DNA from: a bacterium endosymbiont of Escarpia laminata | GTDB lineage: Bacteria > Pseudomonadota > Gammaproteobacteria > Chromatiales > Chromatiaceae | Length of the DNA: 42,299 nt | Assembly (NCBI GenBank): GCA_003660235.1 | Contig: QGON01000044.1 | Span: 1 to 42,299, forward strand | Direction of reading: 5' to 3' | Made by a program: the position numbers and the translations under genes | The notes under the pieces: model-generated | Database searches by the model: none | The model's input: the letters and a program-made list of their open reading frames with translations, nothing else | Told to the model about the DNA's origin: nothing | Shown here: one piece after another, positions 1-42,299 of the stretch | How the letters are laid out: every line of letters begins with the position of its first letter | Numbering within the stretch: position 1 is the stretch's first letter

Positions 1-642
1 CAACGCTTTGCTACCGAAGGAGCCTTGCTCGGCAGCGTCTTACGACATGGTCTGTGTGATGATCTCACCATCGTCAGTGATGATGCCGGGCAGTTCGACA
101 TCTTATTACATGCCTTATGCTGGGTGCATACCGAACGACTCATCCATAAAATGCTGCCACTCAACGAGACACACCGACAGGAAATAGCTCAGATTAGAGA
201 TCAGATATGGCGCTTTTATGCACAACTGAAGCGATATAAAAGCAAGCCCGATAAAAGTCAGCAAAAAATACTCCGTCATCGATTCGATGAGATATTTACC
301 CAGAAAACCAGCTACGCCACCTTAAACCAGACATTAAAGCGAATCCATAATAATAAAGCTGAACTATTAGTGGTTCTTGATCGACCTGAAATCCCTTTGC
401 ACACCAATGGCAGTGAAACGGATATCCGTGATTTTGTGAAGAAACGAAAAATCAGTGGTGGAACCCGCAGTGATGAGGGCAGGCGTTGCCGAGATACTTT
501 TGCCAGCTTGAAAAAAACCTGTCGTAAGCTGGATATCTCGTTTTGGCATTACTTAACAGATCGTTTGGGTATTGGTGAACAGACCATTGCTCCATTACCC
601 GATATCATCACCGAGCGGGCTGCTCTTGCCACGGGTTTTTGA
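1..642 (+). CDS. DDE transposase, C-terminal part (IS66-like), cut by window edge
   Basis: The reading frame is open from base 1 to a TGA at 640-642, so this is the 3' part of a longer gene. It encodes a transposase that would move an insertion sequence. Visible blocks are a DDAGQFD motif near the start, followed by HALCWVHTERL, and a late stretch reading HTNGSETDIRDFVKKRKISG and then RRCRDTFASLKKTCRKL, typical of IS66-like DDE enzymes in which the late Glu is catalytic. Family assignment is from memory of these motifs and is not certain. Polyphosphate kinase homology starts within about 10 bases of the stop codon, so there is little or no room for a separate right-hand inverted repeat. The element therefore either ends inside the coding sequence or was joined to ppk by a deletion. 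Confidence 0.7.
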   Translation, partial: QRFATEGALLGSVLRHGLCDDLTIVSDDAGQFDILLHALCWVHTERLIHKMLPLNETHRQEIAQIRDQIWRFYAQLKRYKSKPDKSQQKILRHRFDEIFTQKTSYATLNQTLKRIHNNKAELLVVLDRPEIPLHTNGSETDIRDFVKKRKISGGTRSDEGRRCRDTFASLKKTCRKLDISFWHYLTDRLGIGEQTIAPLPDIITERAALATGF

Positions 643-678
643 GAAGTTACCAATCTCACCCTCAACCTTCTGGTAACA

Positions 679-2328
679 TTGCGTTTTCCCGGCGGCCATG
701 AACTCTATATGGCGCGCATCAAGGTGCCGGTGGGTAAAAAGGTCTCACCACGAATGATTCAGGTTGATGAAATACACACCTTCATCACCCTGGACGATCT
801 GCTAGCGAACAACCTCGACATGCTGTTTCCGGGGATGGAGATCGAGTCCTGCGAATCTTTCCGTATCACCCGCAACGCCAATGTAGAACGGGACGAAGAG
901 GTTGCCAGCGATCTGCTGGAGATGATCGAGATAGAGCTGCGTGAACGCCATTTTGCCCCCATTGTTCGCCTCGAAGTCTCTAAGGGCATGAACCCGATCC
1001 ATCGGGGAATGCTGGCCGCCGAATTGGGGCTGGACGAGGAGCTGGACGTCTTTGAGATCAACAGCATGATTGCCACCCGGGATCTCTTCGAGCTGGCATC
1101 ACTAAACATCCCCGATTTAAGGGATCCTCCACACCACATGGTGGATCACCCACAACTCGCCCATGACCGGCGCAATATCTTTCACATCATTCGTGACCAG
1201 GGGCCGTTACTGCTGCAGCACCCCTACGAATCATTCAGCACTACAGTTGAGCGGTTCCTGAGGAATGCAGCAGAAGATCCCAAGGTGCTGGCGATTAAAA
1301 TGACCCTCTACCGGACCTCCGGTGAGGGAAACATTCTCAACTCCTTGATTCAGGCCGCCCGCAACGGTAAACAGGTGGCCGTACTAGTCGAACTCATGGC
1401 CCGCTTCGATGAGGCCGCCAATATCCGCTGGGCCCGTCGGCTTGAGCAGGCGGGTATTCACGTCACCTACGGCGTCATCGGTCTGAAGACCCACAGCAAA
1501 TTGATCCTGGTGGTGCGGCGCGACTACGCAAAACTGCGCCGCTACTACCACGTTGGCACCGGCAACTACCATGCCGGCACTGCGCGCCTCTATACCGACC
1601 TGGGCGTTCTCGGCTGCGACAAGGATGTTGGCCAGGATCTCACGGAACTTTTCAACTACCTTACCGGTTACTCCCCACCTCCGAGTTACCGCAAGATCCT
1701 TGCCGCCCCCTACTCCCTGAAAAAGATGTTGTTGAAAAAGATCGAGCGGGAAATCGGGCTGCATTCGGCAGAGCAGCCGGGGCTGATCCAAATGAAGATG
1801 AATGCCTTGGAGGACGCCGACATCGTCAAAGCCCTCTATAAAGCAACCACAGCGGGTGTACGGGTTGACCTCATCGTACGCGACACTTGCAGGCTGAGGC
1901 CCGGTATTCCGGGACTGAGCGAATCAGCCAAAGTCATCAGCATTGTGGGACGTTTTCTGGAACATTCACGAATCACCTATTTCCAAAATGGCGGCGACGA
2001 AGAGTACTTCATCGGCTCTGCAGATTTCATGCACCGTAATCTTGAGAGCCGGGTGGAGGTGCTGATTCCCGTTGAGGCCTCCGCCCTGCGACAGGAGTTA
2101 AGGCTGATCCTTGATGTGCAGCTCAGTGACCAGCGTTCCGCCTGGGACATGCTGGCCGACGGCAGCTATGTACAGCGCAAGCCTGCCGATAACGAAAAGT
2201 CACTCAATGCTCAGGAGACCCTTATCGGAGTTGCCAAACGCCGCCTTGCAGCAGCAAAGAAACACCAAGAGAAGCGGATGCGTGAAAAACTTGTGAATCA
2301 TTTTCAGTATCGACTGAAAAACAGATAA
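679..2328 (+). CDS. ppk1: Polyphosphate kinase 1, 5'-truncated
   Basis: PPK1 makes polyphosphate from ATP through a phosphohistidine. The 549 residues from the TTG at 679 cover part of the head domain and both catalytic domains. The autophosphorylated His is in THSKL (residue 272), and the second active-site His is in RFLEHSR (residue 429). Both are offset by 163 from E. coli His435 and His592, so about 160 N-terminal residues (the N domain and part of H) are missing from a family usually near 700 residues. Homology continues upstream of the TTG in the same frame (VTNLTLNLLV, from about 646) up to the transposase stop. The start is therefore only the first codon that could initiate after the breakpoint. 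No good ribosome binding site precedes it. The product is probably impaired or absent, although the catalytic core is intact and not frameshifted. Confidence 0.85.
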   Translation: MRFPGGHELYMARIKVPVGKKVSPRMIQVDEIHTFITLDDLLANNLDMLFPGMEIESCESFRITRNANVERDEEVASDLLEMIEIELRERHFAPIVRLEVSKGMNPIHRGMLAAELGLDEELDVFEINSMIATRDLFELASLNIPDLRDPPHHMVDHPQLAHDRRNIFHIIRDQGPLLLQHPYESFSTTVERFLRNAAEDPKVLAIKMTLYRTSGEGNILNSLIQAARNGKQVAVLVELMARFDEAANIRWARRLEQAGIHVTYGVIGLKTHSKLILVVRRDYAKLRRYYHVGTGNYHAGTARLYTDLGVLGCDKDVGQDLTELFNYLTGYSPPPSYRKILAAPYSLKKMLLKKIEREIGLHSAEQPGLIQMKMNALEDADIVKALYKATTAGVRVDLIVRDTCRLRPGIPGLSESAKVISIVGRFLEHSRITYFQNGGDEEYFIGSADFMHRNLESRVEVLIPVEASALRQELRLILDVQLSDQRSAWDMLADGSYVQRKPADNEKSLNAQETLIGVAKRRLAAAKKHQEKRMREKLVNHFQYRLKNR

Positions 2329-2355
2329 CCAGGAGAGAAAAAGATCCTCAGGCGC

Positions 2356-2628
2356 ATGGAAGAGATTGCTGAGGAGATGATGGATGAGTTCCTGGCCAAA
2401 CTCATTAAAGAGAATCCGGAACTCAAAAGCATAATCAAAAAAGCTGATGTCATGTTGGTATCCGGTCTGACAGTCACCAAGATTCTTCAGGTGGTCGAAA
2501 AGCTTCAACCTCAACTGCTGGTCATGGGAAACAAAGGCCGCAGTGGGCTCAAAAACATTCTCATGGGATCAAAGGCCGAACAGGTCATAAAACTCTGTCC
2601 TATTCCGGTCACCATCGTCAAAGAATGA
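2356..2628 (+). pseudogene. Universal stress protein (UspA) C-terminal remnant
   Basis: Ninety residues match the second half of a UspA-fold protein. The nucleotide-binding pattern is visible as LLVMGNKGRSGLKNILMGSKAE followed by the final strand IPVTIV. Typical members have about 140-150 residues, and the first strand and its loop (about 55-60 residues) are absent. The frame is open back to the ppk stop and reads EKKIL just before RRMEE. That resembles a usual Usp N-terminus joined directly to the middle, which hints at an internal deletion (inference). An AGGAG lies about 20 bases before the ATG at 2356, too far to serve it well. The 3' end overlaps the next gene by four bases (ATGA), so translational coupling survives. 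Confidence 0.6.
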
Positions 2629-4433
2629 AATTTACCAGACCCCTTTCTGGTTGGCTGATTGAACCAAAAGGCATCCAGCAACTTGGGATGGGACTGCTGC
2701 TCTTTACCCTCTTTATACCGGCTTTTGCCGCCAATGATCTCCTCTCCGAACCGAACTGGTGGGACATGTCCGTTCGGCTGCTGGGCGGGCTTGCACTCTT
2801 TCTGTTTGGCATGGAACAGATGGCCGGGTCACTGAAACTGGTTGCCGGCGAACGTATGAAGGTCGTACTCGCCCGGCTGACCACCAATCGATTCATGGGT
2901 GCTCTGACAGGCGCCTTCGTTACCGCAATAATCCAATCATCCTCGGTAACAACCGTACTGGTGGTGGGCTTTATCTCGGCCGGACTGATGTCGATGGCCC
3001 AGTCGATCGGGGTTATCATGGGCGCCAATATCGGCACTACGATCACCGCCCAGATCGTCGCCTTCAAGGTTACCAAATACGCACTGTTGATGGTTGCCGT
3101 TGGTTTTGGCACGTGGTTCTTCTCCAAACAGGACAAGATCCGCCACTACGGCAATATGCTGTTGGGGTTGGGTCTGATCTTTTTCGGCATGAGCCTGATG
3201 AGCGACGCCATGTTCCCCCTGCGCAGTTATCAGCCTTTTCTCGATCTTATGGCAACGATGGCAAACCCGCTGATTGGCATTCTGATTGCAGCCGCCTTCA
3301 CTGCACTGATCCAGTCTTCCTCAGCCACAACGGGTATCGTCATCGTGATGGCAAGTCAAGGTTTCATCACCCTGCCTGCCGGCATTGCACTGGCCTTTGG
3401 TGCCAACATCGGTACCTGTGTCACAGCCATGCTTGCATCCATCGGCAAGAAACGCGAGGCAATACGCGCAGCACTGGTACATGTCATCTTCAATATTGCG
3501 GGCGTCCTGCTCTGGGTTGCATTCATCGACTATCTGGCCGACCTGGTTCTGCTTATCTCCCCCACTTCCAGCGAACTGACAGGCACGGCAAAACTGGCTG
3601 CTGATACACCCCGCCAAATCGCAAACGCCCACACCATCTTTAATATTGCCAACACGCTTATCTTTATCGGTTTCATCGGCGCGTTTGGCCGCCTTGTGGA
3701 GAGACTCGTACCAGACAGACCTTTGGAAGAGGAGCAGATCACACGCCCCCGTTTTCTCGATGAGGAACTACTGGAAACACCAACGCTGGCGCTGGACATG
3801 GCCAGGCTGGAGATCGACCGTGCAGGGCAGCAGGTCAGGAAAATGCTGAATCAGATCATGCCGGCCCTGCTTGGCGGAGATCGCAAACTGCTCGCAGAGA
3901 TAGGCGAAATGGACGACAAGGTCGACGTGCTGCACGAACAAATAGTAAGTTATCTGGGAAAATTAAGCGGAGAAAGACTCAACCAAAAGCAGACAGAAAC
4001 CGTCTTGAACCTGATGTCCACCATCAACAATCTGGAAAATCTCGCTGACCTCATAGAAACTGATTTAGTGGGCTTGGGCTACAAACGTCTCGAGGAAAAT
4101 CTACAGATAAGTCCGCAAACCCAACGCATGCTGAATCATCTTCACACACAAGTTTCTCAAGCTGTTGAACTCGCGCTGCAAGCCGTTAAACTACAGGACA
4201 CGAATCGTGCCGACCAAGTCACCGGCATGAAGACAACTGTTCAGCAATTGTTTGATGCGGCGACCAATCATCAAGCCACCCGACTGGTGGCAGATGAACC
4301 CAACCGCCTACAAGCCTATACCCTTGAGGTCGAGATCATCGAGAAACTCAGGCGCATCTACTATTTCGCCAAGCGAATAGCAAAACTTGTCGAGGCGAGC
4401 GCCGCCGATCCATTGATCGTCGAGACTGAGTGA
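2625..4433 (+). CDS. Na+/phosphate cotransporter family protein with PhoU-like C-terminus
   Basis: This inner-membrane protein of 602 residues belongs to the Na/Pi cotransporter (NptA/YjbB) family. Two inverted transport repeats are seen, each with the signature glutamine-serine motif: QSSSVTT near residue 105 and QSSSATT near residue 230. GANIGT motifs follow each one. A hydrophobic N-terminal segment and about eight further membrane segments precede a helical C-terminal region (about 385-595) that resembles a PhoU domain. In E. coli YjbB such proteins export phosphate. The gene overlaps the Usp remnant by four bases and sits between a polyphosphate kinase and the pst operon, so a role in phosphate balance fits. 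A perfect hairpin follows the stop. Confidence 0.88.
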   Translation: MKFTRPLSGWLIEPKGIQQLGMGLLLFTLFIPAFAANDLLSEPNWWDMSVRLLGGLALFLFGMEQMAGSLKLVAGERMKVVLARLTTNRFMGALTGAFVTAIIQSSSVTTVLVVGFISAGLMSMAQSIGVIMGANIGTTITAQIVAFKVTKYALLMVAVGFGTWFFSKQDKIRHYGNMLLGLGLIFFGMSLMSDAMFPLRSYQPFLDLMATMANPLIGILIAAAFTALIQSSSATTGIVIVMASQGFITLPAGIALAFGANIGTCVTAMLASIGKKREAIRAALVHVIFNIAGVLLWVAFIDYLADLVLLISPTSSELTGTAKLAADTPRQIANAHTIFNIANTLIFIGFIGAFGRLVERLVPDRPLEEEQITRPRFLDEELLETPTLALDMARLEIDRAGQQVRKMLNQIMPALLGGDRKLLAEIGEMDDKVDVLHEQIVSYLGKLSGERLNQKQTETVLNLMSTINNLENLADLIETDLVGLGYKRLEENLQISPQTQRMLNHLHTQVSQAVELALQAVKLQDTNRADQVTGMKTTVQQLFDAATNHQATRLVADEPNRLQAYTLEVEIIEKLRRIYYFAKRIAKLVEASAADPLIVETE

Positions 4434-4450
4434 CCTGGAGAAATCTGTAG

Positions 4451-4475
4451 GCCGGTTCAAGATTGCGGAACCGGC
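4451..4475. terminator. Hairpin after the Na/Pi cotransporter gene
   Basis: GCCGGTTC and GAACCGGC form a perfect 8-bp stem 17 bases after the stop codon. It begins with GTAGG (4447), the head of the dispersed palindromes seen elsewhere in the window. There is no T-run, so it may be a transcript-stabilising or REP-like element rather than an intrinsic terminator. Confidence 0.4.
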
Positions 4476-4575
4476 GAAACGTCGTTTGCTGTGCCGGGTC
4501 TGTTGCCTGATCCGCTACGCTTGATCACGCCTGTGAACCCAACCTGTTATCAGATTTACTTGCCTGGCAGGTGAA

Positions 4576-5823
4576 TTAGGAGTCACCTTTTTCCGTTTGC
4601 AGTTTTTGTATAGCCAACTGGTGAATGCGCCGTGATGAACCCGCCTGCACCACGACATCCAGACCATCCAACTCGAATCGCTCTTCTATATCAGGAATGC
4701 GTTCGGTATGATCCAGCAGCCAGCGGTTGACCGTGTCTGTCGGCTTTCCAGGCAGTTCGATCCCGAAGTACCCTTCAATCACGCGCAACTCGGCAGTACC
4801 CTCCACCAGTACCCGCCCGTCGTCGAGTTTCGTCAATTCCTTCGGTTTCTCGTCGGACTCATCGTAGATCTCACCAACCAGTTCCTCCAGCAGGTCTTCC
4901 AGAGTCACAACGCCGATCATAGTGCCATGTTCATCAACCACTATGGCCTGATGACGGGACTTGCCTCGTAGCGTCAGGATCAGTTCATCCAGCTGAATAT
5001 TCGCCGGCGTAAACAGAGGTTCCTGGGCGATCTCCTTGATCGGCATGTCCAATTTTCCCGCTGCCAGCGCCTCGAAAATATCGCGCAACATCACCAGGCC
5101 GACGATCTCATCCGGGTCATCGTCAAACAGCGGGATACGGGAGTAAGTATTCTTCAGGATCTCCGGCAGAACATCCTTCAGGGTACGCCTGGCATGCAGA
5201 CGAAAGACCTGCTGCCTGGGTGTCATGACATCCTCAGCCTTCAGATCATTAAAATTGAAGACCCGCTCGATCATCTCCCGTTCATCCTTCTCGATGACGC
5301 CCTCCTCCTCTCCATGTCCCACCATGGTGATGACTTCAGACTCGGTGACGAGAGGATCCTCATTCGCCCCGGTGCTGGCGTGAATCACATTGGTCAACTG
5401 GAGAAAGGTCCAGACAAGCGGGTAGATCAGCCGCATGAAGCCGACCATCAGCGGGGCGACAATGAGCGAGATCGTCTCTGAGTAGCGGGTAGCGATACTT
5501 TTCGGCGTGATCTCGCCAAAAATCAGAATCAGGACCGTCAAAACACCCACGGCAATGCCGGGTCCACTATGACCGAATAGATCGGTAGCAATCACAGTGG
5601 CCATAGCGGAAGCAGCAATATTGACTACATTGTTGCCGATCAGGATGGTGATCAGCATTCTGCTGGGGTCTGTTTTCAGGGTATAGAGGGCGTGAGCACC
5701 ACGTCTTCCCTCTTTGTATAAGGATTCGGCTCGCGCCATGGAGAGTGAGACCAAAGCCGTTTCCGAGCCGGAAAATATGCCTGAAAGCACCAGAAGTGCC
5801 GACAGCATTAAAAATTCGTTCAC
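4576..5823 (-). CDS. HlyC/CorC (CNNM) family membrane protein
   Basis: The protein has 415 residues. An N-terminal DUF21 membrane domain (about 1-185) contains the motif SGSETALVSLS near residue 18 and FGEITPKSIA near 105. Two CBS domains follow (about 200-320; PRQQVFRL, YSRIPLFD, HQAIVVDE, VVTLEDLLEE). A C-terminal CorC_HlyC domain ends with the RWLL and GLDVVV segments. Family members are Mg2+/Na+ or Co2+ transport or efflux proteins, but the substrate cannot be read from sequence. The start is a GTG at 5823 with TAGGA a few bases upstream. The gene is convergent with the Na/Pi cotransporter gene and divergent from pstS; the 243-bp gap to pstS carries the Pho box. Confidence 0.9.
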   Translation of the reverse strand: MNEFLMLSALLVLSGIFSGSETALVSLSMARAESLYKEGRRGAHALYTLKTDPSRMLITILIGNNVVNIAASAMATVIATDLFGHSGPGIAVGVLTVLILIFGEITPKSIATRYSETISLIVAPLMVGFMRLIYPLVWTFLQLTNVIHASTGANEDPLVTESEVITMVGHGEEEGVIEKDEREMIERVFNFNDLKAEDVMTPRQQVFRLHARRTLKDVLPEILKNTYSRIPLFDDDPDEIVGLVMLRDIFEALAAGKLDMPIKEIAQEPLFTPANIQLDELILTLRGKSRHQAIVVDEHGTMIGVVTLEDLLEELVGEIYDESDEKPKELTKLDDGRVLVEGTAELRVIEGYFGIELPGKPTDTVNRWLLDHTERIPDIEERFELDGLDVVVQAGSSRRIHQLAIQKLQTEKGDS

Positions 5824-5939
5824 AAAATTCCTATTGATACCCGTCCCAGACGGGACCCTCGGGCAATTATCTGTTCTATGATCGTGAAAAACAACCAGTT
5901 CAAGATTTTTTTCGCATCAATACGCAGATCGGCCTCCCA

Positions 5940-5957
5940 TTGTCACACAACGGTAAC
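5940..5957 (+). promoter_or_regulatory. Pho box (PhoB site) upstream of pstS
   Basis: TTGTCACACAACGGTAAC matches 13 of 18 positions of the E. coli Pho-box consensus, with the two TGTCA-like half repeats 11 bp apart. A -10-like TATAGT follows at 5968-5973, 10 bp downstream. This is the geometry expected when the Pho box replaces the -35 element. It would place pstS, and probably the downstream cluster, under PhoB, whose gene lies at 11785. Confidence 0.7.
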
Positions 5958-6072
5958 AATTATTTCATATAGTGTCCGGGCATTAAGGAACCTCTGAACG
6001 AATAAGGGATGGCAGTCTTGTGGCCCGGATTCATTTGGAAGTTTCCCAAATATCGATACCAGAGGATTGATG

Positions 6073-6951
6073 ATGAAAAAGAGAAACCTGTTCACCCTGG
6101 CATTTGCCGCCACCTCTCTGCTGGCGAGTCTGCCCGCTGCAGCTGACCGGACTGTGATTCAAAACAAGGGTTCAGATACCCTGGTCAACGTGGCTCAGGC
6201 CTGGGCCGAACACTACCGCGAGGTCAAACCCAATGTGGCACTCGCAGTCTCCGGCGGTGGTTCCGGAACCGGCATCGCTGCCATGATCAATGGCACCGTG
6301 GATATCGCCAACGCCAGCCGCAAGATGAAATCCAAGGAAAAGGAAGCGGCCAAGAAAAAGGGCCAGAATCCGGTGGAGCACGTGGTGGGCTACGACGCCC
6401 TGGCCGTCTATATCCATCACGACAATCCTGCCAAATTATTCACCTTCGAGCAGTTGAAGGACGTTTATGTCCGTGGTGGCAAGGCGACTAAATGGTCAGA
6501 CCTCGGCCTGAAAGTCCCCGGTTGCGAGAGCGACAAGATCGTAGTGATCAGCCGCCAGAACAACTCCGGCACCTACGTCTATTTCAAGAAGGCGGTTCTG
6601 GGTAAGAAGGGTAAGTTCCGTCAGGGCACCCTGGATATGCACGGTTCCAAGGATGTGGTGGATCTGGTCGAAAAGACCCCCTGTGCCATCGGCTACAGCG
6701 GTCTGGCTTACGCCACCGATCACGTGAAGATGGCCTGCATCTCCAAGAAAGCCGGCGATGACTGTGTCAACCCCAGCGTCGCAACTGCCAGCGACCGCAG
6801 TTACCCGATTGCGCGTCCTCTGTTCATGTACACCAACGGCGAGCCCACAGGTGAAATCGGAACCTATCTTGACTGGGTCAAGAGCGATAAAGGCCAGTGC
6901 ATTCTCCTGAAGAAGGGTTATGCACCAATTCACAACGTAAGCTGCAACTAA
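6073..6951 (+). CDS. pstS: Phosphate-binding periplasmic protein PstS
   Basis: PstS captures phosphate in the periplasm and delivers it to PstCA. The signal peptide (MKKRNLFTLAF..., cleavage after PAAA near residue 24) is followed by phosphate-contacting segments: NKGSDTLV, SGGGSGTGIAAMINGTVDIANASR and SRQNNSGTYVYF. The length of 292 residues is normal. I chose the ATG at 6073 because AGAGGA lies six bases upstream; the ATG at 6070 or TTG at 6067 would add one or two residues. Two Cys pairs late in the protein (CESD, ACISKK, DDCVN, QCILL/VSCN) suggest disulfides. The gene is first in the cluster, behind a Pho box, and followed by a strong hairpin. Confidence 0.95.
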   Translation: MKKRNLFTLAFAATSLLASLPAAADRTVIQNKGSDTLVNVAQAWAEHYREVKPNVALAVSGGGSGTGIAAMINGTVDIANASRKMKSKEKEAAKKKGQNPVEHVVGYDALAVYIHHDNPAKLFTFEQLKDVYVRGGKATKWSDLGLKVPGCESDKIVVISRQNNSGTYVYFKKAVLGKKGKFRQGTLDMHGSKDVVDLVEKTPCAIGYSGLAYATDHVKMACISKKAGDDCVNPSVATASDRSYPIARPLFMYTNGEPTGEIGTYLDWVKSDKGQCILLKKGYAPIHNVSCN

Positions 6952-6967
6952 GTCGAGCAACCCGAAT

Positions 6968-6990
6968 AAGCGGGGCTTCACGCCCCGCTT
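6968..6990. terminator. Hairpin after pstS
   Basis: AAGCGGGGC and GCCCCGCTT pair perfectly (9 bp) around a TTCAC loop, 17 bases after the pstS stop. There is no U-tract. It probably acts as a partial terminator or an RNA-stabilising stem, giving more PstS than membrane components, as is common in binding-protein operons (inference). Confidence 0.6.
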
Positions 6991-7015
6991 GCCGTCACGC
7001 AGCAAACAACAGAGT

Positions 7016-7101
7016 GTAGGATGCCGGTGAGCTTGCGAACCGCATCAGGCGAGCCGAGGAATCAGATAAACGATGCGGTTCGCAAGCTCACCACATCCTA
7101 C
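7016..7101. repeat. Long palindromic repeat (GTAGG...CCTAC), REP/MITE-like
   Basis: The arms 7016-7046 and 7072-7101 are near-perfect inverted complements of about 30 bp, differing only by an extra G and one substitution. They enclose a 25-bp centre. The ends are GTAGGATG and CATCCTAC. Related elements occur at 13841, 14855, 18091, 22731 and 23666. The GTAG head is the tetranucleotide typical of REPs mobilised by tyrosine transposases. It lies between pstS and phoU. Confidence 0.8.
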
Positions 7102-7159
7102 ATGCTCTATTTTCATACTGTAGTTACTTTCTTTATCCTCCAGCGCGGAGTATCGGCAA

Positions 7160-8236
7160 ATGTCCCACCTTGAAGAACGTTTGGAAAATGACCTCAATAA
7201 AATCCGCAACCGCGTGGAGAAACAGGCAGAGTTGGTTGAGACGGCGGTAACCAATGCCGTACACGCCCTGCAGACCGGTAATAAGAAACTGGCCTACGCC
7301 ACCGTCCTGAACGATCTCCCGATCAACAGGACCATGCGCGAAATCGACAACATCTGTCATAAGTTCATTGCAATCCATCTCCCCAGCGGAAGCCATCTGC
7401 GCCTGCTCTCCTCGGTCATCCGGGTGAATGTGGAATTGGAGCGCGTCGGTGACTACGCAGTAACCATCGCTAGAGAGGCCGCCCAGTTGTCCAAGCCGCC
7501 TGAAGGCAACATGGCGAGGGAACTGGAACGGATGGCCAGCGAGACCCAACTGATGCTGCGCCAGTCCATCCGTGCCTTCAACGATCTCAACGCGGAGATG
7601 GGCAGAAGCACCAAGCTGTTGGCCGACCAGATGGAAAACAATCTGGACAGCGTCTATACCGAAATGATGGCTAACCAGGACCGTGGCAAGGTAAAGGATA
7701 TTCTGGCCGTTTTCGTGGTTTTCACCCAGTTGAAAAGGGTTGCGGACCAGGCCAAGAATCTGTGCGAGGATGCGATTTTCGCCAGCACCGGGGAACAGAA
7801 GGCGCCCAAGGTCTACAAGGTGCTGTTCATCGACGAGGACAACGGCTGCAAGAGTCAAATGGCAGAGGCCATCGCCCGCAGGAACTACCCCGAAAGTGGT
7901 GAATATCTGAGCGCTGGCCGCCAGGCCGCCGCCAGCCTGAATCCCAACCTGGTCTCCTTCCTGGAAAACCGGGGACAGAACCTGAGTAACGTACAGCCGT
8001 CCTCGCTGGCAGACCTGACAGAACGCACGATCTCAGACCAATACGTCATCGTCAGCCTGGAAGGCGAGGTGTCATCCTATCTGCCCGAGATCCCCTTCCA
8101 CTGCACCGCCCTTGAATGGGATATGGGTCCGGTGCCGGAGGCCGATGACGAACAGGGTTTCGAAAATCTTTACCGTGCGATCTCGCTGCAGGTCAAGGAT
8201 TTGATAGAACTGCTGCGCGGCGAAGGAGCCTCCTGA
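7160..8236 (+). CDS. phoU: PhoU fused to a degenerate low-molecular-weight phosphatase domain
   Basis: Residues 1-212 form a PhoU domain, which normally couples Pst activity to PhoR. The first helical bundle has ELERVGDYA, with the usual ExxxD metal motif. In the second the equivalent reads LKRVADQA, so the Glu is replaced by Lys. Residues 217-350 are a low-molecular-weight phosphotyrosine phosphatase/arsenate reductase fold: VLFIDEDNGCKSQMAEAI matches VLFxCxxNxxRSQMAEA. The nucleophilic Cys is Asp225 and the P-loop Arg is Lys231, so catalysis by the usual mechanism is not possible. A phosphate-sensing role for the domain is inference. The gene is placed between pstS and pstC rather than at the operon end, and its stop is one base before pstC's ATG. 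GCGGAG precedes the ATG. Confidence 0.9.
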   Translation: MSHLEERLENDLNKIRNRVEKQAELVETAVTNAVHALQTGNKKLAYATVLNDLPINRTMREIDNICHKFIAIHLPSGSHLRLLSSVIRVNVELERVGDYAVTIAREAAQLSKPPEGNMARELERMASETQLMLRQSIRAFNDLNAEMGRSTKLLADQMENNLDSVYTEMMANQDRGKVKDILAVFVVFTQLKRVADQAKNLCEDAIFASTGEQKAPKVYKVLFIDEDNGCKSQMAEAIARRNYPESGEYLSAGRQAAASLNPNLVSFLENRGQNLSNVQPSSLADLTERTISDQYVIVSLEGEVSSYLPEIPFHCTALEWDMGPVPEADDEQGFENLYRAISLQVKDLIELLRGEGAS

Positions 8237-8237
8237 G

Positions 8238-9170
8238 ATGTCCGCAGTCAACCCACTACAACAAACAACAGCAGCGGACTTTGACCGCCGTAATCTCGAC
8301 TGGTATCTGGACAAACTGGTCCAGGTAGTGGTCTTTATCGCCGGCATCTCCGCCATCATCTTCGTCCTCGGGATCTTCTCCTTCATCACCGTGGAAGGCT
8401 TCGGCTTTCTGCTGGAGGATTTCAGCTTCAGCGAGTTTTTCTTCTCAGAGTTCTGGGATCCCAGCGATGAGGACGCCCCTGAGTACGGTATCCTGGCGCT
8501 GGCTGCGGGTACTGCCGCCGTTACCGGACTGGCGATGATCATCGCCATCCCGTTTTCACTCGGAGCGGCTATCTATATCGGTGAATTTTCCACCGGCAAG
8601 ACCCGTGAATACCTCAAGGTCCTGGTCGAGCTGCTGGCGGCCATCCCCTCCGTGGTCTGGGGTTTCATCGGACTCTCCATCATGAACCCGTTGATCATCG
8701 CGCTGTTCGATGTCCCGGTGGGACTCACCGTACTCAACGCCGGGATCATCCTGGGGCTGATGGCAGCGCCGATCATGACCTCCATCGCAGAGGATGCGCT
8801 CAAGGCGGTGCCCGATCGCTACCGGGAAGCAGCAGAAGCCCTGGGAGCCACCCGCTGGCAGGTGATCTTCAAGACCGTCCTGCCGGCGGCCAAAAATGGC
8901 CTGTTGGGTGCGGTGCTGCTCGGCGTGGGCCGGGGCTTCGGCGAGACCATGGCGGTACTCATGGCCACTGGCCACGCAGTGAATATTCCGGGCAGTCTGT
9001 TCGACTCGGTACGCGCCCTGACCGCCACCATCGCTGCCGAACTCGGAGAAACCGCTGTGGGGTCGCCTCACTACAAGGTGCTGTTCACCCTCGGTATCTT
9101 CCTGTTCGTCGTCACCTTCCTGATCAACCTGACCGCAGACCTGATCGTCCGCGGCGTACGCAAAGGGTAA
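8238..9170 (+). CDS. pstC: Phosphate ABC transporter permease PstC
   Basis: This inner-membrane subunit of 310 residues forms, with PstA, the phosphate channel. There are about six membrane segments. The cytoplasmic coupling (EAA) loop reads EAAEALGATRWQVIFKTVLPAA near residues 197-218, and LLAAIPSVVWGFIGL near 132 is typical of PstC. An unusually acidic, Phe-rich periplasmic stretch (FLLEDFSFSEFFFSEFWDPSDEDAPE, residues ~57-82, given here in outline) precedes the permease core. AAGGAG at 8223-8228 serves the ATG. The gene starts one base after the phoU stop. Confidence 0.95.
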   Translation: MSAVNPLQQTTAADFDRRNLDWYLDKLVQVVVFIAGISAIIFVLGIFSFITVEGFGFLLEDFSFSEFFFSEFWDPSDEDAPEYGILALAAGTAAVTGLAMIIAIPFSLGAAIYIGEFSTGKTREYLKVLVELLAAIPSVVWGFIGLSIMNPLIIALFDVPVGLTVLNAGIILGLMAAPIMTSIAEDALKAVPDRYREAAEALGATRWQVIFKTVLPAAKNGLLGAVLLGVGRGFGETMAVLMATGHAVNIPGSLFDSVRALTATIAAELGETAVGSPHYKVLFTLGIFLFVVTFLINLTADLIVRGVRKG

Positions 9171-9176
9171 ATCAAG

Positions 9177-10046
9177 ATGTTTGCAGAATCCGCACTCAAC
9201 AAAAGAAACAAGAAGGTCCAGGGCCTGTACAGAACCCTGTTCATGCTGATGACCATCATCCTGATCGTACCGGTGGCCATCATCCTAGCCACCCTGGTCT
9301 ACAAAGGTGGTGGCATTATCTCCATCGACTTCCTGTTCACGGATCCCACCAACGGCATGACCGAGGGCGGTATCTTTCCGGCCCTGCTGGGCACCATCTG
9401 GATCGTCGCCGTCGCGCTGATTGCCTCCGTACCCCTGGGGGTCGCGGCGGCTATCTATCTGAACGAATATGCCCCGGATAATGCCACTACCCGTATAATC
9501 CAGCTCGCCATCATCAATCTGGCAGGCGTGCCCTCTATCGTGCATGCCCTGTTCGGAGTGGGGGCCTTCGTGATCTTCTTCGGCTTTGGCACCAGCATCC
9601 TGGCCGCCAGCCTGACCCTGGCCGTGATGACCCTGCCGGTGGTGATCGTCTCCACCCGTGAGTCCCTGCGGGCGGTCCCCCATGCCTTTCGGGAGGCCTG
9701 CTGGAACATGGGCGCCACCCGCTGGCAGACCATCCGCCGGGTGGTGCTGCCCAACGCCATAAGCGGCGTCCTCACCGGCATCATCCTTGAGGTCTCGCGC
9801 ACCGCGGGGGAGACGGCGCCGATCATGTTCACCGGGGCCGTGTTCTTCATGCCGTTCCTGCCCCAGAGCGTCTTCGATCAGACCATGGCCCTGTCCCTGC
9901 ACCTGTTCGTGGTCGCCACCCAGGTCCCCGGTGTTCCGGACGAACTGCCCTACGGTGTGGCCCTGGTACTCATCGCCTTGGTGCTGATCATGAACAGTAT
10001 CTCCATCGCCTTCCGCATGCATCTGAGAGGCAAAAAGAAATGGTAA
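9177..10046 (+). CDS. pstA: Phosphate ABC transporter permease PstA
   Basis: The second channel subunit has 289 residues and six predicted membrane segments. Characteristic pieces are ALLGTIWIVAVALIASVPLG, YLNEYAP, INLAGVPSIVHALFG and the coupling loop REACWNMGATRWQTIRRVVLP near residues 172-192. It follows pstC by six bases and overlaps pstB1 by seven, so the two permeases and the first ATPase are translationally coupled. The length and motifs are normal for the family, so the unusual features of this transporter lie in its ATPases and PhoU. Confidence 0.95.
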   Translation: MFAESALNKRNKKVQGLYRTLFMLMTIILIVPVAIILATLVYKGGGIISIDFLFTDPTNGMTEGGIFPALLGTIWIVAVALIASVPLGVAAAIYLNEYAPDNATTRIIQLAIINLAGVPSIVHALFGVGAFVIFFGFGTSILAASLTLAVMTLPVVIVSTRESLRAVPHAFREACWNMGATRWQTIRRVVLPNAISGVLTGIILEVSRTAGETAPIMFTGAVFFMPFLPQSVFDQTMALSLHLFVVATQVPGVPDELPYGVALVLIALVLIMNSISIAFRMHLRGKKKW

Positions 10047-10855
10047 GTGCAACCCAAACCCTGGACGAATCCACCACGGCGGTGGAAAACCCGGCCAAAG
10101 CCCCGGCCAAGATGGCGGTTCGGGATCTCACCATCAGCTACGGCGGTGTACCGGCTCTGAGCGATGTCTCGCTGGAGATACGGGAACACGAGATCTTCGG
10201 CATCATCGGCCCCGCCAATGCAGGCAAGACCTCGTTTCTGAAGGTCCTGAACCGCATGAACACCTTCGACTCGAATATGGGAGTCAAAGGCGATGTCCTG
10301 TTCAACGGGCTGGATACCAGCAAGCTGAAAAACGTCTATGCCCTGCGCAGCCGCATCGGCGTGGTCTTTCCGTTGCCCGTGGGACTGCCCATGACCATCT
10401 ACGAAAACGTGGCCCTCTCGCCCCGCCTGCGCGGTATCAACAACAAGGCGGAGCTGGATGTGATCGTGGAACGCTGCCTGACCCGTGCCGCGCTCTGGGA
10501 CGAGGTCAAGGACCGCCTTGGCTCACTTGGCAGCCTGCTCTCCGGTGGCCAGCAGCAGCGTCTGACCATCTCCCGCGCCCTCTCCCAGGAGCCGGAAGTG
10601 TTGATGCTGGACGAGTTCTCCATCGCCGTGGACCCGGTCACTACCATGCGCATCGAGGATGTATTGAAAGAGCTGAAGTCAGAGATGACCATCATCCTGG
10701 TGACCAACCTGGTACAGCAGGCCCGGCGCCTGGCCGACCGCACCGCCTTTTTCCTGGAGGGCCAGTGCGTAGAGATCGGTGATACCGAGGATCTGTTCAC
10801 CGGAAAGGTGAAGAACCAGAGGACCCAGGATTACATAGAAGGCAAGTTTGGCTAA
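10040..10855 (+). CDS. pstB: Phosphate ABC transporter ATPase PstB1, degenerate Q- and H-loops
   Basis: This is a PstB-type ATPase of 271 residues. Walker A is GPANAGKT (57-64), still a legal GxxxxGKT but lacking the usual SGCGKST. The Q-loop position is Pro111 (VFPLP instead of VFQKP). The signature LSGGQ (167-171) is intact. Walker B with the catalytic Glu is LMLDE (E192). The H-loop His is Asn223 (VTNL instead of VTHN). ATP binding is likely, but hydrolysis at its own nucleotide site should be poor. Its intact signature would complete the site of a partner subunit, and PstB2 is the obvious candidate. An N-terminal extension of about 22 residues is rich in Pro, Ala and Thr. The gene overlaps pstA by seven bases. 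Confidence 0.92.
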   Translation: MVSATQTLDESTTAVENPAKAPAKMAVRDLTISYGGVPALSDVSLEIREHEIFGIIGPANAGKTSFLKVLNRMNTFDSNMGVKGDVLFNGLDTSKLKNVYALRSRIGVVFPLPVGLPMTIYENVALSPRLRGINNKAELDVIVERCLTRAALWDEVKDRLGSLGSLLSGGQQQRLTISRALSQEPEVLMLDEFSIAVDPVTTMRIEDVLKELKSEMTIILVTNLVQQARRLADRTAFFLEGQCVEIGDTEDLFTGKVKNQRTQDYIEGKFG

Positions 10856-10883
10856 ATACACCCTCCGGGTATAAGTTTCGTAA

Positions 10884-10900
10884 GAGCAGACGAGCTGCTC
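10884..10900. other. Hairpin between pstB1 and pstB2
   Basis: GAGCAG and CTGCTC form a 6-bp stem around ACGAG in the 111-bp gap between the two ATPase genes. There is no T-run. This gap is the longest one between pstC and phoR. It could hold a processing site or an extra promoter; I see no convincing second Pho box. Confidence 0.35.
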
Positions 10901-10966
10901 AACTCAGCTTTATCCAGACACGGCTTTGTTGGGCCCCTCATTCCAGATCAGTTTCGAGAACAAACT

Positions 10967-11770
10967 ATGAACACCGCCACCGCCGAAGTAATCAACGACT
11001 CATCCGCCGAATACGCCATCCATACTGAAAAACTCAATCTCTGGTATGGCACCTTTCAAGCGCTATTCGACATCAATCTCAATATCCGCAAGGGCATGAT
11101 CACTTCCATGATCGGCCCTTCCGGTTGCGGAAAATCCACCTTTCTGCGCAGCGTCAACCGGATCAACGAGCGCCTGGGTTATGTCCGCACCGAGGGCACG
11201 ATCGAAGTGATGGATCAGGACATCTATGACCCAGGGGTCGAACTGATCCAGGTGCGCAAGCAGATCGGCATGGTCTTCCAGCGCCCGAACCCACTGCCGA
11301 TCTCGATCCGGGAGAACATCCTGTTCGGGCACAAGATCCATAATAAAGATCAGAAATCCTCCAAAGCCGATCACGATGAAATCATCGAGGGCGCCCTGAA
11401 ACAAGTCCTGCTCTGGGACAAGGTGAAGGATCGCCTGGATAGCAAGGCCACGGGGCTCTCTCTGGAGGAGCAGCAAAAGCTCTGCATCGCCCGCCTGCTG
11501 CCGGTAAAACCCAGCGTCCTGCTGATGGATGAGCCCTGTTCCGCGCTCGACCCAAAAGGCACTGCCGCTGTGGAAGAGTTGATCTGGGAACTGCGCGGCG
11601 AATACACTATCCTCATGGTCACCCACAACATGGCCCAGGCACGGCGTGCGAGTGAAGAGTGCATCTTTATGTTGATGGGGAAAGTGGTCGAACATACGGC
11701 AACTGAAGATTTGTTCGTCACGCCAAGTCACAAAGAAACTGCAGACTATATTGAAGGTCGCTACGGCTGA
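10967..11770 (+). CDS. pstB: Phosphate ABC transporter ATPase PstB2, degenerate ABC signature
   Basis: This second PstB-type ATPase has 267 residues. Walker A is GPSGCGKS (50-57), the Q-loop is VFQRPNPLP (Q115), Walker B is VLLMDEPCSALDP (E189) and the H-loop is VTHN (H220); all are canonical. The signature is LSLEEQQKL (164-172) where PstB has LSGGQQQRL, so both glycines and the glutamine are lost. A PstB2 homodimer should not hydrolyse ATP efficiently. Paired with PstB1 it gets an intact LSGGQ in trans, giving one complete and one doubly degenerate site. It ends 14 bases before phoB. The C-terminal YIEGRYG is the usual PstB ending. Confidence 0.92.
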   Translation: MNTATAEVINDSSAEYAIHTEKLNLWYGTFQALFDINLNIRKGMITSMIGPSGCGKSTFLRSVNRINERLGYVRTEGTIEVMDQDIYDPGVELIQVRKQIGMVFQRPNPLPISIRENILFGHKIHNKDQKSSKADHDEIIEGALKQVLLWDKVKDRLDSKATGLSLEEQQKLCIARLLPVKPSVLLMDEPCSALDPKGTAAVEELIWELRGEYTILMVTHNMAQARRASEECIFMLMGKVVEHTATEDLFVTPSHKETADYIEGRYG

Positions 11771-11784
11771 TACGACAAAAAGCT

Positions 11785-12474
11785 ATGCCCAGAATATTGA
11801 TCGTAGAGGACGAAGCGGAAATTCGGGAGATGATTCGCTTCGGACTGGAAGTGGCGAATTTCGAGGTGGATGAGGCCGGACATGCCCAGGAGGCCAGGCG
11901 GTTGCTCGCCCATTCGCTGCCGGATCTGATATTGATGGACTGGATGTTGCCCGGACGTTCCGGTCTTGAACTGACACGGGAACTGAAACAGAAACCGGAA
12001 ACCCGCGACATCCCCCTCATCATTCTTACTGCCCGCGCCGATGAATCGGACAAGGTGGATGGACTCGAAGCCGGGGCGGACGACTACGTCACCAAGCCTT
12101 TCTCCCCCCGTGAACTGATCGCAAGGATCAAGGCGGTACTGCGCCGTTTCAACAAAGGCGGTGATGATAAACCACTGGAGAGCAATGGATTGCGGATCGA
12201 CCCGGCCAAACACCAGGTTACCGTGCAAAACAAACCTCTGGAACTCTCTCCCGCAGAGTATAAACTGCTGCTGTTCTTCATGTCCCATCAGGATCGAGCC
12301 TATAGCCGCTCCAGGATTCTTGATCATGTCTGGGACGACCATACCTACGTGGAGGAGCGAACCGTAGACGTCCATATCCGCCGCCTCAGAAAGGCGCTTT
12401 CCCCTTCAGGCCATGATGCCATGCTGCAGACCGTGCGGAGTGTGGGTTATCGATTCTCCTCGATGCCCGATTGA
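11785..12474 (+). CDS. phoB: Phosphate regulon response regulator PhoB
   Basis: This OmpR/PhoB-type regulator has 229 residues. The receiver domain (1-122) has the acidic pair in VEDE, the phosphoacceptor Asp52 in LMDWMLPG, and K105 in TKPF. The winged-helix DNA-binding domain (about 132-227) has LSPAEYKLLLFF, TVDVHIRRLRKAL and VRSVGYRF. It should bind the Pho box before pstS. It is 14 bases downstream of pstB2, so the transporter and its regulator are probably cotranscribed, which would give positive feedback. Confidence 0.95.
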   Translation: MPRILIVEDEAEIREMIRFGLEVANFEVDEAGHAQEARRLLAHSLPDLILMDWMLPGRSGLELTRELKQKPETRDIPLIILTARADESDKVDGLEAGADDYVTKPFSPRELIARIKAVLRRFNKGGDDKPLESNGLRIDPAKHQVTVQNKPLELSPAEYKLLLFFMSHQDRAYSRSRILDHVWDDHTYVEERTVDVHIRRLRKALSPSGHDAMLQTVRSVGYRFSSMPD

Positions 12475-12496
12475 CTCTACCTCCCCCGGTAAGCAC

Positions 12497-13825
12497 TTGA
12501 TTCAGCCCATCCTCTACGAAATCCGTCTGCTGGGGTTGTTGCTGCTTTTCAGCGGCATCATCGGCTACTTTTTCAGCGTACTGACACCTGCCCTAGTCGT
12601 TGGAGTCACCCTCTACCTGCTGAGAAATCTCTATCAATTGCTGTTTCTGTTCCACTATGTCGTCACTCGAAAGCGTACACCTTCTCTCACGCCGATAGGT
12701 TTTTGGGAGCCGATCTACAACGAACTGGAGCGGTTGCATACCCGCAGTCGGAAACGCAAACGCACGCTCCATCGCTTCACCTCACGCTTTCGAGAGGTCT
12801 CATCCGTCATACCGGACGCACTGGTTCTGCTGAATGCTGCTGAAGAGGTTGTCTGGGCCAATCCCGCAGCACGCCATCTTCTTGGTATCAGCTGGCCAAG
12901 AGATGAAGGAGTGGCACTGACAAAACTTGTCCACTACCCCGACCTGGACGAATACCTCGCAAACGCAGATTACAGCCAGCCGCTGGAGTTTCCCTCTCCC
13001 ACCAACAAGACGGTTGTGCTCTCGATGCGCTTCACACCTTTCGGTGGGAAAAAACGCCAGCGACTGATCGTGGCCCGGGATATCACCAAGGTGTTCCATC
13101 TCAATCTGATACGGCGGGATTTCGTTTCCAATGTCTCCCATGAATTGCGCACACCGTTGACGGTAATCACCGGCTTTCTTGAAAACCTCAGTGACCATGA
13201 ACTACTGCCGTTTCAGGAACGCCCTTTCGAGCTGATGAACCAACAGGCAACACGGATGAACATCATCATCAACGACCTGCTGACTCTCTCCAGACTCGAA
13301 ATGGAAAACAGAATTACTCATCCGTCTCCTGTTCCGGTCCCGGAGCTGTTAACAACGATTGTTGAACAGGCCAAAGCGCTTGCGAATCAGAAGGGGGGGT
13401 ATCAACTGGAGTTCGAAGTGGATGAGAATCTCTGGCTCGTGGGCACCGAAAACGAACTGCAGAGCGCCTTATCAAACCTCGTATTCAATGCCATCGTGCA
13501 TACTCCACCGAAAACAAAAATCACCATCAGCTGGAAACGGGATGCCGATAATAATGCCTGCTTTACCGTTACAGACACAGGCCCCGGTATTCCACAACGG
13601 CACATTCCACGCCTGACTGAACGTTTCTACCGGGTGGACAAAGCACGTTCCCGTCAGTCAGGGGGAACCGGTCTCGGGTTGGCCATCGTGAAACATAGTA
13701 TTATTCGACACGAAGGCAACCTTAGCATCACCAGTAAAGAGGGTTTCGGCAGCTGTTTCAGTTGCTGTTTTCCTGATGACATGACCCTGGATGGCGGTCA
13801 ATTCGATAACAAAGAAAGAAAATAG
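12497..13825 (+). CDS. phoR: Phosphate regulon sensor kinase PhoR
   Basis: This membrane histidine kinase of 443 residues has two N-terminal hydrophobic segments (about 8-45). A PAS domain (about 95-190; PDALVLLNAAEEVVWANPAA) is followed by HisKA with the phosphorylated His in SNVSHELRTPLTVI. The ATPase domain shows N-box NLVFNAIVHTP, DTGPGIP and GGTGLGLAIVKH. The start is a TTG at 12497 because LIQPILYEIRLLGLLLL matches the usual short PhoR N-terminus. Starting further upstream would overlap phoB in another frame. There is no periplasmic domain, in keeping with sensing through PhoU and Pst. Confidence 0.93.
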   Translation: MIQPILYEIRLLGLLLLFSGIIGYFFSVLTPALVVGVTLYLLRNLYQLLFLFHYVVTRKRTPSLTPIGFWEPIYNELERLHTRSRKRKRTLHRFTSRFREVSSVIPDALVLLNAAEEVVWANPAARHLLGISWPRDEGVALTKLVHYPDLDEYLANADYSQPLEFPSPTNKTVVLSMRFTPFGGKKRQRLIVARDITKVFHLNLIRRDFVSNVSHELRTPLTVITGFLENLSDHELLPFQERPFELMNQQATRMNIIINDLLTLSRLEMENRITHPSPVPVPELLTTIVEQAKALANQKGGYQLEFEVDENLWLVGTENELQSALSNLVFNAIVHTPPKTKITISWKRDADNNACFTVTDTGPGIPQRHIPRLTERFYRVDKARSRQSGGTGLGLAIVKHSIIRHEGNLSITSKEGFGSCFSCCFPDDMTLDGGQFDNKERK

Positions 13826-13840
13826 CTATCTATCCTGTAT

Positions 13841-13962
13841 GTAGGATGTGGTGACGACTGCATGGATGCAGGAGGTAGAGCAACGCATGGAGCAGTTGCC
13901 GAGTAAAACGAACCGCATCTCAATCGCGACAGATGCGCATCGCTACGCTCAGCACATCCTAC
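13841..13962. repeat. GTAGG...CCTAC palindromic element
   Basis: GTAGGATGTGGTGA and CAGCACATCCTAC are inverted ends of a 122-bp element between phoR and tatD. The interior contains GAACCGCATC, also found in the element at 7016. It accounts for most of the phoR-tatD gap. No terminator with a T-run is visible. Confidence 0.6.
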
Positions 13963-14020
13963 GATTCCGTGTTTTCCACACTTTCATGGGATAGCTGAAT
14001 AGTTACGAAAAAGCGGCTTG

Positions 14021-14800
14021 TCATCGGACAGCATCCGGGAAGCAGCGGTAGAAATTTTCCGTCGTCTGCCTTGCCAGGGAGTCCACCGAAATCCCCCGCA
14101 GTTCCGCGATGCATTCCGCGACCCTGGCAACATAGAGCGGCTGGTTCGACTTGCCCCGGTGAGGCACAGGTGCAAGATAGGGAGAATCTGTCTCGACCAA
14201 CAGGCGCTCCAGTGGCACCTTCGAGGCGACATCCCGGAGATCCGCTGCATTCCTGAAGGTGATAATGCCGGAGAAGGAGATATAAAAACCCATCTCCAGC
14301 GCCTGTTCGGCCATCTCCAGGTCTTCGGTAAAACAGTGCATCACACCTCCCGCCTGATTGGCTCCCTCTTCCTGCATGATCCGAATGGTATCCGCCTTTG
14401 CCGCACGGGTATGGATGATGAGCGGCTTGCCGCACGCCTTGGAAGCCTGGATGTGGTGACGAAAACGAGCCTGCTGCCACGTCAGATCCCCTTCACTTCG
14501 AAAGTAGTCCAGCCCTGTCTCCCCGATGGCCACTACCCGGGAAGTTTGTGCCAGTCTCACCAACTCATTCGCCGTGGGTTCATGCCGATCCCTATCATTC
14601 GGATGCACGCCGACCGAGAGGGATATTTCAGCATAGGGTTCGACCAGCGAGACCATATCCGGCCAGGATTCCAGATCGATGGAGACGCAGAGCATGTGCT
14701 GCACCCCGCTATCCAGGGTTGTCTGCACCAGTCGTTTGAAATCGTTGTCGTAGGCCTCCAGATCGACGCGATCCAGATGACAGTGGGAATCCACCAGCAT
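14021..14800 (-). CDS. TatD family hydrolase (YcfH-like)
   Basis: This metal-dependent hydrolase/DNase of 259 residues has metal ligands in DSHCHLD (4-10), GETGLDYF, the histidine of LIIHTRA, the histidine of MHCFTED and the aspartate of ETDSPYLAP. The gene is at the 3' side of the pilZ-holB-tmk-mltG group, the common gammaproteobacterial neighbourhood of ycfH. It is separated from pilZ by a repeat element, so it may have its own promoter. DNase or nucleotidase specificity cannot be read from sequence. Confidence 0.92.
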   Translation of the reverse strand: MLVDSHCHLDRVDLEAYDNDFKRLVQTTLDSGVQHMLCVSIDLESWPDMVSLVEPYAEISLSVGVHPNDRDRHEPTANELVRLAQTSRVVAIGETGLDYFRSEGDLTWQQARFRHHIQASKACGKPLIIHTRAAKADTIRIMQEEGANQAGGVMHCFTEDLEMAEQALEMGFYISFSGIITFRNAADLRDVASKVPLERLLVETDSPYLAPVPHRGKSNQPLYVARVAECIAELRGISVDSLARQTTENFYRCFPDAVR

Positions 14801-14854
14801 GAAATTATTGTCCTTAAATGTTAATCAATCTGTAGCTATTCAGCACAATTCAAC

Positions 14855-15007
14855 GTAGGTCGGATTAGTCGCGCAACAGACAAGACCGAAATACGGCACT
14901 GTACCTGGCGCGCGACGTAACCCGACAAACCCCTGTTGGGTTACGCTGCACCCGAAGCTTGGTGGCAAAACGAAAGTTTGGAGTAATGTGCATCCAACCC
15001 AACCTAC
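14855..15007. repeat. GTAGG...CCTAC element between tatD and pilZ
   Basis: The element runs from GTAGGTCGGATTAG to AACCTAC. It contains the common dispersed motif GTTGGGTTACGCT and its imperfect inverse (GCGACGTAACCCGAC). It fills most of the tatD-pilZ gap, in which I see nothing coding. Confidence 0.5.
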
Positions 15008-15055
15008 AAAAAAGGCGCTAGAAAACTGCGGCGGGGGTGCTGCTCCGCAAAGAGA

Positions 15056-15403
15056 TCAAAGTGTATGTGTGGGGCGATCAGACTTGAGCGCACCGGCAAG
15101 GTAGGTCTCTATCTTGTTGCGGGCGGCACCCCCATCCTGATCGCTGAACTGGACGCCGATACCGGCAGCCCGGTTACCCTCGGCACCAATTGGGGTCACC
15201 CAGATGATCTTTCCGGCCACGGGTATGCGCTCCGCCTCTTCCATCAGTGTCAACAGCATAAAAACCTCGTCACCCAGCCTGTATTTCTTTGTGGTGGGAA
15301 TGAATAGCCCGCCATTCTTCACAAACTGCATGTAGGCGGCATAGAGGGCGTTTTTGTCCTTTATCGTCAGAGAGAGGATGCCTTGTCTGGGTCCACCAGC
15401 CAT
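15056..15403 (-). CDS. pilZ: PilZ domain protein (type IV pilus PilZ)
   Basis: This 115-residue protein is of the short, stand-alone PilZ type. Visible pieces are GILSLTIKDKNALYAAYM, FVKNGGLFIPT, YRLGDEVFMLLTL and VAGKIIWVTP followed by GIGVQF. The RxxxR and D/NxSxxG c-di-GMP motifs are not evident. That is the known situation for the founding type IV pilus PilZ, which works by protein contacts rather than nucleotide binding. It lies 19 bases after holB on the same strand, the classic holB-pilZ arrangement. Confidence 0.9.
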   Translation of the reverse strand: MAGGPRQGILSLTIKDKNALYAAYMQFVKNGGLFIPTTKKYRLGDEVFMLLTLMEEAERIPVAGKIIWVTPIGAEGNRAAGIGVQFSDQDGGAARNKIETYLAGALKSDRPTHTL

Positions 15404-15422
15404 AACTTAACCTGTTGTTGTC

Positions 15423-18059
<2,637 letters not shown>

Positions 18060-18090
18060 GACGGGGATTCTACTCGAAACCAAAGCAGCC

Positions 18091-18183
18091 ATGTAGGCCT
18101 GATCAAGCGTAGCGGATCGGGCACTCAATATTTGACAGGCCCCATGGAATCGCCGGGTCCGCTGCGCTTGAACTGGCCTACAT
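18091..18183. repeat. GTAGG...CCTAC palindromic element upstream of mltG
   Basis: The ends ATGTAGGCC and GGCCTACAT are perfect inverted repeats. The inner parts GATCAAGCGTAGCGGATC and GGTCCGCTGCGCTTGAAC also pair imperfectly. The same GATCAAGC...GCGGATC core occurs at 22741 and 23673. It lies in the divergent mltG-cbrX gap. Confidence 0.7.
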
Positions 18184-18216
18184 TCATCCAGTGTTTCATG
18201 GTGTCGCCAAGACCAC

Positions 18217-18237
18217 GTTGTTACCTTCTGTAACAAC
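18217..18237. promoter_or_regulatory. Perfect palindrome upstream of cbrX
   Basis: GTTGTTAC-N5-GTAACAAC has 8-bp perfect arms and lies 15 bases before the ATG of the small membrane protein. It could be an operator or a leader hairpin close to the ribosome binding region. No standard SD is seen between it and the ATG, so structure may affect translation of the cbrX-cbrA pair. Confidence 0.5.
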
Positions 18238-18252
18238 TGCTAGGCTCTTTGC

Positions 18253-18450
18253 ATGCAGCCGGGTCAGGAAAATCGACCGTTATTCGACAAGACGCTTCTG
18301 CTCGTCCTGTTTATCCTTTTTCTCTTTGTCTCCCCTGTCGTCTACTGGTGGACCAACCCCGGCAGCCCCTGGTACCTACCCTACCTGCTCTGGCTGGTGG
18401 CCATCCTGCTCGGTGCACTCATCCACATCAGGCAGCACCATGAGTCATGA
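18253..18450 (+). CDS. Small two-helix membrane protein preceding the sensor kinase (CbrX-like)
   Basis: The protein has 65 residues and two hydrophobic helices (about 14-32 and 42-58) separated by WWTNPGSPWYLP. It overlaps the kinase start by 11 bases (ATG at 18440), so translation is coupled. In Pseudomonas a small membrane protein, CbrX, is encoded in the same position before cbrA. Solute:sodium symporters also often have a small partner. The function is unknown, and the assignment rests on position and topology rather than on a motif. Confidence 0.75.
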   Translation: MQPGQENRPLFDKTLLLVLFILFLFVSPVVYWWTNPGSPWYLPYLLWLVAILLGALIHIRQHHES

Positions 18451-21382
18451 CCTGGCACTCCTTTTCTCGGTCGGAATCGCCTATCTCGTCCTGCTCTTTC
18501 TGATCGCCTATGCGGCAGACAGCGGACGTTTACCGGAACGGCTGCTGCACCATCCCTCGGTCTATGTGCTCTCACTCGGTGTCTACGCCACCTCCTGGAC
18601 CTACTACGGCAGCGTGGGTTTCGCCCAGACTCAGGGTTATCTTTTTCTCACCATCTATCTTGGGGTCACTATCGCCTTTGCCCTGACCCCGGTACTGTTT
18701 AAGCCCATCCTACGGCTGACCCGCGACTACCAGCTCACCTCCCTGGCCGACATCTTCGCCTTCCGCTACCGCAGCCAGTTTGCCGGTATTCTGGTAACCC
18801 TTTTCATGTTGGTGGGCACCCTGCCCTATATCGCCCTGCAGATCCGCGCCGTCACTGAGTCGATGCGGGTACTGACCCAGGAGGCGACGCCACAGGTGCT
18901 GGCATTGGGTTTCTGTATCACGCTGATTCTGTTTGCTATCCTGTTCGGTGCCCGTCACACATCCCCAAGAGAGAAACACCAGGGACTGGTAGTGGCGATC
19001 GCCTTTGAGTCACTGGTAAAACTTGTCGCACTGCTGGCTGTTGGGCTCTTTGCCATCTTCGGCATCTTCTCCGGCCCCTCGGGCCTCAATCAGTGGCTGA
19101 TCGAGCATCCTGAAGCGATAGAGTCTCTCTACCGACCGGTGCGTGAAGGCTCCTGGGGCACCCTGCTGTTTCTCGCCTTCGCTGCCGCCTTCCTGCTGCC
19201 ACGTCAGTTCCACATGCTCTTTACAGAGAACATGGAGCCACGGGCGCTCAATACCGCAAGCTGGGCCTTCCCGCTCTTTCTCCTGCTAATCAACCTGGCC
19301 ATTCCTCCAATCCTCTGGGCCGGTACACGGCTGGAACTGGAGATCGATGCAGACTACTACGCCCTCGGCATCACCCTGAATCAGGGACCAGGATGGTTAC
19401 CGATGCTGACCTTCATCGGCGGGCTCTCCGCCGCCAGCGCAATGATGATCGTCACCACTCTCGCGCTCTCATCGATGACACTCAACCACCTGGTTCTGCC
19501 CGCCAGCTATCCGGCACCGGAGGTCAACCTCTACCGCTGGCTGCTCTGGGGACGCCGTCTGCTGATCGGTGCCATCGTCATGGCGGGCTACGGTTTCTAT
19601 GTCATGCTGGAACAGAATCAGGGGCTGGTTCAACTTGGTCTGATCTCGTTTGTCGCCGTAGCCCAGTTCCTGCCCGGCATCATCGGCCTGCTCTATTGGC
19701 GCCGCGCCAATCGTAGCGGCCTTATTGCAGGTCTGCTTGCCGGTATCGGAGTCTGGAGCATCACCCTGCTGCTACCCATGCTGGAGGCCTCAGGTTTTGT
19801 GCGCGCTGAAATCGACGTCGAAGCCCTGCGGCACTACGCAGGCATGGAGAAGTGGCAGTTCGCCACCTTCTGCTCCCTGAGTTTCAATACGTTCTTTTTT
19901 GTCCTCGGCACCCTGCTGACCACACAACGGCGGGGCGAACGGGAAGCCGCCTACGCCTGTTGCAGCGAGACATTCTCTCCCCTCAGCGGCGTGGTCAGCG
20001 CCACCTCCACCGATCAGTTCATCAAGGAGATGTCCAGCGTGCTGGGTTTGGAGACGGCGAAAAAAGAGGTGCAACAGGCCCTCGACGATCTCGGCATGCG
20101 AACCAGTGAAACCCGCCCCACCGAATTGCGGCGTCTGCGGGAGCGGTTGGAGCGCAACCTCTCCGGCCTGATCGGCCCACAACTCGCCCACGTGATCATC
20201 AGTCGCCGTCTGCAGCTAGACGCCCATGCCAAGACCGCGCTGGCCGATTCGATGCGTTTTATGGAGGAGCAGCTTGAGGACTCCCGCTCCCGGCTACGCG
20301 GCCTCTCCGCCGATCTCGACAGTCTGCGCCGTTACCACCGGCAGATCCTGCTTGATCTGCCACTCGGCGTCTGCGCCGTCGACCGGGAGCAGACTGTGGT
20401 GATCTGGAACCTAGCGATGGAGGTAATGACCGGGGTCGCGGCAAAGGATGTGCTGGGTGTGCCGCTGCACCGGTTGCCCGAATCCTGGGGCCATCTGCTG
20501 GCCGGTTTTGCCGCCGCACACGATTTTCACATCCACCATTTAAAAGTGGAACACGAAGGAAAACCTCGCTGGTTCAATCTGCACAAGGCGGCGATCCCCG
20601 GCCCCACCGCCCCCGACCATCCTGTGGCAGAGGCCCGCACCAGCCAGGTCATGCTGCTGGAGGATCTTACCGATCTGGAGATACTGGAGGCAGAACTCGC
20701 TCACAGCGACCGGCTCGCCTCTATCGGACGACTGGCCGCCGGTGTCGCCCACGAGATCGGCAATCCGATCACCGGCATCGCCTCTCTGACCCAGAATCTG
20801 CGCGAGGAGGAGAATCGACAGATCGTCGATGAGAGTCTGGATGAGATCATGAACCAGACCCGCCGCATCACCACCATCATCCAGACCCTGATGAACTTCA
20901 GCCGCAGCGGCAAGGTCGGCACAGATTTCCAGCGCTTCCCCTTGGGGGAACTGACAGACGAAGCGATCCGGCTGGTCCAGCTCACCCACCGGGGCAAACA
21001 GATCGAGTGTATCAACCACTGCCCATCTGAACTGATGCTGTTGGGAGACCGGCAAAAGATATCCCAAGTGCTGGTCAACCTCTTCTCCAACGCCGTTGAG
21101 GCATCCTCTCCCGGTGACCGGGTGGAGTGCTTTGCCTGGCAGAAAGACGGGCAGACCGCGATCGAGGTATTGGATCAGGGAGCCGGCATCCCGGCAGAGA
21201 AGCAGGAGTACGTCTTCGAGCCCTTCTTCACCACCAAGCCCCCCGGCGAAGGGACCGGCCTTGGCCTGGCCCTGGCGTATAAGATCATCAACGACCATAA
21301 CGGCAGCATCGAGATCGACTCGAAACCCGGCATTGGCACTCGGGTTGTACTGAAAATGCCCAGAGGAGATAACAAACAATGA
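18440..21382 (+). CDS. Sodium-symporter-type sensor histidine kinase (CbrA-like)
   Basis: The protein has about 980 residues. Residues 1 to about 500 form a solute:sodium symporter (SLC5/PutP-like) domain with about 13 membrane segments (YLVLLFLIAYAADSGRL, GVYATSWTYYGSVGFAQ, LPRQFHMLF). A cytoplasmic region (about 560-640), a PAS domain (about 640-760) and HisKA with His771 in VAHEIGNPITGI follow. The ATPase domain shows NLFSNAVEAS, DQGAGIP and GEGTGLGLALAYK. This is the architecture of CbrA/CrbS, which sense metabolite flux or carbon-nitrogen balance. The partner regulator begins inside its last codons. The ATG at 18440 was chosen because it begins the family-typical MSHDLALLFSVGIAYL; the open frame further upstream has no family match. 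Confidence 0.9.
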   Translation: MSHDLALLFSVGIAYLVLLFLIAYAADSGRLPERLLHHPSVYVLSLGVYATSWTYYGSVGFAQTQGYLFLTIYLGVTIAFALTPVLFKPILRLTRDYQLTSLADIFAFRYRSQFAGILVTLFMLVGTLPYIALQIRAVTESMRVLTQEATPQVLALGFCITLILFAILFGARHTSPREKHQGLVVAIAFESLVKLVALLAVGLFAIFGIFSGPSGLNQWLIEHPEAIESLYRPVREGSWGTLLFLAFAAAFLLPRQFHMLFTENMEPRALNTASWAFPLFLLLINLAIPPILWAGTRLELEIDADYYALGITLNQGPGWLPMLTFIGGLSAASAMMIVTTLALSSMTLNHLVLPASYPAPEVNLYRWLLWGRRLLIGAIVMAGYGFYVMLEQNQGLVQLGLISFVAVAQFLPGIIGLLYWRRANRSGLIAGLLAGIGVWSITLLLPMLEASGFVRAEIDVEALRHYAGMEKWQFATFCSLSFNTFFFVLGTLLTTQRRGEREAAYACCSETFSPLSGVVSATSTDQFIKEMSSVLGLETAKKEVQQALDDLGMRTSETRPTELRRLRERLERNLSGLIGPQLAHVIISRRLQLDAHAKTALADSMRFMEEQLEDSRSRLRGLSADLDSLRRYHRQILLDLPLGVCAVDREQTVVIWNLAMEVMTGVAAKDVLGVPLHRLPESWGHLLAGFAAAHDFHIHHLKVEHEGKPRWFNLHKAAIPGPTAPDHPVAEARTSQVMLLEDLTDLEILEAELAHSDRLASIGRLAAGVAHEIGNPITGIASLTQNLREEENRQIVDESLDEIMNQTRRITTIIQTLMNFSRSGKVGTDFQRFPLGELTDEAIRLVQLTHRGKQIECINHCPSELMLLGDRQKISQVLVNLFSNAVEASSPGDRVECFAWQKDGQTAIEVLDQGAGIPAEKQEYVFEPFFTTKPPGEGTGLGLALAYKIINDHNGSIEIDSKPGIGTRVVLKMPRGDNKQ

Positions 21383-22713
21383 GCCGGATATTGATCGTCG
21401 AGGATGAAAGCGTCATCCGCAATGCGATGCGGCGCCTGCTGGAACGCAAAGGCTACGGCATAGACGATGTCGATTCGGTGGAACGGGCCGAGAGCGAATA
21501 CAGGCTCAGTGACTACGACCTGATCATCGCCGACGTTCGTCTGCCCGGTCTGGCCGGTGTGGAACTGATCAAACCGGCAGCACCCGTGCCGGTACTGATC
21601 ATGACCAGCTACGCCAGCGTACAGGCGGCGGTGGACGCCATGAAACGCGGCGCGGTGGACTACATCGCCAAACCCTTCGATCACGAAGAGTTGCTGCTAC
21701 TGGTGAAACGCATCCTTAAACACGCCAAGCAACTGCGGCAACAGGCAGTGCTCAAATCCGAACTTGAAAAGAACTATCCGGTAAAGGGCATGGTGGGAGA
21801 GTGTCCCGCCATGGTGGAGATCTGCCGCCGCATCAGCAAAGTCGCACCGACCGATACAACAACCCTGATTCTGGGTGAATCAGGCACCGGAAAGGAACTG
21901 GTGGCCCGTGCCCTGCACGAACAGAGCAGGCGCAACGACGCGCCTATCATCACCGTCAACTGCGCCGCCATCCCCGAAGCGTTGATCGAATCAGAACTCT
22001 TCGGTCACGAGAAAGGCGCCTTCATCGGCGCCGATACCGCACACACCGGATTGATCGAAAGCGCCGATGGCGGCACCCTCTTCCTCGACGAGATCGGCGA
22101 ACTGCCGGCAGCCGCTCAGGCACGGCTGTTACGGGTACTACAGAATGGCGAGATCAAACCCGTCGGTTCCGAGCGGTCGAAACAGGTGGATATTCGTCTC
22201 ATCGCAGCCACCCACCAGGATCTCAAACAGCGGGTGCAGGAGGGTGAATTTCGCAGCGACCTCTACTTTCGCCTGCGTGTAATGGAACTCAATCTCCCGC
22301 CCCTGCGTGAACGGGGACGGGACATCATCAAACTCTCCGTATTCCTGCTGCAAAAGATCTGCAGGCAACTCAACCACACCACGATGGAACTCACTCAGGA
22401 GACGCTCAACGCCATCACCAGTTATCCCTGGCCGGGTAATGTCCGGGAACTGGAGAACGCAATCGAACGAGCAGTAATCCTGTGTGAGAACAATCTCATC
22501 ACACCGGATCTGCTTGCCATTGACATCAGTCCAACTGCAGAGAGTGTAGCCCCATCACCGAATGAGCTTTCCCTGGAAGACTATTTCCGGCAATTCGTCC
22601 TACAACATCAGGAGAGCATGAACGAGACCGAACTGGCGAAAAAACTCGGCATCAGCCGCAAGGCATTGTGGGAGAGAAGACAGCGGTTGGGGATACCCAG
22701 GCAGAAGAGATAG
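21379..22713 (+). CDS. Sigma-54-dependent response regulator (CbrB/NtrC-like), GAFIGA variant
   Basis: The protein has 444 residues. The receiver domain (1-120) has Asp52 in IADVRLPG. The AAA+ domain (about 138-375) has Walker A GESGTGKE (166-173), Walker [14 protein letters not shown], and R-finger region LYFRLRV. A Fis-type HTH ends the protein ([20 protein letters not shown]). The sigma-54 contact loop reads GAFIGA (213-218) instead of GAFTGA. The Thr in this motif is normally the key contact, so activity with standard sigma-54 is uncertain. It overlaps the kinase gene by four bases (ATGA). Confidence 0.9.
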
Positions 22714-22730
22714 GCGTTTTGCGTAAGAAT

Positions 22731-22767
22731 GTAGGGGGGATCAAGCGAAGCGGATCCACCAACCTAC
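22731..22767. repeat. Short GTAGG...CCTAC palindrome
   Basis: A compact member of the dispersed family, with GTAGGGGGGATCAAGCGAAG and ACCTAC ends around a GATCAAGCGAAGCGGATC core. It lies between the cbrB-like gene and the toxin-antitoxin pair, which are convergent, so it could serve as a transcription-end structure. Confidence 0.65.
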
Positions 22768-22772
22768 TTGAG

Positions 22773-23054
22773 TTATTTGTTGGCTGATTTATCCACAAGC
22801 TGACCATCAACGAACTTGTGCAAAACGCTGGATACCAATGTTTGGTATGGAATACCTTCCTTTAAAGCCCGTACTTGCAGCGAGCGAAGATCCCGAGAAG
22901 ATATACGGATGTTGATACGGGTATCTTTCTTAAATGTCGCTTCAGCAACAGCTTTATGTTGCTTGATCTCCTGTGTGACATTTTTTGCCCGTTTAAGCTC
23001 ACCTTTTTCAAAGGCTTCAAGGATCTCTTTCTCTTCAGAATCAAGCTTACTCAT
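22773..23054 (-). CDS. CopG/BrnA-like antitoxin
   Basis: The protein has 93 residues from the ATG at 23054 (a GTG at 23063 would add three). The C-terminal ribbon-helix-helix reads RINIRISSRDLRSLQVRALK followed by EGIPYQTLVSSVLHKFVDG, typical of antitoxins paired with BrnT-type toxins. The charged N-terminus (KLDSEEKEILEAFEKGELKR) is typical too. It would neutralise the toxin and repress its own promoter. It overlaps the toxin gene by eight bases, in toxin-first order. Confidence 0.85.
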   Translation of the reverse strand: MSKLDSEEKEILEAFEKGELKRAKNVTQEIKQHKAVAEATFKKDTRINIRISSRDLRSLQVRALKEGIPYQTLVSSVLHKFVDGQLVDKSANK

Positions 23055-23328
23055 TGGAATCACCTGAATATTGCTTAGTTGCTTTACGACTCAGAATGAT
23101 GGTTTTTAGAAAGATTTCATCTTCATTTTCAACAAAAGGCACGAGATATGCGTAACCTTCAATGACAACAACAGAAACCTTCTGGCCTGGATAACGCCCC
23201 TGGTTGGGGTGGTCGTAGATGTCCATCTCATTTCCGAGCTGGATATGGAGAACGACCTCTTCGAACGAAACCCCTCTTTCTTCTTTGAGCAGATCGTTCT
23301 TTTCTGGATTCCAAGCAAAAGTCTTCAC
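23047..23328 (-). CDS. BrnT-like toxin
   Basis: The protein is a RelE-fold ribonuclease-type toxin of the BrnT group. The pattern is FAWNPEKNDLLKEERGVSFEEVVLHI, then YPGQKVSVVVIEGYAYLVPFVENE, then IFLKTIILSRKATKQY (given as family landmarks). I start at a GTG at 23328 (VKTFAW), which matches the usual N-terminus. The open frame extends to a TTG at 23388, and no clear SD discriminates the two. It is encoded immediately before, and overlapping, its antitoxin gene. Confidence 0.8.
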   Translation of the reverse strand: MKTFAWNPEKNDLLKEERGVSFEEVVLHIQLGNEMDIYDHPNQGRYPGQKVSVVVIEGYAYLVPFVENEDEIFLKTIILSRKATKQYSGDSNE

Positions 23329-23410
23329 TTTCGAATAGTAGCAAGGCGTGTGCCTTTTGTCTTCACTCAGATAACAACGAGAATGCAAGTGAGTCTTCGA
23401 CCTCGTGATA

Positions 23411-23440
23411 GATTTTGGGACATCCCAGTCCCCAAAATCG
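23411..23440. repeat. REP-like hairpin of a different family
   Basis: GATTTTGGGAC and GTCCCCAAAATC pair around ATCCCA. This sequence is unrelated to the two other palindrome families in the window. It stands at the left edge of a GC-rich stretch (about 23,440-23,665) in which open frames exist on both strands but none looks like a known protein. Confidence 0.5.
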
Positions 23441-23665
23441 ACTCGGCCTTCGACAACCTGTTTGTGCCCCGGCCGTCCCGGTCACTGGCACTACGCGACA
23501 ACCTCGCAAGCTCGTTGCCGCTCCGTTGCCAGCTCCCGATGACTGGACGCCGCGCTCGGATGCCTACTTTGCTTCCCCTCTGGCGCAAGGCACGCCGGGT
23601 AAGCAGTGCGGCCTCGCGGCTACCGGGGACTACCAGCCTTCGCTTCGCTCTCCATGGCTGGCAGC

Positions 23666-23703
23666 GTAGGAGAGATCAAGCAAAGCGGATCCAGCAAAAC
23701 TAC
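23666..23703. repeat. Degenerate GTAGG palindrome
   Basis: GTAGGAGAGATCAAGCAAAG through GCGGATCC to ACTAC is a variant of the element at 22731, with the same GATCAAGC/GCGGATC core. It forms the right edge of the GC-rich stretch. Confidence 0.5.
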
Positions 23704-24045
23704 AGCGCGACCAAATCCATAATAACTGTCGGTTTTGTTTACACATCAAAATAAAGCCGGAGATCTGATAACACTTTGATTCCCAGTCATTTTGTTCCCT
23801 TCCTAAATATTACATCCCCGTCTGGACTGTCACACAACACAGAAAAACCTGACATAGATCATCTAAAACCCTGTTTTTGTCGGGATTCTTTACAAAACTG
23901 AAGTCCGTAAACGCCAAATCTTTTCTCTGTTTCAAAAAACGACATAAATAATGTCAGGCTTTGATTTGTTAACGCATTGTTAATGAATGAGTTTTTGAGG
24001 GGGTTTACGACAACTATTATGTCGCCCTTGAATAAGTTGGTCTTT

Positions 24046-24061
24046 TTGGTATTAGGATTGC
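24046..24061 (+). promoter_or_regulatory. Sigma-54 -24/-12 promoter, copy 1
   Basis: TTGGTATTAGGATTGC has the invariant GG and GC separated by 10 bases. It departs from TGGCAC at the C-A-C but matches TTGC at -12. Its position is conserved relative to the palindrome in the second copy. Confidence 0.7.
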
Positions 24062-24150
24062 GTGGTTAGAGACAGTGGATTTCAGAGTCCGATTTTAAAT
24101 AGATGGCGCTAAAAATTAAGGGGGTGGACGAGCTTAGGGAAGGATCAGAG

Positions 24151-24170
24151 AACCGTGGTCTGTCCCCTAT
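24151..24170. repeat. REP (ACCGTGGTCTGTCCCC)
   Basis: One unit of the REP family associated with the tyrosine transposase at 26650. It has a GTGG head followed by TCTGTCCCCTAT. It is absent from the matching place in promoter copy 2, so it is an insertion in this leader. Confidence 0.8.
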
Positions 24171-24218
24171 TATTAAGAAATCAACTGAGAGGATAGGTTG
24201 CACTGGGAAAGGTCAGTA

Positions 24219-24237
24219 AAACCGTGGTCTGTCCCCA
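24219..24237. repeat. REP in the leader of the 24337 gene
   Basis: AAACCGTGGTCTGTCCCC. The same REP, with the same flank (GTTGCACTGG), occurs in promoter copy 2 at 28077, so this unit predates the duplication. A degenerate half unit (CCTATCCCCATTAT) follows at 24296. Confidence 0.75.
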
Positions 24238-24336
24238 TTTATGCAGAGTCTGATGCTTGACATAACACGTTAAAGGAAAGAACCAAAGAGTAGTGCCTAT
24301 CCCCATTATCTTGTCACAAACAGGAAGGAGTTTGAA

Positions 24337-25665
24337 ATGCCCATTCAAAACTTTACTAAATTATCATGGATAGCTGCATTTGGTTTGCTACTGACAAGTG
24401 GGACTGTTCAATCACAGATTTACGGCTGGCAAACTTGGGGGATAAGCTTGGACTTTGAGACAACGGATCAAAGCATGTGGGGACCCGGTAATGCTCTTGT
24501 AGGGGATTACGAAAAATTTATCGGCATAAAGTGGGATGAAAGCGAGTCCGCAGGTGAAATTACCAATGTAACTATCATTCCAGGTGGATGTACTTGGTGG
24601 GGATATTGCTGGGGTCCAACTACGGTTCCAGTAGGGGCCGAGGTATATGCAAAAACTAACGGCCGTATTGGGTTAGAGATAGATGCCAAATGGGATACTG
24701 GATCTGTCAATGTTTCTTATCCAATGCTCCAACATATCAGGATGCCAACATACATAGATGCTAAGGATACTTTTACTATCTCAACTTCCTATGACACTAG
24801 CTTTTTTTCGCCGGAAATGAAGACAAATTTCCCTGAAATGCATCTCTCTGTTGAGGCAGCCTTAGAAATGTTTGCTGCAGTAGGCGGTGAAGTCTGCGCA
24901 GGGGGTTGTGTTAGTGATGAATTCGAGCTTTTTAATATTGATAAATCACTACCATTGGTAGATATCACTTCGGCTGTTTCAACCACTATAGATTTTCCAG
25001 CTGGAATAGGCTCAATCTACGCAGCTTTTCCCGATATCAATACTACTTCCATACAGGTAGGCGAACTGCTTGAATCGCATGGTTCTGATAATTTTTTGGA
25101 ACTTGATATTGACCTAGACAGGCTTATCACTAATGCTTTTGCACTACCTCCGCTGGAGGGGGGATTTAACAAACTGGGTATTGATTTCGCCTACAATATT
25201 CTTGATGTTGAAGCTGGGCTTGATTTCGGAATCCAGCAAGATTTCTGGTTCGAGCCAATCCCCATGGTATCGTTTGATATGGGTGCTTTAGGTACAAAAA
25301 CTGTAAAATTAGGTGATACTTTCAGTGATAAAATGCCTGATCACAATGTGCCGATTCAACTTGAATTCTGGCTTGACAATCTCTTCCATAATAAAACCAG
25401 CCTGCTCATTTCACCTAATATGTCTGTTGATGCACTCGAAGTAGTCCTTGCTGGCCACGAAATGGGCCCCCTGCTCAAATGGGATGACTCCATTGATTTC
25501 ACCATTCCCCTATTCGAATCAACCTATAGATTAGGTGGGTTCAACCGTGTCAGCTATCCCTACACAATCACAATGAATGTACCTGAGCCATCGTCATGGC
25601 TACTTTTTGTCAGTGGTATTGTATTCCTGCTGCGGAGAGAGAAGAACAATAAGGTACTGGCCTAG
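24337..25665 (+). CDS. PEP-CTERM sorting domain protein, large
   Basis: This exported protein of 442 residues has a signal peptide (hydrophobic about 9-24, ending SGTVQSQ). It ends with a PEP-CTERM sorting tail: VPEPSS, a hydrophobic helix and the basic cluster RREKNN near the C-terminus. Exosortase would recognise and cleave this tail and may anchor the protein in the exopolysaccharide envelope. The body has no domain I recognise; it is rich in Asp, Phe and Gly and has two Cys pairs (CTWWGYC, CAGGC). AAGGAG precedes the ATG. It is the first gene behind promoter copy 1. Confidence 0.85.
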   Translation: MPIQNFTKLSWIAAFGLLLTSGTVQSQIYGWQTWGISLDFETTDQSMWGPGNALVGDYEKFIGIKWDESESAGEITNVTIIPGGCTWWGYCWGPTTVPVGAEVYAKTNGRIGLEIDAKWDTGSVNVSYPMLQHIRMPTYIDAKDTFTISTSYDTSFFSPEMKTNFPEMHLSVEAALEMFAAVGGEVCAGGCVSDEFELFNIDKSLPLVDITSAVSTTIDFPAGIGSIYAAFPDINTTSIQVGELLESHGSDNFLELDIDLDRLITNAFALPPLEGGFNKLGIDFAYNILDVEAGLDFGIQQDFWFEPIPMVSFDMGALGTKTVKLGDTFSDKMPDHNVPIQLEFWLDNLFHNKTSLLISPNMSVDALEVVLAGHEMGPLLKWDDSIDFTIPLFESTYRLGGFNRVSYPYTITMNVPEPSSWLLFVSGIVFLLRREKNNKVLA

Positions 25666-25669
25666 AATA

Positions 25670-25694
25670 AGGAGTTTAGGGTAGGAGTTTAGGG
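25670..25694. repeat. Tandem duplication of a 13-bp motif
   Basis: GGAGTTTAGGGTA is repeated head-to-tail, with the final A missing from the second copy, just after the stop codon and before the hairpin. The significance is unknown. Confidence 0.55.
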
Positions 25695-25726
25695 TCAGAG
25701 TAACAACTGAGAGATTGTTACTCTGA
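25695..25726. terminator. Hairpin after the 24337 gene
   Basis: TCAGAGTAACAA and TTGTTACTCTGA form a perfect 12-bp stem with loop CTGAGAGA, 29 bases after the stop. Only a short T-rich stretch follows (TTTG). It is a likely transcript end or 3' stabiliser. Confidence 0.6.
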
Positions 25727-25864
25727 TTTGTTCGAATCCCACTGAACAAAACCGTTGCTGCTGCTCTAAGGCCAAGAGCACAAACTCACGTCCTGACTTG
25801 GAATAACGAAAACAGATTCAGTGAATCTGAAACACCCTCTTTAGAAAACCAGGAGGAATCCGAA

Positions 25865-26473
25865 ATGGAACATCGACATGCAATACCGTCATTATTTGCA
25901 CGAATCGCATCCTTTCTTTCCTTGACGTGTTCAGTAAGCGTTGCCATCGCTATTCCATTTTCGGGTACAACATGGATCCATGACGGCCACTACTACGGCA
26001 TTGCTGACTACGATCAAACGTGGGATGTTGCCCAGGCAGAAGCAGCCGGTTACACCCTTGATATAGGTGGCGGCGTTGAATTAAAAGGCCACCTATTGAC
26101 TATCAATGACGCCGGGGAGCAGGCCTTTGTCGAAAACACTTTCATCAGTGGTTCCTGGCAACAGACCTGGCTAGGTGCTTATCAATATTCAAACAGCTGT
26201 AGTGTCACGGATAACTGGTCTTGGGTCACAGGTGAGGAGGTTGGATCTCTCAGTGACTGGTCCTATACCAATTTCGATGCAAGTCAACCTGAACACGACT
26301 ATGAAAGGGTTGCCCGCGCACTCAATTTTTTTGGCGGAGAGTGGCATGATTTTTCAGTCGGCGATCATGAGGGCACCGTCAAGACAGTAGTCGAATTCGA
26401 TACCATTGGAGATCACTTCGTAAGTAATAGGGGACAGACCACGGTTCTGTCCCCTATCCTCAACTTCCACTAA
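25865..26473 (+). pseudogene. Truncated C-type-lectin PEP-CTERM gene
   Basis: The first about 185 residues closely match the first part of the intact gene at 30111. They cover the signal peptide, then a C-type-lectin-like domain (WIHDGHYYGIADYDQTWDVA, HLLTINDAGEQAFV, WLGAYQYS, WVTGEE, WSYTNFDASQPE). Homology stops exactly at residues HFV (about base 26421). There a REP hairpin begins and supplies the last residues and the stop. The second half, including the sorting tail, is gone, so any product would be exported but not sorted by exosortase. AGGAGGA before the ATG is intact. Confidence 0.8.
26425..26457. repeat. REP hairpin at the lectin gene breakpoint
   Basis: TAATAGGGGACAGACCACGG begins a hairpin in which GGGGACAGA and TCTGTCCCC pair perfectly around CCACGGT. 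It sits precisely where homology of the truncated lectin gene ends. Confidence 0.85.
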
Positions 26474-26610
26474 ACAAATCCTCCGATTCCAGCCCACTCC
26501 TTTTTCCCGGTCGTCCTGATTTTCCTGGAGTCACCCGTCTCCCTAAAACAGCAGCAATTTGTGCCTGGAATTGTGAACTACCCAAAGCATAGTTTCCAGT
26601 CGTCGCCAAA
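26460..26610 (-). pseudogene. Relic of the REP transposase C-terminus
   Basis: On the minus strand this encodes TGNYALGSSQFQAQIAAVLG and the following ending RRVTPGKSGRPGKR...DLFSGS. It is nearly identical to the last about 50 residues of the transposase encoded at 26650-27372. No upstream part is present. It is bracketed by REP hairpins at 26425 and 26615, so the unit REP + gene end was duplicated. Confidence 0.8.
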
Positions 26611-26614
26611 CTAG

Positions 26615-26647
26615 TAATAGGGGACAGACCACGGTTCTGCCCCCTAT
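26615..26647. repeat. REP hairpin between transposase relic and transposase gene
   Basis: A second copy of the hairpin at 26425, with one change (TCTGCCCCC instead of TCTGTCCCC). It lies three bases from the transposase stop codon. Confidence 0.8.
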
Positions 26648-26649
26648 CC

Positions 26650-27372
26650 TCAACCTCCACTAAACAAATCCTTCGATTCCGGCTCACTCCTCTTTCCCGG
26701 TCGCCCAGATTTTCCTGGAGTCACCCGTCTCCCCAAAGCAGCGGCAATTTGTGCCTGGAACTGTGAACTACCCAAAACATAGTTTCCGGCCGTCGCCGAA
26801 CGAATCTCATCAACCATCATTGGGTCAAGCTGAAAACGGAACAGTTCTCTGTATGTAGTTTGTCTTGCCACATCGTCTGTACTCAAAGCAGTGTAGAGCG
26901 AGTGAGGTGTTAACAGATCAGACTCCTCACTCTGTGCGTTGACACGATAACTCGACCATGGATATTCTGCCGGGTGCCCGACCATATTCGCCCGAATAGG
27001 ATTCAGCTCAATGTAACGGTAGCAGCTAAGGACGTACGCCTCTTCCTGAGTCAAGCACGAACGAAAACGACCCTCCCATAGAGTACCACTACGCCGATAG
27101 GTTCGATTGACATACTGAACATAACGCTGACCAAGCTGTTTCATTAGTTGACCAGTAGCGCCCGAGGTTGAAGGCGTGATGAGCAGATGAACATGATTGG
27201 TCATCAACACATAGGCATGAACAGCACAATCGTGTTTATCTGCGTACTCTTTTAGCCAGTGTAGGTACGTTTGGTAATCATCATCAGAAAAGAAACAGGC
27301 TTGGCGATTGTTCCCACGCTGAATCAGGTGGTGAGGCACGCCTGCAAGGGTAATGCGGGGTCTTCTTGGCAT
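26650..27372 (-). CDS. REP-associated tyrosine transposase (RAYT, TnpA_REP)
   Basis: This Y1-type HUH single-strand transposase of 240 residues is presumed to have spread the flanking REPs. The N-terminus MPRRPRITLAGVPHHLIQRG is typical, and I chose this ATG (27372) for that reason. The HUH motif is in TNHVHLLITP. The catalytic Tyr is in the segment QRYVQYVNRTYRRSGTLWEGRF (about residues 105-125). ELNPIRANMV and YPWSSYR follow. A lysine/arginine-rich tail ends the protein. It is flanked by inverted REP hairpins on the 3' side and a tandem REP array on the 5' side, the classic layout for this family. It appears intact. Confidence 0.92.
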   Translation of the reverse strand: MPRRPRITLAGVPHHLIQRGNNRQACFFSDDDYQTYLHWLKEYADKHDCAVHAYVLMTNHVHLLITPSTSGATGQLMKQLGQRYVQYVNRTYRRSGTLWEGRFRSCLTQEEAYVLSCYRYIELNPIRANMVGHPAEYPWSSYRVNAQSEESDLLTPHSLYTALSTDDVARQTTYRELFRFQLDPMMVDEIRSATAGNYVLGSSQFQAQIAAALGRRVTPGKSGRPGKRSEPESKDLFSGG

Positions 27373-27417
27373 ATTGAGATCATCCTTGATCAGTTGTCTG
27401 CTCACAGATTAGCAAGG

Positions 27418-27637
27418 AAACCGTGGTCTGTCCCCGATTGAATATGAAGGAGACAAATAAATCGTGGTCTGTCCCCTAATTTACTAAACGCAATATAGTT
27501 CGAGGGCAGCTGCGCTAGGAAGGAGACAAATAAACCGTGGTCTGTCCCCTAATTTACGGTTAACGCAATATATTCTAGGGCGGCTGCGCCAGGAAGGAGA
27601 CAAATAAACCGTGGTCTGTCCCCTATTGTCCCCTATT
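27418..27637. repeat. Tandem REP array (73-74 bp units)
   Basis: Upstream of the transposase lie four REP units (27418, 27459, 27532, 27606; ACCGTGGTCTGTCCCC with one T variant). The last three sit in a tandem repeat starting GAAGGAGACAAATAAA, with a period of 73 then 74 bases. The inter-REP parts (ACGCAATATA...GGCGGCTGCGC) are also repeated. The last unit is partial and ends with a doubled CCCCTATT. Confidence 0.85.
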
Positions 27638-27972
27638 ACTCAACCCATGAAAGTGTCGGATTTATTTACACATCCAACTAGAAGCAGAAACCAGCTAACA
27701 CATTAATTTTACGGACTTTGTTCCCATCCTAGACATTTCTTTCCTATAGGGAATGTTACACAGCACAGAAAAACCTGACATTGATCATCAAAAACACTGG
27801 TTTTGTCGACATTCTTTACAAAACTCAAACCCACAATCGGCACATCAGTTCTCTGTTTCAAAATACGACATAAATAATGTCGGATTTTTATGTGTTAACA
27901 CGTTGTTAATGAATGAGTTATTGAGAGGGGTTTACGACAACTATTATGTCGCAGGCTAGTTAATAGTGTTTG

Positions 27973-27988
27973 TTGGCATTGACATTGC
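27973..27988 (+). promoter_or_regulatory. Sigma-54 -24/-12 promoter, copy 2
   Basis: TTGGCATTGACATTGC fits TTGGCA-N6-TTGC with GG-N10-GC. It is the better of the two matches and is 22 bases downstream of the palindrome CGACAACTATTATGTCG. Confidence 0.8.
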
Positions 27989-28076
27989 TTGGATAAAAGC
28001 AATGGATTTCAGAACTCGTTTGTTAATATAGATCACGCAATAAATTCATTGGAAGTTGCACTGGAAAGGGGTAGGA

Positions 28077-28099
28077 AAACCGTGGTCTGTTCCCCGTTA
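28077..28099. repeat. REP in the leader of the 28192 gene
   Basis: AAACCGTGGTCTGTTCCCCG is the counterpart of the REP at 24219, in the same context. Confidence 0.75.
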
Positions 28100-28191
28100 T
28101 TGACGGGTTAGATTATTTCAACAACTAAACTCAGACAGAGCCTTTATAAGTGGGTATTTATTGCCTTGACATGACAACAATGAGGGTAATC

Positions 28192-28746
28192 ATGCGACTC
28201 CATATGTATAAAAACATCTCGATCCTCGCCTGTGCATTTTGCTTTTTTATCTTAACCGGGCCAGTACATGCGACACTCGTTAATGTCGCACCAGGGGGAA
28301 CCGCAACGGCGAGTGGAACATATCTTACAAACACACCTGATCTCGCAATTGATGGCAACACTAGCACTCTATGGAATGCAGGCTCATGGCCAACACAATG
28401 GATTGAAATAGATCTTGGCTCCGTATTCCAGATTGTAGAAATTAGAGCATCGGTCGCACAGAGTCCTGCTGGGGGAACCCAACATAACGTCACTTTGGAT
28501 GGTGCATCTGACTTCTCTTGGATTGGATTTACTAGTGATGGTGACATCTTAAACCATACTTATGCCACTGCAACCAGCGCCCAAACTGTAAGGATCACTA
28601 CCACAACCAGCCCTAGCTGGGTTGCATGGAATGAGATTGAAATCTTGGCCGAGGTACCAGAACCTTCCACTCTTGCTCTAATGGGCCTAGCTCTAGTTGG
28701 GCTTGGCTTTACCAGCCGCAAGATGAAACAAGCATATACAAATTAA
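28192..28746 (+). CDS. PEP-CTERM protein with discoidin (F5/8 type C)-like domain
   Basis: This exported protein of 184 residues has a signal peptide (SILACAFCFFILTGPVHA) and a carbohydrate-binding-like domain: VNVAPGGTATASGTY, then PDLAIDGNTSTLWNAG, then WIEIDLGSVFQIVEI. It ends with the sorting tail EVPEPSTLALMGLALVGLGF followed by SRK. The fold is the discoidin/F5-8C type. I start at the ATG at 28192 because GAGGGT lies six bases upstream; a later ATG at 28204 is possible. It is driven by promoter copy 2. Confidence 0.85.
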   Translation: MRLHMYKNISILACAFCFFILTGPVHATLVNVAPGGTATASGTYLTNTPDLAIDGNTSTLWNAGSWPTQWIEIDLGSVFQIVEIRASVAQSPAGGTQHNVTLDGASDFSWIGFTSDGDILNHTYATATSAQTVRITTTTSPSWVAWNEIEILAEVPEPSTLALMGLALVGLGFTSRKMKQAYTN

Positions 28747-28760
28747 TAATGGGCAACAGG

Positions 28761-28787
28761 ATACAGACCATGGTTCTGTCCCTATAT
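28761..28787. repeat. Divergent REP
   Basis: ACAGACCATGGTTCTGTCCC is a degenerate form of the REP hairpin. The rest of the 268-bp gap before the next gene contains TTGGCACAGTGCTTC (about 28900), a -24-like half without a correct -12, and otherwise nothing I recognise. Confidence 0.55.
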
Positions 28788-29014
28788 CCCTCAGTTTTAC
28801 CTATTTTGTTGATGCGGGTATCTTTGCTAATTCTTAAGAGAACGGAGGGGATTAATACCAGCCGTTACACTCTCAGTGCAAACAGCTGTTGAGTACACTT
28901 GGCACAGTGCTTCTGCCACCGCCTGAAAAGATGACCGATTTATTTTTTCAGAAGGAAGCCGTGAATAACAGGTGTCCCCTTATCGTTGGCCCCTGAACCG
29001 AGGAGGATTTATAA

Positions 29015-29785
29015 ATGAAATCTTATATCCCCAAATCAATGTTCCTTACAATGATTTTGTTGCTTGGTGTTACAGCACAAACCCAGGCAACCCCTATTAT
29101 CCAAGTATTATCAGAAAGCTTGGATGTCAGTTACTACGTGGAAACTGAATCTACATCGGGTACGACCATTCATTCAGACAGCGCGACAGGATCGTTGCTG
29201 GGCAGCGGCGCCTCTGTCTCTTATACGGAGTTTTATTACAGTCCTTCCGAAAATGAAAATTATGTTATCGATGCAAATGGCTCTGGTTCTTCCTCTGGTA
29301 CGAACGGATTTAACCTGGATGCCGAGGCTGATGATTACCCCTTTAGTGGTTCTGGCCCCTTCAATCCGTTAAGGTCAGTCACTAGTGTTAGAGGCGAAGC
29401 ATCGACATCGTGGGTATTCAACGTGTTAAACGAGGACGCGGATTTCAGAACCCGGCTACTGAATGAAGTGTATCCGGGTGGAACGCCTCCACCAGCCCAC
29501 ACCGACTCTGTTGCAGAAGTGCGTCTTTTTGATGTAACCAGTTCTTCTATGGTGCTGGATGTAGCCGGTGGCTGGGGCGTTGAACATACGATTACATTGC
29601 TTGCGGGGCACCAGTACCAGCTCTACGCTATCGCCGGAGACTATGGCCCCTCAGATGAGGATGTATCACTGTGGTTTTATTTCGATGATCAGGCGACAAT
29701 TACATCGGTACCTGAGCCTTCGACTCTGTACCTGTTGCTGCTTTCCATGAGTGGTTTAGTCATAGCAAAGAGGCGAAATATCTGA
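29015..29785 (+). CDS. PEP-CTERM sorting domain protein
   Basis: This exported protein of 256 residues has a signal peptide (MFLTMILLLGVTAQTQA) and a Ser/Thr/Gly-rich N-terminal half (STSGTTIHSDSATGSLLGSG). A later beta-type region contains WGVEHTITLLAGHQYQLYA. The tail SVPEPSTLYLLLLSMSGLV followed by AKRRNI is canonical. The body matches no domain I recognise, though this pattern is frequent in PEP-CTERM proteins. GAGGAGG precedes the ATG. Confidence 0.85.
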   Translation: MKSYIPKSMFLTMILLLGVTAQTQATPIIQVLSESLDVSYYVETESTSGTTIHSDSATGSLLGSGASVSYTEFYYSPSENENYVIDANGSGSSSGTNGFNLDAEADDYPFSGSGPFNPLRSVTSVRGEASTSWVFNVLNEDADFRTRLLNEVYPGGTPPPAHTDSVAEVRLFDVTSSSMVLDVAGGWGVEHTITLLAGHQYQLYAIAGDYGPSDEDVSLWFYFDDQATITSVPEPSTLYLLLLSMSGLVIAKRRNI

Positions 29786-29854
29786 GCATTTAGCATAAAT
29801 AGGCATAAGCTTAATGAGCAATTTGTGAGTGGATTTTAAAACGCAAATCAAATC

Positions 29855-30060
29855 GTGAAGCCGGCACTCGCCCTCGGCCTTTGCATCATTTCGGTTGGCG
29901 TTACCACTACCCATGCTGGTTACATTGATGCATCAGGTAATGAGTGGCGTAGCTTAACGGATACGACCAATCTAACCTGGAATCAAGTTGACAGTATATG
30001 CATGGCACAACGTTTGCGTGTTTTGGATCAGTTACCAACATTTATGGAGGAAAAGGGGAC
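29855..30060 (+). pseudogene. Broken PEP-CTERM-type gene, N-terminal fragment
   Basis: From a GTG the frame encodes a signal peptide (PALALGLCIISVGVTTTHA) and GYIDASGNEWRSLTDTTNLT plus WNQVDSIC, a common beginning of PEP-CTERM proteins. The family match ends near AAAAGGGGACAG, half of a REP. After that the sequence is the leader of the next lectin gene (CTGAAATACCCTCTT). This indicates a deletion or recombination at a REP. Confidence 0.65.
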
Positions 30061-30110
30061 AGATTTAGTTATTCTGAAATACCCTCTTCGAAAACCTGGA
30101 GGAATCCGAA

Positions 30111-31352
30111 ATGGAACATCGACATACAATGCAGTCATCATTTGTACAGGCGACATCCTTTCTTTTCTTAGCCTGTTCAGCAAGCGTTGCTATCGCTATT
30201 CCATTTTCAGATACCACTTGGATCCATGATGGGCATTACTACGGTATTGCTGACTACGATCAAACGTGGGATGTTGCCCAATCAGAAGCAGCCAGCTACA
30301 CCCTTGATATAGGTGGCGGTGTTGAATTAAAAGGCCACCTACTGACTATCAATGATGCTAGCGAACAGGCCTTTGTCGAAGGCACATTTATCAAAAATTT
30401 CTGGCAACAGACCTGGCTAGGCGCTTATCAATATTCAAACAGCTGTAGTGTTACGGATAACTGGTCGTGGGTTACTGGTGAGGAAGTTGGATCTCTCAGT
30501 GACTGGTCCTATACCAATTTCGATGCAGGCCAACCTGAACACGACTATGAAAGGGTTGCCCGCGCACTCAATTTTACCGGCGGAAAATGGCATGATTTTT
30601 CAGTCAGCGATCATGAGGGAACCGTCAAGACAGTAGTCGAATTTGATACCATTGGAGATCATTTCGTAGACATCGATCTGCCACCGCTGAATTTCAACAA
30701 CACGCCAATCAATCTGGCTTCTGTTGGTGAACTTAGCATAGATCAATCAGGTGGTATCATCGACCAACTTTTTGGGCTGGCCAATGTCCGCAGGATTGAT
30801 GATCGTCCTCTCGGTGACTCAGACCAGTTATGGGCTGCAGGCGCCAGCGCTGTTGAGGCAAGGGTGCTTGCCAAATTTACCGGATATGCTGCAGAAGGCT
30901 TCGGTGTGTTTGAGAATATTGCCTCAGCCCCCTACCGCGAGGCACTCGTTGCAACCTCGAACCCCTTTTACGCCGACCCACTCAATGACCTGTTTACCGA
31001 TCTCGGTGTATCGCCCTTTGATGTCTATTCCTACGGTATGGAATCCAATCTCTGCGGTACTACAGTCAACTCTATTGAAAACAGAAACACGTGTGTGCGT
31101 GACCACATGGTTACCTGGGAGATTCTCAATGGCCAAAGCGCAGGCAATTTCATACTTGCCTGGGAGGATCTTACTGACAACGACTTCAATGATCTTGTTC
31201 TTGAGGTCCGTGGTGCGAAGCCGGTTGGAACACCAGAGCCTGCTGCTTGGCTGTTGTTTTTTACTGGTTATCTGATATTTGGAAGGCGTCTTTTATTTCA
31301 GGGAAACACTGCTACTCCTTCGGCCGCCGTTGTTCAGGAAGAACCTTGTTAG
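30111..31352 (+). CDS. PEP-CTERM protein with C-type lectin-like and DUF4114-like domains
   Basis: This exported protein of 413 residues has a signal peptide (about 1-31), then a C-type-lectin-like domain (about 35-190; HYYGIADYDQTWDVA, WLGAYQYS, WVTGEE, YERVARALNF). A second domain (about 230-375) ends FILAWEDLTDNDFNDLVLEV, the Asp-rich pattern of DUF4114. The sorting tail is TPEPAAWLLFFTGYLIFGRR. A further about 19 residues follow the arginines, more than usual. They are encoded in the 41-bp overlap with the convergent rhodanese gene and the bases just before it. It is the intact paralogue of the truncated gene at 25865. Confidence 0.85.
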   Translation: MEHRHTMQSSFVQATSFLFLACSASVAIAIPFSDTTWIHDGHYYGIADYDQTWDVAQSEAASYTLDIGGGVELKGHLLTINDASEQAFVEGTFIKNFWQQTWLGAYQYSNSCSVTDNWSWVTGEEVGSLSDWSYTNFDAGQPEHDYERVARALNFTGGKWHDFSVSDHEGTVKTVVEFDTIGDHFVDIDLPPLNFNNTPINLASVGELSIDQSGGIIDQLFGLANVRRIDDRPLGDSDQLWAAGASAVEARVLAKFTGYAAEGFGVFENIASAPYREALVATSNPFYADPLNDLFTDLGVSPFDVYSYGMESNLCGTTVNSIENRNTCVRDHMVTWEILNGQSAGNFILAWEDLTDNDFNDLVLEVRGAKPVGTPEPAAWLLFFTGYLIFGRRLLFQGNTATPSAAVVQEEPC

Positions 31353-31782
31353 CCAGGTAAGCATCGCCTTCCTCGATAGTCACCGGCAGATAGGTCTGGT
31401 CCACCAGGGGCAACTCGTAGTCATTCCAACCGCGCAGCCCCGTCTTCAGGTTAACAACGTTTTTAAAGCCCATTAGGGAAAGCGTTCTGGATGCCAACAG
31501 ACTTCGATTGCCTGAGCGACAGGCGACAACCACGTGACGGTCACGTGCCTGCACCAGATCCGGCTCTGTCTCTTCGTAGTCCCACTCGGCAGCAGACTCA
31601 AGTATTCCACGGGGAACATTAATGGAATCCTCGATATGCATCACGTCGAACTCATAGAGTTCACGTACGTCCACAACCAGAATATCAAGCCCCTCCTTCA
31701 TCTGCTCATCCAGATCCCAAGGGTATATCTCCTCCACTTCAGGAAGGCACTCGTTCAACAGATCGACAAATCTTTTCATCAC
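31312..31782 (-). CDS. Rhodanese-like protein
   Basis: This single rhodanese domain of 156 residues has the active-site Cys in the loop CRSGNRS (about residues 90-96). The conserved VVDVREL near residue 37, HIEDSINVP and GLRGWNDYELP are present. It transfers sulfane sulfur or senses it; the partner is unknown. It is convergent with the lectin gene and overlaps its 3' end. The overlap probably arose when one of the stop codons was lost. Confidence 0.9.
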   Translation of the reverse strand: MMKRFVDLLNECLPEVEEIYPWDLDEQMKEGLDILVVDVRELYEFDVMHIEDSINVPRGILESAAEWDYEETEPDLVQARDRHVVVACRSGNRSLLASRTLSLMGFKNVVNLKTGLRGWNDYELPLVDQTYLPVTIEEGDAYLANKVLPEQRRPKE

Positions 31783-31921
31783 ATTAACCTGAATATCTTG
31801 TGAAGGTCTTTACCATTGCTCATAGCCTCGCGTATGGGATATAACCCGATCAAGACTATTTTGAGGACAGTATACCTATTCATCATCATTTGAAGTGCAT
31901 TCGATGCAGATGGGTGCCCCC

Positions 31922-32677
31922 TTATAACATCGAATCTTCCAGCAGGCGCTGTAATTTCTCCTGCATATGAGAATAGTGTGACCCCTTCCAATAGACCTTT
32001 CCACAATCAGCGCAATGGTAAAAATTGTTGTAATAGCGGATGGTCTTGGGCTCAAGCTGAGAAAGCACTACAGCCTTGTCGACGGCGATAACCAAGCCAT
32101 TGCACGCCTGACAACGGGCATAGGGTATGATTTGCTGGCGCAGATCGAAGCGCGTAAGTATCTCCTTGATCTGACGCTCCGGATCTACCTCGCGCACCCA
32201 GTAGCCGTGTGTCACTGCTTTGGCACGGAGCAATCGCCGGTCGCGTGTGAGGATGATACGCTGTTGGTTGACTGATATATCAACGATCTCCCGATCTTGG
32301 TAATCATTGCGATAGAGGGTATCAAATCCCAACCAGCGAAGCATTCGAGCCAATTTGCCCAGATTCACATCTACAACAAAGCGAATCTCCCTCAGCGGTT
32401 GCGGACGCAGTCGCAACAGAGGGGTAATATCAAGGGACTCAAACATCGGATAGATGGCCACGCGATCACCATCCTGTAGTGGGTAATCAAACCCTACCGA
32501 TTGCCCGTTGACGATAATCAGATCCACTTCACTATGGGGAACTCCTAATGCCTCAATGGAATCTTTGATCCCCGGATGATCGTGGAATGGATAAACGATC
32601 TCTCTCTTTCTTTGCGCCTGGGGGAGAAAGTCGTTGAGTTCTTCGTAAAAACGAAACATTGCGCGGTTGTTGGCCAT
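31922..32677 (-). CDS. Mut7-C RNase domain protein with ubiquitin-like N-terminus
   Basis: The protein has 251 residues. The N-terminal region FRFYEELNDFLPQAQRKREI to VGFDYPLQDGDRVAIYP is a ubiquitin-like Mut7-C domain. The C-terminal part is a PIN-like Mut7-C RNase domain: RFVVDVNLGKLARMLRWLGF, IILTRDRRLL, then a zinc ribbon with CQACN and CADC. Acidic residues of the PIN core (D, D of TRDRRLL) are visible. I start at the ATG at 32677 (MANNRAMF). The longer open frame upstream runs into a REP. Targets are unknown. Confidence 0.88.
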   Translation of the reverse strand: MANNRAMFRFYEELNDFLPQAQRKREIVYPFHDHPGIKDSIEALGVPHSEVDLIIVNGQSVGFDYPLQDGDRVAIYPMFESLDITPLLRLRPQPLREIRFVVDVNLGKLARMLRWLGFDTLYRNDYQDREIVDISVNQQRIILTRDRRLLRAKAVTHGYWVREVDPERQIKEILTRFDLRQQIIPYARCQACNGLVIAVDKAVVLSQLEPKTIRYYNNFYHCADCGKVYWKGSHYSHMQEKLQRLLEDSML

Positions 32678-32726
32678 ACCGCCACAATAGCCCCGGGTGG
32701 CAACAAGCACAATCGAGGATAAGGGA

Positions 32727-32750
32727 GGAAACCGCGATCTGTCCCCTATT
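32727..32750. repeat. REP variant in the Mut7-C / cytochrome gap
   Basis: GGAAACCGCGATCTGTCCCC, a diverged unit of the REP family, lies between two divergent genes. Confidence 0.65.
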
Positions 32751-32834
32751 GAAAATTCTTGCACTGAAGTACATAGTTTTAAACCAGCGAACTACTACAA
32801 TGAAAAGATTCGATGGGAAAATCCAGTAGAGGTA

Positions 32835-34229
32835 ATGGTGGCCAGATATCAATTTTACAGCAACAACGCTTGGTCGATCCGCGAGATCGCGTCGAATCTG
32901 CTTCGCACCACGTTCATCACCTTCGTGGCCGCAGTGTTTCTGACCTCGGTAGCGAACGCCGGTCAAGCGGGTACGGTTAATCTGGTTAAAACAGGAGCCT
33001 ATGAGGCATCAAAGATTTGTTCGAACTGCCATGCGCATTTGTTCAACCAATTCGAGCAATCGATGCACGCCAAATCATTCGCGAATCCGGTTTTCCAGAA
33101 TCAGGTCTACAACGTGCTGCTTCCCCAAGTAGCGGGAGACCCCGATACCGCACATAAAGCAGGCTCATGCCTGGCCTGCCATTCGCCCACCACTTTTTTG
33201 ACTCAGGACCAGCGTTTGCCTGCCCGCGACAGTCTGGGTGAGAGTCCGCCCGGAGTGACCTGCGACTTTTGTCATACCACTATTGGCTATATGGGTTTGG
33301 CGCCGGGTAATGCCAATTACATCCCATCGCCCGGCCCAATCAAGTATGGCCCCCTGAAGTTCGCGTCGGATTGGCACCGTGAATACTCACCGTTTCAACG
33401 CAAGAGCGAGGCCTGTGCCGTCTGCCACGAAGCAACCAACGGGCAAGGAGTGCCAATGCACACCACCTACAGTGAATGGAAGACTAGCTACTGGTCGAGG
33501 AATGGCATCGAGTGCCAGGATTGTCATATGAGTGCCGCTGGTCGCTTGATTGCGGGACGCCCGGTCTTTGAGAGGGGAACCGTCGCCGCTGGTACGCTCA
33601 TCTCACCACCAGTGCGGGAACAGGTGTTTAGCCACCGGTTTCCCGGCGCGAATGTGCAAAGTCAGCTCGAAGGGGCCGTCAAATTGCGAGTTCAAATCTT
33701 CCCGGGCGAAGCCAAGCCAAGTCAAACGATATTTATCGGCGTCGAACTGGATAACAGCGAGGCGGGCCACAGCATGCCCACCGGAGCCATCGAATTGCGC
33801 TTGGCGTGGCTGGATGTCAGGCTCAGGATGCGGAGTTCAGGACAGGAGTGGCAGCTTAAGGCAAAGCCTAATGCGCGTACCCGCTGGGATGTTGCCGGGC
33901 TGAACCCCACCGATGCAGCGTTGCTTGGTACGGAGATCGCGGATGGCAGCCGGCTCTACCGGGCGATTGTCGTGGACAGGGAGGGTCAGCAGACACTCAA
34001 TAACTGGGAGGCTGTGGACAAGGTCTTCGATAATCGGCTGAAGGCCGGCGAAGTACGCCGCGAAATGTTTCGCTTCACCCTGCCGGCTGACGCATTGGGT
34101 AGCCTGGAGGCCGAAGTGGCGCTTCGATATCTCCGTTATCCCCCCGGATTCGTGACACGCCTCGGAGTCGCTCCAGCTGACAGCGTCCTGATGGCAAGGG
34201 CAAGTAGAATCATTGAGATTGCCGACTGA
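32835..34229 (+). CDS. Multihaem cytochrome c (five CxxCH)
   Basis: This periplasmic protein of about 464 residues has five haem motifs: CSNCH, CLACH, CDFCH, CAVCH and CQDCH, all in the first half. A signal-like segment (TTFITFVAAVFLTSVANA) is followed by a cytochrome c-554-like start (GAYEASKICSNCH). The C-terminal half has no haem and resembles a beta domain. The family includes hydroxylamine- and sulfur-related electron carriers. The start is uncertain: the ATG at 32835 follows AGAGG too closely, and GTG at 32838 is an alternative. REPs flank the gene on both sides. Confidence 0.85.
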   Translation: MVARYQFYSNNAWSIREIASNLLRTTFITFVAAVFLTSVANAGQAGTVNLVKTGAYEASKICSNCHAHLFNQFEQSMHAKSFANPVFQNQVYNVLLPQVAGDPDTAHKAGSCLACHSPTTFLTQDQRLPARDSLGESPPGVTCDFCHTTIGYMGLAPGNANYIPSPGPIKYGPLKFASDWHREYSPFQRKSEACAVCHEATNGQGVPMHTTYSEWKTSYWSRNGIECQDCHMSAAGRLIAGRPVFERGTVAAGTLISPPVREQVFSHRFPGANVQSQLEGAVKLRVQIFPGEAKPSQTIFIGVELDNSEAGHSMPTGAIELRLAWLDVRLRMRSSGQEWQLKAKPNARTRWDVAGLNPTDAALLGTEIADGSRLYRAIVVDREGQQTLNNWEAVDKVFDNRLKAGEVRREMFRFTLPADALGSLEAEVALRYLRYPPGFVTRLGVAPADSVLMARASRIIEIAD

Positions 34230-34300
34230 TCCTCTTTTTGGGTTCTGGCACTGATTGCTCCATCCCTGCAGCGTGGCACTGTTTTTCCCAGCCACAGCAG

Positions 34301-34330
34301 CGCAGCAGCAATTTGCGTCTGGAACTGGGA
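34301..34330 (-). pseudogene. Short REP-transposase relic
   Basis: GCAGCAGCAATTTGCGTCTG and the next bases match the part of the transposase gene encoding SSQFQAQIAAA, followed directly by a REP. It is a 30-bp relic at the junction, comparable with that at 26460. Confidence 0.45.
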
Positions 34331-34352
34331 GGAAACCGTGATCTATCCCCCA
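34331..34352. repeat. REP variant before the PstS/OmpA gene
   Basis: GGAAACCGTGATCTATCCCC, a diverged REP immediately next to the transposase relic. Confidence 0.6.
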
Positions 34353-34489
34353 TAAACTGTAGACTGCGATAGCCGCATAATCGTCTGGATATAGATGTTC
34401 TGGTATCGTTCTGCATTCCGTCAAAATGATTTTGCTGGAATATGCTGGGCGCCAATAAGACGCAACAGTTTGATTACAAGGGGGAATTT

Positions 34490-35806
34490 ATGCATTTTCG
34501 GTTGTTAGTTCTACTTATACTTTTGTTCTCGTTGTTTAATGCTGAGGCCAAAAGTCTGTCGCTGCGTATCCATGGTTCTAATACTGTCGGCGCCCAACTC
34601 GCTCCCGAACTGATCCAGGCCTGGCTGAAAACCAATGGCTATCAGTCTATCCAGATTTCGCAACGGGAAGAGGAAAGCATCGTACAAGCGGAAGCAGCCA
34701 ATGGCGACAGCATACGGGTCGAGATTATCGCCAAGGGCTCTAGTACCGGTTTTAAGGGGCTGAAAGGTGGCCATGCAGATCTGGCCATGTCGTCGCGGCG
34801 AATCAAAGAGAAAGAGATCCAGGAACTCGCGCCACTCGGAAATATGACTGCCCTGGAGAACGAACATGTCATTGCACTGGATGGCATAGCGGTCATCGTG
34901 CATCCTGAGAATTCCCTGTCGACCCTCAAAAAATCCCAGATTCGGGACATCTTTGCCGGAAAAATAACCGACTGGAAAATGCTGGGAAGAGCACCGGGCG
35001 CAATCCATCTGTATGCCAGGGATGACCAATCCGGAACATTTGATGTCTTCCGCAGCCTGGTTTTGGGGAAAAAGACTCCATTGTCAAAAAAAGCAAAACG
35101 CTTTGCGGATAATACCGAACTTTCCAACAGCGTTGCGCTGGACAAAGAGGGAATAGGCTTTGTCGGCTTGCCCCACATTCTACAATCCAAGGCCCTGGCT
35201 ATATCCGATGGGGAGGCGCCGGCCATCGAACCCAAAAATTTCTCAGTCGCAACTGAAGACTATGCATTGTCCCGCCGACTCTACCTCTATCTACCCAACT
35301 CGGACGACGCCAATTCGCTGGCACAACAATTCACCGAATATGCGCGTTCCGATGCCGCTCAGGAGGTGATAGAAAAAGTAGGCTTCGTTTCACAGAAAGT
35401 GTTCGCCAGCACATTTGAACTGGGCAAACAGTATCCGGAAGAGTTGAGGAAGCTTGCGCAGGGTACGAAACGGCTCTCCGTCAATATGCGATTTTCTGAA
35501 AGCACAGTCTTCCTGGACAACAAGGCAAAACGGGATGCTGACCGTATCTACCGATATTTGGATGAGAGAAACAAACTGAAGAGTGGGATCCTGCTTTTCG
35601 GCTTCACCGAGCAAAAACCGGATGGCATACCGATGGTCAACTACAATCGCTCAGTCCGGCGAGCTGATCAGGTTGGAAAATACTTGAGAAAAAAGGGGGT
35701 TTGGGTAGTGACCAGCCGTGGATATGGCAACGCCGTTCCAGTGGCATCCAATGAGTCGGAATTGGGACAGGCAAAAAATCGTCGGGTTGAACTCTGGTTA
35801 AAGTAG
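34490..35806 (+). CDS. PstS-like substrate-binding protein fused to OmpA domain
   Basis: This exported protein of 438 residues has a signal peptide (LLVLLILLFSLFNAEA). Residues 25 to about 300 resemble PstS-type phosphate-binding proteins: RIHGSNTVGAQLAPELIQAW, IAKGSSTGFKGLKGGHADLAMSSR, HLYARDDQSGTFDVFRSLVLG. A C-terminal OmpA-like peptidoglycan-binding domain (about 325-438) follows: RFSESTVFLDNKAKRDADRI, FGFTEQKPDG and ELGQAKNRRVELWL. It should hold a ligand-binding domain at the cell wall. The ligand may be phosphate or another oxyanion. GGGGG precedes the ATG at 34490; the frame is open to 34442. It lies before the curli locus. Confidence 0.88.
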   Translation: MHFRLLVLLILLFSLFNAEAKSLSLRIHGSNTVGAQLAPELIQAWLKTNGYQSIQISQREEESIVQAEAANGDSIRVEIIAKGSSTGFKGLKGGHADLAMSSRRIKEKEIQELAPLGNMTALENEHVIALDGIAVIVHPENSLSTLKKSQIRDIFAGKITDWKMLGRAPGAIHLYARDDQSGTFDVFRSLVLGKKTPLSKKAKRFADNTELSNSVALDKEGIGFVGLPHILQSKALAISDGEAPAIEPKNFSVATEDYALSRRLYLYLPNSDDANSLAQQFTEYARSDAAQEVIEKVGFVSQKVFASTFELGKQYPEELRKLAQGTKRLSVNMRFSESTVFLDNKAKRDADRIYRYLDERNKLKSGILLFGFTEQKPDGIPMVNYNRSVRRADQVGKYLRKKGVWVVTSRGYGNAVPVASNESELGQAKNRRVELWLK

Positions 35807-36010
35807 GCTTAGAGTCCCGAGAGCCTCTTACTCAAACCCGAGCTGATCAAATCGGCAGATTGATTGGCGCTTATCTACACGCTTGGCGCTCCTCCCCTGG
35901 CGATGTCCGTATTTCTGCGGCTTAGCCTGCATTCCAGGGGAGTAATAGTGCTGGGAAACAAACCAGTTACATTGCGACGTTTCATCAAGTGATTGGGACT
36001 GTCTAAGAAT

Positions 36011-36066
36011 GGGGAATTTGTTTTTCGCAATTTAGTACGGAAGAATATTGCGAATAATAAATCCCC
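36011..36066. repeat. Imperfect inverted repeat upstream of the large curlin gene
   Basis: GGGGAATTTGTTTTTCGCAA is followed about 15 bases later by ATTGCGAATAATAAATCCCC. The arms pair with two or three mismatches and one bulge. It is in a 480-bp non-coding region that otherwise holds the 18-bp palindrome at 36149 and no recognisable gene. The repeat may be an old mobile element remnant or a cruciform-forming control region. Confidence 0.5.
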
Positions 36067-36148
36067 TTGCCATTTCACCCTCCATTCCTGAAGCCAACTG
36101 CCCCAAAAAAGTGTTTGAAACGCAAAAACTGTAATCAATGGCACGATT

Positions 36149-36166
36149 CTCATACTTTAGTATGAG
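36149..36166. promoter_or_regulatory. 18-bp palindrome, curli operator copy 1
   Basis: CTCATACTTTAGTATGAG has 8-bp perfect arms around TT. The identical sequence stands at 40310-40327 before the second curlin gene. It lies 120 bases before the ATG at 36287 (103 bases in copy 2). It is a strong candidate site for the local LuxR-type regulator or another dimeric regulator. Confidence 0.75.
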
Positions 36167-36286
36167 CTTTACGCTTCAATCTTCAGAAAATATCAGCCTT
36201 TTTTCCGATGGTTTTCCCGCCACTTCTGCCAGACTTAAGTTAGGATCGTTGTTTACCTGCGAGTGAGATTTGCGAAGGGGGTCGAT

Positions 36287-37561
36287 ATGAAAAGCAGGCT
36301 ATTGCAAATCATGGCAATTGCGGGGCTAATACTGCCGCTGACAGTTTACGCTGACGGCAACACTGTCGTCGTAGAACAGGAGGGTATCGGCAACGTTGCT
36401 ACAATTATTCAGCAAGACGCCACCAACTCACACGCCGGCATCTATCAGATTGGCGACCAGCACCAAGCCAGCATCAACCAAGCGGGTATGACAGATGCAT
36501 ATGACGAGATCAGGCAGTCCGGCATAGGAAATGAGTTACGTATCGAAATGGAAATCCAGAATCTTTCCGCCGAGCAAGTGGGTGAAGGAAATGTGGGTCA
36601 TCTGATGGGAGAAGCCGAAAATGTCTCCTTCAGACAGGAGGGAAACAACAATTCAGCCTATATCAATGTAAGGGGATTTGGGTACCCGGCTGATCTTGCA
36701 ATCACCCAGATGGGTAACGAAAACCTCATCAGTCTTGGCTGCCCGGAACCATACGATATTTGTATTGACGACCCTCTCATTTCGCAAAGTCTCGCTGATG
36801 ACCTGTTCTACACCCAGATAGGCGACAGCAATGAAATTCATGCTCGTCTGGATCTCTCGAACTATCAAGAAATCACACAACTAGGAGATGATAATTATTT
36901 CTATACGCGGGTCACTGACGGCTATATGAACATCCTGCTGGTCAACCAAATCGGTACAGGAAACCAAGCCGATTCATATATTGGCTGGGGTGAAAACCAG
37001 CAACTCATCTTGACACAGGACGGCTTGGGCAATGCGGCATCCACTTGGCAGCATGCTGATAGAAACCAGTTGGAGGTATTGCAGCAAGGGAATTTAAATC
37101 TGGCTGACATTGTTCAACGCCAAGATAACACGGGGATGGTTGAGCAAACTGGCGATAACAACCAAGCCGACCTACGCATGTGGATGGGAGAAAGCTTGGT
37201 TCTGTTGCAGGACGGCGCAAATCACTATGCGGAGTACGATAGTGATCCCAATTCCGGCCCTACCAATTCAGCCGCCGACATCAGCCAGAGTGGTAATTCG
37301 CACAGCGCCATTGTATACGATTTTGGCAACAGCGACTCGACCCTACTGCTATTACAGGACGGAACTGGCCACAATATGCTTGTCAACCAGTCGGCCCGCC
37401 ACTCAGATATGGCTGCTCAACAAGACGGCTCTGGGAACGAGTTCAGCGTGATTCAAAGCGGCATTCAAATGTCCGCCGACATTATGCAATCCGGTAACTT
37501 CAATGTAGTGCACCTGACACAAGAGGGCGTAGGAAATACAGTTGATATAACCCAGCAGTGA
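36287..37561 (+). CDS. Large curlin-repeat protein (CsgA/CsgB-like amyloid subunit)
   Basis: This secreted fibre subunit of 424 residues has a signal peptide (IMAIAGLILPLTVYADG) and about 15 degenerate curlin repeats of the type Q-x-G-x-x-N-x-A-x-x-x-Q. Examples are EQEGIGNVATIIQQ, YQIGDQHQASINQAG, QTGDNNQADL and QEGVGNTVDITQQ. E. coli CsgA has five repeats in about 150 residues, so this one is nearly three times as long. Two non-repeat inserts occur (residues ~155-170 with two Cys, and ~323-333). GCGAAGGGGG precedes the ATG. It is followed by the csgD-like gene, after 328 bases. Confidence 0.85.
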   Translation: MKSRLLQIMAIAGLILPLTVYADGNTVVVEQEGIGNVATIIQQDATNSHAGIYQIGDQHQASINQAGMTDAYDEIRQSGIGNELRIEMEIQNLSAEQVGEGNVGHLMGEAENVSFRQEGNNNSAYINVRGFGYPADLAITQMGNENLISLGCPEPYDICIDDPLISQSLADDLFYTQIGDSNEIHARLDLSNYQEITQLGDDNYFYTRVTDGYMNILLVNQIGTGNQADSYIGWGENQQLILTQDGLGNAASTWQHADRNQLEVLQQGNLNLADIVQRQDNTGMVEQTGDNNQADLRMWMGESLVLLQDGANHYAEYDSDPNSGPTNSAADISQSGNSHSAIVYDFGNSDSTLLLLQDGTGHNMLVNQSARHSDMAAQQDGSGNEFSVIQSGIQMSADIMQSGNFNVVHLTQEGVGNTVDITQQ

Positions 37562-37733
37562 TACCGGCAATAGCGCAGTTATTACCTTGCAGTAACACAA
37601 TAATCAAAACTCTCTCACGCCGGTCGCAGATCGCGGCCGGTGACGGGATTTTGCATATAGAAAATTTCTATTGCTCGTTAACAAATAATACCTCAGTAAC
37701 ATTTTGCGTGAGACACTCATGCCGATGAATATT

Positions 37734-37750
37734 AAGGAATATTATTCCTT
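37734..37750. promoter_or_regulatory. Perfect palindrome upstream of csgD-like gene
   Basis: AAGGAATATTATTCCTT has 8-bp arms around a single T, 140 bases before the csgD-like ATG. It could be an operator. The rest of the 328-bp gap holds an AT-rich stretch and nothing coding. Confidence 0.5.
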
Positions 37751-37889
37751 CACAATATAGTGCGTTGTTCCGCACGAATCAGCGCAATTGATCACTCCAC
37801 CACCCGCCAGGCATTTCTTCAACCACCATTGATTACAGTCACTTGTATATTTTTATGCAGTAGCTAGACTTTGAATAGGCATAAAATTC

Positions 37890-38588
37890 ATGGAGGGATT
37901 TAAAACCTCATCGAGCAGAAAAATGAAGAATAAAGCTGCCTTCAAGGAACGAGTTGAGATTGGTCTATTGGGTGTTGCCGATCTGCAAACCACACTCTTG
38001 TGTGAACGGATTTCTAAATCTCTCACACGCTGTAACATCATTGACACAATTGAGGAGCTAACTCCCTCCCACCATCTGCTACTGCTCGACTGCCGCAGCG
38101 TACTGGTCGAAGATATCCCACTGCTGTTTGCCGACCTGCAATCACTCCGACCCGAAATTGTGGCCGCATTGCTGAACGCGCAGGGTGATACCCTGGCATC
38201 TGAGCTGATCAGTTGGCCTATATTTAAGGGCTACTTCAACATCAGCACGCCAGTTCAGCAGCTCATACAGGGGCTGAATGAAATACTCACCGGCGGATAC
38301 TGGCTACCAAGGCAGAGCATCAATCACTATCTCGACCAGTTTCGACAACCACAATCGTCTGCCTTTGAGCAGACGTCCCTTACCCCCCGGGAAAAGCAGA
38401 TCCTGCATTTGATGGCGCCCGGCCTCAGTAATAGCCAGATTGCCAATAGGCTCAGAATTTCGGAACACACAGTAAAGAGTCACATCTACCACATCTACCG
38501 AAAGATCGGTGCAAATAATCGATTGGAGGCTCTCAACCGCATTTCCACCCAGCAGGTCCAGCCTCTTCTGGAAGCCGGTGTGATATGA
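37890..38588 (+). CDS. csgD: CsgD-like LuxR-type regulator
   Basis: The protein has 232 residues. The N-terminal receiver-like half lacks a clear phosphorylation pocket (LLLLDCRSV in place of the usual LxDxxxP). The C-terminal LuxR HTH reads LTPREKQILHLMAPGLSNSQ IANRLRISEHTVKSHIYHIYR (about 160-200). CsgD activates curli genes in enterobacteria. Its 3' end overlaps csgE by four bases, so regulator and export genes are cotranscribed, as in the csgDEFG operon. Likely targets are the two palindromes at 36149 and 40310. Confidence 0.9.
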   Translation: MEGFKTSSSRKMKNKAAFKERVEIGLLGVADLQTTLLCERISKSLTRCNIIDTIEELTPSHHLLLLDCRSVLVEDIPLLFADLQSLRPEIVAALLNAQGDTLASELISWPIFKGYFNISTPVQQLIQGLNEILTGGYWLPRQSINHYLDQFRQPQSSAFEQTSLTPREKQILHLMAPGLSNSQIANRLRISEHTVKSHIYHIYRKIGANNRLEALNRISTQQVQPLLEAGVI

Positions 38589-39007
38589 CAAGAATCCAGT
38601 CAACCGGCATCCTGCTCTACCTTTTCCTGTTCAGCCAAACCGTCTGTTCGCAGGCAGATACAGAAGCCTTTCATATCGAAAATGAACTGAGTGGCGTGGT
38701 ACTTGACCACACAATCACGCGAACCGGCCACGAATTCGCCGATCACCTGACCCGCTTCCGCCAGAGCCTCTACCCCGGTGCCAACTACAACCTGGTTGTG
38801 CGTGAGCGACCCTCTGCACGCTGGGGCAGTCTGTTATGGATCACTTCAAACCGAAAGATCGTCTTCAAGACATTCATTCACCCAAGCAGAGCCAATATCA
38901 AAAAGACAGCCAGACAAGCCATCAGCGGTGTCGATGAAACACTGCGAAAAACCCGGCTTCGGCAGCTTTTCTCCGACACCTTTGACTTGGAGCGAGATGA
39001 ATTCTGA
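38585..39007 (+). CDS. csgE: Curli export specificity factor CsgE
   Basis: CsgE caps the CsgG pore and guides curlin to it. The protein has 140 residues with a signal peptide (GILLYLFLFSQTVCSQA). CsgE landmarks are LSGVVLDHTITRTGHEFADH, then YNLVVRERPSARWGSLLWI and VFKTFIHPSRAN. It overlaps csgD (ATGA) and is 14 bases before csgF. Confidence 0.92.
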   Translation: MTRIQSTGILLYLFLFSQTVCSQADTEAFHIENELSGVVLDHTITRTGHEFADHLTRFRQSLYPGANYNLVVRERPSARWGSLLWITSNRKIVFKTFIHPSRANIKKTARQAISGVDETLRKTRLRQLFSDTFDLERDEF

Positions 39008-39021
39008 AGGGAGATAAACCC

Positions 39022-39423
39022 ATGCGTTATTCAATACTGACAATCGCACTCCTGACACTAGCTGTAAACGCCTCAGAACTGACCTATAAACCGGTCAACC
39101 CAAACTTCGGCGGCAGCACACTCAATGGTGGTATGTTGCTAAACAACGCCCAAGCACAAGACACCTTCAAAGACCCGAACCCCCGCTCCTCCAGCTACAC
39201 CCAGCGCAGTGCATTAGACCGTTTTACTGATGCGCTGGAGTCGCGTTTGCTGAATCAACTGCTCACAGACGTGGGCGCAGGCAATACCGGCAGCCTCGTT
39301 ACCGAGGACTATATCGTAGACATCATCGATAACGGCGATGGAGGTCTCACGATTTCGATCACCGATCAAGCTACTGGCGATACCAGCGTAATAGAGGTAA
39401 ATGGCCTCGATCCGGGGAACTGA
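39022..39423 (+). CDS. csgF: Curli assembly protein CsgF
   Basis: CsgF exits through the pore and nucleates fibres on the outside. The protein has 133 residues, a signal peptide ending near VNASEL, and the hallmark YKPVNPNFGGSTLNG directly after cleavage, plus the helix DRFTDALESRLLNQLL. AAGGGAG precedes the ATG. The stop is one base from csgG. Confidence 0.93.
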   Translation: MRYSILTIALLTLAVNASELTYKPVNPNFGGSTLNGGMLLNNAQAQDTFKDPNPRSSSYTQRSALDRFTDALESRLLNQLLTDVGAGNTGSLVTEDYIVDIIDNGDGGLTISITDQATGDTSVIEVNGLDPGN

Positions 39424-39424
39424 T

Positions 39425-40306
39425 ATGACCCAGCGTCAACTGCATCCAATACTATTCTGTGCCTTTCTCAGCTTGGGAATTGCGGGATGCACAAGTCTGA
39501 AGAACATCGAAACTATGTCCGCAGATGAGTCAGAAACCACACTGACTCCCCGGGCCAGCACCTATCGTGACCTGACCAACCTGCCACAACCCAAGGGACG
39601 CATTGTTGCCAGTGTATACAATTTCAAGGATCAGTCGGGGCAATACCGTCCCTCCCCTGCCAGTTCCTTCTCCACCGCAGTCACCCAGGGCGCTACTGCT
39701 ATGTTGGTCAGCGTACTCAGCGATTCCGGCTGGTTCATCCCGCTTGAGAGAGAGGGTCTTCAGGATCTGCTGACTGAACGAAAGATCATTCGCGCGGCGC
39801 TGAAAAAAAACAACACCCCAAAGAACAATGATGAACAGCTTCCCTCATTACTGGCCGCCAATGTGCTGTTGGAAGGTGGAATCATTGCATATGACTCCAA
39901 CATCCGAACCGGTGGACTTGGCGCGCGCTATTTTGGGTTGGGCGTATCCGGGCAATACCGGCTCGACCAGGTCACAGTCAACCTGCGCGCAGTGGATATT
40001 CGCACAGGACAGGTGCTCAGCAGCGTCATGACATCCAAGACAATTCTCTCTCAAGAGGTTCAGTCCGGCCTTTTTCGTTTCATCGAATACAAAAGGCTAC
40101 TTGAACTGGAAGGCGGAATGACCACCAACGAACCCGCGCAGCTTTGCGTACTTTCTGCCATAGAGTCTGCGGTCATTCATCTTATCAGTGACGGTCTGAA
40201 GAAGAACCTCTGGCAACTGCGTGATTTAGATGCAATGGATCACCCGGTACTGAAGAAATACCGCCAAACCCACGCTCCAGCTCAACTTACGTCCGCTAAT
40301 CCCTGA
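39425..40306 (+). CDS. csgG: Curli secretion channel CsgG
   Basis: CsgG is an outer-membrane lipoprotein that forms a nonameric pore for curlin. The lipobox is LGIAGC with Cys22. The 293 residues include VASVYNFKDQSGQYRPSPAS followed by FSTAVTQGA, GWFIPLEREGLQDLLTERKI and the pore-forming GARYFGLGVSGQYRLDQVTV. Length and motifs are normal. The ATG at 39425 starts one base after csgF. The extended frame upstream is only csgF overlap. Confidence 0.95.
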   Translation: MTQRQLHPILFCAFLSLGIAGCTSLKNIETMSADESETTLTPRASTYRDLTNLPQPKGRIVASVYNFKDQSGQYRPSPASSFSTAVTQGATAMLVSVLSDSGWFIPLEREGLQDLLTERKIIRAALKKNNTPKNNDEQLPSLLAANVLLEGGIIAYDSNIRTGGLGARYFGLGVSGQYRLDQVTVNLRAVDIRTGQVLSSVMTSKTILSQEVQSGLFRFIEYKRLLELEGGMTTNEPAQLCVLSAIESAVIHLISDGLKKNLWQLRDLDAMDHPVLKKYRQTHAPAQLTSANP

Positions 40307-40309
40307 AGA

Positions 40310-40327
40310 CTCATACTTTAGTATGAG
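40310..40327. promoter_or_regulatory. 18-bp palindrome, curli operator copy 2
   Basis: CTCATACTTTAGTATGAG, identical to 36149-36166, begins four bases after the csgG stop and 100 bases before the ATG of the second curlin gene. Confidence 0.75.
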
Positions 40328-40426
40328 AAAACAAGACAGAATTCTTTAGGTATTTCCTACTTTCTGCTGATGCAGCACTCCCACCCATGATCCAAACTTA
40401 TAGCAGGAGTCCACAGGGAGTGGCCG

Positions 40427-41221
40427 ATGTGCGCACAAACTCTAATCATCAGGGCAAGCCTTCTACAGCAGCACCTGTGGTTTTTAGTAGTTCTGATTTT
40501 CTCTTTTTCCTGGGGTCCAGTCATCGCTGATGATCTCGACCCGCAGTCTGAACTGAGTGTTGGCAACCGTATCGAACTGTTCCAGTCCGGCGAAGACCAG
40601 ATTTTTCAGTCGATGCAACAAGGTTATGGCAATCTTATTGCGGCCATCCAGGCGGATAGCGCCAATGGGGCCGTGATCACATCTGTTGCTGATGAGAGCC
40701 AAATCCAGATCAACCAATCGGGGTCAGCCAACCAGGCCAATTTGCAGCTCGAAGGGAGTCTGCACAAACTGGACATTAATCAGACGGGCTTTGGCAACTT
40801 GCTGGAAGCTGATATCAGTGGTCATGCCATGCAACTGAACGTCGAACAGGCTGGAATAGACCAGAGCCTCGCTGTCAACCAGAGCGGTATACAACACATT
40901 GCCATGATCACCCAGTCAGGCGCAGGCAATGAAGGCACACTCATTCAGGCAGGTGATAACAACTTTGCAGAACTGAGTCAGGATGGCATTGAAAACCTCG
41001 CCGCGATTCTACAAAACGGTTCTGGAAACAGAGCCAGCCTGATTCAGACAGGCACAGGAAATCACTGCGATATCACACAGAACGGCGACTTCAACCTTGC
41101 CGAGGTACTTCACCACGGCGATCACAACTTCACCAGTGTCGAACAGCAGGGAAGTTTTCTGAATACTGTCGTACACATTTTTGGCGATAACCAATCGATG
41201 CAAATCAGGCAGATTCAATAG
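40427..41221 (+). CDS. Second curlin-repeat protein (CsgB/CsgA-like)
   Basis: This secreted protein of 264 residues has a signal peptide (LWFLVVLIFSFSWGPVIA) and about ten curlin-type repeats such as QSGSANQANLQLEG, QTGFGNLLEADI, QSGAGNEGTLIQAG and QTGTGNHCDITQNG. Repeats are about 22 residues. It probably is a minor subunit or nucleator, or a second fibre subunit. There are two Cys, one in the signal region (MCAQ) and one in HCDIT. CAGGGAG precedes the ATG. It lies behind the palindrome at 40310, outside the csgDEFG group. csgC is not seen. Confidence 0.85.
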   Translation: MCAQTLIIRASLLQQHLWFLVVLIFSFSWGPVIADDLDPQSELSVGNRIELFQSGEDQIFQSMQQGYGNLIAAIQADSANGAVITSVADESQIQINQSGSANQANLQLEGSLHKLDINQTGFGNLLEADISGHAMQLNVEQAGIDQSLAVNQSGIQHIAMITQSGAGNEGTLIQAGDNNFAELSQDGIENLAAILQNGSGNRASLIQTGTGNHCDITQNGDFNLAEVLHHGDHNFTSVEQQGSFLNTVVHIFGDNQSMQIRQIQ

Positions 41222-41494
41222 GTAGAGAGGAACGGGGAGTATTTTCGGAAAAACTTAATCTTCATTCATTCACAAACCAAGGCGAAAATGATTTTTCCAC
41301 CCTTCACGATCACAATAGGCACATCCTGATTTGAGACCTAGATCAGACAGGTTCGGCACGAGAGTGGATTGAAGAAATAGGTTGGGTCATGTAGGCATAA
41401 TAGGAGATAGATTACAGTTTAGATCTTGATTAGGGACGGACTGATTAATTATTAATCTATCCATCCCGCTATTCAAAATATAGGAGTGAAAATC

Positions 41495-42133
41495 ATGAAT
41501 AGGATTAATCTATGGAGTTATTTTTTCGGACTGCTTTTCCCCCGCCCCTTTGCAGGCACTGGAGTCATCGAGGTTATAGAAAACCATATCCACCTCCGCA
41601 CCAGAGCTTGGGCAGACGGCTTTTTTGGCGAAACTTCTGAGTGTTACAGCGGGCGATTTCTCGGAGTCGATAAAGCTTTACAGTCAGATCATATTATTGA
41701 ATATGACGCGGAGGGCGATGGTTACCTGTCAACTGCCGGCCATACTGCTGTTGCAAGACTTTTTGGGGCCGACAGTAAAGGCAAGGATCTTTCATTCTCC
41801 ACAATAAACAGGGTTTCTCACTCTGCCGAGCCTCCATTTTCAACCTGGGGAGAGTCTGAGACACATCTGGCGCTGGCATTTATCGCTGCAGGTGCCGGTA
41901 TACGTTTAGAGGTTAAAGGCACCGCCCCGCCAAGCTATATCCATTTGCACCTCTCACTGTATGACACAACAGATAACCACGAACTGGTCGGTTCAAGCAC
42001 CTCTCTCGGCACGTTTAATCTCCAGGATAGACACAACTATCTGTTACGATTTGACACCAATACAATCTCTGATGGTGATCCGGATCCTGAGACACTGCGC
42101 GGTTTCGATTTTAACGCTTCCATGAGTGCCTGA
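41495..42133 (+). CDS. Hypothetical exported protein
   Basis: This 212-residue protein has a hydrophobic N-terminal segment (LWSYFFGLLFPRPFAG) that may be a signal peptide. I do not recognise the body. It is Thr/Ser/His-rich and contains YDAEGDGYLSTAGHTAVARL and DTTDNHELVGSSTSLGTFNL. It lacks a PEP-CTERM tail and curlin repeats. The start is the ATG at 41495, with TAGGAG eight bases upstream. The preceding 264-bp gap contains nothing I recognise. A hairpin and T-run follow. Confidence 0.7.
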   Translation: MNRINLWSYFFGLLFPRPFAGTGVIEVIENHIHLRTRAWADGFFGETSECYSGRFLGVDKALQSDHIIEYDAEGDGYLSTAGHTAVARLFGADSKGKDLSFSTINRVSHSAEPPFSTWGESETHLALAFIAAGAGIRLEVKGTAPPSYIHLHLSLYDTTDNHELVGSSTSLGTFNLQDRHNYLLRFDTNTISDGDPDPETLRGFDFNASMSA

Positions 42134-42170
42134 GCCATCCTTCAACGTTTTGATACCGATGGCGTTTTTT
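42134..42170. terminator. Putative intrinsic terminator
   Basis: GCCATC and GATGGC pair (6 bp, 18-base loop), followed by GTTTTTT. It begins at the base after the stop codon of the hypothetical gene. The long loop makes it only moderately convincing. Confidence 0.45.
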
Positions 42171-42219
42171 CTTGTGGATATTAGTTCTACTTTGTCAGAT
42201 TCCATCAGCCAGTAACCAA

Positions 42220-42299
42220 CTATTTCAGTGACTGTTTTCGATATTGCGCATCAATAGCTGCCTGTCGTTTTCGATGTCGTTTCATCATTTGCCGGAGAA
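42220..42299 (-). CDS. Possible 3' end of a gene entering from the right
   Basis: The minus strand has an open frame from the window end to a TAG at 42220-42222, ending in a Lys/Arg-rich stretch (MKRHRKRQAAIDAQYRKQSL). It is only 26 codons and could be chance. Confidence 0.25.
   Translation of the reverse strand, partial: LRQMMKRHRKRQAAIDAQYRKQSLK

Follow-up and report, generated by a model that had tools for sequence, protein, structure and literature searches.

Organisation of the pst locus

The window, i.e. the whole stretch of 42,299 nucleotides that was analysed, contains a cluster of phosphate transport and phosphate regulation genes, all located on the forward strand.

6067..6951, +: pstS, phosphate-binding protein (TIGR02136, 237.7 bits, cut-off 206.6)
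7160..8236, +: phoU, carrying a fused LMW-phosphatase/ArsC-like domain that is degenerate
8238..9170, +: pstC, permease (TIGR02138, 276.6 bits, cut-off 196.45)
9177..10046, +: pstA, permease, with the pair-specific coupling helix ESLRAVPHAFREACWNMGATRWQT
10040..10855, +: pstB1, ATPase subunit; LSGGQ intact, Q-loop and H-loop degenerate
10967..11770, +: pstB2, ATPase subunit; catalytic motifs intact, signature degenerate
11785..12474, +: phoB, response regulator (TIGR02154, above cut-off)
12413..13825, +: phoR, sensor kinase (TIGR02966, above cut-off)

pstB1 starts within the last bases of pstA, the two genes sharing 7 bases, and a Na/Pi symporter bearing PhoU is found upstream in the same window. 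A check of the open reading frames placed pstB1 and pstB2 at the same positions as the preliminary description of this DNA, which had predicted an asymmetric heterodimer of the two ATPases. The fusion partner of PhoU, there taken for a phosphatase, is itself degenerate: in 56 of 57 cases the Cys of the fused LMWP domain is gone.

When scored against NCBIfam, PstS, PstC and PstA each exceeded the cut-off of their own family, while the best family for both ATPases was TIGR00972 (PstB) with 280.8 bits for PstB1 and 324.2 bits for PstB2, both under its curated cut-off of 343.2 bits. A profile search of the source genome revealed no further PstB-like match scoring near PstB1 or PstB2, so that the third, canonical PstB named beforehand as evidence against the heterodimer was not found by this search. 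A score above the cut-off can not be equated with a canonical protein: region L276 is canonical by its motifs but falls below it, and a further PstB is therefore called absent only where no further match appeared. L276 is one of eight regions with TIGR00972 matches below the pair or the cut-off; together with L275 and L279 it is PstB-like, and the remaining five (L277, L278 and L280–L282) were dropped, their motifs being like those of amino-acid-type ABC ATPases.

Complementary motifs in PstB1 and PstB2

The ATPase motifs of PstB1 are distributed as follows, with counts referring to distinct PstB1 sequences.

10208..10234, +: Walker A GPANAGKTS (G57-S65)
10370..10372, +: Pro111 at the Q-loop Gln position, in FPLPVGLP (P in 136/136)
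10538..10552, +: intact signature LSGGQ (167-171), in LSGGQQQRL (SGGQ in 136/136)
10610..10615, +: intact Walker B Asp191-Glu192, in LDEFSIAVDP (136/136)
10622..10633, +: D-loop IAVD (canonical: SALD or ASLD)
10706..10708, +: Asn223 at the H-loop His position, in VTNL (N in 135/135 covering the position)

The corresponding features of PstB2 are given with counts for distinct PstB2 sequences.

11114..11140, +: intact Walker A GPSGCGKST (50-58)
11279..11281, +: intact Q-loop Gln105, in FQRPNPLP (130/130)
11456..11470, +: signature LSLEE (164-168) replacing LSGGQ, in LSLEEQQKL (L-E for G-G in 130/130)
11528..11533, +: intact Walker B Asp188-Glu189, in MDEPCSALDP (130/130)
11624..11626, +: intact H-loop His220, in VTHN (129/129 covering the position)

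The last residue of the PstB2 signature varies (E in 97, Q in 28 and A in 5 of the 130 sequences). Neither PstB1 nor PstB2 by itself has the full motif set of Walker A, Q-loop, LSGGQ, Walker B and H-loop. The motif losses first noticed in PstB1 (Gln and His) and in PstB2 (signature) are thus borne out in every sequence covering these positions, while the alteration claimed for the PstB1 Walker A is real only in part: it departs from GxxGxGK[ST] at N60 alone and still matches the core GxxxxGK[ST]. Among 134 distinct PstB1 covering the position, its Lys is retained in 133 and replaced by Arg in one; the A-loop Tyr is retained in 108 of 109. The altered D-loop of PstB1 (IAVD instead of SALD) was absent from the preliminary description; the proposed division into one fully consensus site and one site with defects on both faces stands as far as the complementary losses are concerned, but the predicted consensus site includes a non-canonical D-loop, which bears on that name.

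Conservation, co-occurrence and selection

When the Q-loop, signature and H-loop columns were aligned in homologous pairs the losses co-occurred, with the complementary states present without exception at the key positions in 136 PstB1 and 130 PstB2, counting distinct sequences; these families were set by profile score, so that a member that has diverged and carries other residues might have been placed in another class, although the scores do leave a gap. Canonical PstBs showed Q, H and GG in 90 of 90 cases, and the motif conservation of the pair is far beyond chance. Canonical tandem PstBs with both motif sets kept were also found, in 12 of 30 loci examined.

Both genes are present in 61 of 843 surveyed genomes, and neither gene was found without the other in any of the 843, leaving no instance of the independent losses that were to count against a coevolved pair. 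The pair is kept in several bacterial phyla, and its bearers include the polyphosphate accumulator Candidatus Accumulibacter. In the named loci with room for it, PstB2 follows PstB1 in 71 of 72, the last one being partly masked. Among the pair-bearing genomes of Gemmatimonadota, 16 of 31 have only two matches to TIGR00972 at E<=1e-75, presumed to be the pair. The PstB1 sequences group in one clade and the PstB2 sequences in another, the deep split of the one recurring in the other, and the two proteins of one locus are 33–42% identical. Their distances mirror each other (r 0.88); this was rejected as proof of contact, since co-inheritance and mirrored distances are expected of any stable operon.

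Compared with four genomes of the genus, dN/dS was 0.09–0.11 for PstB1 and 0.06–0.07 for PstB2. The losses being invariant, paired and under purifying selection in all cases examined, they are to be seen as specialisation and not as decay, as the preliminary description had suggested. A sequencing error, a pseudogene or decay has nothing in the window in its favour and is already refuted by the identical residues in 136 PstB1 and 130 PstB2 distinct sequences from many independent genomes and assemblies and by a dN/dS of ~0.1 or lower within the genus, even though one genome (G001) illustrates that breakage can occur.

In G001, counted apart from the 61 genomes, an intact PstB2 lies beside a broken PstB1, the breakage being either real or an assembly artefact.

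Comparison with other ABC transporters

The locus shares with canonical PstSCAB systems the genes for PstS, PstC, PstA, PstB homologues, PhoU and PhoBR, and the nearest solved relatives of PstB1 in a sequence search are the PDB PstB chains 9k3s, 9k3x and 9k3y. For E. coli, a homodimer of PstB has been described and modelled (PMC5775613), in contrast to the two dissimilar PstBs with complementary motif losses found here. Two adjacent pstB genes also occur in Enterococcus faecalis, where they have unequal roles, but both of these PstBs are described as fully canonical (PMC12096839), as are by their motifs the tandem PstBs of other Gemmatimonadota.

The exporters TM287/288, TAP, CFTR and Pdr5 likewise combine a complete composite site with a degenerate one, and in several degenerate-site exporters the signature and H-loop changes lie on opposite subunits, as in the present pair. 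The combination of an altered signature in one ATPase with cis-motif losses in the other is that of degenerate-site ABC proteins, so the likeness to CFTR and TM287/288 drawn earlier applies to this pattern; it is partial because the loss of the Walker B Glu, a common but not universal hallmark of such sites, is absent (Glu in all 136 PstB1). Other differences from these exporters are that the system is an importer, that the ATPases are separate subunits and that the Q-loop Gln is replaced by Pro. Among importers, the CUT2 sugar family (RbsA, MglA and AraG) also has one ATPase domain that is degenerate, but differs in having both domains in one protein and in transporting another family of substrates. 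In Pdr5, the signature LNVEQ resembles LSLEQ/LQLEQ and the H-loop is changed as well (Tyr), but the catalytic Glu is also lost (PMC7756269). The importer DppDF has two different ATPase subunits, as here, but both DppD and DppF carry functional motifs according to the authors' alignment (PMC12136057), unlike PstB1 and PstB2.

Proposed function of the PstB1-PstB2 pair

The motif pattern points to a phosphate importer on which PstB1 and PstB2 form an obligate heterodimer, one ATPase site being complete and the other degenerate; to this reading we assign a probability of about 0.8. The operon would encode a PstS-PstC-PstA importer in which the Walker A/B, Q- and H-loops of PstB2 together with LSGGQ of PstB1 form the site that hydrolyses ATP and powers transport. 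The second site, made up of LSLEE from PstB2 and of the Walker motifs of PstB1, where Q and H are missing, probably binds ATP with slow or no turnover and may act as a hinge or clamp, giving a likely cost of ~1 ATP per cycle. Since both sites would be defective in a homodimer of PstB1 or of PstB2, the heterodimer alone should work. PstA and PstC of pair-bearing systems have their own, pair-specific coupling helix sequences, and a requirement for the heterodimer would also fix the pairing of ATPase and permease, in agreement with the co-specialised PstA coupling helix. Single-chain AlphaFold predictions (11-row alignments) gave a mean pLDDT of 49.6 for PstB1 and 41.2 for PstB2, too poor for use.

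A transporter driven by a PstB2 homodimer, with PstB1 as accessory or inhibitor, would resemble E. faecalis, where pstB2 is the copy required and pstB1 has an accessory role (PMC12096839), and G001 does keep PstB2 with PstB1 broken; such a homodimer would, however, have two LSLEE sites, the E. faecalis PstBs are both canonical in their motifs and PstB2 was found without PstB1 in 0 of 843 genomes, making this very unlikely.

As PstB1 retains the catalytic Glu, the core Walker A and the A-loop Tyr, its site may still hydrolyse ATP, and the His-to-Asn change by itself need not kill a site, since an Asn in the H-loop of the ABCC1 consensus site gives wild-type-like transport (PMC7756269). A heterodimer hydrolysing at both sites, where the motif changes tune the rate on the PstB1 side instead of disabling it, is nevertheless improbable when Q, H and the GG of the signature are all missing from that site together and when a single signature change in the E. 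coli PstB (Q160K) abolishes transport (PMC5775613).

Among the 66 named loci that have PstS and PstC upstream, 52 also have the PhoU-LMWP fusion upstream of the pair; it was undetected there in the other 14, which weakens the idea that the pair depends on it. These 52 loci, the phoBR genes and PhoU-bearing symporter near by in the window and the signalling by PstB conformations described in E. coli (PMC5775613) might suggest that the asymmetric PstSCAB is mainly a receptor reporting phosphate to PhoU-LMWP and PhoR, with bulk uptake left to other transporters, for example the Na/Pi symporter upstream. Such a role is unlikely, as one site has every catalytic motif and is under purifying selection, PstS, PstC and PstA score above their cut-offs and the pair is kept in the 14 loci where the fusion was undetected. 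For the preferred importer with a heterodimeric ATPase, a link between the degenerate site and PhoU/PhoR signalling is plausible but no more than a guess. We regard as doubtful the wider proposal of an ancient and widespread importer running on a single hydrolysing site, the degenerate site of which holds a resident nucleotide read by the fused PhoU-pseudophosphatase, thereby coupling uptake, energy charge and Pho signalling.

Among papers on PstB pairs, degenerate-site importers, PstSCAB structures and PhoU-phosphatase fusions, none found, judging by title or the start of the abstract, describes the PstB1/PstB2 pair, which is best read as a widespread variant of Pst without a description in the literature searched. 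In Accumulibacter pstSABC is induced at low phosphate, PstB being unmentioned in the excerpt of that report (PMC12604563). Asymmetric ATP sites have, in the papers found, been studied mainly in exporters, where there is still debate on what the degenerate site does (PMC7756269). With ATPases that are encoded separately and can be swapped, the present importer offers a clean way to ask about the ATP cost per phosphate and whether one site is enough to run a type I importer, and bears on how Pst conformations reach PhoU and PhoR. For annotation, reliance on nothing but the PstB family cut-off can leave an entire class of Pst systems undetected.

Operon organisation and motifs of the two PstB proteins

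In the window the two PstB-type ATPase genes belong to a phosphate operon, with phoB and phoR as further members beside pstB2:

6067-6951, pstS, over its curated cut-off
7160-8236, phoU fused to an LMW-phosphatase-like domain (PhoU-LMWP)
8238-9170, pstC, over its curated cut-off
9177-10046, pstA, over its curated cut-off
10040-10855, pstB1, best family PstB, score under the family cut-off
10967-11770, pstB2, best family PstB, score under the family cut-off

The start of pstB1 lies within the 3' end of pstA, and the 111-base gap between pstB1 and pstB2 held no promoter-like and no terminator-like match. The low PstB scores of both proteins are the expected effect of motif loss. Upstream of the operon (2625-4433) lies a gene for a Na/Pi symporter with C-terminal PhoU domains.

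As the preliminary description had read from the sequence, PstB1 carries Pro111 in place of the Q-loop Gln and Asn223 in place of the H-loop His while LSGGQ is intact, and PstB2 keeps Q, E and H with the signature LSLEE replacing LSGGQ. The altered Walker A reported for PstB1 did not hold for its core, where the pattern GxxxxGK[ST] is retained, and PstB1 is degenerate in the Q- and H-loops but nevertheless keeps its catalytic Glu. An ABC dimer builds each site from one subunit's Walker, Q and H motifs and its partner's signature (PMC7756269, in excerpt), so that, with these complementary losses, the pair would form one site complete in catalytic and signature residues and another without Q, H or the glycines of the signature. 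The former had been called fully consensus, which is right for those residues but not for the D-loop of PstB1 (IAVD versus SALD), making the complete site non-canonical in at least one element. A parallel is Pdr5, whose signature is LNVEQ and whose H-loop is altered, although it lacks the Walker A Lys and the Glu as well (PMC7756269, in excerpt). The closest solved structures, matched by sequence only, are the PstB entries 9k3x, 9k3y and 9k3s, and no published description of the pair was found in the literature searched, which mostly excluded subscription journals.

Distribution and invariance of the pair

A survey of 55 related genomes revealed PstB1 at 77–95% identity in ten besides the window's own, all from its taxonomic family and all with identical diagnostic residues and an adjacent PstB2. 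When named genome contigs were scanned with the PstB1 alignment, the best 80 loci (of at least 80 existing) included Gammaproteobacteria (Candidatus Thiodiazotropha), Candidatus Accumulibacter, Dechloromonas, Planctomycetota, Gemmatimonadota, Acidobacteriota, Myxococcota, Poribacteria, Verrucomicrobiota and others. Among the named loci, 72 leave 700 bases or more for a following gene; in 71 of these PstB2 comes after PstB1, and in the remaining one (L118) a partly masked PstB2 is present.

Proteins with more than 335 bits against a profile were counted as family members; the weakest of these, fragments included, reached 346 (PstB1) and 339 (PstB2), and the best outsider of both 312. Among distinct sequences from all loci the Q-loop residue of PstB1 is P in 136/136 and the H-loop residue N in all 135 covering it, while PstB2 has L-E for G-G in 130/130, with Q, E and H intact and a last signature residue of E (97), Q (28) or A (5). 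Canonical PstBs, below the line and compared separately, have Q, GG and H in 90/90 distinct sequences. Twelve rows had been excluded from this set before counting: seven short pieces of less than 226 residues (two from the PstB1 of G001, a genome of the window's genus, and five partial PstB2-like frames) and five divergent PstB-like proteins:

L108 8049-8852 (+), L111 12869-13690 (+) and L117 12360-13145 (+), third PstB-like protein in Poribacteria
L275 1978-3735 (+), third PstB-like protein of G400 (Longimicrobiales, hence Gemmatimonadota)
L279 2495-3334 (-), PstB2-like protein of one Magnetococcales genome

The Poribacteria proteins have P or R in the Q-loop, N in the H-loop and an altered signature, and their genes stand between a second PstA-like gene and one for a PhoU. 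That of G400 has an H-loop Tyr and the signature LSAGQ. In L279 the Q-loop, signature, Walker B and H-loop are all changed (FARS, LTDEE, DDPC, ATSN) and the neighbours are a small membrane protein and a gene that by eye seems PhoU-like; the protein resembles a signalling pseudo-ATPase.

Co-occurrence of the two genes

The PstB1 and PstB2 profiles, searched separately over the same genomes, gave identical genome sets in the class (8/369), in the phylum of G400 (31/200) and in that of G401, Planctomycetota (22/274); the two losses, earlier described as reciprocal, thus co-occur. At a cut-off of 1e-85 the PstB2 profile matched 90 of the 369 genomes of the class, eight at 1e-158 or below and the next best at 1e-94, and all 22 weaker matches fetched (L135-L156) are canonical in motif. 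PstB1 adjoins PstB2 in 60 of 61 pair-bearing genomes; in G712 they are on separate contigs, with PstB1 near a contig end. Outside these samples a single genome breaks the pairing, G001, which has an intact PstB2 with PstB1 in pieces in different frames:

L183 4334-4882, broken PstB1 of G001, frame-shifted pieces beside the intact PstB2

Another ABC gene is adjacent and the PstC start lies 2.5 Mb off, the break being either a rearrangement or an assembly fault.

The window's genome, of 4.25 Mb and with a listed completeness of 100%, was searched for a third, canonical PstB and nothing near the pair was found: the pair scores 280.6 and 323.9 bits against TIGR00972 and the next match 147. An additional PstB over the cut-off is present in 5 of 18 genomes examined in the class (G001 among them), 4 of 14 from named loci and 1 of the 31 pair-bearing Gemmatimonadota (G477). 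The PstB of L276 is canonical yet under the cut-off, which makes a count by E-value safer. With the best 12 candidates per genome scored, 16 of the 31 had exactly two TIGR00972 matches at E≤1e-75, presumably the pair, and 14 had a third, which was atypical in the one case inspected (L275 of G400). By contrast, the two tandem PstBs of Enterococcus faecalis have complete motifs and unequal roles, pstB2 being required and pstB1 accessory (PMC12096839). Other Gemmatimonadota tandems also carry two full canonical motif sets (12 of 30 fetched loci) and are a separate arrangement:

L189, L199, L201-L203, L205, L207-L210, L212 and L214, tandem canonical PstB loci

Evolution and selection

A quick tree of 94 rows was built from 28 pairs (the window and 27 of 109 distinct), 30 canonical, 5 divergent and 3 outgroup sequences, with motif columns retained and SH-aLRT as the only support. 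PstB1 forms a single clade (100), as does PstB2 (65, or 98 with one divergent Magnetococcales protein included). Both are deeply divided, and in each the split sets apart the same seven rows (support 90 and 82), from Poribacteria, Myxococcota, Verrucomicrobiota and others. The two clades are not sisters, on a weakly supported backbone with some long branches. PstB1 and PstB2 distances correlate over the 109 pairs (r 0.88, against a maximum of 0.21 in 1000 permutations), a pattern to be expected when an operon is passed on whole.

Comparison with four genomes of the genus gave dN/dS values of 0.09–0.11 for PstB1 and 0.06–0.07 for PstB2; with G012 the values were 0.13 and 0.05, at high or saturated dS. 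Judged from the within-genus ratios, decay of the window's copies can be excluded, in line with that part of the earlier proposal of specialisation.

Proposed mechanism

On the simplest reading of these sequences, PstB1 and PstB2 would function only as a heterodimer. Q and H would be missing from both sites of a PstB1 homodimer, and LSLEE would stand at both sites of a PstB2 homodimer; in E. coli PstB a single signature change, Q160K, abolished transport (PMC5775613, in the part available). Import would be powered by ATP hydrolysis at the PstB2-Walker/PstB1-signature site, the second site being a likely ATP-bound hinge, a role proposed for degenerate sites of exporters (PMC7756269, in excerpt). 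Against a strict one-site view stand the catalytic Glu retained in PstB1 and the wild-type-like transport seen with an H-loop Asn at the consensus site of ABCC1 (same excerpt). Regulation of the heterodimer via PhoU is possible.

Permeases and the PhoU-LMWP partner

The PstA coupling helix at pair loci reads ESLqaVPxaFREAcWnmGATRWQT (93 distinct segments), compared with ..l..vP.siReaal..Ga in canonical systems (70), and that of PstC reads DALKAVPDxYREAAEAxGATrW (81) versus a looser canonical pattern (22). The permeases of pair loci are specialised along with the PstBs.

Among the 66 named loci in which PstS and PstC both precede the pair, 52 also carry PhoU-LMWP upstream. An alignment of 57 fusions (the window's and 56 ORFs of named loci) was performed, in which we take the Cys and Arg positions to be those of LMW-PTP/ArsC. 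At the catalytic Cys position 50 of the fusions have Asp and 4 have Gly, with Ala, Ser and Cys occurring once each; Arg is found at its position in 7 of 57. With the Cys absent in 56/57, the domain is probably a pseudophosphatase and may serve as an anion sensor. The fusion of L115 retains both Cys and Arg.
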